DNA from: Dermacentor variabilis
Lineage: Eukaryota; Arthropoda; Arachnida; Ixodida; Ixodidae
DNA length: 64,000 nucleotides
NCBI RefSeq assembly: GCF_050947875.1
Contig: NC_134572.1
Coordinates: 154,587,105 to 154,651,104 of the forward strand
Reading direction: 5' to 3'
In this document: one piece after another, positions 1-64,000 of the stretch
Layout: every line of letters begins with the position of its first letter
How positions within the stretch are numbered: the first letter of the stretch is position 1
The notes under the pieces: generated by a model
What the model was told of the DNA's origin: nothing
What the model saw: the letters and a program-made list of their open reading frames with translations, nothing else
The model's database searches: none
Made by a program: the position numbers and the translations under genes

Positions 1-257
1 AGATACATGGACAGAGGAGCTGCAGAAAAAGCTGTAAAAATACAGCTTGACAAAGCCGCAGCCCCCATTTTACAGGCAACAGCAGAAGACAAACAACGAC
101 TCAACTTCAGGTGTCGTATAAACGAAACAAAAGAACAAAAATGTAATGCCATACATCGCAAGAGCACTTCAAGCATACTGAGTAAACACAGGGATAAAAA
201 GATTGTTATTACATATCACACTCTCATACATGAAATATGAGATACAGAAGCAAAGAC
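1..257. other. Unassigned sequence
   Basis: No recognisable gene or repeat. A 77-codon open frame (7-240, +) shows no domain, and its Lys/Arg/Gln-rich composition resembles AT-rich filler. It probably holds the 3' flank or 3' UTR of the minus-strand LINE that begins at 258. Confidence 0.3.
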
Positions 258-857
258 TTATTTTGGCCCAACTGAGGATGAAAATTGTTCGGAGCTACCT
301 TCTATATACATCCTACGCAATACCTTATGAGTACAGGTGAATAAGTCAAAATGTGCAGATGTATAAGCGTTCAGAAGGGAAGGGAGTGTGAATTGCAAAC
401 GTTCTTGCCCGGAGTTTAGGCATGCTGTTGGCACCATCCATTGTTCGGGTTGTCTGAAAGGGTAATTTGTGGTTTTCTCTTGCAAGTTTGCCAATCGTCG
501 AATATGGTTTGTACCATTTTTTATTTCTGTTTTATAAAAAATGCTCAACCGGTATTGATATAATTCATAGATTTGGACCACACCGGCTGCAAGAAAGAGA
601 CTTTTGCTGGGTGACCCATAGCTAACATTGAAGGCGTAGCGAAGGACCCTTTTCTGCAGCATGTGTATTTTGCGAAGACAAGAATGTGTTGCAGTTCCCC
701 ATACAAGATGACAATAATTTACGTGAGAATAAAAAAAGTGCGTTATAAAGAGTTAGTTTGAGTGACGTCGGAAGAATGTGCCGTGTGCAACCAATCATGC
801 CCACTACTCTAGCTAGTTGTTTGACAACGTGAGTTACATGGTGTTTCCATGACATGG
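258..857 (-). pseudogene. CR1/L2-like LINE D, 3' end of ORF2 (reverse transcriptase thumb/C-terminus)
   Basis: This is the C-terminal part of a non-LTR retrotransposon ORF2. Reading leftwards, the frame starts with MSWKHHVTHVVKQLARVVG, the usual segment after the RT palm in CR1/jockey-type ORF2. It then has a region like LPTSLKLTLYNALF and, after a frame change near 655-662, LRYAFNVSYGSPSKSLF and LYQYRLSIF, typical of the RT connection domain. The tail with NYPFRQ also fits. The frame change makes it a pseudogene. It is the direct continuation of the minus-strand fragment at 5094-5712: that piece ends KCLGVIFSSNE and this one starts MSWKHH. The two halves are separated by the insertion of LINE E1. 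Clade assignment (CR1 or L2-like, no RNase H) is inference from motif style. Confidence 0.75.
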
Positions 858-866
858 AAACACCAT
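838..866. repeat. Perfect 13-bp inverted repeat at the 5' junction of LINE E1
   Basis: ATGGTGTTTCCAT (838-850), a 3-base spacer, then ATGGAAACACCAT (854-866) form a perfect hairpin. The left arm is host LINE D sequence (it encodes WKHH on the minus strand). The right arm lies at the start of the inserted element E1. Confidence 0.85.
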
Positions 867-1410
867 TCGCTTACGAAAAGCAAACGACGACCTCAAGAGC
901 ATGATCAAGAGGCTAGTTAACGAAATGGCGGAGATTCGGAAACTCGTTACGATTGCGTCTGATAACGGTGCGCCAGGCAGGGCCACAGAGACTCCAATCC
1001 CAGCCCCAGTAGACGGTACTTCGACGTCCTCCAAACGCAGAGCAGTAGTAAAACAAACAGGTGAATCGGGAGCGATGTCCTCAGAAGTCAGCGAGATTAA
1101 GCAATCTCTCTTTGGGCTGGCAGATGGCCTCAAACAAGTCACTGCTAGCGTCAATTGTCTCACCGATAACGTTCGTCAAATTCAGGTTGCACTCGGAGAC
1201 CCCAACAGGGGCCTCGGAGCTCTCGCTGATCGCATAGACGCCATTGAGGCGCGAATCGCTACACCCGCCTCCGTCGTACAACCGCTCACCGTTCCCGCCA
1301 TACTAAAGGAAGGTAGACTTCAATATCCAACCAGGGCGGCGTCAGGAGGTCCCAGTCTTTGCACAGCCCTAACTGCCCCGTTAGATGGTAGTCCATCCGG
1401 TCCGCCATAA
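853..1410 (+). CDS. LINE E1 ORF1 protein (coiled-coil, N-terminally truncated)
   Basis: The frame is open from 853; the first ATG is at 901, giving 169 aa. Codons upstream of that ATG (RLRKANDDLKS) continue the same charged heptad-rich pattern, so the true N-terminus was probably lost when the element was truncated on insertion. Residues 1-20 and about 60-125 (EVSEIKQSLFGLADGL, LADRIDAIEARIA) look like coiled coil. ORF1 proteins of this kind bind element RNA in the cytoplasmic RNP. Unlike typical R1/I-clade ORF1 proteins, no CCHC zinc knuckles can be seen: only two Cys are present, and they are not in knuckle spacing. The stop TAA (1408-1410) shares its final A with the ORF2 ATG (1410-1412). 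Function is inferred from position. Confidence 0.6.
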   Translation, partial: HGNTIRLRKANDDLKSMIKRLVNEMAEIRKLVTIASDNGAPGRATETPIPAPVDGTSTSSKRRAVVKQTGESGAMSSEVSEIKQSLFGLADGLKQVTASVNCLTDNVRQIQVALGDPNRGLGALADRIDAIEARIATPASVVQPLTVPAILKEGRLQYPTRAASGGPSLCTALTAPLDGSPSGPP

Positions 1411-4400
1411 TGGATAGGTTCAAAGAGAGTTTTCGCATTTGGCAATGGAACTGCAGGGGATATTCTAACAAAAAAGCCCCTCTGCAGCAGTTCTTCAGGT
1501 CCTTCGCAGTCAAACCTCAAGTCATTGCTCTCCCGGAAACATTAGTCTCCGCCGCCTCGCTCCAGGGCTACAGGGCCGTGTCGGGCCTGCCCGGGGGGCG
1601 AGGGATTTGCACCTTGATTGATAAAAGGCTGACTCATCTCACCCACGACCTCAAGCTGGGGTGTGGTAGAATTGAATATGTCATGGTTGAGATCCTGCTC
1701 GATGTACCACACCAGAATCAGCGCAGAAACAGCGTGTTCGTCCTCAATATCTATAGCAACCCCAGGGACTTGCGCCAGCAGTTCAAGACCATCCTAAAGA
1801 AAGCGACCGACTTGGCCGGCCCTCGACCCTTGGTCGTCGTCGGTGACTTCAACGCAACGTACGGCATCTGGGGTTACGTCTACGACACTACCAAGGGGCG
1901 CAACCTGTGGCAAGACGCCAACGAGATGGACCTCACTCTGGTCACTGACAAGAATTTTCCTACTCGCATCGGCAACAACGTCACCCGGGACTCGACACCT
2001 GACCTAGCGTTCGTCAGGAACGTTGAGGACGTAGGCTGGGAGAACACCGCCATGGAGTTCGGCAGCGACCACTACATTCTCGAGACCAACTTCAAGGTGT
2101 CTCGGAGCAGGATCAAGGAATTCACGTTCATTGATTGGGACCACTTTCGCAAGATTCGCGAAGAACCCAGCAGAGCCAGGGCACCTGCCACCCTCGAAGA
2201 ATGGTGCGAAGGCGTCCGGAACGACGCTTCCGCAGCTACCAAGAAAGTGGAAACCGATCTCGACGTCGAGCGGATGGACAGCAGACTTGCCCACCTGATC
2301 GAGGCCAAAAACGCCCTGCTCCGCCGATGGAAGGGTCAAAGGCTCAATCGCAGACTCCGAAAAAAGATCTCGGAGCTCAACAAGGTCATCGATGACCACT
2401 GCAAGGCGCTATGCCAGCAGCAGTGGGACGAGCTCTGCGAATCCATCGACGGACAGATGCGCAACGGCAAATCCTGGGGTATGCTGAAGCACCTTCTCGA
2501 CGAAAGCGGCTCAAAGTCAAATCAGAGGCATACGTTGGCCAGGGCCCTTCACGAAGCCACCAGGTCTCACACGGTCGATGAGCTCGTCGCAAAACTGGTA
2601 CAGAAGTACTTGCCCGTACTTCGCGACGGAGATCCAGTGACCCAACTCCCAGACTACCGAGGCCCTCCACGCCCCGAGCTCGACGAAGACTTCTCCATTG
2701 CCGAGGTTAGACAGGCCATCTTCGCGCTCAACCGCAAGTCTGCGCCGGGTCCAGACGGAGTCACCAACAGAATGTTGAGAAACCTCGAGGACACGTCGAT
2801 CGTCTTCCTGACCGACAAAATCCACGAGTCCTGGAATAGCGGCGTTGTTCCTGCAGAATGGAAGATGGCCTGCACGGTGCTCATTCCCAAGCCCGGCAAG
2901 GCCCCGAACATCGAGAACCTCAGGCCGATTTCTCTAACCTCCTGCGTCGGCAAGGTCATGGAGCGCGTCGTGCTCAACAGGGTCAACGGGTACCTCGAAG
3001 ACAACGAGGTTTACACGTACAACATGATCGGCTTCCGCGCAGGACTCTCGACGCAGGATGCAATGCGCCTAATAAAGCATCAGATTGTGGATGGCCGTTC
3101 CAGAGACGTCAAGGCTTTGCTCGGTCTGGACCTCGAGAAAGCTTTCGACAACGTGCTCCATAGCTTCATCGTAAAGACCATTTCAGATCTGGGTCTCGGC
3201 TCCAGATTCCATAGCTACGTCAGCTCTTTCCTAACGGACAGGAAGGCCAAGCTTCGCATTGGGGACTTCCGTTCCAACGATGTGCCCCTCGGAGGGCGGG
3301 GCACTCCTCAGGGCGCCGTCATCTCACCCACCCTGTTCAACATCTGTATGATTGGTCTTTCCGAGAGGTTGGCACGCGTAGAGGGCGTCAAGCACACCAT
3401 ATACGCCGACGACATCACCTTATGGTGCTCCAGCGGCTGCGAGGGCAGAGTCGAAGAATCCATGCAGGAGGCGATAGACGTGATCGAGGAGTATCTCCGC
3501 CCCACCGGACTTCGATGCTCCCCCGCCAAGTCGGAGCTTCTGCTTTACAGAAAAGAGAAGGGAGGCAGACCCAAAGATTGGAAGCCAGTGTCCGAAAGCA
3601 GCATCAGTCTTCGCACTTGTGACGGGGGGGTGATACCCAGGGTTGACGTTATTCGGGTCCTGGGCATGTTTGTCGAATTCAACGGCGGGAACGGAACGGC
3701 TCTCCGCAAGATCATCGCAAAGACGGACAACGCTTTCCGCCTCGTTCGCAGAATAGCAAACCGGCACCGAGGAATGAAGGAAAACAATCTCCTCAGGCTT
3801 ATCAATGCATTCGTACTATGTCACTTTACGTACACAATTTCTATGCATAACTGGCTCAGAGCGGAGCGAGACAAACTCAACGCTCTTATCCGCAAAGTGG
3901 TCAAGAGGGCTCTCGGGCTACCCATCAGGACCCATACCGAGGATCTCCTTAGGCTGGGGGTGCATAACACTGCCGAGGAGATTGCCGAGGCCCAAGAACG
4001 CGCGCAACTCACTCGCTTGAGCACCACAGCGGCAGGTAGACACATCCTCGAAGAGCTGGGTTACCAACCTGCGGGATTCCCGATGGTCAGTACCCCGATC
4101 CCCAGGTGCATTCGAGACAAGTTCGAAGTGGCCCCTGTGCCCCGAAACGTCCATCCCGTCCATAACGAGGGCAGACGCAAGGCCAGAGCAGCAGCCATCC
4201 TCAAACAGATCAAGCAACGAGACATTAGAACAGGCTTCGTCGACGCCGCGGAGTACAGCGGTGGGAAGACCTTTGCCATCGTTGTGGTCGACTCCAGCGG
4301 CAAGATTTCCAACTGCGCCTCCATTCGCACTTCAGACCCCGGTGTCGCCGAGCAAGCCGCCATCGCCCTCGCCCTGCTAGACGGTCGTGGATCCGAGATA

Positions 4401-5027
4401 TATAGCGATTCCAAAACAGCAGTTAGGGCTTTTCAGAAGGGTTGCATCGCCAAGCAAGCTGCTCGTCTGCTTAGCAGCTCGAGTCGAGATGCTCTCACGC
4501 ATCATTCAATCCACTGGTTTCCAGCTCACGTAGGGTCGGTCGAGGGTGCTCCCCCGAACCTCAATGAGTCTGCTCACGAGGCTGCGCGTGACCTCACCGA
4601 CCGCGCTTCCTCTACAAGAAGCACCGACTCCCCTCCTCCCTACGGCCACAGGGACGCTCCCGCTACTCACAACGAGCTTATTAAATTCCTCTACATGTCT
4701 AGAAGGGTCTTTCCACCCCCTCACCCCAAGTTGAATAGGGCGCAAGCCGTTTCGCTTAGGCTTCTGCAGACCAGTACGTATCCGTGTCTGTCCGTTCTCC
4801 ACGAGGCTTACCCGGACGTGTATCGCGACGACGCCTGCCCCTCCTGCGGCCAGACCTCCACTCTAGCGCACATGCTGTGGGAGTGTGGGTCGACATACCC
4901 CAAGTTCATCAAGGAGGAGTGGGACTCGCTTTTGCGTAGCCCCGCTCTAGAAAAGCAAATCCTGGCCGTCCAGCGTGCCCGCGACCGGGCCGGTGGGCTA
5001 GACCTGCCGGTCCCGACGTGGGACTAG
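1410..5027 (+). CDS. LINE E1 ORF2 polyprotein: endonuclease, reverse transcriptase, RNase H, zinc finger
   Basis: 1205 aa with no internal stop. It nicks target DNA and copies the element RNA by target-primed reverse transcription. The endonuclease domain is about residues 8-232: WNCRG at 13-17, PET at 42-44, GDFNA at 145-149, SDHY at 219-222. RT is about 380-720: SAPGPDG at 444-450, LRPISLTSCVGK, the GTPQGAVISP block and catalytic YADD at 665-668. RNase H is about 940-1075, with candidate catalytic residues at Asp945 (FVDAA) and Asp1000 (YSDS) and the late HVGSVEG...NESAHEAA block. A finger C1143-x2-C1146-x7-H1154-x4-C1159 closes the protein. The architecture is that of I/R1-group LINEs. The start is chosen at the ATG overlapping the ORF1 stop, because the endonuclease begins only 10 residues later. 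The intact frame suggests a fairly recent copy. Confidence 0.93.
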   Translation: MDRFKESFRIWQWNCRGYSNKKAPLQQFFRSFAVKPQVIALPETLVSAASLQGYRAVSGLPGGRGICTLIDKRLTHLTHDLKLGCGRIEYVMVEILLDVPHQNQRRNSVFVLNIYSNPRDLRQQFKTILKKATDLAGPRPLVVVGDFNATYGIWGYVYDTTKGRNLWQDANEMDLTLVTDKNFPTRIGNNVTRDSTPDLAFVRNVEDVGWENTAMEFGSDHYILETNFKVSRSRIKEFTFIDWDHFRKIREEPSRARAPATLEEWCEGVRNDASAATKKVETDLDVERMDSRLAHLIEAKNALLRRWKGQRLNRRLRKKISELNKVIDDHCKALCQQQWDELCESIDGQMRNGKSWGMLKHLLDESGSKSNQRHTLARALHEATRSHTVDELVAKLVQKYLPVLRDGDPVTQLPDYRGPPRPELDEDFSIAEVRQAIFALNRKSAPGPDGVTNRMLRNLEDTSIVFLTDKIHESWNSGVVPAEWKMACTVLIPKPGKAPNIENLRPISLTSCVGKVMERVVLNRVNGYLEDNEVYTYNMIGFRAGLSTQDAMRLIKHQIVDGRSRDVKALLGLDLEKAFDNVLHSFIVKTISDLGLGSRFHSYVSSFLTDRKAKLRIGDFRSNDVPLGGRGTPQGAVISPTLFNICMIGLSERLARVEGVKHTIYADDITLWCSSGCEGRVEESMQEAIDVIEEYLRPTGLRCSPAKSELLLYRKEKGGRPKDWKPVSESSISLRTCDGGVIPRVDVIRVLGMFVEFNGGNGTALRKIIAKTDNAFRLVRRIANRHRGMKENNLLRLINAFVLCHFTYTISMHNWLRAERDKLNALIRKVVKRALGLPIRTHTEDLLRLGVHNTAEEIAEAQERAQLTRLSTTAAGRHILEELGYQPAGFPMVSTPIPRCIRDKFEVAPVPRNVHPVHNEGRRKARAAAILKQIKQRDIRTGFVDAAEYSGGKTFAIVVVDSSGKISNCASIRTSDPGVAEQAAIALALLDGRGSEIYSDSKTAVRAFQKGCIAKQAARLLSSSSRDALTHHSIHWFPAHVGSVEGAPPNLNESAHEAARDLTDRASSTRSTDSPPPYGHRDAPATHNELIKFLYMSRRVFPPPHPKLNRAQAVSLRLLQTSTYPCLSVLHEAYPDVYRDDACPSCGQTSTLAHMLWECGSTYPKFIKEEWDSLLRSPALEKQILAVQRARDRAGGLDLPVPTWD

Positions 5028-5093
5028 CCGGGTGCGCGACGAGTTCGCGTCCTCGCCGGACCTACAATAAAGTTTATTCACTCACTCACTCAT
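5028..5093 (+). terminator. LINE E1 3' UTR, poly(A) signal and ACTC-repeat tail
   Basis: Short GC-rich 3' UTR, AATAAA at 5066-5071, then a tail of TCAC/ACTC tandem repeats. The inverted copy E2 ends with the same type of repeat, so the tail is a family feature likely recognised or extended during target-primed reverse transcription. Confidence 0.8.
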
Positions 5094-5712
5094 TTGAAGA
5101 AAATATAACTCCAAGACATTTAATATTATTAACTATTTCTATAGGTCGAGAATTATATAGAATATAACTGTGAATAGAAACCGGCTTATTTTTCGGGCGA
5201 AGTATTACGGCTTTTGTCTTCTTTTCATTCACGCGCATATCATTAGATTTCGACCATTTTTCCAGCGTGACCATTGTTGTATTGCAAGACACTATTAGAT
5301 CCTGAATGTTTTCCCCAGCAAAAAAAAAATACTCGTGTCGTCAGCGTATATGTTGAATTTGGCATTTTTGTTAATGTTAACAATGTCATTAAGGAATATA
5401 TTGAAAAGAAGTGTGCCTAACACGCTGCCTTGAGGGACGCCAGAAAATATAGGTTTTACCTCTGATAGTACATTATGTAAGCTACCTGCTTGTTTTCTTT
5501 GCGAAAGACATGATTTTATTAACATTGCAGCCTGGCCTCGGATACCATAGTACCATAACTTCTTTAGGAGTAATTCATGATTCACCAAGTCAAACGCCTT
5601 TGAAAAATCTACAAATATACCTATTACGAAAGCTCTGTTATCAAACTGGGACAGAATATATTCTTTTTGATGTAGAAGTGCTAGCTCAGTTGATTTATTT
5701 TTAATCCGCAAT
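5094..5712 (-). pseudogene. CR1/L2-like LINE D, RT palm region (split by E1)
   Basis: Reading leftwards, the frame shows KSTELALL, then the RT core: VGIFVDFSKAFDLVNHELL (palm Asp), YGIRG, FSGVPQGSVLG, then IYADD with the catalytic Asp pair (about 5345-5355). A frame change follows at a 9-A run (about 5322-5330). The reading then continues as EKWSKSNDMRVNEKKTK and KCLGVIFSSNE up to the junction with E1's tail. The protein continues directly into the fragment at 258-857. N-terminal RT and endonuclease are absent: homology stops near 5700-5712, where plus-strand LINE A begins. Decay and frameshift make it non-functional. Clade call is inference. Confidence 0.8.
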
Positions 5713-6337
5713 GAAATCGATTCCCCCAATATAGACGATGCTGTGGTGTATATCACATGCTTTATACTTGAGGCTGCGAGAAAATGCATTCGTGAAACTA
5801 ACGGACTGTCGCATAAGCGTCGTATCCCATGGTGGAATAAAGAACGCAAAATAAAGCATGGAAAAACCAAAACAAAGCTTGGGGGCAATTTCGTGACTTT
5901 CCAACCACCGAAAACATGATTACTTTTGAGCAAATAAATGCTCGTGGTAGAAGAACACGTAGACGTGCTAAAAAGGAGAGTTGTGAGAAGTAAATCTCTA
6001 GTGTAAACTCCTACACGAACGAGACGAAAGCGTGGAGTAGGGTGAATAAATTAGTAGGCCGGGAGACGCATCCTCTACCCATAGTAACCACCCAAGGCGA
6101 TAGCCTGGAAGATCAGGCGGCTTGTCTAGGTGAACATTTTGAATATGTTTCAAGTGCATCGCACAATACAGAATTTTTCCTGAGGTTAAAAGAACGTGAA
6201 GAGAGACAGCCCCTTTATCACAAAGACTCGTCGAATGAGGCTTACAATCGTCCATTTAGCTTAGCTGAACTTAAGGCGTCTCTCGCTTGCCGCAAAAACT
6301 TGGCGCCAGGTGGCGATCTCATTATGTATGAAATGAT
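5713..6337 (+). pseudogene. LINE A ORF2, segment 1 (endonuclease-RT linker)
   Basis: Translated in changing frames it reads EIDSPNIDDAVVYIT, then RIPWWNKE and GGNFVTFQPP, then NKLVGRETHPLPIVTTQGD (open at 6042-6340) with SLEDQAACLGEHFEYVSSAS and AELKASLACRKNLAPGGDLI. These match the same stretch of the related copy B (15300-15800: NTWWTKE, AWGIQRRYP, LGEHFRDVPSS). Stops near 5930 and 5990 show decay. The segment ends at the 8-bp duplication GAAATGAT where LINE F is inserted. Confidence 0.7.
6330..6337. repeat. Target-site duplication of LINE F (left copy)
   Basis: GAAATGAT at 6330-6337 recurs at 7037-7044. Removing 6338-7036 plus one copy rejoins A's codons as TAT GAA ATG ATT AGA TAC, in frame with the RT of LINE A. 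Confidence 0.8.
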
Positions 6338-7036
6338 GATGCTGATGAAAAACTTTATTTATCCCTCTTTAAAGGGAAGGGGGCAATGGAATAGAGGGTG
6401 GGGGGAGGAACTACTTGAAGTACGCCTCCTTTATCCTCTCAGCCCACTCCAGGGTGGCCTCCTGAAGATCGGGCCTGGAGCTGCGCAAGGCAGCCTCCCA
6501 CTGCTCCTCACTAGATGTAAAATGTTGAGAAAAGGGGGAAGGAGGTGCTTAGGGCACCGACGCGTGATGTGGTTTCAGTCTGCTTTGGGAGGGACACAGA
6601 ATTTACAAGAGGGAGAAAGGTAAATGGCGGGATGAATGCGGTGGAGGAGGTAAGGGGCGGAAAGGTGCGAGTCTGCAGCTGTCGCCACAGAACTTCACAC
6701 CTACGCGGGGATTTGCCCATGAGTGGCGGAAAGGTTAACCGGTCTAATCGGTACTGTGTACAGATGTCGTGGTAAGTAATAAGTCGATCCCGCGCTGTAA
6801 ACGGCGCCTCCTCTGTGGCGAGGTCCGACACATCTGATGCCTTAGCCCGGACTGTAAATCCTCGGGCACTAGCATGAGCCACCTCATTTCCGGCAAGGCC
6901 CGCATGCGCGGGAGTCCAGATTAATGCTACAGTTTGATGGAAAGGATGGGTCTAGACGAGAGAAAGGGCTGCCTTAGAAACCCTACCCGCTCCGAAGTTA
7001 TGTACGGCTGCTTTGGAGTCGCTAACGATAACTGAG
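6338..7036 (-). mobile_element. LINE F, 5'-truncated minus-strand insertion in LINE A (RNase H and C-terminal tail)
   Basis: The minus-strand frames hold the end of an RNase H-bearing LINE ORF2: VIVSDSKAAVHNF (RNase H Asp, near 7000-7025), PAHAGLAGNEVAHASARGF (late RNase H block), then a C-terminal region with CEVLWRQLQTRTFPP. One in-frame stop separates the two RNase H blocks, and the reading ends around 6515. The 3' end has AATAAA on the minus strand (plus 6354-6359) and a short ATG/CTG-repeat tail. It is flanked by the direct repeat GAAATGAT (6330-6337 and 7037-7044). It has lost endonuclease and RT, so it cannot move by itself. Confidence 0.82.
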
Positions 7037-8224
7037 GAAATGATTAGATACCTACACCCTGAAGCATTGAAAAAGCTCCTAACTCTTTTCAATGCCACGT
7101 GGGTTGCCGGGTATATTCCGTCCTCGTGGAAAGAAACCATAGTCAGCTCGATACTTAAACAAGGCAAAGACCTATTCTTAGCCAGCAGCTACAGGCCAAT
7201 AGCACTAACAAGCTGTCTGTAAAAGCCGTATTAAGAAAATGATAAACTGGCGCTTAATGTCTTTCCTAGAAAATAGCAAAAGACTAGACCCCTTCCAGTG
7301 TGGGCTCCAAGAAGGTATATCGACAATAGACCACCTCGTCCGCATCGAGGCGAACATCAGGGATGTGTTCATACATAAGCAGTTTCTACTTTCGTTATTT
7401 CTAGATTTAGAGAAAGCATACGATACGTCATGGCGCTTGGGGATTTTGCGAGATCCTACCGCGATGGGGGTCTGAGCATATATGCTAAACAGACGGAAAA
7501 CAACTTATCCAACCGCGCTTTTCGTGTGTGAGTGGGCAATGCTTTATCTAGAACATTCACCCAGGAGACTGGGATGCCGCAAGGGGGGTGTGCTTAGTTG
7601 CGCACTGTTTATTCTAAAAATTATCTACCTGTATGCAGTCATACCACGAACAATGTTTTATTCTGTGTATGTCATTGACGTGCAGACATGTTTTAAATCG
7701 TGTAACATTGCGATCTCGGAACGACCGATACAGCTTACACTAAACAAATTATATAAATGGGCGGATGCAAATGGCTTTAAAATAAATCGCCACGAAAGTA
7801 CGTGTATGTATACTCTTTTCAAACAAAAGAGCCATAACACAAGTGCCAAAACTTACCATCGATCGGGAGGAACTATCTGTGAGCAGTGAACACAAATTCC
7901 TGGGAATAATTCTAGATTCTAAACTTACTTTCATCCGCCAACTTAAATATCTGAAGGCAAAATCGTTGAAGACGGTGAATATTTTAAAATTTCTGTCTCG
8001 AAAAACATGGGGCAGTGATCAAAAATGTCTCCTGAACTTGTACAGGAGCCTTGTCCGTTCTCGTCTTGACTATGGTGCTATAATCTATCAATCTGCAACG
8101 CCGAGAGCACTAAAAATCTTAAACCCTGTGCACAACCTAGGTATCCGCCTATCGACCGGCGCTTTCAGAACAAGCCCTGTAGAAAGCCTCTATGTCGAAT
8201 CAAACGAGTGGTCACTGCGTCTAC
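7037..8224 (+). pseudogene. LINE A ORF2, segment 2 (reverse transcriptase)
   Basis: RT motifs appear in order across several frames: EALKKLLTLFNATW, SSYRPIALTSCL (7190-7220), MINWRLMSFLE, RLDPFQCGLQEG, STIDHLVRIE, LFLDLEKAYDT (about 7400-7425), a degraded PQG block, and YVID where the catalytic YxDD should be (about 7668), so the second Asp position is broken. Thumb sequence follows (LTLNKLYKWADANGFKIN, KFLGIILDSKLTF, LYRSLVRSRLDYGAIIYQS, SPVESLYVESNEWSLRL). It stops at the insertion point of LINE B, and the next codons are found at 18408 onward. Confidence 0.82.
8212..8224. repeat. Target-site duplication of LINE B (left copy)
   Basis: TCACTGCGTCTAC here matches TCACTACGTCTAC at 18395-18407 in 12 of 13 bases. 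Joining the two sides restores LINE A codons for EWSLRLQRSY. Confidence 0.85.
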
Positions 8225-8727
8225 CCCGCAGGGGCGTCTGCGCCAGCAGGCGTTTGGTGCGTTGCGACACCACGTACCCGAGCACATGGGGGTTGGACCC
8301 TCCCGCGTCTAACCGTGCGTGGCTTAGCCGTGTCCGGAGAAAAGGGGATCCAGGGGATTGAGCCGATGCTGAGTGTCAGCACCTTTAAGGCCCCTGGGCG
8401 GAGGCAACACATACCTTTGGCCTCGGCTTCACGTAGACGGCACTCCCGGACTGACCCACCCGAGGGAAATCGGTAGTTGCCTCTTCCTGTCCCCTTCTCC
8501 ACTCTCCGTCTTTTTCTCCCACTTTGAATCGTTCCTGTCCTCTACTCACTTCATTTTACTTCTTATTTTCCAGGCAGCAAGGGTTAACCGTGTGTATCTA
8601 CCAAACCTTTGGTAGATATATTAGGTTAGAGCGGCGTTGTATAGCTGACGTATACAGGTATATTCCTAACCTCGTAGCGTCCCCTTGTTGGGCTCGGTGG
8701 TGGGTGGCTACCATCGCCGCTGAAAGA
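8225..8727 (+). promoter_or_regulatory. LINE B 5' UTR / internal promoter region
   Basis: It begins exactly after the left duplication with CCCGCAGGGGCGTCTGCG and stays GC-rich to about 8480. A pyrimidine-rich tract follows (8480-8573) that ends in TTTTCCAGG, a good match to a 3' splice acceptor. A perfect hairpin, ATCTACCAAA (8596-8605) and TTTGGTAGAT (8608-8617), lies downstream. LINE 5' UTRs carry internal promoters. That this one does so is inference, and the splice acceptor may be incidental. Confidence 0.5.
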
Positions 8728-9943
8728 ATGACATGGAAAATACATCCCCCCTTCCAGATCGTCCTAACAAAAGAGGGCGCACCGAAGCAATTTTTGATTT
8801 CACTTTCAAAACCAACGTAGAAACATTCCCACGCTAACATGTGATCCGCAGTGAAGGACCTCTGCCAATGAGAAAAATATCCCCATTCCTAGCAGCAAAA
8901 TGCCTGGCAGAAAAAATTGGAAACAATACAAGGTTTCAAAGATGTGAAGTGGGGACCTCCTCCTTGAACTCAAAACCAAAGACCAAGTAGAAAAGCTCGC
9001 TGATCTCGCCAGCGTCGGTGACATCAAAGTCACAATCTCAGCACACCGTTCGCTTAACACAAGCAGGGGCGTAATATCAGAAGAAGTTTTCTTAAATTTG
9101 AGCGATGAAGATCTCCTGGAAGGTTTCCAAGAACAGAATGTAATCAAGGTTCAAAGAATAACTCTCCGAAGAAATAACGAATAAATCCCGACCAAACACG
9201 CTATAATTACCTTTGGTACCAGTATTGTACCTACTACACTTGAAGCAGGCTGTCTGAAGATCAACGTAAGACCATATATCCCAAACCCGAGGCGGTGTTT
9301 CAAGTGCCAGAGGTTCGGATATGCATCGCAATCATGCAGAGGTAAATCAATATGTGCAAAGTGTAGCGCCAATGACCATCAGTCGGAGAATTGCAATGCT
9401 GCTCCGCACTGTACAAACTGCAAAGGAGATCATCCAGCATATTCACGATCTTGTTCTTGCTGCAAGAAAGAAAAAGAGATAATTGCACTTACGCTGAAAG
9501 AGAAGATTTCCTTCTATGAAGCAAGAAAGAAACTAGCACACTTACTTCAAACAACCTACGCCAGTGCGGTGCGACAGGGGACAGCACCCCAGTGACCTCA
9601 GGAGTCTACAAGGACCGCAGACAGCGGCCTAGTAGTAACTCCATCCGTCCCCTTGGTGGCAGCAGCCAGTGCTGCTCCATCGTCATCATCACAGACCGGC
9701 CTGCAGACCCCGCTTCCACAGGGCCCCAGGCTAAATCGAACACCCAGGCCTGAGACGCGCGTCTCAGTGCCTTGTTCTCGATCATCCAGCGCCTCGGAGA
9801 AGGCTATGGAGGTCGACTAAAAAACTCCGGCGTCATCGACGCCAAAAGATCAGCGCTCTTTGGAGCGCACTAAGAAAGACAAGATCACAATAACTACGCG
9901 AACAAAGGGACCGGTAACCTCACGGTTACCGTGCTTCCAATAG
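8728..9943 (+). pseudogene. LINE B ORF1 (gag-like, three CCHC-type zinc knuckles)
   Basis: ATG at 8728 starts MTWKIHPPFQIVL, then frames shift. From about 8945 one frame reads LLLELKTKDQVEKLADLAS and ISAHRSLNTSRGVISEE (an RRM-like region), through a stop near 9181, to RCFKCQRFGYASQSC (9296-9340), CAKCSANDHQSENC, and CTNCKGDHPAYSRSC. These are three knuckles, the first with Tyr in place of His. A Ser/Pro-rich tail ends at TAG 9941-9943. ORF1 of this LINE group binds element RNA in the RNP. Frameshifts and stops (about 8900, 9181, 9595, 9818) disable it. Confidence 0.82.
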
Positions 9944-10018
9944 TACATTTCCGCTAATAAATGTCACCTACAGTTACTTAGTACACAGATATAAATTAAC
10001 ATTCTCACTTCTGCCACT

Positions 10019-10271
10019 ATGGCTTTTATCATGCATTGGAATTGTAGAGGACTGATGCAAAATTTGGGTGACATTAAAGACATAACAAATAAGTTTGCAC
10101 CAGTCGCCTTTTGCCTACAGCAAACAAACTTAGGCCCTTAGAGCTTAGGCCCTTAGTCAATTCCTTAGAGGCTTCACCATTGTCCGAAAGGACCGCGAAT
10201 GTTCCAGCTGTTTGTCAGGTGGAGTGGCTATAGGCGTGCAGGGCGGCGCTCTTACCCGAAATGTCCAATTA
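10019..10271 (+). pseudogene. LINE B ORF2, N-terminal endonuclease fragment
   Basis: ATG at 10019 begins MAFIMHWNCRGLMQN, the first motif of an apurinic-type LINE endonuclease. A stop and a small direct duplication (CTTAGGCCCTTAG repeated, 10131-10160) follow. The reading then resumes as QFLRGFTIVRKDRECSS, GGVAIGVQGGALTRNVQLE. It is cut by insertion of LINE C at about 10271 and resumes near 14705. Confidence 0.78.
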
Positions 10272-10805
10272 GAGGGCACGGCACTTGTCAAGCTGGCAGG
10301 ATGGCTAAACCACCGCTCCTACCTTTGCAGGCATGGCCGTGGATTATTGCCGTGATTTCTTCGAGCAACGTACACGAGCAGTTTACACCCTTGCTGAATC
10401 ATCTGGGAAGCAAGGCATGTGACAGCTCATTGGATGATCTTCGATGGACGACGATGACGTCAGCAACCACAAGCCTACTAAAGAACCGACACGGCGATGG
10501 GCACAGCAGAGGGCACGGCACTTGTCAAGCTGGCAGGATGGCTAAACCACCGCTCCTACCTTTGCAGGCATGGCCGTGGATTATTGCCGTGATTTCTTCG
10601 AGCAACGTACACGAGCAGTTTACACCCTTGCTGAATCATCTGGGAAACAAGGCATCTGACAGCTCATTGGATGATCTTCGATGGACGACGGTGACGTCAG
10701 CAACCACAAGCCTACTAAAGAACCGACACGGCGATGGGCACAGCAGAGGTCACGGCGCTTGTCAAGCTGGCAGGATGGCTAAACCACCGCTCCTACCTTT
10801 GCAGG
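10272..10805 (+). repeat. 237-bp tandem 5' monomers of LINE C (promoter-type repeats)
   Basis: Unit 1 starts at 10272, unit 2 at 10509, and a 60-base partial unit 3 at 10746; both spacings are 237 bp. The units differ at only a few positions. Each full unit contains the palindrome TGACGTCA (10455-10462 and 10692-10699), the consensus CREB/ATF site. The partial unit supplies an ATG (10775) used by ORF1. Tandem 5' monomers acting as promoters are known from mouse L1; that role here is inference. 237 is 79 codons, which is why a frame runs open through the array. Confidence 0.88.
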
Positions 10806-11718
10806 TTGGTGTACAAACGTATGCAGTTTGTTGCAAAAGCGACAACAGATTCTTGATTGTAGTGCCGTGCCCTCGTATGTGTTGGTCTATTGTGGTGGAC
10901 TGTTGGTCGACATTATTGCTATTGTTAACTTCAGGGGATGTAGAGGAAAACCCGGGCCCGAAGACGGCTGAATTGTTACAACAAATTTTGGATAATCAGA
11001 AGGAATCTGATGAAAGATGAACACGATTAGAAAAGAAGTCGCTGAACTTAATATGAAGACTGAAAGAATGAACAGGCATCTCATGGCCATGCAGGAAATG
11101 CAAATGAAAATTGAGAGACTAGAAAACATAGTCCAACAACAAGCTGAACGACTAGTGGATTATGAAAATAGAAGCAGAAGAAATAATCTGCTAATTTTTG
11201 GTGTTCCCGAGGCCAGAACTGAGACGGAAACAGATCTGCGGAAAGTTGTCGTAGATAACATTGTCAGAAGCTTGTTGGGAGTAGAAACTAAATCGATAGA
11301 AAGAATTCATCGCATTGGTAAACAAAGCGAAGGCCGGGTAAGACCAGTCATTATGAAGTTCATGGACTATCGCGAAAAAGAGAAAGTAATGCGCAACTGT
11401 AAAAAACTAAAGGGCACTTCTTTCAGTATCAATAATGACTACTCAAAAGAGACCGTTGATCTCAGAATGAAATTATGGGAAAGTAGTGCGCCGGACCGAG
11501 CTAAGGGGGCACGGGTATCACTCGTGTATGATAAACTAAAGATAAATGGACGCATGTTTGTTTGGGATCAAGAGAAAAATGAACGGCGTCTGTATAAAAG
11601 CCGGAGTGACAAGATCGATAAAGACGTAACAACTCCAACAGCAAGTGCGCATGACCGGCATGAATCCTTTGACTCGGATAGTTCTGCCAGCAGTTCAAGA
11701 AAACCGCCCCACTCATAG
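10775..11718 (+). CDS. LINE C ORF1: N-terminal 2A peptide followed by coiled-coil/RRM-like RNA-binding protein
   Basis: From ATG 10775 the frame gives a leader of about 50 aa ending in a hydrophobic stretch (TLLLLLTS) and the canonical 2A motif GDVEENPGP (10934-10960). Ribosomes would skip between the last Gly and Pro. The frame then stops at TGA 11018-11020, while an ATG at 11017 opens the next frame as an ATGA overlap. That frame runs 233 aa to TAG 11716-11718. It has a long coiled coil (LNMKTERMNRHLMAMQEMQM, through about residue 55), then YENRSRRNNLLIFGVPE, an RRM-like L1/CR1-type ORF1 core, and a Ser-rich tail. Either a one-base slip broke one ORF1, or the ATGA is a termination-reinitiation site. 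The first is simpler. The protein would bind LINE RNA. Confidence 0.8.
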
Positions 11719-14496
11719 CTACGAATTCTTGTGCAAGATGCCCGTAGCATCGTTAATAAAGTCACAGAACTAGAATATATTCTACTGGCGCATAGTCCCC
11801 ATGTAATACTACTTACAGAAACATGGCTGCGTGAGGGAATACGCAGTGATTGCATTGTTCCTTCCGGGTACAAATTCTTTAGGTGGGACAGAGATTGACG
11901 AGGCGGTGGTGCTGCCATCATAGTTAAAAATTCCGTCCATGCTTCCACGATTGAATCTAATGTTCCCGAAAGTTTATGGTGTAAGCTTACATTCGAAAAC
12001 AGAACGTACTTCATTGGCGTAGTATACAGACCACCTGCGTCTTCGCCAGCGTTTCTGGAACTGCTAAGCGAATTCTTGGTTGACCATGTTAACAGGAACA
12101 CGAGGCTGATAATGGCTGGGGACTTTAATTTGCCGCACATTAATTGGCAAAGTTTATTGCCCGGCGAGACAGAAACAGCTAGCTCGGAAAAGCTCTGGGA
12201 AATAAAATTTTGTCATGGCTTCGAACAAATTGTTCAAGAACGAACTAGAGTTACAGAAAAGTCAAAGTCATTATTGGATCTTGTTTTCCTATCGCACAAC
12301 ATAATAGATTATACATTAGATATATTGGAGGGCATATCAGACCATAAAATGTTATCTTTAGACATACAGACCTATGTGGGCAGTATAGGGAGACCGTTTC
12401 TACCGGTAAACGTAAAAGACTTTAAAAATGCAGATGACACCGCTATCATAGATTTTTTAGAATTACAGTTTAGTTACTTCGAGCAGGCATCGAAGAGCGA
12501 GTCTGTGGAACAACTGTGGCAAAGATTTAAAAGAAGCATCATAGCTTGCGTCGAGCACTTCGTTCCAACTCGTATTAAGAAAACGCGCAAACGAAACCCC
12601 TGGATAACACGCAGCATTATCCATATGAAACGGAAAATTAAAAGACTACGAAAACAGAAAGTGAGAGCGATGGAAGTTGCAGCTATAAAAATTGAGATGA
12701 AAGAAGCTCTTGTGAAATCAAAAAAACAGTTCTTTGATCACACGCTTGCCAACTTTCTTAAAAGTTCACCACACAAATTTTGGCGGTACTTCAGTGAAAG
12801 AAAGGAAAAAGTTGAACAGCTCGAGCATGAAGGGAAAGTTCTGACACGAGTTGAAGACTTAGCTGATGTTTTCAATCGCTTCTTTCAATCTGTTTATACG
12901 ACAGACAAAGGTGATAAGATAGGCGAATACATGAACGGCGACATGAGGACCGCAATGGAATCAGTTATTGTCAGCCGTGAAGGTGTTTTACAATTGCTTC
13001 TTGAAGTAGACGCGAAGAAGGCAAGCGGACCGGATGGTCTACCAACTGAATTTTTGAAACGATATGCCGAATGGGTTGCCTTTTACTTAGAGATAATATA
13101 TGCGAAGTCAATTGAAACTCGTTCACTTCCACAAGACTGGCGCAATGCAATAGTAATCCCTGTTTTTAAAGGTGGCAACCGTATGCAAGTAAACAATTAC
13201 CGACCCATATCCCTGACGTCAGTCTGCTGCAAGGCTCTAGAACACGTTATTGCAAAGCATATTATTAGTTTTCTTGACACTAACGAGTTACTTTCCACAA
13301 TTCAGCATGGATTTAGGAGCAGTCTTTCTACGGTGACACAGTTAACAGAAACACTCCATGATTTCTACCTGAACATGGATGCACACCTACAAACAGACGT
13401 AATAAGCGTTGATTTTAGGAAAGCTTTCGATAAGGTTTCTCACTGTAAATTACTTTTTAAGCTCGATAAAATAGGAATAGGTAAAGAAGTAATAGAATGG
13501 ATAGAGGCCTATTTATCTATGCGTCAACAGTCCGTAAGGATTGAGGATTGCATTTCAAATCCATTGCGTGTATACTCTGGGGTTCCCCAAGGTTCCGTTT
13601 TGGAACCAATACTTTTTTGGTTGTTTGTTAATGATATCGGTGCACTAGTCGAACCGCCTGTTAAAATGAAACTTTTTGCTGATGATTGTTTGATTTATTC
13701 GCCAATAGGTTGCGAAGATGACCAAATTAATCTTAATAGATGCTTACAGGCATTAGACGAGTGGTGTTTAACATGGGACATGGAAATAAACTATAGCAAA
13801 ACAACATTTACGCATATTCGCTCAAGCAGGAGCAAATTTTCCTTCATATACCACATCGGAAACCATCCTCTGAATAATGCAGCTTCTTTCAAATACTTAG
13901 GAGTCAGTATTATGTACACATTGCAATGGCACTCACACGTTGATAATATATGTTCTAAGGCAAACCAAAAACTATACCTTTTAAAGAAAAAACTGGAATG
14001 CGCTACACGGGACGTGAAATTAACAGCCTACAAAACTTTTGTACGACCAGTCTTGGAGTACGCTTGTGTTGTGTGGTCCCCTCATCAGAAAGTCCTGAAA
14101 GCAAAAATAGAAAGAATACAAAGATTGGCAGTCCTTTTCATATGCGGTAAATACCGACGCATGGAGTCTGTTACAGCCTTGTTAAAATCGTGTGAACTAG
14201 AGCCTCTGGAGGAACGCAGAAGTAAGCATAGGCTAAAGTTTCTTTTTAAAATCATGAGTGGGCGAACGAAAATAAACAAGGATCTATATCTACAACCCCC
14301 AGGACGGAGATGCGACCGTCTAAACAATAGCAGAGCTATTCAACCTTATTTACCACGTACTGATGCTTTTCGTTTCTCCTTTTTTCCTGACACAATTGAA
14401 ATGTGGAACAGATTGCCTGATGCAGTTGTGAGCAACGAGGGCTCTGCCGAATTTGAAAATGCGTTGGATACTTTCTTTTACGAGAATGTATACTAA
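11719..14496 (+). pseudogene. LINE C ORF2: endonuclease and reverse transcriptase, one nonsense codon
   Basis: It follows ORF1 in the same frame, directly after the UAG at 11716-11718, with no ATG before the endonuclease. It reads LRILVQDARSIVNK (first motif, Asp where Asn is usual), TETWL, a TGA at 11896-11898 (WDRD-stop-RGGGAAI, consistent with CGA to TGA), VVYRPP, GDFNLPHINW (about 12118), and ISDHKML. From ATG 12076 it is open for 806 aa. The RT has KKASGPDGLP, NNYRPISLTSV, ISVDFRKAFDKV, YSGVPQGSV, and FADD at 13675-13686. There is no RNase H, as expected for CR1/L2-type LINEs. How ORF2 is started (readthrough, reinitiation, non-AUG) cannot be settled from sequence. Confidence 0.85.
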
Positions 14497-14704
14497 ATTG
14501 TTGCTGCGAGCACTTTCGTTGACTTTTTCTTTGTATAACTACTGTTATTTGCTTTTGTTAACTTCCAAGAGCGCCAGTGCATTTGTATGTTACATAGAAA
14601 GAAAATTATGTATCATGTATTCTTGACACATCACCCTCCCTGTAATGACCCCAACAACGGGGTTGACAGTATCAAATAAATAAATAAAATAAAATAAAAA
14701 TACA
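14497..14704 (+). terminator. LINE C 3' UTR and AAATA-repeat tail
   Basis: About 170 bases of AT-rich 3' UTR, a short CCCCAACAACGGGG-type hairpin near 14650-14663, then ATCAAATAAATAAATAAAAT repeats (14668-14697). AATAAA and the short-repeat tail are typical of CR1/L2-type 3' ends. Confidence 0.7.
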
Positions 14705-17700
14705 TCTTTAGAGGCCGTAGCTGTCACCATTCTATCCTACAAAGCCATCACCATTTGCTCACTATATATACCACCCCACACACATTTTACTATTAAAGAC
14801 TTAGAAAATCTAACAGATCAGTTACTGGAGTCATTTGTCTTAGAAGGAGATTTTAATGCTCATCGTACTCTTTGGGGCAGTGTGAAAACTGACCAAAGAG
14901 GGCAACTCGTTGAAAATTTTATTCTGTCAAATAATATCTGTCTTTTAAGCTCAAGTACGCCAACTTACTTCTCACCGACTTCCCGCACATTTAGTTGTTT
15001 AGAGTTAGCTTTTTGTTCGCCCTCTCTTCTTACTGATTTTAAATGGGAAGCTCTCGACGCGTCATATGGTAGAGACCACTTACCCGCACTCGTCAAACAC
15101 CTATCCTCACCACAAAGCCTAGTAACTAGACCACGGCGATGGAAATTACAGCTCGCGGACTGGCCGGTCTTTATGGAGAACGCGAAACTGGAAGATGTCT
15201 TTTCACCAGAGCGAAGTATTGATGAGCCTAATAAAAAAAATCACTGAGGTTATAATCTGTGCGGCAGAAAAGGCCATACTCCTGTCATCGGGTATAGCGC
15301 ACAAAAAGCTAAACACCTGGTGGACGAAGGAGTATACCAACGCTGAAAAAGAACAAAATAATGCCTGGGGAATCCAACGGAGATACCCCACCTATCGCAG
15401 CCTGTTAAACTTCAAACAAGCCAAAGCCAAAGCACGCTTCATTCGAAGACATGCTGAAAAATCATCATGGCAAAAATACATCTCTTCAATTAATAGTACG
15501 GTAACATCGAAACGGATGTGGGACTAGGTGAGGAAATTTAGAGGACAGTACTCATCTTACACAATACCGTTACTTACAAGTCCAGGCGCACAAACAACAA
15601 TACAAGAGCAGGCACATATACTTGGAGAACATTTCCGCGATGTACCCAGTTCAGGGAAATATACAAAGGAATTTTTACAATACAAACACTCTGCTGAAAA
15701 ACAGAAGCTGCCCACTACTGGCGCATCAAATGAACCGTACAATTCCCCCCTCACACAATAAGAAATAACAGAGTTCTTTCTGCAGGGAAAAAGACAGCGC
15801 CAGGTTACGACCGTATTCACTACGCCATGCTGGTTCATCTATTTCAAGCATCTGTAAAAGCTCTCCTTAAATGTTTTAACTTAATCTGGGAATCTGGCAT
15901 AATGCCGGAAGAATGGAAAAAGGCAATAGTAGTTCCATTTCTAGAAGCCGATAAATCCCCCACATCCGCGAGCAGCTACGCACCTATTGCCCTCACAAGC
16001 TGTTTGGCAAAATCATATGAAAGCATCATCAATATAAGACTTTCATTTATTTTAGAATCAACAAATCTTATTGACCCCCATCAGTGTGGATATAAAAAGT
16101 GTTGTTCAACCACTGACCATCTTGTCCGTCTAGAACATGAAATTGGATATGCGTTTTTACACAAACAACACTGTCTTGCAGTTTTCTTCGATTTAGAAAA
16201 AGCCTATGATACCACACGGAGATATGGAATTTTAAGAGACCTGGCTGACCTCGACATCCGGGATAAAATGCTGAACTGCCTAGCTGATTTTATGTCTAAT
16301 AGAACATTTCAGGTACGTCTGGGCTCAGTACTAAAACACACATGTAAACAGGAAAATGGGGCTCCACAAGGCTGTGTTATCAGCAAGACACTCTTTATAG
16401 TAAGAATGAACTCAGTTAATAAGATCATACAGTCTTTTCTTATGCACTCCTTATACGTAGACGATCTCCAAGTGGCTTGCGTGCCTCAAATTTGCTAACC
16501 TGCTAATTTGCTAAGGCAGTTTCAACTCACAATAAATAAACTTACACAAGGGGCTAACAAAAATGGTTTCCGTTTCTCCAAACAGAAAACAGTTACTGTT
16601 TTGTTCTCTCATAAACGAGGGCTACACAGCGATCCAGCCCTAAAATTGAATGACGTCATGCTGCCGGTGAAACAAGACCATAAGTTTTTAGGAGGAACCT
16701 TTGACACCAAACTAAACTTCTTAGCCCACAATAAAACACTATAGCTTAAGGGAAATAAAGCATTCCAGCCCTAAAATTGAATGACGTCATGCTGCCGGTG
16801 AAACAAGACCATAAGTTTTTAGGAGGAACCTTTGACACCAAACTAAACTTCTTAGGCCACAATAAAACACTATAGCTTAAGGGAAATAAAGCATTGAATA
16901 TCCTCAAAGTTTTATCTCATGAGCGCAGGGGTTCCGACCGAACCTGTCTTTTACGTATTTACCGGTCTCTTGTGTGTAGCCTTTTAGACTACGGTTCCGT
17001 GGTTTACGGCTCAGCTAGGTAGTCCTACATCCAACGACTTGATCCAGTACATAACTTCGGACTGCGACTGGCAAGTGGTGCTTACAGAACTTCACCTATT
17101 CAAAGTTTATGTGTCGAGTGTAATGAACCCTCCTTACAGCAGCGCAGAGCATTACTCACTTTTTCCTACGTACTCAGAATTCAGTCATCACCGCAACACG
17201 TATGCTACAACATCCTCACACAATGCAACTCACGCTTACACTACACAAATAAACCGAACATGATTAGGCCACTTGTCCTGCGGTGTGAGCAATACTGTCG
17301 GGACTATGACCTTCCCCACGAAGTCCTCCAGGTTGCCAAGAAACCACAATGGTTGGCCCCGTGGTACGAGTTCACACATTTATGTGATTGGACGTTAACA
17401 CCTCTAAAGAAAAGAGACATCCCACACAAACACACTATGCAAGAATTCCGTGCACTCCAGGACAAATATCAAGATATCATGCAATATTACACTGATGGCT
17501 CTAAAGCAAAAGATCACGTGGGTGTGGTGGCCGTAACGGAAAATTGGGGAACAAGTATTCGATTGCCACAACACGCTTCCGAAGTTTACGCCGTCTGGGT
17601 TGTTGTGAAAAAGATTATCGCTGATAAACACCCAAATGCAGTCATATACACAGATTCTTTAAACACACTGAATGCTCTACACCTGAAATCTGAGTGTGAA

Positions 17701-18291
17701 CCCATTATTGGAGACATCTTAAACATGGTGGCTTTTAACGAATACGGGAGGTCAATTCGTTTCTGCTGCGTACCAAGCCATGTTGGCATACCGGGTAACG
17801 AAGCAGCTGATAGATGTGCATTGATGGCAGCGCACAAAGACATTACAAACACGACACTCCCATATAATGATAGCATCCGTGCAATTAAAAAAGCCTTCAC
17901 GGTAAAATGGCAACGCGAATGGGACCGTTGTGCCGACAACAAGCTACATCTCACGAAACCCACAGTTGGCGAGTGGAAGTTATGCTATCATCAGGAGCGG
18001 TTCATCGAAGTAGTTTTATGCCAACTATGCATTGGGCACACACACCTCACACACAATTACTGACTTACGAAAGAAGACATACCAACATGCGAGAAATGGC
18101 AACAGCCACTAACAGTTATGCACATATTACTCAGATGTACGGAGACTGAAACACACAGACTAACACTTTTGCACAAATGTAAACTACACATACCTTTACA
18201 CCCTGCTCTAATTTTAGGCGATGATCCACTAGTACCATTATGTGACGTCCGTAAATTTCTAGATGACACTGTCTTTTTACATAAAATATAG
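14705..18291 (+). pseudogene. LINE B ORF2, main part: endonuclease C-half, RT, RNase H, C-terminal finger
   Basis: It resumes after LINE C with SLEAVAVTILS, LYIPP and LEGDFNAHRTLWGS (14849-14885), then the linker NTWWTKE...AWGIQRRYP. RT blocks: SSYAPIALTSCLAK, FFDLEKAYDTT, NGAPQGCVIS, and LYVDDLQ (YVDD, about 16450). A 131-bp tandem duplication (16634-16895) shifts the frame. The 3' part is open from 17260: YYTDGSKAKDHVG, ASEVYAVWVV, IYTDSLNTL, HVGIPGNEAADRC, giving all four RNase H acidic residues. A C-terminal C...H...C region follows after a stop at 18061. Stop TAG at 18289-18291. At least five frame breaks disable it. Confidence 0.87.
16634..16895 (+). repeat. 131-bp tandem duplication inside LINE B ORF2
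   Basis: 16634-16764 is repeated at 16765-16895 (CCAGCCCTAAAATTGAATG...GGGAAATAAAGCATT). I see a single mismatch (AGCCCAC versus AGGCCAC). As 131 is not a multiple of three, it changes frame. The near identity points to a recent event, later than most of the other decay. Confidence 0.93.
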
Positions 18292-18394
18292 ATTAATAAA
18301 GCCTTTTCCTTCATAAACTGGATTTTAAAACACCTCGTGTTTGGCGCAGCATAGCCTCAGCCGCTTTTGCGCCATTAAACCCCATTTAACTAAC
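18292..18394 (+). terminator. LINE B 3' UTR with AATAAA and terminal hairpin
   Basis: AATAAA at 18295-18300. TGGCGCA (18342-18348) pairs with TGCGCCA (18368-18374), followed by TTAAACCCC and a TTAAC/TAACT tail up to the right duplication. The same hairpin-plus-tail layout ends LINE A at 19318-19362. Confidence 0.72.
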
Positions 18395-19022
18395 TCACTA
18401 CGTCTACAGAGGTCATATTCCAGCTTCACATATTAACTGAAAGTAAACTCGAATCCTGAACATCCTTGTTACACAATTGTAAACGATGTGTCCTGTGCCG
18501 TACTTTTTTAATAATCGGCCTAAAGCCAGAAAGGCCTTCTCGCTCCGTGTAAGAAATTGTAGTGAAGAAATGTGTGTCCCACTTGTAGAACACCACTTAT
18601 TGCTTGCAGCGAAGCTGTCACCGTTGTGGCAGTGGCAGCTCGTGGAATGTCACACGTCGTTTATTGAAGTCAGTAAGCGTGCTCCTGAGATGCACATTCG
18701 AATGCACTTCCTTGAACTAAGAATAGGGCAGATATACAGTACACACAACTTCTTGCTAACTGGGGATGAACCTCCTGCATGTGGTAGATGTGGTAAAAGA
18801 CTGACGGTCATCCACGTCCTTGTGGAATGTAGGGAAACAGAATGCGAGAGGAAAAAGCACTTTCCCTTAGCGTATCAGCACCATATCCCATTATATAAAT
18901 CCAGCACAATTTCTCGGCACGAACCCATTATTCGACGCCAAATCAGTTTTAAATTATTTAAAATATATTCTTACTTTGCACATTATCCGACTAAATGTTC
19001 CGTAGTACGGCTTCTTACCTGA
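18395..19022 (+). pseudogene. LINE A ORF2, segment 3 (C-terminal domain)
   Basis: It starts with the right-hand duplication (18395-18407) and reads LQRSYSSFTY-stop-LKVNSNPEHPCYTIVND, matching the B sequence before its RNase H (RRALLTFSYVLRIQSSPQHV). It then jumps to the C-terminal region open at 18486-19022: LELRIGQIYSTHNFL, a CGRCGKRLTVIHVLVEC finger (about 18780-18825), and IIRRQISFKLF. Most of the RNase H domain present in B is missing here, so A suffered an internal deletion near 18510-18590. Confidence 0.7.
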
Positions 19023-19362
19023 AGCGGCTATTGCGTTCGTTACATTTAGCATAGCACGTGTCCTCAGGCCCTTGCATTCAAGGGCCCTATTGAGGCATAA
19101 GTACTGCGTTCACTACACGTTCTGTTAAATTATCCTTGCGTAACAAGACAGGGCCATAGTTCACATCTCTGGTCATTGTCATTGTTTTAATACTTCCATA
19201 TTTAACGTAATCTAGAGCAACTTATTTTAGGCCTATTTACAGCTATGCCACACCCGCCATTCCAAGTAGATTTCTCCATTTCACGAACAATTCATTGAAA
19301 ACCGATCACCATGTGTATGGCGCTGTTGGCCATATCTGGCCATTGCGCCATAAAACCTCATA
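19023..19362 (+). terminator. LINE A 3' UTR with conserved terminal double hairpin
   Basis: About 300 bases of UTR end with TGGCGC (19318-19323) and GCGCCA (19345-19350), enclosing an inner TGGCCA-TATC-TGGCCA hairpin (19327-19342), then TAAAACCTCATACATCC. The outer stem is shared with LINE B, so it is likely the structure that its RT recognises (inference). An internal GGCCCTTG...CAAGGGCC stem also occurs near 19066-19088. Confidence 0.6.
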
Positions 19363-19505
19363 CATCCTTTGTCTGTCAATCACGCGGCGCCAGGGACCCG
19401 CAAAAACCAGAGACGTCAAAGTCACGTTGACGCATTGATTATGCTGAACATAAGGAATATATTTTTGGCACAGCCAGAGGCAGGGTCTTTCGAAAGAAAT
19501 AAAAA

Positions 19506-21305
19506 ATGGCTGCTCTCTCATCGCTCTGGCGGTGGCTCTTCGTCGTCGCCGACGCGAACACGAAGAGCCAGACGACGCGTTTGACCTGCCGGATGACCAT
19601 TTACGATGGAATTTTCGCTTCTCGAAGGTAACGGTGCAGTTGCTGTGCGAGAAACTGGTGGGGGAGCTAGAAGCGGAGCGACAGACGATACTGTCGGTGG
19701 AGCGGAGGGTGTTGAGTACGCTGCGCTTCTTCGGCATCGGTAGCCTTCAAGCGTCCGTAGGGGGCGAGGAGACGATCCATGTGTCGCAGTCACCTAAGCG
19801 AGTGCGTGCGACGCGTGGCAGATGCTGTCGTGAACGCCGGGGGCCGCAACAAGTGAGTCCATTTTGCGAAGTAGGGCAAGAAAAAGGCAGCTATGAAGGA
19901 GGGCTTCCTTCGGTGCGGTGCTCTCCGTGGCGTCATTAGATGCGTTGGCGGCAGCCTCATAGCCATTATCGCAACAAAGGGTGAGCGCAAGGCTGCGTTA
20001 ATGTGCCGCAAGGGATACTGCGCCCTCAACTGCATGTTCGTAAGTAAACTTCACGTTTTCGGATGCCGATTCTTTTTGGCAGTTATGTTGGTCTTGTCAA
20101 AGGGCACTTTCTCTGTTCATATTTTACCTCAGATCTGGGACGCGGACATAAATATCCTGGCCGTGAACGCCCTGTGACCCGGTTCCGACCACGGCTCATT
20201 GGTCTGGCCTACGACATGGCTGCGCCAGCGGTTCCAAGTGGGGCGCATCGCGAATCCCGGAGAATACCTCCTCGGTTAAACAAAACATTTTTTGCGGCAA
20301 TCACGCTTCAATAGCGTATAGATCGCCGTGTCCGCTCCAACACAAGTTTTTAACCAAGTTACAAGCATGTTATTAATTACAAGTTACAGGCACGTCGTGC
20401 CGGCCAGGAGCAGACGAAAGCAACCCGTATCAGTGCTGACTGCACCCATTGCCTAGAAGAAATGAACACACATTAGTGCAACTACTACTACTACTACTTT
20501 CATTGACAGCACCAACAAGTGTTGATTCCTTGTGCGTCTGGCATGCACCGAAAAGCGCGCTTGTAAATTACCGAACAGTTTGCGTCCGGTAGGGACATGC
20601 TCAGCTCATGCTTTTACTTGGGACTCTCCCTTGGGACTAAGCGCAATATAATCATGAACGTTCACCAACTAGCCCCCGCCATTGCTTTACTAGGGACTTG
20701 CAGCCTCTGAACTCTACCTTTGCTGAATGATGCTGTAGCTTTCCTCAGTTGCCAACTTGCCTGTCGTCAGAGGAGTCCTCCATTTACTATTTCCATCTTT
20801 GAGCAGGTGACAGTGGCTACCCCTTGAAGCCGTCGCTCCTGAACCCAGTACCCGGCCATCCTGCAGGGCAGAGAGCCTAGGGGCAGTGCAACACAGCACA
20901 TGCCGCCATGCGTTCCGTAGTGGAGAGGTGCATTGGACTCTTAATGAGCCGTTTCCGCTGTCGTCAGCGATATCGCACCCTCCTCTACTAGCCGGAACAT
21001 GCGGCCAACATTGTCGCGGCATGCGCTGTGTTGCACAACCTTCACCCTTCTGATGGCGATATAGAATTCGGCGATGATAGCGCTGACGACAGCAGCAGCA
21101 GCAGCAGCAGTGAGGTGGACGGTGACGGCGACCACATTTCACGTGGTCTGCCCCGAAACACGGGGTCTAGAATGCACTGTTTGAGAGGGCGGGCTGTCCG
21201 AGACACTGTTATTGGCATGTTGGGCACGACCCGTGCGCAGCACATGCGTTACTGGAGCAGTGTGGGGTGGCAGCTGCGACGTCAACAGCAGCGCCGGCAT
21301 CACTA
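19506..21305 (+). pseudogene. PIF/Harbinger transposase (DDE type), decayed, with an intron
   Basis: A likely start at ATG 19506 slips frame near 19531 into ALRRRRREHEEPDDAFDL. It then reads LPDDHLRWNFRFSKVTVQLL, SVERRVLSTLRFFGIGSLQ, shifts frame after about 19800, and resumes GFLRCGALRGVIRCVGGSLI and RKGYCALNCMF. The first catalytic Asp (normally CVDGS) is Gly here. An intron with GTAAGT at 20040 and CAG at 20130-20132 follows. Exon 2 carries DADINILAV and GSDHGSLVW (second Asp). A last segment from about 20815 has AMRSVVERCIGLLMSRFR (catalytic Glu) and AACAVLHN. The 20280-20800 stretch contains no match and may be another intron. It cannot be active. Confidence 0.82.
20040..20132 (+). other. 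Intron within the Harbinger transposase
   Basis: GTAAGT donor at 20040 and a pyrimidine-rich TTTTACCTCAG acceptor ending at 20132. The reading frame passes from CMF to the DADINILAV block. It is 93 bp long, so a eukaryotic host is implied. Confidence 0.6.
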
Positions 21306-23268
21306 GGTTCATGCAAACAGTTGTAGTGTAACACATGCCAAATATTTTCAGTGTGTATTTAGTGCTCTGAAATCGCAGGCACATTTACCATGCTAAGTTG
21401 TAGTTGATATGTACGTATTACATATCATTCCTGATTTGTTGAGAAATGTAAAAGTTCTGTAGTGAAGGGTTATGTAAAGCCCACATTTATATTAAGCGAA
21501 ACAGTATCTTTAGTGGTGACATATAAGATTGAAAGCAAGCTCAAAATAGCTGCATTTTCAAAGTCTCTACCATAAATTTCTTGTTGCTGCTGGCGCCACC
21601 TAGATGGCCTGCGCGCAATGCATATATCCTGCAGTTCTGTAACTTTTATTCTTACACGTATCGCTGAGGCTCCTCTTGTCCCCTTGCGCATTGATGGCCA
21701 TAAGCGCCCATCTCCTCGTTTTATACTCGTGCAGAGAAGCTCACTAGAGTGAAAATGCACAGTGCACGTCTAGCCTTCCGCTCCATTGAACGTGCTGCTG
21801 CACGGCCATCTTCTAGGGCCTCCACCATTTTGTCTCACAACAACCGCATAGGTCCTTTCTAGTGAAGAAAATGCCCTCCGACTGGCCATCCGAATGTCAG
21901 ACGCTGTGGCTGTCGTGGAGTGTGTGCACGCATGACCAGCTGATAGATTTCAAGAAAGTAACCTCACTTGTAAATAGCAGAACTCAGTAACTGGAATGTT
22001 ACACAGTAATATTTTTACAGTGCAAGCTAGCACTGCAAATGTAGTAGCGACATGTAAATAAAAGCGCTAGAGGGAAACTGCACCTTTCTGTACTATTTCA
22101 GCCTTCAACATACAGGCTCTTTAAAGTAACACTTGTTTATGTACACATCACGTGCGACAGTCTCTACATTGAAGAAGCGTGAGAATCATGAGTCCTGCAG
22201 TAGTAGAGAAATTATGCAACGTATCACAGACTCGTTGAAATGAATATTGCATCACGTTGTTCTTGCACCTCACATATTCGCAGGTGACCGCATCATAAAA
22301 TGTCACACGTAGTGGCACGTATCGTTCAAGAAAACTGTTGTGCGCTGCACAAGTACACAGAAATAGCAACCGGCTTAAAATGCACCAGAAAAAGAGTGTG
22401 CAGGTGCGTAAATCGTCACGCACCAAAAGAACAATATTTATCACAGCGAAATGTACAGGTACATCACTACATGTGAAACGAACATGCTGTCGTGGAGTTC
22501 CATACAGAAAAAGAAACAGCCATGACGTTATACTTTGATATTCAGCAAGAGAAACTGCATAAATATTGGATACAAACTCCACCACAAGGGCTAAACATAC
22601 AATGTACCACAACCTGAAAGATCACAGAATGACAGCGAAACGTTTGGTAATGAAACACATGCAAAAGAAATGAAAAATACATTGCCGCGCTGTATGTCGC
22701 GACAAAAATATATCTATATATGAATATGCAACAAACAAAGAAAAATACAGATTACAAATGAAATGGAGGAGCATAGGCAAGAAATTTTCATAACATTATT
22801 TTGCCGTGTATATTCACAGGTTGCTTTGGACGTTATATTAAGGCGCAAAACTTTCACCATTCAATGATACAGGATTAAATTGTAGAAAATTTGCAGTGTG
22901 GCCTCGTGCTTAAATTGACATGACAAGAACTGAGAACCTCAAAATTGCAGTGCCACAGTCAGAATGAACGCACCACCAGGCTTACTGGTACTTATGAAGG
23001 TGAGTTGAGTTTGATGGTGTGGACGCTGTTATTGCTGAAGTATAAATTGAAGAAAACAATTCATGCTGAAACGACTACGCTACTTGTGGGTGAATTAATG
23101 GGCGACTTTTGCAATCATTTCTTCCATACTAGCAATATTTGGCCTTCATATCATCTTTACTACATCAGCAAATTTTACGTTAATAAAAATATGGTGACAA
23201 ATTCCTTGTCTATGCTTCCTTTGCTTAATTTAATTATGTGGGACCTGAGATCACTGAGGTGCTTGGCC
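21306..23268. other. Region without recognisable genes, probably Harbinger 3' part and flank
   Basis: AT-rich sequence with scattered short frames. A 154-codon minus-strand frame (22148-22612) is rich in Leu/Val/Cys/Phe but shows no domain. It is read as chance. Terminal inverted repeats of the Harbinger element should lie in or just outside this stretch; I could not locate them by eye. Confidence 0.4.
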
Positions 23269-23462
23269 GCCACCATGCGCTAGTGCACCCAGCAGTAGCT
23301 GAAGCAAGCGCTGGTTGGCGTCCTGTCACCGACGCTCCATTTCGAGACGCTGCTGCTGGACCTCGTGCATGCGCTGCAGTTTCCACACTACCCCCTCCCT
23401 AAATTGCCCCAGGCTCTGCATTTGGGCCTCGTGGTGCTGTTAGCGAAGAAGATCTGTAATTA
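23269..23462 (-). pseudogene. Coiled-coil C-terminus resembling the second ORF (Myb/SANT-type) of Harbinger elements
   Basis: On the minus strand one frame reads QHHEAQMQSLGQFREGVV, KLQRMHEVQQQRLEMERR, then after a TGA, QDANQRLLQLLLGALAHGGG. These are Gln/Arg/Leu heptads typical of the C-terminal oligomerisation tail of the DNA-binding protein encoded by PIF/Harbinger transposons. Two in-frame stops are present. It lies convergent with, and downstream of, the transposase (19506-21305), as the two genes of such elements commonly do. The DNA-binding N-terminus was not found. Assignment rests on composition and position only. Confidence 0.4.
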
Positions 23463-23876
23463 GTTTAATTACACACGCTCAATAACAAGGCATTGGTTTG
23501 TTTTATTCATCCGCATTGGCAGGCTATTGTTACTGTACATTGAAATACTGAAAACGTCTTTCTGGATCATGAAACTTGTGCCGACCCATTCCATTAAGAT
23601 GTCTTACATGCCTATACCTGCTTCCTTGAACTCAACGCCAATTCTTTCTTTTGCCATATAATTGCATAGATATTGACACATATAATATCACGTAAACGTG
23701 TACCAGATATGCTTATCACAGCACTACATGTACACGTTATTCTTGTTTACTTATTAATATAACTTTTTGAGAAGTCATATGCTCATAATTTCATACGCAG
23801 AAAAATATGTTTGTGGCCTTACACATACCTGCCGGTTTCGCTCAAACCTCTGGCTTCCGCCGGCTGGCCCTGTCTT

Positions 23877-24318
23877 GCGTGCGTACTCCAGGGTAGCGTA
23901 TCGTACAGCTGCCGAGTTATAGCGACGCCTGTTTATCGAAGTTCGACCGATGTTACTATTGGGCAGCGTGGCGTTGTCGGCGGGTTGCAGGCATCCGGAA
24001 GACCATGGCGTGTAGGCAAGGACGAAACGATTTCTAGTGTGAAACTTGCACGGTTTATTCAAAGGTTGGTGAAATACGATAAAAGAGAATGAAGTGATGA
24101 AAAGTACATTTCGGAGCCCCTTAAATAGGCTCTCTAAAATTGTGGGAGGGATCTTTCTCCCTTCGACGTCACGTGACAGGCACAGAGTCTGGTTTATTGA
24201 TGGGCGTCCCGCCTCCGTAGATACCAAGCCGCTGCAAGGAAAACGGCGTCCAGCCTCCGTTTATACCAAGCCTGTTACAAGGAAAAGGACGTCCCGCCTC
24301 CGGTTATACCAAGCCTCA
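23877..24318 (-). repeat. 3' LTR of the Ty3-like element (left copy), with 42-bp U3 repeats
   Basis: GGGTAGCGTATCGTAC through AAATAGGCTCTCTAA to CGACGTCACGTG aligns with 29737-30029. On the minus strand a TATTTAA box (near 24122) precedes an AATAAA (plus TTTATT near 24054-24059), giving U3, R and U5 in minus order. The U3 side holds about three tandem units of 42-43 bp (start 24204, 24246, 24289; core CGTCCCGCCTCCG...TATACCAAGCC). The LTR probably extends further right, but its outer end was not found because the other LTR diverges. Confidence 0.7.
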
Positions 24319-25104
24319 GGTCCAGGAGTTGTGGACGCTTGTCCTTCTCTTTTGAGCTTTGCTGGCTCGCGGAAGTTGCCCTGCAGTAGTTGACAGTTCG
24401 AGGAAATGGTCCGTCTGAAGTCGCGCACACGCAAAAGGGCCTGTAAACACTGCGCGGCTTTCGCCAAACCGGCATACGCTTGAGACAACCATGGCAAATT
24501 AGGAAGCCACACTTCATTTCGATGAGGCATGGTGGGCGAGAGTCCTTTCTGCTCGGGGTACTACACGCCAACCGTAACAGGATCTCCGGCGGGGGAGGAA
24601 AATCCCAACGCGTAGAGGCCAGCAGCCGCTGTGCGAGGGATCGGCGTTTCAGTGGCAGAATTCGCCTCAGAAGTGACGCACCCTTGGTTGGTAGCTGGTA
24701 GATTCCTGGGAGTTGTTCATCAGTCCTCGTTTCACTCTAGTGACTTTTCTCCCGGGTCCGGTCCGGTGAAATGAGACTTGCAAACAAGTCTCGCAACTTT
24801 TCGTCCCCTGCGTGGGCAAGCAATCACCCCAGAACAGTGCCGTACCCACAACCACAACGCAGCAAGCACAAGGTCACCTTCCTCCAAGACGCACCAGGCT
24901 TTAAAAAAAAAGAAAACCCGTTACTCCTTTCCAATTCCTTTGGTGCGTCCTCCCGCCCTCCGAACACTTAAACCAGCCATAACTTGAAAGTGTTAAGGCG
25001 TGGTTATTAAAATCACCTAACAATCGACTACAACTTCGCGAAAACAACCTAAGAACAACGTAAAAATGCCATGGAAACCCGGGTGAGCATGAGGCTTACT
25101 TTAA
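24319..25104 (-). other. U3 remainder / 3' untranslated part of the Ty3-like element
   Basis: No coding similarity seen. A perfect 8-bp hairpin GAGACTTG-CAAA-CAAGTCTC lies at 24773-24792. A 9-A run is at 24903-24912. The polypurine tract should lie here on the minus strand, but I cannot place it with confidence. Confidence 0.4.
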
Positions 25105-25105
25105 T

Positions 25106-25534
25106 CTAGGGGCAATGACTTAGACCGTCGGCATTGCAGTTAAGCTTACACTTATTGTAGCGAATACCGAAGGTGTACTGTAGAACAGCCAAGCTCCAGC
25201 TCTAAAGGCGACCGTTCTTAGTACACATGGGCTGAAGCTATGTGAGGAGACAGTAGTCAGTCACTGTGGTTAACTTTGAACACGCGATATAGCAAGCTAC
25301 CTTCTGCACCACCCATACTACGCAGGCGCATTCTTTTTCTGATGCACTGTATGCTTCCTCAGAAACAGAAAGCTTTCTAGTGGCGTACAGTACAGGGTGT
25401 TCGTTCTCGTCATTTCTGTTTTGACAAAGCACCACCCCCATACACCTGTCGCTGGCATCACACTGAAGAATGAATGGCTTAGAGTAGTCGGGCGCGGTCA
25501 ACACTGGCTGACTCGTTAGTGCTTTCTTCAGCAT
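25106..25534 (-). pseudogene. Ty3-like pol, RNase H domain
   Basis: The minus-strand frame opens MLKKALTSQPVLTAPDYSK, then FILQCDASDRCMGVVLCQ (first RNase H Asp), HPVLYATRKLSVSEEAYS and EKECACVVWVVQK (Glu), then VTDYCLL where TDH is usual (third Asp present). A shortened stretch leads to a NADGLS-like end (about 25115-25135) and a stop at 25106-25108, the usual end of this domain. Frame breaks occur near 25238 and 25130. It would degrade RNA in RNA-DNA hybrids during reverse transcription, but it is inactive here. Confidence 0.8.
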
Positions 25535-25797
25535 ACTAAAACCTTTTCTTTGGCGTCATCCCACTTTACCGTCTGTGGTTCGGTTTTTCTTAGAGCATCC
25601 GTTAAAGAATTCTCAATCTCCGAATAACGAGGGACATATCTTTGATAATAACCCGCCAAGACAAGGAGTGACCTGATGTGCCGCTTGGTGCGTGGTTACG
25701 GGAAGTTATCTATTGCGGTGAGTTTACCCTTGGAATGCCGACCATGGCCTTGCCCTATTACATGACCTAGGTAATCTACCTCCGCGCCCCCTAATTT

Positions 25798-26356
25798 TCA
25801 TTTGGGAGCCTTAGCAGTTAAGTTGGCCTCTCGTAGACGACACAGCACGGGTCGCAGGTTCTGCATATGGTCCGCCCATGTTGAAGAAAAGATTGCTATG
25901 TCATCGCGATAGGGAAGTGCAAAATCCTCCAATCCTCGTAGCGCCTGGTCCACAAGGCTAGAGAAGCAATATGGCCCATTCTTCGATCCAAAGCTTAGGA
26001 CTTCCGGCCGAATGTTTCCCATCGGGGAAATAAACGCCGCAAGCCTGCTTGCCCTCTCGGTTAACGGAACCTGCCAGTACCCTCTGACTAAATCGAGCAT
26101 AGAGATGAAATTAGTACTGCTAACTTTTTCAAGCATTTCATCGATATGCGGCATTGGAGGAGTATGGTCCTTCTTGATTAAATTGAGCCTGCGGCAGTCC
26201 ATACATGGTCGCGGCTCCTTTCCTGGGACCTCAACTAAGATAAGAGGCGAGGTATAATCACTCTCTCCTGGCTCGATTACACCTAGCTCTAACAGCTTGT
26301 TTATTTCAGTGGCCATGACTTGACGATAAGCTTTCGAACGAACTGGGTCTGTGGAC
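25798..26356 (-). pseudogene. Ty3-like pol, reverse transcriptase core
   Basis: Minus strand, open for 172 aa: INKLLELGVIEPGESDYTSP, PRPCMDCRRLNLIKKD, FISMLDLVRGYWQVPL (first palm Asp), LSFGSKNGPYCFSSL and FALPYRDDIAIFSS (YRDD catalytic pair), ending AKAPK. It follows the frame of 26358-26903 after a one-base break near 26357-26400. The connection region between RT and RNase H (25535-25797) is degraded, with DDAKEKV-like and YQRYVPRYSEIEN-like traces. Confidence 0.85.
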
Positions 26357-26357
26357 G

Positions 26358-26903
26358 TTAACTCGATGTCATGAACGATCGCATTGGTCCTGCCCGGTGT
26401 GTCTGAAATACGTCTTTAAATTGAAACACGAGTTCCCTCAGTTCGGCCCTTTGATTGGGATTCAACTCCGCCTGCTCTGCTAGCTTGTCAATGGTCTCGT
26501 GAATCTGTTTTGCCTGCGTCACTGCTGTTAGCTGCGGAAAGTCGACAGGCTTCTCCTCAGGTGGGTTAAGGGACATGTTCACAATGACCTCCCTCTGTAG
26601 GTAAGGTTTAAGTAGATTGCTTTGGTATACTTGGGGCGCCCTTTGTTTTCCAGGTACCGTGATTACGTAGTTTGTTTCAGATAATTTCTGAATTATGTCA
26701 ACCGGTACTTCCCATTGAATCTCTAGTTTGTTTTTCAATGAGAGTTTAAGGATGATTAACTTCTCCCCAATATCAAAGCGTCGCGTGCGAGTCGTCCTGT
26801 CATAGTAATGCTTAGCATTGCTTTCTGCCTCACGGATCTCCTGCCCTGCTAATTCTTGAGAAGCGTGCAGACGGTCCAACAGCTCTAGCACGTATGCCAC
26901 CAC
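26358..26903 (-). pseudogene. Ty3-like pol, integrase C-terminus fused in one frame to RT N-terminus
   Basis: A single uninterrupted 181-aa minus-strand frame begins with YVLELLDRLHASQELAG and KHYYDRTTRTRRFDIGEKL, continues with the integrase C-terminal barrel (QWEVPVDIIQKLSETNYVI, QVYQSNLLKPY), and ends in the RT N-terminal linker (LRELVFQFKDVFQTH). Integrase and RT are thus colinear with integrase first, which rules out a later rearrangement between them as the cause of the domain order. Confidence 0.82.
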
Positions 26904-27742
26904 CGAAGGATCGTCAGCGCGGTATTCCCAGGCTTCTCAAACAATGCGAAGAGGGGAGCGAAGGCAGCGTCCGTAAACGAGCTCTGAAGGGGAAAAACCT
27001 GCTGATTCGTGCGGTGCACTTCGTAGCGCGAACATTGTTGCAGGGAAGCAAACTCTCTCAATCGGCTTCGTGCTCATAACAAAGGGTTCGCAAAAGCCGT
27101 TTTACTGAGTGGACTTTCTCTACCGCGTTTGACTACGGGAGGTACACTGAGCTATGAATGATTTTAATAACCGCACATTTCCAGAAACGTCGAGGTCAGT
27201 GCGCTCGTAAAGGCGCATCCTTGACCTGATTTGATTTCTGCGGGAAACCCTTCCAGCACGAAGATCGACAAAAGCGCATTGACAATCTCCACTGAGCTTA
27301 GTTCTTTGAGGGGCCCTGCCTCGGCAAATTTCGTTGCGGGGCATAGTGCAGTAAGAATATGTCGATAGCCAGACTGCGTTCCAGGAGGTGGTCCCACTGT
27401 GTCTATTGTGAGTCTGCAGAATGGCTCCGTGATAATGGGAACAAGTCTCATTGGCACCTTAGCCCATCTCCGGGCTTGCCTGTGCTTTGACATGTGCCGC
27501 AGCTTCTTACAAATGCTTCTACTTCTCTAAAGCAGCCGGGCCAGTAAAATTCCTGCAGTAAGTGGTCCTTTGTTTTGAGAATGTCCAGATGCGCTGTCGA
27601 AAACCCCCATGAAGCAGGTGAAGAGCTGCTCATGATAGGGATGCGGCACCACGAGTTGGTAGAATTGCACTCCCTTTCGACTGGTGTACTTCCTATAGAG
27701 GACGCCTGCCCTCTTGAGGAACTTTACGTTCTGTTTGGCCAC
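26904..27742 (-). pseudogene. Ty3-like pol, integrase zinc-binding and catalytic core
   Basis: Minus strand, across several frames: RAGVLYRKYTSRKGVQFYQL, VVPHPYHEQL (first His), FSTAHLDILKTKDHLLQEFY with CFREVEAFVRSCGTCQ (HHCC zinc domain, about 27700-27480), then core FCRLTIDTVGPPPG (first Asp) and YRHILTALCPATKF. The second catalytic position reads KSGQGCAFTS where SDQG is usual, so that Asp is lost. The sequence to 26904 continues as FALRSAPHESAGFSPSELVY. The enzyme would insert element cDNA, but it is dead here. Confidence 0.82.
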
Positions 27743-27793
27743 ACCATCTTTAGCGTCTGGTCTTACGTTACGCAGGGTGGAATGTTTTTCCTG

Positions 27794-28314
27794 CTAAGCA
27801 ATCAATGTCGCAGGGCTTGCATTCAACATCTTTTGTCTGCGTTCTGTCTCGCGAGACATTTGAGGCTCCACTGCTTTCCTGACTTCTCCATTAGTTGGTG
27901 CACTTTCCGCATTATCCCCTATAGGTCTGTCCTGTTTGCTGGTTGACGAATCCTCCATCAAACCTGTTTCCTCCAACACTGGACACTGATATACTGCCTT
28001 GACCGCGAGCTCCCTTGCCTTGAAACGAGTTAAGGCTTGCACTACCCCTTCACTAAACCCGATTCCCTGTGTTGGAGCAAATCCTCAGATTTGTTATAAA
28101 ACAACTATGGATACTGAGGCGGGAGATGTGCCGAGACGGCAGCTTCAGTGTCCAGTACTCCAAAAGGGCCTTCGATACGAATCTTGGCCACAGGGAGACA
28201 CACATTGGAGGTTTCCACGGCTTGCCTTATCCAAGCGCATCCTCGCGTGAACTGGCCTTCCTCTACGTAAGACGGATGCACCACGTTCATTGTGCCTGCC
28301 GAGTCGCGAAGCAC
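27794..28314 (-). pseudogene. Ty3-like protease region and linker
   Basis: The minus strand has VCLPVAKIRIEGPFGVLDTE, followed by AAVSAHLPPQYP (about 28105-28165): an aspartic protease block in which the DTG/DSG triad reads DTE. A further frame (27794-28042) holds a Glu/Lys-rich linker with LEETGLMEDS. Stops and frameshifts are present. The position between gag and integrase fits the Gmr1-type order. Confidence 0.6.
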
Positions 28315-28315
28315 T

Positions 28316-29456
28316 CTACACGGTTTGCCGTTTTACCACGAGGTCTCGAATGTACGGTTCTAGCAATTTTAGATTTTCCTCGTTTCTAGTTAGTGTCGTC
28401 AACACAAGTTTGGGATTTTTGCATCCCATGGTGATATGCCCTGTTTGCTGGCACTTGTAACAAACTATTGGTGTCTTGGCTTCGAAAGCTTTCTTCTTTT
28501 GCCTTTCTGCCCTCTGTTCGGGTGACTCCTTCCTTCCCTTGCTGTTCTCGTCACTAATTTTCACCGAATCGGACCTTTCGTTTGATTTATACTGATTCGA
28601 CTTCGACAATCGCTTTGGCTTCTCAGGTCTGTATTTATTCACCTCCTTCTTAGGAGCTTCGTTGCCTTCGAACGCCAGGCGAGGTGCGTACTCCTCAGGG
28701 AGATCGGCCGCTCTCGTGATAGTGTCTACGCCTGGCCCATCCTGAACCCAATACTTGATGTTTCCTGTCAGCCGGCGGTAGAGTTGTTCTAGAGCAACGC
28801 ACTGGATTGTCTTTTCAGCATCGCCGAGTGCACCCTCTTCTCTGGGCCATTCATTCAGGTTTACCTCCAAGGTGTATGCAAAATCTGATTATGACTCAGT
28901 TTTGGCTTTCTCGACTTCCCTGAATTTTCGCCTGAATGCTTCTGCTGGTAACCTATACTTTTTAAGCAGATTGGCTTTGACTTCACCAAAGTCCTCTGCT
29001 TCTTCTTTCCCCATGCAGGAAATGATATCAGCTACCTCAAGTGGCAGTAACGCAAGCAAGCGTTGCGGCCACATGTTTCTCACGAATTTAGCCTTCTCAC
29101 ACGTGCGCTCAAACAACACCAGAAGAAAGACCTATGTGCCCTCCTACTGCGTAGGGTGCCATAAAGTCTGTAATTCTGTGCTCGCTTTCACGGGCCTGTG
29201 CGCTAGGTCTTTCAGTAGCTGTCAGCAACTCAATCTCTAAGCGCTTCATTTTGAGTGCGTCAGGTGCCACACGTTCGCGCTCTTCCTTTTCCTCTAGGTG
29301 ATCACTCTCTAGGCATTACTTCAGTTCATGGTCGTCTGCCCCACTCGCTTCGATCGCCTCAATTATCTCCGACTTCCTTTCTGATTCGGCAATCTGGAGG
29401 CCCAACTCTCTGGCCAAGGAGAACAATTTCGGCTTCGTTAGTGCCTTCAAGTGCAT
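28316..29456 (-). pseudogene. Ty3-like gag with SAP-like N-terminus and one CCHC knuckle
   Basis: The probable start is the ATG at 29456-29454: MHLKALTKPKLFSLARELGL, a SAP-like helix pair (KSEIIEAIEASG), then a stop at 29316-29318. It continues LKMKRLEIELL, FERTCEKAKFVRNMWPQRLL (29119 leftwards), ANLLKKYRLPAEAFRRKFRE, a stop near 28889, then the C-terminal half (28870-28316) with CYKCQQTGHITMGC (CCHC knuckle, about 28430-28470). It would form the particle and package RNA. It is broken by at least three lesions. Confidence 0.75.
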
Positions 29457-29713
29457 GGCTGCCCTTAGTGCTGCTAACTCTTCACTCTATAACAACCTTG
29501 ACGTACTCAAAACTTCCGCCAACGGTTAAAGAAAAATCACTGCACTTTACTTTTGAAAAATACGTAAAGCCAAGTGATATCGTAGTGAAGAAAAGCCGTG
29601 CACACACCATATGCAGTTATGAATCCAGGCACTTTCCTTCCGAACGTTGTCACCAGGACGAAGAGGCTACGATGTCGTAGTTATCGTCCAAGTTGGAGTC
29701 TCAAGGGTTGCGT

Positions 29714-29733
29714 ATCCCAATCGCTGGCAGCCA
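29714..29733 (-). other. Primer-binding-like site
   Basis: Minus strand TGGCTGCCAGCGATTGGGAT starts three bases inside the right (5') LTR. Its complement ends in CCA, as a tRNA 3' end would. I cannot assign the tRNA. The position is right for minus-strand DNA priming. Confidence 0.45.
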
Positions 29734-29736
29734 GTT

Positions 29737-30050
29737 TGTTGCGTAATACAGGGTAGCGTATCGTACTGCTGCCGAATTGTAGAGACGCCTGTTTATCGAA
29801 GCTCGACCGACGTTACTATTAGGTAGCGTGGAGTTGTTGGCGGCTGCAGGCATCCGGAAGACCATGGCGACTAGGCAAGGACGAGACAATTTCTAGTGTG
29901 AAACTGGCACGGTTTATTCAAAGGTTGGTGAAAGACGATGAATGAAGTGATGAAAAGTACATTTCAGAGCCCTTTAAATAGGCTCTCTAATATAGCGGGA
30001 GGGATCTTTCACCCGTCGACGTTACGTGGACAAGGACCCCGCCTGTCGTC
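29737..30050 (-). repeat. 5' LTR of the Ty3-like element (right copy)
   Basis: It starts TGTTGCGTAATACAGGG on the plus strand (the LTR end in minus sense is ...CA) and aligns with the left LTR through AAATAGGCTCTCTAA to CGACGTTACGTG (30029). The minus-strand TATTTAA (near 29978) and AATAAA (plus near 29911-29916) mark promoter and poly(A) site. Beyond 30035 only traces of the 42-bp U3 repeat are visible, so U3 is diverged or truncated. Confidence 0.7.
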
Positions 30051-31386
30051 ATCAGGTTATCAAGGATGCGTCCGTCGATTCCCCCGAATTTTCCGCCGCC
30101 CGTTTGCCCAGCAAACACCACTACAACAACGTGAAACGACGTTACTGTCAGCATTATTACATAGCTAGCTCACCTCTTCTCAGTCGCGGCCCTAGCCACT
30201 ACTTTTTTGGCTTTATGGGCCATTTTTGCCCACTTGTTGCACCAGTGGCTGATCGTTTTCACCGCTGGTCCCTATGCGTTCAGTATCCCCGTGGCCTTCT
30301 CCCACAGCTCGTTTTTTTCGAGCAGTAGTAATACCTGGCAAGACCTCTATAGAAGCTCTCACCAGGTATAGGTGCTGCTCGATGAACTGCAGCGGAATAG
30401 CCAGCTGTCCTTTCTACACTCGTGGGCATTTTGCCGCAATTTTCTCTTTTTAAACTCGGGAATTTCAGCCTGCCCGCAACACAGTCAGATATTTAGAGGC
30501 AAATATTTCGTCTAAGCTAAGCGCCTGCATAATGTTCTCAATTAGATTTTATCATTTTTTAAGTTTTTATACCAAAAATGTAAAAAGTAGAAGTCGCTAC
30601 TCACATTTACCGTCGTAGCAGCTTCTTTCTCGGAGCGTAACCGTCAGCGCAGGGGCGCCTGACCAAGGAAGAATTATCATTGCTGCAGTCACTTTGACGA
30701 AGCTATTGTTCCGTCGTGGCGGTGCCCTATTGAAAGGTGCTGAGTTCCTTGACAGTTCTCAATTCATTTTGTTCCAAATTTTGTCCTCGGGTGTTAAGAA
30801 TAATTCTTGTTGGCCCTTCCCAACGAAGTAGTTACCAAACGTCATACAACACATGCAGCCAAACCCACACAGCAATGCAAGCACTACACGAGCAATATTT
30901 ACTCATCTCATTTTTTTATCTCACGGCTCCTGCAAGCAGCGCCTCCAATTCTTCTCAGACGCAAGTATCGTGCTGTGGGCCGCAATTAGTTGCGCTGCGT
31001 TACGGATACGCTAGGGGCTGTCAGACGTTCGGGTTCAACAGAGGCCGCCATTTTGCCTGCGCTCAATGGCATGCATTGAGTGCATATTCGACGACTATGT
31101 GGCTACGGCTTCGAAAATAGGAGCCCCTGCGTTTGCATTTCCTTAAGCTGCGGCAGCTTTTGCATTGTTAGGTTTCAACATGAATTTGCTTTGCGCAGCA
31201 TGGAAGTCCGCTTTTATTAGGCGTCGTTTCACAAAATAAATCTGCTATATAGCCACGGAAAAAGAGAAGAGAACACGAATGAAACATCCGACCAATGAAG
31301 GGAGCTTTTCATTGGGCTATTCAAAAAACGTCGTGCATGCACAACGACCATTTCCAAAATCAGTGACGTCACGCGAAAAGGCATTG
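30051..31386. other. Region without recognisable genes
   Basis: Contains possible U3 remnant up to about 30330 and then AT-rich sequence. A 127-codon plus frame (30737-31120) has no domain and mixed composition. I see no gene here. Confidence 0.4.
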
Positions 31387-31392
31387 CACTCT

Positions 31393-31590
31393 ACACTCTT
31401 AAGCAAAATTACAACCTTTTACCACGCAATAATAATCGTCATCTGTCGTGTGCGCATTTCTTTTCATTAACGAGCCGAGCCCGATACTTCTGAGTAATGA
31501 ACGGCATGCGCGTTAAGGAAAGGAAATGCGGAAAAGACAGATGACGATTATCGTTGTGCGGCAATAGAGTGTAATTTTTCTTAGGAGTGG
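31393..31590. mobile_element. MITE 1 (foldback, about 198 bp)
   Basis: The left end ACACTCTTAAGCAAAATTAC and the right end (inverse CACTCCTAAGAAAAATTAC) form long imperfect terminal inverted repeats, which extend inwards to the shared AATCGTCATCTGTC, about 54 bp each. It has no coding capacity. Confidence 0.8.
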
Positions 31591-31856
31591 AAGAAAACTT
31601 TACACCCTTTGAGTCGTATCTTGCCGCACAAGAATAAACGTCAAATGTCTTGTCCGCATTTCCTTTCTTTGACGCTGCCAGCCCGGTACTTCCCAGTAAC
31701 GAAGGGCATGCGCGTTATCAGCATGGCATAGCATTGCTGACAGGAAAGTAGTGGGCGCGGCGTTTTCATGATAGGAAACGCAAGCAAGGCAGATGACGAT
31801 TATCGTTGTGTGGCCGATATACACAACAAAGGGTGCACAAAGCTTTTAGAGTGTGG
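31591..31856. mobile_element. MITE 2 (foldback, about 265 bp), related to and abutting MITE 1
   Basis: The left arm AAAACTTTACACCCTTTGAG... and the right arm (inverse AAAAGCTTTGTGCACCCTTTG) pair imperfectly for about 65 bp. The inner part again holds the ATCGTCATCTG core seen in MITE 1. It is non-coding. Exact ends and target duplication are unclear because it touches MITE 1. Confidence 0.7.
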
Positions 31857-32400
31857 CATAAAAATGTCATTTCTAAAAAATCGCACCACAGATGACTGTC
31901 GACTTTTATTCACGTTGTTTTTCGAAGGCAAGTTGTTTAAAGTTTAAATGTCAATGTAGGAGCGAGCGCGCTGCCCAAAGCTTGCTTCGTCAAAGAAACG
32001 TCACGATTCAATGATGGTGCACACTTACCGCGTCATTGCCCTAAAGACATTGCGCTGCCGCCGAGGGAAGCAAGATAACGAAGCTGAACCGCTTAGCAGC
32101 TTCTCATGGAGTCGTGACACGGTGTAAGATATGTCAGGACACAGCACGGTGGATGCACAAGGGACGAGCAACCTAGTTAAAGTACCATTTACGCTCGTGC
32201 GAACCGGGCCGCTGACCGCCTAGCGGTGAAACTTTGCCGGAAGATACGAAAACATACATGAAAGATCTCGTTGCGATAGCAATCAGATGACATCGCACGG
32301 CTCGCCCATGTGACACATACCGTTCGCAGGGCCTGAACTGTTCGTTCCGTCGTCGCCAGCAACACCGCTGTGGCTCTTTAAGCAAGCTGACTGCGATTTT
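31857..32400. other. Region without recognisable genes
   Basis: Mixed-composition DNA with only short frames. It may contain the 5' flank of the THAP-domain remnant. Nothing supportable was seen. Confidence 0.4.
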
Positions 32401-33349
32401 ATGCCAGCGCTGCCCCCGTGGCACGGTGGTGATCGGTTAACTGTAGCGACGGGCCGCAAGTGCTTCGTTGAAAACTGCAACAGTGGCTACGCAAGCTCTA
32501 AAGGAAATGTAATCTTATTTAGTGCTCCTTCCGGCCCGAATAGAGTACAGGACCGGGCAGAAGCCATTCCTCGCAAATACCGCGTAGTGAGCCAGAAATA
32601 TGGCGTTGGCAGCAAGCACTTCATGAAGGAAATGATGGTTGAACGAAGATACTTCGCTCTGTTTGGTAGCAACATTTACTGAACATTCCAAAAAGATCCA
32701 TGCCGGAAAATCACGCCATACCTTGCATTTTCCCACCGGTATACCTAAAGAAGCGGAAATCACCCATTACCAGGAAATCACACCTATCCGCAAGGCCCAG
32801 AAATAAACGACATACAGTAGAAGTTAGCACGGATGATGAGGCATATGAAGCACCATAACATGATGAGATGAGGCAACCATAGTCTGCTCCTGTATACGAA
32901 GATCCGACTGTTACTTCTGCACGAAAAGACTTTTCCTTCGTTGAGCACAAGTGTACATAATTCTATAATTTTAACATTCATGCGGGCTGCCTCACCAGAC
33001 ATCTCGTCACAATGCCCAGCAAGAACTCTGCAGCAGTGGAAATGCAGGCCAGCTCCGCGATCGGTTAGGTCCGTCGGCGGTTCAACTGCTCGGTGCTGCA
33101 TGGAACTACCATTGTGTGCATCAAGAGGGACTTCACAGCTACCGCCTTATGGTATCCGATGAGGATAAAGCCTTCCATCGAAGGCTCTCCTCATCGAAAC
33201 TGTACGCTTTCTTTAAACATTTTCATACTAGGACGCAAGCATCCAACAACAGAAATGTCAGATGTTTGCCAGCTGCGCTGTCAGGGGGACTGGGCCGTTT
33301 TAAGCCGAGCGGTACAATGCCTTCATGAACTGCAACTCTGTCCTGGAGG
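32401..33349 (+). pseudogene. THAP-domain protein remnant (transposase-like or host gene copy)
   Basis: The frame from ATG 32401 (93 aa) reads KCFVENCNSGY, then VILFSAPSGPNRV and AIPRKYR, then GVGSKHFMKEMMVERRYFAL. This is the N-terminal C2CH THAP zinc finger: the first Cys pair is present in CFVENC and the His in SKHF. The third Cys (usually CSKHF) is Gly, so the zinc site is broken. A stop at 32680 is followed in other frames by IPKRSMPENHAIPCIFPPVY and KKRKSPITRKSHLSAR, a typical basic linker, then stops. Traces such as YRLMVSDEDKAFHRRL (near 33140-33200) may belong to the same gene. THAP domains bind DNA and occur in P-element transposases and their domesticated relatives. Which one this was is unclear. 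Confidence 0.65.
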
Positions 33350-34115
33350 CTGATGTCATAGTAAGCATGCAAATGTGCGCTTCGAATGCGGCTTCAAAAA
33401 GGTGAGCAATACCTGGAGTCATAACCGGTGCTCCCTTAGCTCAGCAAAAGAAAACACCCTCCATATATTGCAGTAGGTTGACATTGCGCTTGATGCTGCA
33501 ATGTGTTGCACCGAGTAGCATATCACCCCAACATTGAGTCACGACTATTCTACCGCAGGCACACGGCAAACATAGTTATAGGACTTTTTAGTTAGACTAA
33601 ATTAATGCAAGGAAACTGGCTACAAATATGTCGTAAAAGATACGCACGCTCAAGCACGCGAGTAGGCAAAAGTAAACAAAATAAAAATGGCAGATTCGAC
33701 ATCTTTTTGTCAATTTCACCTTCAGAAAGTGATGTTAGAGAGGTTTAGCTTGTCCGGTATTCGAGTAAACGCAGGCGGACTATGCGTTGGGGCGTAGGGG
33801 CGGAGGTGTAAAAGGGAGCGACGTGCATGGTGCAACCACATGGTGGCGCACAGCTGAAAGAGACAAAGGCAGCTATTATTGGAGTAACCAAGCCTACGTT
33901 ACTTTGCAGATAGTGTCAATTTTTGGCAGGAACACGATTACGCCAGTGCCGAAAATTTACACCACAAGGGAAAATATACGCCCCGTCCGCCTGCGCTTAC
34001 CCGAAAAGTGGATAAGCTAAACCTCTGTATTCCTCCAAATCGCGTGCCATTTCTTCTTGTCTCGCGGATTTACCTATGGTTTCCAAGAGTAGGTGCAAAC
34101 AAGAAAACGTTTGCT
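33350..34115. other. Region without recognisable genes
   Basis: AT-rich with short frames only. No domain or repeat recognised by eye. Confidence 0.4.
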
Positions 34116-34119
34116 CACT

Positions 34120-34123
34120 CCCA

Positions 34124-34159
<36 letters not shown>

Positions 34160-34980
34160 CGAGCAACACACTCTCTCTCGTACGCTCACACATACACACA
34201 CTCCCTCTCTCTCACACGCACACACACAAAGGCGAATTATCTCGCTGCGAATTATTGTGTGTGTGCGCGCACACACACACACACACAATACCCATGCACA
34301 TATATCCATGTGAACACAAACACGCACACTTTTGTCCGCAGGCCTGCATGCTGTAGCAGGGACGCGCCCAGTCGCGCAAGTACATATTCAGATGCCCCCA
34401 TGCATTCACGGCAAGCATGCAGGCGCACACACACATGCACTAACACGCGCATACTGCGCCCACGCACATGCAAATGTAGGCATGCACAACCGCCACGAAT
34501 ACTCACAAACGCACGTACCCATTCGACGGCAGGCAAATGGAAATACAGAGGCACTCGAACGCCCAGAAACACACACTCTCTCTCTCCCTCACACGCGCAC
34601 AAACGCGTACTGTCTCTCCCGATCACGCAAACATACTCTCCCCTCGCGCGTACACTCACGCACTCTGTCCCTCGTAAGAACACACACAGTACACATGAAT
34701 AGACATCCATGCGCACACAAACGCGCACGCATTTCTTATCATGCGTACATGCTAAGACACGAACACACACGTTGGCACACAAACACCTTCATACGCGCCA
34801 ATGCTTGCATCGCAAGAGGGCGCACACACGCACTAAAAGGCGCATACACGCGCACACAGGCACGCACACACCCTGCGAATGTTCACACACGCATACGCGC
34901 ACTCCCACACATGCAAACGCTAATACTTACGCACACGTACGCAAACATATGCGCAGAGCGCACACACACATACAACTGTG
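34120..34980. repeat. CA-rich low-complexity region, about 0.86 kb
   Basis: It starts with an uninterrupted (CA)n run of about 30 bases (34126-34156) and continues as a long degenerate mix of CACA, CACG, CATG and CTCT units, strongly purine/pyrimidine-alternating. Long apparent ORFs on both strands (His/Thr-rich plus, Val/Cys-rich minus) are by-products of the repeat. Alternating CA/CG sequence can adopt Z-DNA in principle. Confidence 0.9.
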
Positions 34981-35955
34981 AAGAGGCACGCTCAAGACGT
35001 GCGCACGCATAATGAGTCTCCACCGTCTCGGTTACCTCTCAAAACCTGCACGTGCAAGCTGACTCATAACACTCCCTCTACCATTACCATTTCGATGCCA
35101 GCTGTAATAAATCGCTTTACGGTTTAAATTTGGCTCTTTTTCTACGTGCCCTCTGCCGGGAGGATGCAAAATGATTTCCTCCTGTCGTGTGATTTCACCG
35201 CCGCTCTCTGACCTGCTATATCGCAGCACCAATGTTCCGGCTACATGCCAAATACATATGTAGTTAGACGGGACAACCCTCTCGTCGTAGTCATTTGAAA
35301 GTTTTTGACGCTTGGGCAATATCCCCAAATATAATTTTGAAAAAATACGTTCCCATTGAGTAAAGCTTCCAAATTGCCGTGCAGTTCTAAGGACAATGTC
35401 TCGAATTCATGGACATTGTGTACTTACAACGTCTGTCGTCTTGCTAATGCCACGTTTCTACGTAGACGGAATGCAACAAAGCCCGTGTGCTGTGCGTTGG
35501 GGGCAAGTTGAAGATTCTCTGGTGGTCAAAATTATTCCAGAGTCTCCTAAAAGAAGGTGCCTCTCAATCAAAGGGATATTTTGGAACGTAAAGCCCCAGT
35601 ATTAAGGGTATTCCATTGTCTTCGTAATGCTGACATTTATCGAAGTAAGAAAAAAAATACAGACCGCAATTGCAGAGCTCCGTGCTCCGCGAGGCGTAAT
35701 CAGAGCGCGAGAAAACGCGTGAAAAATGTAGCTATGCCTTAGCCGGAGCGTAGACGACGAAAGACGCGGGTCCCCCGACCATCGTAATCGGAACGCCGTT
35801 CGCAGCGCGGCCATCGGTCACGCACGAGGCTAATAAAGTTTGCTTAAGAATAATCTTTTATCTGTTAACTCCTAAATAGAGTTGGCTCTAGTGGCCTTTG
35901 AATAGATAAGTAATTTGTGTGAGAAAATGGATATTAGAGCAAAATTAAGCAAGTT
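34981..35955. other. Region without recognisable genes
   Basis: Only short frames on both strands. The longest (35032-35328, minus; 98 aa) has no domain. No repeat was recognised. Confidence 0.35.
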
Positions 35956-37078
35956 TCATGGCACTGGTGAGTCCCTGTCATCAGCATCATCATCAGCCTG
36001 GTTACGCCTACTGCAAGGCAATGGCCTCTCCCATATTCCCCAACAACCCCGGTCATGCACTATTTGTGGCCATGTCGTCCCTGCAAACTTCTTAATCTCA
36101 TCCGCCCACCTAACTTTCTGCCGCCCCCTGCTGCGGTTACCTTCCCTTGGAATACACTCCGTAACCCTTAATGACCATCGGTTATCTTCCCTCATCATTA
36201 CATGTACTGCCCATGCCCATTTCTTTTTCTTGATTTTTACTAAGATGTCATTAACTCGCGTTTGTTCGCTCACACAATCTGCTCTTTTCTTATCCCTTAA
36301 CGTTACACCTATCATTCTTCTCTCCATAGCTCGTTGCGTTGTCCTCGATTTAAATAGAACCCTTTCCGTAAGCCCCCTTGTTTCTGCCCCGTACATGAGT
36401 ACTGGTAAGACACAGCTGTTATACACTTTTCGCTTGAGGGATAATGGCAACTTGCTGTTCATGATCTGAGAATGCCGGCCAAGCGCACCCCAGCCTAGTC
36501 TTATTCTTCGAATTATTCCAATTTAATGATCCGGATGCGCCGTCACTAACTGTCCTAAGTAGATGTATTCCCTTATCACTTCCAGTGCCTCGCTACCTAT
36601 CGTAAACTGATGTTATCTTGCGAGACTGTTAAACATTACTTTATTCTTCTGCAGAGTAATTTTTAGACACCCCCCCCCCCTTCTGCTTTGCCTCTCCAAG
36701 TCAGTGAGCATGCATTGCAGTTAGTCCCCTGAGTTACTAAATAAGGCAATATCATCAGCGAATCGCAATTTACTAAGGTATTGTCCGTTAACTCTGATCA
36801 CCAATTCTTCCCAATCGAGGTCTCTGAATACCTCATGTAAACATACAGTGAATAGCATTGGTGAGATCGTATCTCCCTGCCTGACGCCTTTCTTTATTGA
36901 GATTTTGTTGCTTTCTTTATGGAGAACTACGGTGGCTGTGGAGCCGCTATAGATATCTTTCAGTATTTTTGCATACGGCTCGTCTACACTCTGATTTCGT
37001 AATGCCGCCATGAATGCTGAGGTTTCGACAGAATGAAACGCTTTCTCGTAATCAATGAAAGCTATATATAAGGGTTGG
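35956..37078 (-). pseudogene. RTE LINE ORF2: reverse transcriptase and C-terminal region
   Basis: Minus strand from 37078: YNQPLYIAFIDYEKAF (palm Asp), then LKDIYSGSTATVVLHKES, IKKGVRQGDTISPMLF, and LRFADDIALFS (FADD, about 36745-36770), ending at a stop at 36721. After a degraded stretch with a run of ten or so C (36670-36680) it resumes at 36462: LSLKRKVYNSCVLPVLMYGA, the connection region, AWAVHVMMREDNRW and GRQKVRWADEIKKFAG. These motifs identify the RTE clade. At least two stops/frameshifts are present. Confidence 0.85.
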
Positions 37079-37325
37079 TTATATTCCGCTTCTTCTGCTT
37101 CTTAACCGTCTCAAAAAGTTCATCGAACATGTTAAGGCTGTCACGCATCACAGAAACCTCAGCGCGTAAAGCCTCCATTTCTTTTGCCAACTCAGCATTG
37201 GTCGGCATTGTGTAAAGAGCACGCAATTTGGCAGCAGCGGTATACAGAGAGAAAAAATATGGTTGGAAAGCAAAGGAAAAACAAAGACCAACCTTTGGCG
37301 AAAGTAGATTAGCAACTTGCTATCC
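37079..37325 (-). mobile_element. 5' fragment of a different LINE ORF1 replacing the RTE endonuclease-RT junction
   Basis: Minus strand ATG at about 37206 starts MPTNAELAKEMEALRAEVSV and runs in coiled-coil style to about 37087 (MRDSLNMFDELFETVKK). That is the N-terminus of an ORF1 protein, preceded by about 120 bases that look like 5' UTR. The RTE sequence stops on both sides, and the RTE codons expected between endonuclease and palm are absent. The piece therefore replaced, and did not merely interrupt, the RTE. Confidence 0.55.
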
Positions 37326-37642
37326 TGCTTCTTGCTTACCCTGGCATTGAATTCGCCCATCACTATAGTGCATTTTGTTGTGACTTTACCCATCGCCGAT
37401 CCCACGTCTTCATAGAAGCTTTCGACTTCCTGGTCATCATGACCGGATGCAGGGGCGTAGACCTGTACGACCTTCAATTTGTATAGCTTATTAAGTTCCT
37501 CAACAAGGCCTGCCACCCTCTTCTTAATGCTATAGCATTCCTCTAAGTCCCTAACTATATCCTTATTAATCAGGAATCCGACTCCTAGTTCTCGTCTCTC
37601 CGCTAAGCCCAGGTAGCACAGGGCGTGCGCGCTTTTCAGCAC
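37326..37642 (-). pseudogene. RTE LINE endonuclease fragment
   Basis: Minus strand: LAERRELGVGFLINKDIV, RVAGLVEELNKLYKLKVVQV, YAPASGHDDQEVESFYEDV, and IVMGEFNARVSKKQ (the GDFN motif with Glu for Asp). It ends abruptly at KKQ, where the inserted fragment begins. Sequence further upstream (37650-37760) matches the usual start (WDILGLGEVG, with frame breaks). Confidence 0.8.
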
Positions 37643-38036
37643 TGTATATTATTCTTTTGGCCTCCCAACTTCACCGAGCCCTAATATATCCCACTTAGAG
37701 CCCTCTAATTCCTCCAATAGCACTGGTAGACTCGGCTCACTAGATAACCTTTTTATGTTTAAACGCTGCCAGGTTTAGATTCCAATGGCGGCCCGGATCC
37801 AGGGATTATTAGCACCCTCTGCTGCGTCACAAGTCTGACCGCCACCGTTGTCAGTTGCTTCGCAGCTGCTGGCGACTGAGGATCGGGGTTTGATTGTTGT
37901 GTTAATATAGGAGGTTGTGGTCAAGTATTGCACCAGGGTTGCCAATCCTGCTCTGGTGAGGGAGTGCGTTACCGGTTCTGGTCACGGGATCAGGCCGCGC
38001 TCCAGGTCTTGTTTATTCAATTTCATCAACACGCGG

Positions 38037-38145
38037 ATATTTTTCTTTTTTCTTATCCGGTGGAAAATTGCGCGTTACCGGGATTCGAACAATGGTCCTC
38101 TTGCATGCGAGGCGGATGCTCTACCTCTACGCCACCGCTGCACTT
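38037..38145 (-). repeat. tRNA-derived SINE or tRNA-like repeat
   Basis: Minus strand: an A box-like TGGCGTAGAGGT (plus 38123-38134) and a B box TGTTCGAATCC-type site (plus 38080-38090), 44 bp apart as in a tRNA. GCATGC at the anticodon region resembles tRNA-Ala. The 3' side runs TTTTCCACCGGATAAG then an A-rich tail. The arms do not form a clean cloverleaf, so I read it as a tRNA-derived repeat, not a working tRNA gene. Confidence 0.6.
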
Positions 38146-38582
38146 ACAGTACAGTACTTACAGTACAGAATCCCTGTACTGTGCAGCAAATAAGAAAAAT
38201 GGTCAAAGTGAAAGGTGAAGTGGAAATAAATCATGCAATATATTTTAATATGCACATGGGAAACGAAAATTACTGGTTCAGAATGTTAAGGCGAATTTTT
38301 TTCCTACAGAGCGAAGGAATGTCATTTGGCTGGGATGTCTGGGTGAAACCGACACGTTCTTTGAAGGTCCACACAACCAGGATTGCCTAATAGACGCTAG
38401 GAAGCTATTGATTGGCTGGCATCGACATGATCTAAGCCATGAGATGCGAGGACATTTCAAGGCTCCGCCTTCGGCGGCGTGTGGCTGAACAGTTGTGAAG
38501 CGCTTCGCTCGGCATCACTCGGGACTCGCGAAAACAATAAACCATCGCTCTACTACAGCCGCACAGTCACTGTTCGTGCTTT
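38146..38582. other. Unassigned sequence
   Basis: Begins with a direct repeat ACTTACAGTACAG (38141-38167 area). The rest has short frames only. No gene was recognised. Confidence 0.35.
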
Positions 38583-38981
38583 GTCATTCTAGGATGTGAT
38601 GTGATAACTTTATTTGGAATCCGGCGATTGGAAGGCCCGGGCCTGGGGCCGCCTAGATGGCCACTGGGAGCTGCTGCTCCCGTGCGGCTTCCTTGGATCG
38701 CTGGACGACCCAAAGTCGGTCTTGGAGTTCTGAGCTGCGCAGCACGGCCGACGACCGCGCCCGTAGATTTTCTGGGGAGACTGCCATTTTATTTTCGTGT
38801 ATTTCACATCCCCACAACATGTGTTGAAGGGTGACTCTAACAGAATTGCATAGCTTGCACATATCGCTCTCGCATATATCGGGGTAGAAAGTTTTTAGTT
38901 GCGCGGGACTCGTATAAGTTTCTGTTTGTAGTCGCCTCCTAAAAAAGCTTTCGATAATGCCAACCACGTCATTCTAGGATG
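38583..38981 (-). mobile_element. 5'-truncated LINE insertion (I/R1-type C-terminus) with 14-bp target-site duplication
   Basis: Insert 38597-38967 is flanked by GTCATTCTAGGATG (38583-38596 and 38968-38981), a perfect 14-bp duplication. The minus strand holds 104 aa: FFRRRLQTETYTSPAQL, a CKLCNSVRVTLQHMLWGC finger, and VVQRSKEAAREQQLP, like the C-terminal tail of ORF2 in E1/E2. AATAAA lies on the minus strand (plus 38609-38614), followed by an ATCACATCACA tail. About 370 bp were inserted; the rest was lost on integration. Confidence 0.92.
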
Positions 38982-40600
38982 ATTTCAAAATTTCCTCGCC
39001 ACTCCAGTCAAACTCTACAAGACGATTATTCGAACAAATATTATCGTTTATGCCCAATAAATGAAACATGGACATCGATGACATTCACTCTTTTCGTGGA
39101 ATACTTTTATTCGAATAATCGAATAATCTTTCATTGATATTGCTAACATTATTAAAAATTTTGTAGGAAATATCCAAAATTTTTTGCTTGCTTGAAAATT
39201 TAGAATTCTGCCCTACCATCCATAAAAATTGGCACTGTTATTTTATTAGAAAATTGAGGTTGCTGTACTGTCTGCCCAGTTCCGAAGCTTAAGTTTCGAG
39301 ATTGTGGCAAATGTATTTGACTGTGGCCAATTACATATTCTGCTATTGAAAAGCTAGGTCGAACTTGTACGTGCCTTTAAACGTATGGAGCAGCGGGGAC
39401 GTTAGAATTCACAGGTACACATATTGTCCTATGCGACTCGCTTAAAACGAGTTTACGATGTTGAAGTATTCTTTAAAAAATATTTTTATTCATTCTGCTT
39501 AAAAAGCGTTGTTGAATAATTAGAAAAATGAAGACCGAACTTCTTTTTTCCTCTAAGTTTCTTGCCGAAACCTCAGTGCCGCTACGTAAGTGCGCCATTA
39601 GGAATTTTAGTTATTTTGTGTTTTAGCGTCACATCAGTTCCTATAATTTTCTAGGCTGAGCCTTTCCATTAGTAACAGCACAGTGTAGTTCATTATTGGA
39701 AAACAGGTAAACAGGTAAAACACGACTGCTGGCGAAATGCATGGCTTTTTGAAAAGCCACTGATCGCAGCATTCGAGCCGGATTCCGTCTTTTAGATTAT
39801 TTCTGCCTTGCCGAGTTTCCGTACGTTTCACCATTTCTGAAGACAAGCATAAATATTCCTTAATTCACCCTTTATCTTTAGTGCACCTCTCAAAGTGAAA
39901 ATCGAGCAAATCAAGGCAATAAAACTGTATGTAAAAAGCGGCACCTTAAGGTATTGCACTATAAGTGCGTGAATTCAAGTTGTGCAACCGGAAAGGGCGG
40001 CGCCATGCAAGATGGCTTGCGTCGAGATTGAGAACTAGTGGATGTCTGTGGAGGCTTTTTTGTTAGAAGGAGACAGCAAGCCCAACCATGCGGTCATTTT
40101 GCAGAGAACCGTTAAAGCGGAATAATTTGAAACGGTACTACGAGTGGGGAGAGGGGGAGGGGAATGCTGCTGGAAAATGCCGTTTAAGATTGTCAACCTC
40201 GCGGCTCACGTGCACTTATAGTAGGTTAACGCTGTGCTGAAATACCTTCACAAAACTTTTGTTTACCCATTACGTTGTGTTTTAGGCTGTTGTCGAATTA
40301 CGGTGCAAAGCCTAGTGTACCACGAAATCTAGTCATGGACCTTTCATGTGACAAGGTTCAACACGGGTGCGTGAAGAAGCAGACTATTCTACACAGCAGC
40401 CATGGTCTACAATGACTGGGAGGGTTTGCAGAGACAGCTTCGCTAGTCAAAGATTCGTTTAGACCAACATGTAATGCTTCTGGCGCAGTAAACGAGGTTG
40501 GAGCTCAAGAAATCGCTGACATCTGTTGATGTTTTTATGTTTACTTTTTTTACGTAGATATCATCGTAGATTTGCAGTGTAGAAATAGTACTTCGCACTT
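38982..40600. other. Region without recognisable genes
   Basis: AT-rich DNA with short frames only and scattered ATTCGAATAATCG-like AT runs near 39030-39130. Nothing supportable was seen. Confidence 0.35.
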
Positions 40601-41267
40601 TGCGTATGATACTAAGCGTCATCTAGCGCCGCCGGCGGAAAGCCGTAGTGTGGCCTCGGAAATCCATGGCACGCCTGTGTGCGCGAAAGCTGAGAAATTC
40701 GCCTTGCGGCAAACGGGCTCCTCTCCCGGGCTTCTTTCAGCACACACTAGGCCGCCTGGTGCTGTTGCCGAGAAGTCCGCGCGTGGCTTCCGAGATGAGA
40801 AGCGCTGCATGCCGGTGCTTGCGAACACTTAGATTTCTTGCCTCTCTGGCCGCACCCTCAGTGGCACAGACTCAATGACCAAACGTGGTGAGATGTTCAT
40901 TGAAGAGCAAAACCCAGAAAGCGCATTTGTAGCGCAGCAAGTACAAGTGTAGAGGTTCTGTCGTTGAGGGACCCTTGTAACGTTCTTTCGATTGCACACA
41001 GCATCGGAAAAATATAAACAATCATTTTGTCATTGTTGAGCGGCACATTCCAAATGACACAACTATTTTTCCCAGATTCGGGACAGATGTTCATTGAAGG
41101 ACGCACACACCTATAGACCCAGTGACCCAAGTTGGCAACGAAGAAGTTCATTGAACACCAGCACGCACCAAACGACACCTACTGGGTGCTCCAAGTGTGC
41201 GTAATAGAGATCCTTCGAAGAGCGGTACTTACCCAGTCCGGCATGTACAGTTGGTTGAAAAAGCGGC
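40600..41267. repeat. Probable dispersed repeat of unknown class
   Basis: A GC-rich block (40618-40830) with short overlapping frames on both strands, then a segment with recurring GTTCATTGAA units (40888, 41088, 41146). Spacing and composition suggest a repeat, but I cannot name it. Confidence 0.3.
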
Positions 41268-41370
41268 ACATAATGTGCACATGGCCGCATACTTAGTGAA
41301 CCACGGTCGTTCGACGGTTGGCTTCGAGCCCTGTTTCCTCAGCACAGCAGGCCACTGCGCTATCCATAGT
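41268..41370 (-). repeat. Possible tRNA-derived SINE
   Basis: The minus strand has TAGCGCAGTGG (plus 41352-41362), a good A box, and GGCTCGAAGCC (plus 41320-41330), a near B box. The start-to-start distance is about 32 bp, shorter than in a tRNA, so the call is weak. Confidence 0.35.
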
Positions 41371-43134
<1,764 letters not shown>

Positions 43135-44174
43135 GGCTGCTGAGGTTGCCGCTAGTTTTGAGATGTGCGTGGTGAAACTTTCTGGAAAACTTGCATTGCA
43201 GTAGGAGAGTGACTGGAACGCCAATGCATTTCATCGCACACTTTACAATTTAACACCTCAACATAGGTGCAGTCCTCGGAACTCAGCGGGCACCTGGCTC
43301 AGCGGGCACCTAGTAATAAGCGTTTGCTCGACGATTAGCCGCAAATAAGCAGGCAACAAGCCCTAATGTGAGATAGTGCATTTATATTATTTACATTATT
43401 CTCTAAAAGTGGATAAATATCGAGGTTGTTTGTGTGTTCCGTCGATCAAATTGCCCAGTGCCAATCTACAAAAAATAATGCCATACATAGTGTATGCAAG
43501 CTTGAACTGAATTAATGCCAACAGAGAATCTATGAAGCAGATAATCAAGCATGCCCACAATATTGCTGCATATATTGCACTTTGTCCAATATCCTTAAAT
43601 GGAACCTTCTTACAGCTACTCCAGCTGTTCCTCGGTTAAATCATGTCCGGCTATTTCTATCGCCATAAAACAGCAACTGAAGCCCATAGGTGCCTGTTCG
43701 GACATATTGAGCTGAGACCGCGTCCCGCGTCTTAGCTCAAGATCCAGCGTCCCGCATCCAGTGTCGGCGTCCCACATCAAGCGTCGGCCTTCTTTCGGTA
43801 AAAATCATTCTGAACCACGCACAGCCAACAACTCTTCTATCGCAAAGGTAGCTCATACCTTGTATTTCGGTGTTTACAAAGTTATTCATCGGAAATTTGA
43901 CAACGGCAGGTCGCAAAAAATGCAAGCGATAAAAACGCCTTATGTTACGCCTTATGAAAAAATCTTATGTTAGATCTTCTCAAAGTGCGAAACAATAACA
44001 GGAGATTGAGCCACGTAAGGGGCCGCTTTTGTATCAAGAAGCTTGCCTTTGTGCACAGCGTTCGCCGCCAGCGTTTCCCGGTAAACGTTAAGTTTACATA
44101 AGCTGAAGTTGCCATGAAACATGAAAAGCAGTCACGCGTCTTTAAAGTCTATAGCGTGGCAATCCTAAAGGCTA
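43135..44174. other. Region without recognisable genes
   Basis: No gene recognised. Small tandem similarities such as GCGTCCCGCATCCAGTGTCG units (43720-43790) form a short local repeat. Confidence 0.35.
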
Positions 44175-44300
44175 AGCTTCAGCGTCCGCTCAATGTTTCG
44201 CATTTCACACCCATCAAAATGCGGTTGGGATTTGATCCCACGACCTGTGTTTAGCATCGCAACACCACTGCCGCGAAGCCACCGCGGCGGGTGGTTATGA
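44175..44300 (-). repeat. SINE fragment, Ruka-like
   Basis: Minus strand: CCGCCGCGGTGGCTTCGCGG, then a B box-like GGGATCAAATCCC (about 44225-44240) and GCATTTTGATGGGTGTGAAA. The same order and sequence style is seen in the full SINE at 46022-46263. It is truncated at the 3' side. Confidence 0.7.
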
Positions 44301-45130
44301 AGGATTTTGACTTCAACGCGTCCGTAGAAAATATATTCTGCGGGCGTGTCCTTCAGCAAATAAATATCAAGTTTGTAAGCTTATAAAATTCTTCATGTCA
44401 AGTGGTTGGGCCACAATCCATATGAAGGAGAAATTCAAGAACGCGATGTTCCGCCAGAACAAGGCTATCACAAATAAAGGGACTGCTTTTGGCCCAACAC
44501 TGAAATTGTAACAGCTCCTTCGGCGAGTACTTCTTGAGAACACAAACTTGTGCGAAAAGTATTTTCTAAAAAAGGTGAACATTTGATAAAATGAAACATG
44601 CTTATTATGCCACAAAAGGTTTAAAATTGGCGTTGGGGCTCATATATAGAGATAATGCTCTAGCTTTTAGAAAGCGCCATTCATAAGTCTAGAGTGAATG
44701 AAACATGAAAAACGAAAGCTTTAGCTTTTCTTTTCAAACTTGCTAGTCTCATTGCAAAAATTAGTGTTAATGGCACTCCCTGTAATCGAAACTGATTATA
44801 TGGTAGTTTCTTGGAAAAATAGGTCTGGTTATGTTCGCCTTGCTTTAACACACAGTCATATCTTTAGCAAACACTGGGTCCATAACATCATTCATACAGG
44901 ACTGAAAGAAATCTTCGCTGAAGACGCGTGCAAATTTAGTGTTTAAATTTAAATTTAAACAGAAGCGCAAAGCAAAAGAACAAAATTAAAGCTCCCAGCA
45001 TGCAGGGATATAACGTCATAAGCCTGCGCAGCACACGCAGCAGTCACAGCGTATTCTGGAGGAGCGTCCACATAGGAGATCGTCTGTTTGCGTCGTTTCC
45101 ACCAGAACGTACTCAATTGAAGCTGTTTGT
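44301..45130. other. Region without recognisable genes
   Basis: AT-rich sequence, short frames only. A small AAATTTAAATTTAAA palindromic run lies at about 44936-44960. Confidence 0.35.
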
Positions 45131-45660
45131 GCTCCAGAAATAACAAATTTGATAACGGATGACACACTGCGTAGGCTAATAAAAATGGACGCTGAAAATT
45201 GTGGAATCTCACTATCGACAAACCAAGACGGCAGCACTTCACCGGTAGAACGTTGTGCCGAAAAATGTAATGAACATCTCACCACGGTATTTGCTAACGA
45301 GCTTCCTTTAAATGATTCGCTGACGCTCCAACAGCTGTTCCTTTCACACCCCCTCCCACCAATCCTTATTACGGAACACGGCCGTAACTAGCGTTATCGA
45401 TCGACTTCCGCACAAAACCAGCCCTGGTCCCGGTGGCATCATCGACAAACTACTTAAATTTGCCTGCCATCATTCAGCTAACCTGCTCGAAACAATGATG
45501 CAGCAGGCCCCTTATTCTGGACGATTGCCAGTCTGCATATGTGGTACCTATATTTAAACCTCGCAGCAGCAATCACGCTAACACCTACAGGCCAATTTCG
45601 TTTATGTCCATTTCGTATAAGGTACTACAGAACATCATATTGCCAAGTGGTAGTAACGGT
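45131..45660 (+). pseudogene. CR1/L2-like LINE RT N-terminal fragment
   Basis: Plus strand: ISLSTNQDGSTSPVERCAEK with CNEHLTTVFANE (open 45149-45391), then in another frame VIDRLPHKTSPGPGGIIDKL (the RT entry motif, near 45395-45455) and NLLETMMQQ, then VVPIFKPRSSNHANTYRPIS with FMSISYKVLQNII (45541-45640). These are the first RT blocks of a CR1/L2/jockey-type ORF2. Frame breaks near 45391 and 45530, and the loss of everything after 45660, show a short dead fragment. Confidence 0.75.
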
Positions 45661-46010
45661 AAAGAACGCAGTAACAATAGTGTGAAAGACGAAGTTAACA
45701 TTTGTTGGGCGAACCTATGCCCACAAGAACCGGCTACACGTAAAGCACAAGGATAGCGGCGAACATAGTAGGCGATAGTCAAAATCTGATCAGCGGGTCA
45801 AGCACGTCGGCTTTTATACATCAGTCATCGAAGGTCCAAGCATGGTCGCTGTTGCCCGCGCTTCTTCCAGAAAGTTCTACCTCATTCGCGTCGCGCGATG
45901 AAATCAGATTACACAAGGTACAGTGACTAGACAGCGGATAGAACCATAAGTAACTTTTGAGAAACTTCCGATACATGCAGGCGTGTCCTGCGCTGTGCGA
46001 TAACATTTGT

Positions 46011-46274
46011 TAGGCGGCGAAACATTAAAAAAATTAAACTATGGGGTTTTACGTGCCAAAACCACTTTGATTATGAGGCACGCCGTAGTGGAGGACTGCG
46101 AAAATTTCGACCACCTGGGGTTCTTTAACGTGCGCCTAAATCTAAGCACACGAGTGTTTTCGCATTTCGCCCCCATCGAAATGCAGCCGCCGTGGCCGGG
46201 ATTCGATCCCGCGACCTCGTGCTCAGCAGCCCAACACCATAGCCACTGAGCAACCACGGCGGGTAGGCGGCGAA
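46011..46274 (-). mobile_element. SINE, Ruka-like, with perfect 11-bp target-site duplication
   Basis: Insert 46022-46263 is flanked by TAGGCGGCGAA (46011-46021 and 46264-46274). On the minus strand it begins with CCGCCGTGGTTGCTCAGTGG: the A box TTGCTCAGTGGC (plus 46242-46253) and B box GGATCGAATCC (plus 46199-46209) are 44 bp apart, as in tRNA. The body follows with GGGGGCGAAATGCGAAAACA, ending in a TTTAATTTTTTTAAT tail. It resembles the tick SINE Ruka from memory. It is transcribed, if at all, by RNA polymerase III. Confidence 0.88.
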
Positions 46275-46499
46275 TAATGGTCACCCGATAAAGATAAACA
46301 ACTACACATGTCAGTACCCCCTCTTAAAAAGCATAATCCCAATGCTACAAACATAAGAGAAGGAAACATAAAGCGACACTTATTAAACGAAAGTAACAAA
46401 ACAACAAACAAACGAAGTCCAAAGTAACACAGTCCATAAAAATAAGGTGCAGAGTACAGCTATGCAAAGTCCCAAAGTTCGTTAGCGCTGGTAGAGCGG

Positions 46500-46900
46500 C
46501 TTAGGTCGCACAACACGGACTATTTCAGGCCATGAGCGGCGCCGCTATGATAGCGAAATTCCGTCTGGTACGACCTCATTATCGATGGCGCCAATGCATC
46601 GGATGATCGTGTAGGGTCCGAAATAGCCGCGTAAAAGCTTATCTCTAAGGCCTCGTCGGCTTATTGGGGTCCAAACCCCAGCGCGGTCGTCAGGCTGGTA
46701 CTCGAGGTATCGTCGTGGAAGGTTGCAGTGTTGGCTGGCGTTTCTCTGCTGCTTCTTGATCCACTGACGAACGAGCTGGCGGGCTTCTTCAGTGCGCCGA
46801 AGATAGGTGGCGACGTCGACAATCTCTTCATCGGTGATGTGCGGCAGCGTGGCATCGAGAGCCGTCGTTGACTTCCTGCCTAAACCAGCTTGAACTGCGG
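46500..46900 (-). pseudogene. Ty3-like integrase C-terminal fragment
   Basis: Minus strand: DATLPHITDEEIVDVATYLR, RTEEARQLVRQWIKKQQRN, NLPRRYLEYQPDDRAGVWTP, KLLRGYFGPYTIIRCIGAID, NEVVPDGISLS. The YFGPY/NEVVPD block is the GPY/F-type C-terminal module of Ty3-like integrases. It is a separate element from the one at 23.9-30 kb, and only the pol 3' end remains. The segment (46545-46900) is open with no catalytic part. Confidence 0.75.
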
Positions 46901-46994
46901 TATCTGTGTTGTTTCTTGCACCGCCGTGTTTTAAGCGAAGTTTACGTGCGGCAGGACAGCATTTGAAGAGCAGGTCGCCATGCAGTGACCAGCT

Positions 46995-47340
46995 CTTCAA
47001 GAAGACACCCTTGGCCTTCACAAGTGATCAGAAGGCTAACATGATCCTGACTCTGGGGGTGGGGCAAGGCGACAAGAGGAAGGCAGCCAAGCTATTCTGG
47101 ATTTGGCATTATTGAGGACGCCCTAGTCCGTCAACAAAACATAGAACGTACGAAGTCTTTTGCGAGACGGGCAGCCCGGGTAGCTTCCCAAGAAAGCGAC
47201 TGAGGACTGTGACGGTAGCTCAAGAAGCGGAAACGGATGTCTTGGCATTCTTTGCTGCTAACCCTCAGGGTGGCGTGCGCAAAATCAGGGAGGAGGACCG
47301 AGCCTCAAGGTCATCAGTGGGGAGGATATCAAAAAAAAAG
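46995..47340 (+). pseudogene. Tc1/IS630-like transposase, N-terminal HTH part (copy 1)
   Basis: Reads KANMILTLGVGQGDKRKAAK, LFWIWHY, a TGA (47113-47115), then GRPSPSTKHRTYEVFCETGS with PGSFPRKR and AETDVLAFFAANPQGGVRKI. Helix-turn-helix of the type found before DDE domains in some Tc1/IS630-like transposases (DUF4817-like, by memory). It breaks off near 47335 at an A-rich run. Copy 2 follows 563 bp downstream. Confidence 0.6.
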
Positions 47341-48190
47341 AGAGTGATGATGTCACCCTACTCTAGCATAAAAAGAGCTTGCGATAAAGGTAGAAATAGA
47401 TAAAAAGCTGTTTTGTTTTGCCTATTTTCCGGCGTTGAAGAGACAGAAAGTGTAGAGGTTCTCATTCTTTGCGAAAGTTTCTTGTTCACTGACCTCTCGC
47501 AATCAAAATCATTCGGTTCGATCTTTGTACAATTTTAACACCACATTCATCTATGTTAGCGCATTTTCTACTCTGTATTGTTTGTATACGTATTCAACTG
47601 TGTATTCTAATTATTGTACAATCAGCGCACAGTGACAAGAGGAAGGCAGCTAAGTTATTCCGGATTTGGCATTGTAGAGGATGCCCTAGTCCGTCAACAA
47701 TTCATAGAACGTACGAAGTCTTTTACGAGACGGGCAGCCCAGGTAGCTTCCCAAGAAAGCGACAGAGGACTGCGACGGTAGTTCAAAAAGCGGAAACGGA
47801 TGTTTTGGCATTCTTTGCTGCTAACCCTCAGGGTGGTGTGCGCAAAATCAGGGAGGAGGACTGACCCTCAAGGTCATCAGTGGGGAGGAAAATAAATAAA
47901 AAGGGTGATGATGTCACCCTACTCTTGCATAAAAAACAGCTTGTGACAAAGGCAGAAATTGATAAAAAGCTGTTTTGTTTTGCCTCTTTTCCGGCGTTGA
48001 AGAGACAAAGTGTAGAGGTTCTCATTCTTTGCGAAAGTTTCTTGTTCACTCACCTCTCGCCTTCAAAAGCATTCGGTTTCATCTTTGTACAATTTTAACA
48101 CCGCATTACTCTATGTTAGCGCATTTCCTGCTCTGCATTTTTGTATACGTATTCAAATGTGTATTCTAATTATTGTATAATCTTTAAGTG
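47071..48190 (+). repeat. Tandem duplication, period about 563 bp, within the transposase relic
   Basis: GACAAGAGGAAGGCAGC at 47071 recurs at 47634. Similarity is high by eye and continues through the transposase N-terminal part, an A-rich junction, GTGATGATGTCACCCTACTC, and a downstream non-coding stretch to ATTCTAATTATTGTA. A third, partial copy of the non-coding part lies at about 49017-49125. Confidence 0.88.
47634..47864 (+). pseudogene. Tc1/IS630-like transposase, N-terminal HTH part (copy 2)
   Basis: Same protein segment as copy 1 but without the TGA: DKRKAAKLFRIWHCRGCPSP, TYEVFYETGSPGSFPRKRQR, TDVLAFFAANPQGG, stop after REED (47862-47864). It is a duplicate of the N-terminal half; the DDE part follows only once, after 48263. 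Confidence 0.6.
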
Positions 48191-48262
48191 TACTTCCCCT
48201 CTTACACAATGTCTCTAGGGGCCTGTAAGTTATGCTTAAATAAAATAAAAAATAATATATGT

Positions 48263-48960
48263 AGCCGCACCATGTACACCGTCATGAAAAACTTGAAGAC
48301 TGAGATTTCGGACACAGCCTTGACTTTCCCAATTGGACTTTCACGAAATGTAAAAAACCAGACTTTTCTGATTCGTGTGCTTTGGACGGATGAGACTAAT
48401 TTCTTCAGAAACGCATAAGTTAATCTTGAGAACGCGCCCTACTTGAGTAATAGGAATCCTCATTGGCTTGCACAAACACGACATCAATATCAGTGATCGT
48501 TTAATGTGTGCAGCGGTATTTTTGATGTCAATATCATCGGACCCATCTTTTTGACAACACTTAACGACGCAACACTACATTAACGACCTCCTCGAGGGCC
48601 CCGTGAATGTTGTCCTTTGCAATGTTTTATTTGCGCACCTTCGGAATATCTGGTTTCAACACGATGATGCTCCTGAGCATGGTAGTAGTCAGTCTCGAGC
48701 GTGGCTCGACAAGCTTTATCCTGGACAGTGGATTGACCGGCACAGACGTGCACTCTGGCCTGCAACGTAGCCGGACATGATCCCGCTGGACTTCTTGTGA
48801 GGCTACGTGAAAGATTGCATGTATGGCAGCAAAACTACCGCGAGATTCCACCGCGAGTTTCCAACGTCATTGGTCAAACCTGCAACAGCGTCGATGTTCG
48901 AATGAAACAAGTACTGAATTGTTACTGACGGTGACCTTTTTGAGGACGTGCTATAAGTGG
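48263..48960 (+). pseudogene. Tc1/IS630-like transposase, catalytic DDE part
   Basis: Plus strand: RVLWTDETNFFRNA (first Asp, 48376-48415), NLENAPYLSNRNPHWLAQ-type text, IFDVNIIGPIF, then WFQHDDAPEHGSSQSRAWLD (second Asp, near 48652-48712), DRHRRALWPAT, then PDMIPLDFF and GYVKD (48772-48812), where a third acidic residue is expected. Several stops and frame shifts. The segment before 48263 ends with an AATAAAATAAAAAATAAT tract, apparently the 3' tail of a retroelement inserted in the transposase. Confidence 0.65.
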
Positions 48961-49009
48961 CAGTGGAAAATAAACGCTCAAGATTAGTGTAAAATGGGAC
49001 TGTTTACCG

Positions 49010-49476
49010 CGCTTTCATGATGTCACGCTACTCTTACGTAAAAAGAGCTTGTGACAAAGGTAGAAATAGGTAAAAAACTCCTTTGTTTTCGCTCTGTTAC
49101 CGCGTTCAAGAGACAGAAAGGGTAGATTGTTAACCAGCTGCACCTTTGGATGTTTCTTTGTGGGCGGCTGAGACACCTTACGCGCTTTTGTTTCTTTTTT
49201 ATTGAAATAAACTCCTGAGCATCTTTTTTCTGTTCTTCCGAGAGCTGCTTTTTGCGTCTTGCGCACTGCTTTTCTTTTTCTTTTAGCATGGTTGAATTTC
49301 TTTTGTAGCTTTGTTTCATGATACGAGAAGTTTAAAGCTATGCCGAGTGCCACATGACTGATCACAAGATTCTTGCGTCCGCAGATGCCACCGCTAGTTA
49401 AGTCGCGCACCAGGCCGGTTAGGTCGCGAAACCTCTCATGCCATTGTACATAACAAAGCCTCGTGCGATGCGGCAA
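49010..49476 (-). other. Unassigned 153-codon frame overlapping a repeat copy
   Basis: The minus-strand frame has a basic middle (NHAKRKRKAVRKTQKAALG) and no known domain. Its C-terminal part is the third copy of the repeat described at 47071-48190, whose minus-strand frames look similar (CHKLFLRKSSVTS versus VTSCFLCKSRVTS). It may be a remnant of an element ORF. I cannot name it. Confidence 0.3.
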
Positions 49477-52400
49477 TAAACGAATGCAGCCGTATATCTT
49501 TCAAAGATTGCTTGGTGGAGCTTGAACAGCGGCGCGCGAGCGCCAGTCTATTTCTTATTTCGCGTATTTAGCTTCACATCAGCACAAAATGTATGCTTGA
49601 TTCGGAAGTTAGTTAAGGTGCCCAAAAACTTCGTAATTGACATGTTGGCGATTCAAGCTGTCATTAAAAAGTTGACTAATCAAAAACAAATATTTAATAC
49701 TTCGTGATGAAAACATTAGTGGCTGTAAGTACACACAACAGACGCTACAATACAGTCGGTGCGATTTCTGTACACCTCTTCTTTCTTAAAAATCTTGGTT
49801 CAAGTTAAGTGGGACGCCAGGTATAATGCATTTTCTGCATTTTTTACAACGTAAAAGCTCATGTGAAACGCGTGCTTGGTTGCTGGAGAAAGGGGTGCGT
49901 GCCTCGGAGGCATCCGAGGAACTCGGATAGCGAGGAGCGTCTGCCGACGCCGTTTTAGAGCTCGAGAGTGGCGCCATCTACTGGGCGCGTGCGCAGTACG
50001 CGCGCCACTCCGATGACGTCACCAGCACCTCCTAGTGGAGTGTGACATGTTCTGCGAACGGACGCCGATGGTACGCCACCTTAGCCGTGACCGCGAGCAG
50101 CGCCTATTCCGTGCGTCTAAATGTCGTACAAAACTCCTTCACGTGACCTGCTCTAGATGCTTACGGATAGGATTGTTTAAGGAATTTCGAGAAGGCAGGA
50201 TGGTGGCGCCATGTCGCGCATTGAACCTCTTGCCCACACCGACCGCTGGTCGTGTGATGTCTCTGCAGTTGGTTCAGTATTTGTTGGCGAGAAGTCGTGC
50301 ATTAGTAGTGGTGTGGCACGTCGGCTTTTGGTCTCAGTGAACTCTGGTGGTGCGAGACCCGTATTTCTGAAGAATTCAGTGGTGCTGACGATCGAAATAT
50401 TCAAGTGGCGTAGTGCCTTGGTAATGCAATTTGCGAACAGGCGCTGTGCAGTAGCGTCGCCTAGTTCACCCTTTTCGGAAGAGTGATCACATCGCACATG
50501 CACCTTTACTTGACGAGCGTCGTAGACGGAGATATTGTACGTGTTGCTCGCCACGACTTATCTTACGTAAGTAATATAATGCTTAAGGTTGTGCATGCTC
50601 AGTGCATGTTTTCAATCGTCTTCAGTGCTAGTGCGCTATCCTTGACTTCATGTGATATATCTTTATCGTAGGCTTTACGACAACTATCACGTAGTGCTGT
50701 GAACTAAACGGAGCTTTAGTGACATCACTTGGTCTGTCAGAATTCCACCAACTTAATTTCAGAGTAGATGTTAGATTATTGGTACTAAGGGCGCAATAAA
50801 CACAGTGAGGTGGAGCTTAATATTGTGCCCTATGATGTTCAGCTGCATCTCTGCCCGTTTCTCGCGCTCACAGTTTTAGGAAAGGGACGCAGGGTTCTGT
50901 GCAAAATTGGGGCGAGTGAATGTGTATTTGCGTCTGCAATAACTTCACCGCAACATATTGGTGTAATGTGATTAAGCAAACAGTGTATTACGGTGCCAGG
51001 TTGTACCGCAGCCCTAGTTCGTGCTTTCGTGACCCCGTTGCTCTAAAGATACTGCCGCGCCCGCTTTACCATAACTAAAATCCTCTCAAACTCTCTATTT
51101 GACTTATTATTATTTTCACATGCTAAATGGTCCGACCGCAATACATAAAAGTAGTGAGGTGAAGCTTATTAAAGTGGTCATATGATTTGACAGTGTCAGA
51201 CCAAACAGTTTTAGAATTACATGGCCAATACAACTGCCCACACCTTCACTTTAACCATTTTATTAGGACTGTCAAACTAATCTTACAACACAGAAAGAAA
51301 CGTAAACACTTCAAGATTTGATTAGCAAGTAAATCTGGAAAGCACAAATCTGGTGGCCAAGGGTGCGGTGAAGTGCTTTAAACGCTCTGCCGAACACCTT
51401 AGGTGCTTAAGAATTTTTATTATATTAATGCAGCCTGAGCTGACGTAGTGCGATATTGGTTGCTCTACAATTAAAATAATAGTATTGGATAAGAGGACGT
51501 AAGCGACTCGTGTGCTGCTTGGTCATGAAAACCACATGGGCCCCAGAAATACCCAAAACAGGGTTCTTGTTTACGCATGCTGCTTGCGTCCACTAATCTG
51601 AAACTCTGTAATGTCAGCAATATAAAGACAGGCTTAAAAAGAGGGCTTTGAACATCACAACTCATATTTTGTTTCTTCTATACTCATACAACCTAAAGAT
51701 TACGCTGTCGTGACAGCATCTGCCTAGCTCATTGCCACATTTTGCGACAAAAGCAGTGATCACTCAGTTAATGTTGCTGTCCTAATATTACAACATGGAT
51801 TCTTTAAACAGTTCATTTTTAAGCACGATGCATGTCATGCCCAACTAGAAAATTAACCAGGCAATGAACTACTAGAAGTAGCTAAAAAATCAGCAGTCTT
51901 TTGAAGTCAGCTTGATTTGCAGCTCCTAAAATTGCCGATTATTGAATTAGCGAGAGGAAGGAACAGCCTGAATAAACATAAGTCTACATTGTCCGCAAAT
52001 CGAATTTTATTGTTATGAAAATACATGTAAGTGTGCGCAACCTCACGACAACAAAAAGCAAAAAATTGTGTTGAAGATTATCAGTTGCCCTCCTCCATGC
52101 ACCATCTTTTTAATGCACTGTACGGGTCATCATGATCAAACCTGCAGATCCAACACACTGTTCAAATCTAAATGCCACGAAGCTTGTCCGAGTTGGTGAA
52201 TTTCCATCAGTAGCAAACCGCACGAGCACATCATAATTGCCTTTAGTTGTTAGCTCTCTCAGTCAAAGATGAAGGTGATGTGGGATGCTTGCCAAGGGAA
52301 AATAAGTTGCTGAGAGGATGGGAGAGGTTTTGCAGAAGATAGGAGCTCCGTGCAGTGCTGCTGCGAAGCCGTCAATGTGGGAAAATGGCTAGCGGTTGGT

Positions 52401-52531
52401 GACAGTGCCATCAAACGCTGGATGGTCCCGTTCAAGCTCCAGTCATCTGGAGTCTCCTTTGGTACCATATGCAATAGACATGGTCAGGGGCTGGAAATGG
52501 TTGCACAATTTCTAGTCCCAACATGTACTTA
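49477..52531. other. Region without recognisable genes
   Basis: A GC-rich patch at 49960-50560 has a TGACGTCA palindrome (50014-50021), short frames on both strands and a TTACGTAAGT donor-like site near 50563. Together these could be a promoter with a first exon, but no domain was seen (50177-50554 minus, 125 codons; 50211-50486 plus, 91 codons). The rest is AT-rich without features. Confidence 0.3.
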
Positions 52532-53256
52532 AGAGGAAGCTTTAGCTCGGGCCCAACTCCGACGCGGCCTATTCAAATACATGTAAAACGAAAAACGTTT
52601 TTATGAGATAACCCCTGGACCGATTTTGATGAAATTTGTTGCATTTGAAAGAGAAAGTTACATTCTAGTGACTGTTGGAAGCGGAATTTCGATTTAGGAC
52701 TTGAATTTTCTTAGAACAATTTTCAAATATTTGACCGTCTGAAAAAAATAGAAGCACCAAGTTTACAAATCGATAGCTATGCATGAAGAACTGATATCGC
52801 GGTTCTGTAAACAGCATCCATTAGATCATTCAAAGCGGACAAATTCGATATGTCATTTTACATCTTACGTGAATTTGTTACGTTGTTTACAAGGGTTTTG
52901 CAAAAGCTGTATTTCCCTATGATTAAATTTTTTTATATTCATGTGTAACATACCAATTTTGTCCGCTATGAATGTACTTTTAGATGCAATTCACGGAATT
53001 GTATTATAATCTTTAGTGGTTGAGTTACAGAGTTGTAAACTTGATAGTTTCGTTTTCTAAAAATTTTTGATTTTCGCCAATTTTTAATAAATGATTGACG
53101 ACCTAACTCAAAAATTTGAAACAAACAGTCACTAGATTTTAAGTTTTTCTTTTAAATGCAACAAACCTCGTAAAATTTGGTGCAGTGGTTGCCGAGAAAA
53201 ACGAATTCTCCTTTTACATGTATTTAGATAGGAGCACTCGAGCTAAAGCTTCCTCT
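52532..53256. mobile_element. 725-bp foldback MITE with long inverted arms
   Basis: Ends AGAGGAAGCTTTAGCTCG (52532-52549) and CGAGCTAAAGCTTCCTCT (53239-53256) are perfect inverted copies. The arms go on imperfectly for about 170 bp, sharing AAATACATGTAAAA, TTTGTTGCATTT and TCTAGTGACTGTT in inverse orientation. The AT-rich centre has no coding capacity. No target-site duplication could be fixed by eye. Confidence 0.88.
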
Positions 53257-56200
53257 ACGTCATTTGGTAAAGGTACGAGCACCCACAGACATGCTTGCAA
53301 TCGTCAGCATGTGAAACACGATATTGCGAGAGCTGTTTCTCCGCGCCAAATATTACCGCGCTGACAAACGTACTACAGATAGTAACTGAAAGCACATTAG
53401 CCGCTCGAGAATCTGGTTGCCTCTTACCTTAATGGGGCCATCATGTCTCAGTGACTCCCGGTACTAGATTTGCGTACAATCGTCAGCGGATGAAAGGCCA
53501 TTTTATCCGCAGCACATAACCTGACGCGGTGAAACGTGAGACGCCGAGTAGCTGAAAAACACGAGCGCCACATAAATCTGAGCCTATCTTACCTTATTCG
53601 CGCAGCCATGCATGAGGGATTTCCCGTACACTAACATTGATCACAGAATCCATTTAAAGGCTCACGGTCGCGTTGTCGCATTTCATTCGTTGACGACTGT
53701 ACACAGAAGGACGAACTCGCGTACGCATCCCAACAAGCTAATCGCACAATAATCACCTCATGCCGGACACCGTTTGCAAACCCGATGTGTACATCACGTG
53801 GTTTACAAGCGAGCGCATCCAGCGCCGCTTTCTTTCTCGTATTTTGATTGGCTGCGATAAATCGAGCGTTACTTTTTGCAAAGGTAGCAAGTGTTTATTT
53901 GTATTTCAGGCACCCCTTGTCCCTTTATTTGCTGAGTGCGGCCGCGTTGCCCAAGTCATGCAATGCGGAGAACCCGCAACTAAGGTATTGATATAGGTTC
54001 TCGCACAGATAAACAGATATGGTGATAACAGCCGGACGTGCACTGCATCGCCAAAGCCTGACATCTTCTATATGTGGACGCGTTTACACACAAGTGCTTC
54101 TCAAATTGTGACCATCTTTTGTACGCAATATTTGACAAAAGCTTTTTCTTTCTTATTCACATTTGCTGACTGCCACGTACGTGTTTTGTTAGGTGCCCTT
54201 ACTGTACTGTCTACAGCAAGTTCTAAGGAAAGCTACCACTGATACATACAAAATTATTCTGTTTATTGTAAAGCAGCAATCAACCATTTTTGAATTCTTC
54301 AAATGTGTTTATATTGTAATCAGGTAGCCCTCAAGTGTCCCAGATAAAGTCGGTTGAACATACACCTCTTGTTGATGTTGCACTGGTTCTAGCTCTTGCA
54401 AGCATGGGTCATGCTATGGGTCATTACAATTCATCTGCACTGCTACGAACCAGTTTACGTCGGTTGACGAGAAGTTCAGAAATCGTTCAGGAAGTTTCAT
54501 ATGTGCAGGCCCACCGAAACACTTGAAACGAACGCAAAGGTGAAAGATGCTTGCAGCCCAACGTGGCCTACTTCCAACACGGCTACCATAACCATGTACA
54601 ACCGGCAACACAATATTTGCATCCGCCAACCCGCAGAACTTTGATTTTACTTGATTTGTATAATTCTCTTGAAGTCAGTGTGTACCAGCACCCCAGCAAA
54701 GGCGAGCCTCTATGTATAGTCCATAATATTCAAGTAGAAACACCCAAATTGCTAATGGAAGCACTGGACTCGGAAACAGTCTCTATATTAGCAGCCAAAT
54801 GACAAAGGCGCTGCATTTGAAGAAGCACACAGAGCAATGGCCGTGTAAGTGATCACTGCACAGTCGTATTCCAGCTCCCATAAATGTGACTACACCAGAC
54901 AACAATCAAGTGACTTGCTGCGAGATACAGACACAACAAGCCTCTCACACAAGCAGAAGACTTTGTGACCTTTGCATTAAGAATGAAGGGCTATACGCAA
55001 TTAGTGTCCCGATTATCAAAATGGAAACCTGGCCACCGCAGCACATTGAGACATCACACTGAAATGATGACTGAATCTGATAAAGAACTGAGCGTGGCTT
55101 TAGCAGATGTACTATGTCAAATTCAGCAGCTGGACTACAAGGAGCAAACTGCTCGCCTCTTTGCACTTGAAGGTAAGCAGCTTGGGAAAAAGTGGACCAC
55201 AAGCTACAGGAGGAAGCCAGATGAGGTGGGGAAAGCAGGCAGCACCTGCAGTCAGCCACAGCGAAGCGTAGCAGTTCTCATAGAAGGCCCACGTTCTGCT
55301 AGGCCCTCGTCCTGCAAGTTTGCTTCGTCAGTGAACCAAAAAAGTTAAACACAGCAAGAAGGCTCAACACAAGAGGCTGCACCAGTCATCAGCTACCGTC
55401 CACTGAGGGACGTGTTCCCTCGACTCAAACTCTGCGTAAGGAAATGACAAAGCCGTGTGACTCCTGTATGCCAAGCTTGAACATATTCTCATTGAACAAG
55501 GCAAATTAGTTAAAGCTTCAGTCAACAGCACATTATTCAGATTGAATAGCAATACCAACAGCAACAACAGATAATGGAAGTGTACATGGACCAGCACGGC
55601 AAGCTCCTCCAAATCCTCATTAAATAAGCATGGTCATCTTGGCTCAAGAATCTCTTCCTGTCATTGTTAAAGGCTTCGACATCCACAACCCCAACAATAC
55701 TCCATTGATAGCCCCCCTCAATCGTTATGCGTGACCGGTACTCCAGACTGTATGCAGCAGAAGCAGCAGCTTGAGCGTTAGTGCGACCAAATTAGGTCAG
55801 CTGTTTTGGTAAAGGGGTCAACCCGTCGTTCTGCTGCTCCAGGAAAGAAGACGCACAACACCAGACAAATGCTAACTCCAAGCAGCTATAGAGCATCGGG
55901 CATGGCGAGGAAAGGCACTATTAGGGCAGGATCAAATAGCCATCTTTGTTTCCACGGATGCTCTACACATTTAACAGAACATTATTCTATACTGCACCTC
56001 TTTATCAGAAAGTTGTGGCGGTGTGCTGGAAGCTAAGTCAATGAAATGAAGTCGTTTTGGCATTGGTATACCTCTGTCGCGAAACCAGGCACTGCAGCCG
56101 AGACGACTTCACTTGGCTTTGACTTCTTCAAATTCTCTTTCCCCAGCTCAGAATACTGAGTCGATGCGAGTTCTATGCACATCACCCGCATTGGGGATGC

Positions 56201-56960
56201 AAAGACATACGGCTAAGAGGATGCCGCCCTGACCAAGGAGGCACCACAGACCTCAAATTAACAAATGATACCAACTATCCCACCTGCACAACCTCCATTA
56301 AAACCAGAAGGGCAGTACACTTACCTAGCATGGGCAACTGGGGCCTTAATCCAGGTGTTGAAGAATCGCTAGCAACACGGATCCTTTACACAGTGCAAAG
56401 AGCAACATGCAAACTAGAGCTTACTAAGGCAACATCCAGCCCTGGCAAGTACCTGCTGTGACTTTGGGGTGAGCAAGCCAAGCTGCATACTGCATAATTT
56501 AGTGGCTGCACACAACAAACCTTGATCAATGATCTGCACAACACTGAGCCGGCAAGGTGTCATGCTAAGAAACGTGTGGGAAATAGGGGATGAACCACTG
56601 CGTGTCATTTGAAAGTATAGGTCTCAGCAAGCTGTGACACATTATAGGCTATAAAAGGATGAAGCAAATCCTGTAATACTATTGGAAACAGGCTGCTCGA
56701 TTTTAAGTGCGCACCTGAGAAATTTGAGGAATAAGCTACCGATGCTGTTTCCGACTACCTCACAGTGACTGACCGTCACCAGAGTTGTACGCATCTTAAT
56801 GACTACTTGCGAAGGAAGGAATGGAAAGACTCTTTACGAAGGCAGAACCTGTCGTTACTTTCGAGCATGTCAACTCTTAAAGCTTACGGGGCAAAGATGG
56901 AGTCATTTTGCAGATGTTGAGAAATCTTGCCGAAACTAGAGAGCAAGTACTATTGCTTGT
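53257..56960. other. Region with only weak frames
   Basis: Frames at 53760-53996, 54335-54526, 54551-54802, 54965-55348 and 55806-56036 (plus) are 60-130 codons with no recognised domain. 55490-55620 has an Asn/Gln-rich stretch (RLNSNTNSNNR, QQIMEVYMDQHGKLLQIL) resembling gag-like coiled coil. It might be a decayed retroelement gag leading into the LINE remnant below. I cannot support a call. Confidence 0.25.
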
Positions 56961-57190
56961 AATCAATGAAATCAGGAATATTCGAATTCCCCACAGAGTG
57001 GACACACTTGGTTATGATGCCACTACCGAAATCAGGCAAGAAACCTGACCCTATATCCAAGCTTTGATCAATCTCACTCACATTGACAGCGTGCAAATTC
57101 ACTGAAGGAATGTGCCTCGCGAGGCCGAACCACCATCTGTGAAAGACGAGACTATTTCCGTGTATGCCAGATTGGTTTCTGGCCTAAGGT
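56961..57190 (+). pseudogene. R1/I-type LINE RT remnant
   Basis: One plus frame reads IFEFPTEWTHLVMMPLPKSG, KKPDPISKL-stop-SISLTLTACKFTEGMCL, then RPNHHL-stop-KTRLFPCMPDWF. This follows the standard RT pattern (WK...PKPGK, LRPISLTSCxCKxxExM, LF...MxGFR). Both stops are TGA where Arg or Glu is expected; the first is consistent with CGA to TGA. Flanking RT blocks are too decayed to read. Confidence 0.6.
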
Positions 57191-60100
57191 TAACAGGTGC
57201 GACAATAGCCTCTTTCTCCATCAAATCTTCACGAATACCAGCTGCTTCGGAGGAAGGATACATAGGTTCTTAGTCGCATTCGAACGGAGGAGGATGTTCA
57301 GCACAGTCTGCAACGAGGGGGTATTAGTGGCTTTCGTGAAGCCTGCCCAGGCATTAGGGTTCCCAGTGTCGCCAAAGCGTCTTATGCAACCGAACATTTG
57401 AAATATGAAGTTACAGTAAACAGCCAGACTTTTACCAAATGCACAGGTGGAAATGCAGGTAAAACCGGCACCAGCACAGAATTGCATGAGTGATTTGGTG
57501 ATGAAGTAAGAAGCTGACTTAACAGTTTGTGATAAGGTATACCGAATGTACGTATGTGCAGTATATAAATACAAATTTAGGTTGAAACAAATGAATTTTC
57601 TCCAAACCAATATAAAAAGCTTTTTTTCAGGATGCCACTCATGTGCTTTAGGTAAGTGCGTACAGGGTTGTTTAAGGCTACATAGGCAAAATTCTACAAC
57701 TAGATACAACTGTCAAGCGTAATATTTTTTCTGTGCTAAACTATTGCTCGTTGAACTCATTTGAGATCATTAACTGTAGTAGCAAAGTAGCGGACCACTT
57801 CCAGAACAAAGGCATGTAGTATGCCCGTCTCAATTCTTGGGCTTATGGCAGCCTTCTTTTTTACGGCAATAGCTGCTATGGCTAACTCTCCTGTTGTTCT
57901 GGTGTCTACAGGTGGTGTCCCTGAAATTCCCAAATTTCTTGCTAGAATACTGCAACTAAAGTTCTTATTGTGTTGCAAGGATTCGAACTTATGATCAAAG
58001 GATTGGCAGTCCACAACTCTTAATTTTACTGAAGGTAGAGACAGGATGTATACTAATCCTGGAGAGCGCGATCTAGCCAATTAGCGCCATTGTTCGCTAA
58101 CACCTGCTCAATGTCTGTACTGTTTACAGAGCTGGTGTCCTCACCTTCAAGTTCTGACGCATAACCTTCCCACTCGTGAGGGCAGTCCTGTGTTAATTTT
58201 TTTCTAACGTTTTATGACCGTGAGTGGGTGCATATGCTTGACTAATCATCTCGTGCTTGGCTTCTCAGACTTTGTCAATGGAGTTGTTTGTGTCTTGCTT
58301 TCCTCAAGCACAGCGTTTCTCAGATTTGAGAAAACCAAAACTCATTCAGCAGTAACAAGCTAAAGGGTTGTTTCGGTGGAGACCAGTGGTCAGATCTGTA
58401 TATGAAAGAGGGGAAGAAAAGACAAGGCTTTCCACTTCAACACTGGAAGGCACAACTCCCACAAATAAAGACGACTTGTACTTATTTTATTTCTTTAAAG
58501 GAGATTACTAACTTGCACTGGCAAGTGTTGGCTTCAATTCACACCATATGAAGCAAGCTTCCTGCGCATATTTCACCAGCTATTGCATCATTATTTCGCA
58601 TTATGAGTGGAAGTGCTATTTTCTTTATGTTACAACTTGCCCAATCTTTGTTTTGCAGTAGAATGTTAGCAGTGCTATTAAGGGGCTTAAATATTCTTGC
58701 ATAGTAGTAGAGAAAAAATAAAAGTAAGAAAGCAGTGGCTTTTTGTGCATAGACTATACGTACACCTGGTACTTTCACGACCATTGTTTCCCTATCTGCT
58801 AAACCATTCTAAACAACAAAAGCTTATACACAATTATTGTGCAAAGTCAGACCACAACTAAACCAGAGGTATCCTTGGTAAGCAAAGTATATTTATTTGC
58901 TGACATCTTCTGCGGCTCTGCTATTAGGCTTTCTTTCCTTCCTTTTCAGCTGTGCATGTTCATTGAGAAGTGACGAGACAGCTGGAGATTTTTGATCATT
59001 GAAAGACTTAGCAAAACCAAAATTGGGTAATTCTTTCTTGGTTTCAGACTCTGCACGTTGCATTTTAAGATATGTTTTCCGTGTATTTTGCTTTTGTTTG
59101 TTACTTTATGGGGAGGGCATGTGAGTACCTATTACACCATGTCATGTATGTGGTGCCGTAGAGTGTTCTTGGGTGGAGTCGTGCCCTTCCATTCTGTACA
59201 AGATAATGTCGGTTTTTTGTGTCCGAGGCCGTTTTACATTTGAGTGTGGTTATAGCATTTTGCTAAGTTTTGTCTCTCTCGCCCAAGCATGGAAGTTTGC
59301 TAGCCACTGCTGGTGGCATGTGACATTTTTTTAATAAAAAGAAGCCTTTCACTTATCCTGTGGACTGGTTGTTTTTGTCTATTTGAATTACAATATGTTG
59401 CTTATATGTGTTCTTTTGTTGCATTTCAGATTAGTAATCGCTATCATGGTTGAGATCATTTAACCATATTACGCACAATCTGAATGATATGTGCTTGCAA
59501 TATATGGCCACTCTAAATATAATAAACAGAAGTTTATAATTCAAGTATAGTGCCTTTGTATGGTTGTGCAGCCATGACTTGAGGCTATAAGTTACCAGCG
59601 CTACAGGTAGCACTGCTTGTGCAGAATATAGTTAAACTACTACTTTCAAACGCCATTGTTTTATCTGCATTTGTATGGCTCCAGTTCCGGTGAACAACAC
59701 ACACCTGGTGGCAGAGTGGCTTGCACCTGCAGTTGGGCCCAATGAATTGCCAGCTTTCTGCCCGTTTGCATGTTATTAACATGTTAGTAAGGGCGGTCGT
59801 TATTATAGTAGCCTGTTTGCCCAGTGTAGTAGCCGCTGTGGGGGGTCAGGATCTCGTACACACCGTCAGCTTTGCAGGGGACACAGTATCCGGCACACGC
59901 CTTGTTTTCGGGGTAATATGAGTTTACTCACTTGCAAAGGGAGAACCAAGCTAGTTGGGTATGAAGTAAACCGCCTATACACTCAGTGACCTTTTTCATT
60001 TTGTGTGACATGTGTGGTTATAGCGACCCTTGCCTTATGGACTTCATGTCCAGCAGCAGTATTTTGCTTCTGATACCCTCCGTATAGCTTTCAGCAAACT

Positions 60101-60855
60101 GGACAGGAATAACACTGAAAAACCAACAGATGTTAATCATCGCACTTATCATGTGGAGCATAATACAGTATGAAGAGGGCGTAAATAAATTAGGGTATTC
60201 CTGAAGGCCTTGTCGCACATGTTATGAGTTTGGAGCAACATGATGTAGAGCACTTTTTGGATCGCATGCTATAGGTTCAGCAGGTGTGGCTATTGTTGAA
60301 AGTAAGCATAACGTCAAGAAGACAGATATCTATGAGCAGCACCCTGGTAAAAGAGACGCTGGGAGAACTAATGGAAAGCCTGTTGATCATCTGGTTGACC
60401 CAGATGCTGGCTTCATCAGGCAAAGTGTGATAAAGAGAAAGAAGTCATCAACACACCAGAAGGTTTTTACATATAGAACTGTCCTAAGCCAGGTCTTGGT
60501 CATAACATGCCAACAAGTCTTAGTGCGGAGGGTGTGCATGACAAAGAAGTGCTCATTGTAACTGACGAGGATAGAGTGGACAGAAAACAGCCTATATACC
60601 GTATAACAACTCCGAATGCCCTGAAATAAGCTAAAATTTCACACCAAAGTCCTAGAACCTTTCTATTCAAGATAACCGCATTCGCAGCTGGAGAGTCAAG
60701 CTCAGACGCTAAAGTGACCTACGTAATTCCTATTGCCGAAAGGCCACTCACTGCGACACGTGAGTTCGAAAAATTTTCTATGCTATAGCAGTTATATTCT
60801 TTGTACTTCGCTTAACTAGATAGTTTAATGTTTAGAGAAATATTAAAGTTCGGAA
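57191..60855. other. Region without recognisable genes
   Basis: AT-rich sequence with short frames on both strands (57221-57709 minus, 162 codons, is the reverse of decayed LINE-like sequence; 60286-60561 plus, 91 codons, Lys-rich without domain). No RNA gene or repeat family recognised. Confidence 0.35.
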
Positions 60856-61212
60856 TCATGTTAGAGTCCTGTAATGCACGAAGAACAAACCCTGCTGTAC
60901 ACGTGTCATCGCTGTCTTCGTCGTTTCGCAGTCCACTGTATCCGAAACCGCAGTCGCCACTTGTTTCTCTTTGACTTTACACTGCATCCTGCCAGGAGGT
61001 GAATGCAACACTCGCGATCCTTGCTCCTGCGTCCTCGCACGTCGCACCTCGTTTATCGTTTGGCGAGCATCCTCTGCCGTAGCGTAGTTTCGAGGCCTGC
61101 CGCCAATTCCGATGGGGCCCGCGTGAGCAACGTCCCTCGCCGCCTCGCCCTCCTTCACTTCGCAGTCGACGCATTTCTTCTTCATATTATGTGGGTATGA
61201 CCCATTACTCAT
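60856..61212 (-). CDS. Unrecognised 118-aa open frame
   Basis: The minus-strand frame MSNGSYPHNMKKKCVDCEVK... is uninterrupted for 118 codons, with a CxxC near the start, a Gly/Pro patch (GPIGIGGRPRNY), a charged helix (DARQTINEVRRARTQEQG) and a Thr-rich end. GC content is above that of the flanks. No domain is recognised and there is no clear splice context. It could be an exon, part of an unknown element, or chance. Confidence 0.25.
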   Translation of the reverse strand: MSNGSYPHNMKKKCVDCEVKEGEAARDVAHAGPIGIGGRPRNYATAEDARQTINEVRRARTQEQGSRVLHSPPGRMQCKVKEKQVATAVSDTVDCETTKTAMTRVQQGLFFVHYRTLT

Positions 61213-61316
61213 GATAATTGCGCGTGTGAGTCATGTTTTACGATGTTTTTTTTCACGAGCCATTGCTGATGGCACTTTATAATCCACACGATGAAGATAT
61301 TTTTGGACGACTCACT

Positions 61317-64000
61317 AGTGAGTGAGTGAATCAACTTTTATTCGGTCCAGCAAAGCGCGATAAAACGCGCACCCGGCTAATCCCACGACGGGACTGACAG
61401 ATCTAGTCTGCCGGCCCGATCGCGGGCGCGCTGGTCGGCCAGGATTTGATCCTCAAAGACAGGACTTCGCAGGAGCGCGTCCGACTCTTCCTTGGTGAAC
61501 TTCGGGCCCAGCGACCCGCACTCCCAGAGCATATGAGGCAACGTAGCTACCTCACCACAGGCCACGCAAGAACAATTTGGATAAATCTCTGGATATATGC
61601 TATTAAGGGACGCCGGATTTGGGTACGAGTTCGCTTGCAGAAGTCTTAGTGTGACCGCCTGCGGTCTGCTTAGCTTGAAGTGAGGCGGGGGGAAAACCCT
61701 TCTCTCTAAGTAAAAGAATTTCGTGATTTCGTTGTGTGTGAGAGCAGCGTCTCTGTGTCCGGGGAGAGAGTCGCCCGATCCGAGGGCAGCGCGGTCGGTA
61801 AAGCCACGCGCAGCCTCGTGGGCAGACTCGTTGAGGTTCAGAGGAACCCCCTCAATCGCCCCGACGTGTGCAGGGAACCAAAGGATCCAGTGCATGGAGG
61901 TGTTGCCCTGTTTGGCGCCTTTCAGAATTTGAACTACCTGCCGGGCTACCCGGCCTTACTGGAATGCCCTGATGGCGGCTTTCGAATCGCTATACACCCT
62001 GTCTCTCCGACCGTCTTGCATGGCGAGTGCAATGGCCACTTGCTCGGCCACCTCTGGGTTCGTCGTCCGGACGGAAGCACAGTTGATGACTTTGCCCAGC
62101 GTGTCAATGACGGAAACCGCAAAAGCCTTGCCGTCTCGATATGCAGCTGCGTCCACGAAGCTTGCTGCGATATTGTCTTTGTTTATTTGCCTTAGTATAT
62201 TAAATGCTCTTGCCTTGCGACGACCTGCGTTGTGAACGGGATGAACGTTGCGGGGCAAAGGGGCGACCACGATCTTCTCCCCTATTTCTCTGGGGATTTG
62301 GGTGTCTTCAGCCAAGTTCTTGGTTGGTGCGTGTCCGATTTCCTCGAGGATACGCCTGCCGGCTGGCGTGGTGGACAGCCGAGTTAGCTGGGCCCGTTCC
62401 TGAGCCTCGGCCATCTCCTCCATGGTGTTGTGTATGCCGAGCCGAAGGAGGTCCTCTGTATGCGTTCTGACGGGCAGCCCGAGGGCTCTCTTGAAGAATT
62501 TTCTAATGAGGGCATTAAGCTTTTCCCGCTCGGCTCTGAGCCAGTTGTGCATGGCCACCGTGTAGGTGAAGTGACACAGCACAAAGGCGTTGATGAGCCG
62601 AAGCAGGTTGTCCTCCTTGAGGCCACGATGTCTGTTCGTGACCCTTCGGACGAGGCGAAAAGCATTGTCGGTTTTCGCAATTATCTTGCGTAGCGCAGTG
62701 CCGTTGCCGCCGCGTGATTCTATGAACATACCCAGGACTCGGATGGTGTCGACCCTGGGTATCGGGTCACCGCTCCGAGTGAACAGGTGAATGTCACTTT
62801 CCGAGACCGGTTTCCAGCCATTGGGTCTGCGGCCTTTTTCTTTTCTATAAAGGAGAAGCTCAGATTTGGTCGGGGAACATCTGAGTCCGGTGGGTAGCAG
62901 GTACTGCTCCGTGACGTCTACCGCCTCTTGCATGGCGCTTTCCCCTCGCCCTTCGCTACCGCCGGTGCACCAGATGGTGATGTCGTCTGCGTAGATGGTG
63001 TGTTTGATTCCTTCAACTTGGGCCAGATTCCTCGAGAGACCGATCATGCAGATGTTGAAGAGAGCAGGCGAAATGACCGAGCCTTGCGGCGTGCCCCGTG
63101 CGCCCAGGAGCACCTCGTCGGAGACGAAGTCGCCGATCCGCAGCCTCGCTTTCCTCCCCGTCAGGAACGAACGGACGTAGTTATATAGTCTGGGGCCCAG
63201 CTTGAGGTCTGCCACGGAGGCCAGAATGTATTCGTGGAGAACGTTGTCAAACGCTTTCTCCAGGTCGAGTCCAAGCAGGGCCCTGGTGTCTCTGGTACTG
63301 CCATCGATGATGTGATGTTTGATCATCTTCATGGCGTCCTGCGACGAGACGCCGGCACGAAAGCCAATCATGTTGTGAGTATAGATGTTGTTCTCTTCGA
63401 GATATCTGTTTAGTCTGTTGAGGACGACGTGCTCCGCCACTTTCCCAACGCAGGAGGTGAGAGAGATCGGTCGGAGGTTGTCCACGTTCGGAGCCTTGCC
63501 GGGTTTGGGGATCAGGACGACGTTGGCGCTCTTCCATTGCTCTGGGACGCTGCCGTTTTTCCACGTCTCATTGATCTTCTCGGTGAGGTATGCGATCGAA
63601 CCGTCGTCAAGGTTCCGCAGCATCTTGTTGGTGATTCTGTCGGCACCTGGCGCACACTTCCCCTTGAGCGCGAAAATGGCTTGCCTAATTTCCCCCACGG
63701 TGAAGTCTTCGTCGAATTCCGGACGGGCTGGTCCGATGTAGTCGGGAAACCGGTCTTCCTCGTCGCCATGCTTTATGGGAAGGTATTTCTCCATGAGCTT
63801 GGCAACCAGCTCGTCCCCGGAACAGGATATGGTAGCTTCGTGAAGGGCTCTGGCGAGCGTGTGTCTCTGACTTGATCTGGTGCTGCCCTCGTCGAGGAGA
63901 TGTTTAAGCATTCCCCAGGACTTGCCGTTACGCATCTGCCCGTCGATCGAGTCACAGACATCGTCCCATTGCTGCTTGCCGAGGGTCCGACAGTGATCTT
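61317..64000 (-). mobile_element. I/R1-clade LINE E2, inverted relative of E1, cut by the window edge
   Basis: The 3' end lies at the left: a GAGTGAGTGAGTGAATC tail (plus, 61318 onward), with AATAAA on the minus strand (plus 61337-61342). ORF2 reads from the tail side to the window end with the same domain order as E1. Protein similarity to E1 is strong by eye (for example NALIRKFFKRALGLPVRTHT). Its 5' part lies beyond 64000. A palindrome CTCACTAGTGAG (61311-61322) covers the 3' junction. Confidence 0.9.
61377..64000 (-). pseudogene. LINE E2 ORF2 (RT, RNase H, C-terminal finger), single nonsense codon, 5' partial
   Basis: Minus strand, open from the window edge (DHCRTLGKQQWDDV...) through MRNGKSWGMLKHLLDEG at 63935, the KCAPGADRITNKML entry, LRPISLTSCVGK, LLGLDLEKAFDNV, ARGTPQGSVISP and IYADDITIW, to RNase H VDAAAYRDGKAF and YSDSKAAIRAFQ. 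There a TAA (plus 61956-61958) replaces the Lys seen in E1 (FQKG). The frame then continues unchanged through MHWILWFPAHVGAIEG, NESAHEAA, the CVACGEVATLPHMLWEC finger and a stop at 61377-61379. No frameshift is needed, so only one base-level lesion disables the visible part. Confidence 0.9.

Follow-up and report, generated by a model that had tools for sequence, protein, structure and literature searches.

The presence of 2A sequences in animal LINEs is established. The elements of Odon 2013 are said to be APE-type LINEs with a D(V/I)ExNPGP motif in N-terminal position; they are like the tick lineage described here in combining an APE-type LINE with a 2A motif, and are not known to have in-frame promoter monomers, a variable leader or a same-frame leaky stop.

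A sea-urchin NLR, as described in Roulston 2016 (PMC4981915), carries an N-terminal hydrophobic leader that ends in an active 2A, and release parts the leader from the protein. The tick LINE shares the combination of N-terminal hydrophobic leader and 2A, but the sea-urchin leader measures 26 aa and belongs to a host gene, whereas that of the tick LINE appears to be variable and made up of putative promoter monomers. Mouse LINE-1 carries tandem 5' promoter monomers whose number varies per copy and which lie in the 5'UTR, with a tether before ORF1 (PMC9022269, PMC6454616); monomer duplication is reported to help maintain promoters. In contrast, the monomers of the tick LINE lie in the ORF1 frame, contain AUGs and are followed by a 2A. 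Viral StopGo sites (Li et al. 2026, PMC12846837) have, upstream of D(V/I)ExNPGP, an L-rich stretch whose last residues are (A/S/C)G, and a motif-6 example is active in vitro; they belong to viral polyproteins from sampled virus genomes, the tick LINE shares their upstream context, and neither 'tick' nor 'Dermacentor' occurs in the main text of that paper. Gammaretroviral gag-pol (PMC5009743) is expressed by UAG readthrough with a stimulatory pseudoknot; like the tick LINE it keeps a replication gene in frame beyond one stop codon, but it belongs to an LTR element and has the pseudoknot, whereas no structure was found after the stop of the tick LINE in nine families.

Titles and the starts of abstracts in the open-access literature yielded neither in-frame LINE promoter monomers trimmed by a 2A nor a 2A in tick LINEs, a result that is not proof of absence. 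A 2A in a LINE is already known; it is the arrangement with in-frame promoter monomers for which we found no report.

The 2A motif and the element that carries it

In the 64,000-nt stretch of Dermacentor variabilis DNA that was analysed ('the window'; contig NC_134572.1, 154,587,105-154,651,104), GDVEENPGP is encoded exactly, in the frame of ATG 10775, which translates as MAKPPLLPLQVGVQTYAVCCKSDNRFLIVVPCPRMCWSIVVDCWSTLLLLLTSGDVEENPGP, and STLLLLLTS directly precedes it (Table 1). The original prediction placed a 2A motif behind a Leu-rich stretch and N-terminal to a LINE ORF1, and the results agree with it. A degenerate 2A pattern, with at most one mismatch allowed, has one match within the 64-kb window and none in 100 dinucleotide shuffles of the window, and DVEENPGP, in any codons, occurs 298 times (151 + 147) in the whole 2.48-Gb assembly, as against 0 occurrences of the backward-read control in the same assembly. 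The peptide agrees with the (D/G/C/N)(V/I)ExNPGP core, and the permissive upstream context, L-rich with a small residue plus G at its end, is present as LLLTSG, in keeping with the Leu-rich/(A,S,C)G context of StopGo sites. Among the matches listed, 118 of 121 tick proteins have G at p11 and 120 of 121 have at least two hydrophobic residues in p6-p9. As judged by sequence, the succession of L-rich stretch, SG and DVEENPGP is similar to StopGo sites of the motif 2/6 class. The protein that the 2A precedes has the coiled coil, RRM and C-terminal domain of human LINE-1 ORF1p and is thus an L1-type ORF1p, a placement that is made by structure, Pfam alone being insufficient, and ORF2 matches PF14529 (APE endonuclease; 4e-13) and RVT_1 (9.6e-35). 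We conclude that the element is an APE-type LINE.

Table 1. Features of the LINE copy in the window
Feature	Position	Strand	Basis or remark
Head 1: 5' end of the element, inferred start of transcription (A+1 = 10271); 30-nt 5'UTR, in-frame ATG 10301, CAG at end	10271..10330	+	Array start vs unique flank; 61-nt direct repeat family
Body 1: putatively promoter-bearing, open in frame	10331..10507	+	Repeats; family copy L040
Body 1, TGACGTCA	10455-10462		-53 relative to A+1 of head 2 (10508)
Body 1, TATA-like CTACTAAAGA	10475-10484		ACTAAA at -31 relative to A+1 of head 2 (10508)
Head 2: in-frame ATG 10538	10508..10567	+	Repeats
Body 2: TGACGTCA at 10692-10699, TATA-like at 10712-10721	10568..10744	+	Repeats
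Head 3: in-frame ATG 10775 (start in the original prediction), pyrimidine-rich end ...CCTTTGCAG	10745..10804	+	
Head/leader junction, CAG/GTTGGT	10802..10810	+	Representatives of 16 families
Constrained leader peptide VGVQTYAVCCKSDNRFLIVVPCPRMCWSIVVDCWSTLLLLLTS, 43 aa	10805..10933	+	pN/pS 0.46 between families
2A/StopGo core, GDVEENPG/P	10934..10960	+	Pattern search, shuffles, pN/pS
Predicted skip site, Gly codon / Pro codon	10955-10957 / 10958-10960	+	2A core
ORF1 start after 2A, in 2A frame	10961..11017	+	Closed by TGA 11018-11020
ORF1 body: coiled coil, RRM, C-terminal domain; TAG 11716-11718, then C	11014..11718	+	
ORF2: APE endonuclease, reverse transcriptase; frame of ORF1 body	11719..14496	+	Pfam domains
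3' UTR and A-rich (AAAT-type) tail	14497..14701	+	Exact 3' end by eye

In the window copy (locus L031), the 2A frame ends at TGA 11018 and the ORF1 body resumes in another frame, and ORF2 contains one nonsense codon, an internal TGA at 11896-11898. Copies with ORF1 open from the 2A are present in the same genome, and the matches listed for the ORF1 body of the window copy include a D. andersoni protein with 100% identity along the whole of that body. We conclude that the window copy is broken but differs little in sequence from intact copies. Its array comprises 237-nt repeats (10271-10744) followed by a partial unit of 61 nt, and its 5' end, AGAGGG at 10271, is among seven array ends without the typical +1 motif. 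The element sits inside an older, decayed LINE of another type (window about 9000-10270 and 14702-18060) that has RT and RNase H domains and whose first ORF, by eye, shows CCHC-like motifs; visual inspection revealed no clear target-site duplication. Elsewhere in the window, an open frame of 1211 aa (1392-5027) that encodes APE endonuclease and RT domains marks another LINE with a long open ORF2.

The assembly was searched with the ORF1 body as sole query, the 2A being excluded; this gave 13,984 first-look candidates, of which 150 were scored, and the upstream DNA was read for the best 50 of these 150. A strict D(V/I)ExNPGP precedes ORF1 in 40 of the best 50 loci, a decayed 2A in six (L040, L044, L046, L047, L050 and L056) and no trace of a 2A in four (L051, L052, L055 and L057), which look 5'-truncated. 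The copies without NPGP thus look decayed or truncated, and do not speak against the motif as a property of the family. In 35 of the 41 loci with a script-found motif (40 strict, one loose), the 2A lies exactly 78 nt upstream of the body match.

Related proteins numbered 161, namely 91 from one search and 70 more among 120 of the 493 matches listed in a second. The 2A motif is present in 125 of these 161 among the matches listed; most of the other 36 are gene models that begin inside the ORF1 body, and some (P0035, P0078, P0086, P0249 and P0260) have one or two changed 2A residues. All species named among the matches listed are ticks, including the soft tick Ornithodoros turicata, and many entries are nameless. 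The same proteins bear on whether ORF1 might simply start downstream of the 2A (in the window, downstream of 10960). No AUG follows the 2A lineage-wide: among the matches listed, 48 of 125 proteins have no Met within 40 residues after the 2A, which disposes of a start just after the 2A as a general rule; some families may nevertheless use one, since in 32 of 125 the fifth residue behind the 2A Pro (+5) is a Met. To judge from these sequences, an internal start at that Met could also give a near-uniform ORF1p in some families.

Selection between families was estimated by the Nei-Gojobori method for ten pairs of five representatives (A, L040; C, L064; D, L062; E, L079; F, L027); F was found via the motif and A, C, D and E were not, the A copy carries a decayed 2A, and family G was aligned and excluded from the pooled numbers. 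The 2A core has a pN of 0.039, a pS of 0.894 and a pN/pS of 0.04, with 8, 0 and 56 differences at codon positions 1, 2 and 3, and the motif is therefore kept as protein while its codons vary. The corresponding pN/pS values are 0.42 for ORF1, 0.46 for the leader, 0.56 for the head and 0.86 for the body. The 2A is the most constrained stretch measured.

Tandem monomers in the ORF1 frame

An upstream array (score at least 28) is present in 46 loci among L001-L080. The array period is divisible by three in 41 of the 46, although an unrelated repeat, L049, counts among these 41; L018, L029, L048, L050 and L071 are the exceptions, the last with a 227+228 double unit. Five arrays (L036, L038, L065, L078 and L080) extend beyond the fetched flank, within which L036 and L038 each have at least five monomers of 237 nt. 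From array start to 2A, the expected frame is free of stops in 27 of the 46 loci and contains at least one stop in 19, in some of them because the frame is disrupted close to the 2A, as happens in the window copy. Of sixteen families compared, 13 remain after B, O and P were dropped for broken frames; the periods of their representatives are 228, 237, 240, 246, 252, 267, 270, 273, 300, 300, 306, 333 and 417 nt. Across 1223 codons, the units of these 13 families contain 2 stops in the ORF1 frame (in the copies of families F and M), as against 41, 28, 57, 20 and 60 stops in the other five frames, in representatives that were chosen after the stop counts were known, which favours open copies, although several families offered a single usable locus and hence no choice. 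Because the families share ancestry, the multiples of three do not amount to 13 independent events.

The same repeats appear in protein models. Leaders of at least 90 aa occur in 64 of the 161 related tick proteins, and 49 of these 64 contain an in-frame repeat, as against 0 of 64 shuffled leaders, with repeat-bearing models in the named genera Ixodes, Rhipicephalus, Dermacentor, Haemaphysalis and Amblyomma, all among the matches listed. Protein models are open by construction, and the genomic loci are therefore the fairer test.

Most units also carry promoter-like features at regular distances from the head. Taking the initiator A of AG(A/T)GGGC as +1 (positions for H, J and N use an atypical +1), a TATA-like hexamer lies at -33 to -30 in 12 of 13 families, at -31 in nine, at -30 in H and N and at -33 in K, and none was found in J among the 13 scanned; the list of TATA-like hexamers was compiled after viewing the sequences, which makes the exact spacing the stronger fact. 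TGACGTCA is present in 9 of 13 families, at -53 in seven, at -62 in I and at -50 in M, and is absent from J, K, L and N among the 13 scanned. All 13 families have an in-frame ATG between +18 and +40, seven of them at +31.

The 5' ends of the arrays fall at the same point. From the 46 arrays, L049, L050 and L071 were set aside, L053 has no CAG near its end and seven more have no typical +1 motif; 35 were measured, five of which run off the fetched DNA. The 5' end lies no more than 3 nt from the initiator A in 25 of the 30 measurable arrays, with differing flanks, the exceptions being L003 (+6), L017 (-12), L018 (-4), L032 (+16) and L061 (-29). A fixed transcription start with full-length insertion would give such common 5' ends. 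On these features, the monomers look like promoter units.

In the window, the frame upstream of ATG 10775 is also open, through the in-frame ATGs 10301 and 10538, and the start is therefore not fixed at 10775. The leader, counted through the final Pro, measures 62, 141 or 220 aa depending on which monomer AUG is used, and in view of the two additional AUGs upstream we rejected the fixed leader of about 60 aa that had been proposed for this locus. We conclude that the element plan in this large tick lineage is Head-(Body-Head)n-Leader-2A-ORF1-stop-ORF2, in essentially a single reading frame.

ORF2 in the ORF1 frame

In 40 of the 41 loci with ORF1 open in the ORF2 frame, ORF2 follows in that same frame behind UAG-C (36 loci) or UGA-C (four loci). 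The shared frame with TAG-C or TGA-C is found in ten families, and in the window, at 11716-11724, ORF1 and ORF2 form one frame across TAG CTA. An AUG before the endonuclease motif is present in 0 of the 41 loci in which the motif was found; several database relatives of ORF2 have a Met just before it. This configuration points to ORF2 probably being made by readthrough of the UAG-C or UGA-C stop. Stimulation of such readthrough by a hairpin finds no support, since no stable RNA structure was detected after the ORF1 stop in nine families (z -1.4 to 1.9, against mononucleotide shuffles and with pseudoknots outside the calculation); not all readthrough sites need a downstream stimulatory structure. 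Splicing of a head to ORF2, which would supply an AUG, can draw on the YAG context of several ORF1 stops, but leaves the shared frame and the stop-C context unexplained, and we rejected it.

Proposed use of the variable leader and the 2A

According to the reading that we consider likely, the element combines in-frame promoter monomers, a variable leader and a 2A that acts as N-terminal trimmer, with ORF2 probably expressed by readthrough. Each Body-Head monomer would serve both as a promoter unit and as a stretch of open coding sequence equipped with an AUG. As the promoter precedes the start site and is itself part of the frame, transcripts could start at any monomer, and transcripts from different monomers would encode leaders with 0 to n repeats. 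Translation from the first AUG would pass through the unconstrained bodies and then through the constrained leader of about 43 residues; the ribosome would skip the Gly-Pro bond at the 2A, and ORF1p would always start with the 2A Pro, whatever the length of the leader. The 2A would thereby allow a variable promoter array within the gene, and readthrough of the ORF1 stop would yield ORF2. The exit tunnel of the ribosome holds a nascent chain of roughly 43 residues, and this match with the leader would explain why constraint begins there; among the matches listed, the constrained leader measures 42-46 residues in 76 of 91 tick leaders, and LP[CS]P is present in 71 of 98 tick leaders of at least 38 aa.

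The leader might itself have a function. All 13 families have the most hydrophobic 12-residue window of the unit among the first 30 residues behind the head AUG, as against 3.1 families expected by position, which favours, on sequence grounds, a signal-peptide-like N-terminus at the monomer AUG, not at the Leu run. The suggestion that the hydrophobic leader doubles as a signal sequence is thus upheld in part: a hydrophobic stretch does follow each monomer AUG, whereas the Leu run is 2A context. A switch of this kind, comparable to the 2A leaders of the sea-urchin NLR, in which the hydrophobic segment sends the leader or the unskipped leader-ORF1 into the secretory pathway, the 2A sets the cytosolic share of ORF1p and the repeats belong to a functional leader protein, is a reading that we consider unlikely. 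To our knowledge, no secretory destination is of use to a LINE. The first six body codons look constrained and keep their second positions (26, 8 and 24 differences at codon positions 1, 2 and 3), which suggests a signal-peptide-like role and not trimming alone, and dual targeting by N-terminal 2A signal sequences was shown in Roulston 2016 (PMC4981915). Against this stand the shuffles, which give modest P values of 0.0095 to 0.173 per family, and the body as a whole, which is mostly unconstrained (pN/pS 0.86), with differences spread evenly over codon positions (314/268/308), also in its last 20 codons (83/82/82). Most of the monomer body is thus not visibly constrained as protein; the body comparisons are near saturation, so that weak protein constraint may escape notice.

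The 2A might instead serve mainly to remove sequence acquired from the host. A head-end CAG behind a pyrimidine-rich stretch, followed by a leader that starts with GTYNGT, is present in the representatives of all 16 families (B by eye), with deviations in the single decayed copies L013, L029 and L053. Among the matches listed, 91 of 98 tick leaders of at least 38 aa have Q(V/I/L) at the expected stretch, and the next residue is G, S, R or C in 90 of these 91; all four residues can be NGN-coded, which points to a signal at the nucleotide level. By sequence, CAG/GTYNGT behind a pyrimidine-rich stretch resembles a 3' splice site that directly abuts a 5' splice site, and in the window, at 10802-10810, it is acceptor-like and then donor-like, as in a recursive splice site. 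Four of five chimaeric tick gene models (P0227, P0236, P0239 and P0250) join a foreign N-terminus directly after the CAG codon, and in the fifth (P0223) the foreign sequence is not joined there; P0239 contains an LMBR1 segment and P0236 is named sphingosine-1-phosphate lyase isoform X5. The four models run into LINE monomers, leader, 2A and ORF1 and are possibly exonised LINEs in the annotation. Splicing from head to head that would remove monomers is unlikely, as the body starts without GT in families A, F, G and J. That phase-0 3' splice sites at the head ends chiefly take host exons into the LINE frame, with the 2A mainly removing the host-derived N-termini, is in our view decidedly unlikely: the case rests on four gene models only, and by itself it leaves the TATA/initiator spacing, the common 5' ends and the per-monomer AUGs unexplained, and it is therefore more likely an additional use of the arrangement.

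The monomers could also be an ordinary non-coding promoter array that is open by chance, as in mouse L1, with the 2A acting on the leader of about 60 aa only. We regard this as very doubtful: differences in the promoter part of the body are not biased towards any codon position, in-frame stops occur in 19 of 46 arrays and mouse L1 has 5'UTR promoter monomers (PMC9022269), but periods that are multiples of three in 41 of 46 loci, 2 stops in the ORF1 frame against 20-60 elsewhere and in-frame repeats in protein models of five tick genera among the matches listed speak against such an array. A chance motif or dead relic without function, for which the frame break at 11018 and the nonsense codon at 11896 in the window copy could speak, is exceedingly improbable in view of 0 of 100 shuffles, 298 against 0 matches genome-wide, the motif in 125 of 161 proteins among the matches listed and a pN/pS of 0.04.

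Taken together, we hold it somewhat more probable than the contrary that the element is a single-frame LINE run by two recoding events, in which a self-renewing promoter array lies in frame, the 2A frees the N-terminus of ORF1p from the choice of start site or from a spliced host exon, and ORF2 is made by readthrough. A LINE faces the problem that its RNA does not include a promoter located ahead of the start site, and mouse L1 answers this problem with non-coding monomers. The monomers of the tick LINE appear to be coding, and the 2A would make coding monomers harmless. The 2A of animal LINEs would thereby gain a concrete, testable role as N-terminal trimmer, in keeping with the constraint on the 2A, the strongest measured for any stretch. 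Should host exons be joined to the element in phase by splicing, the 2A would free ORF1p from those too. If this reading is true, 2A plus leaky stop is a further way to make a polyprotein from a single frame outside viruses, and one genome offers hundreds of natural 2A sites.
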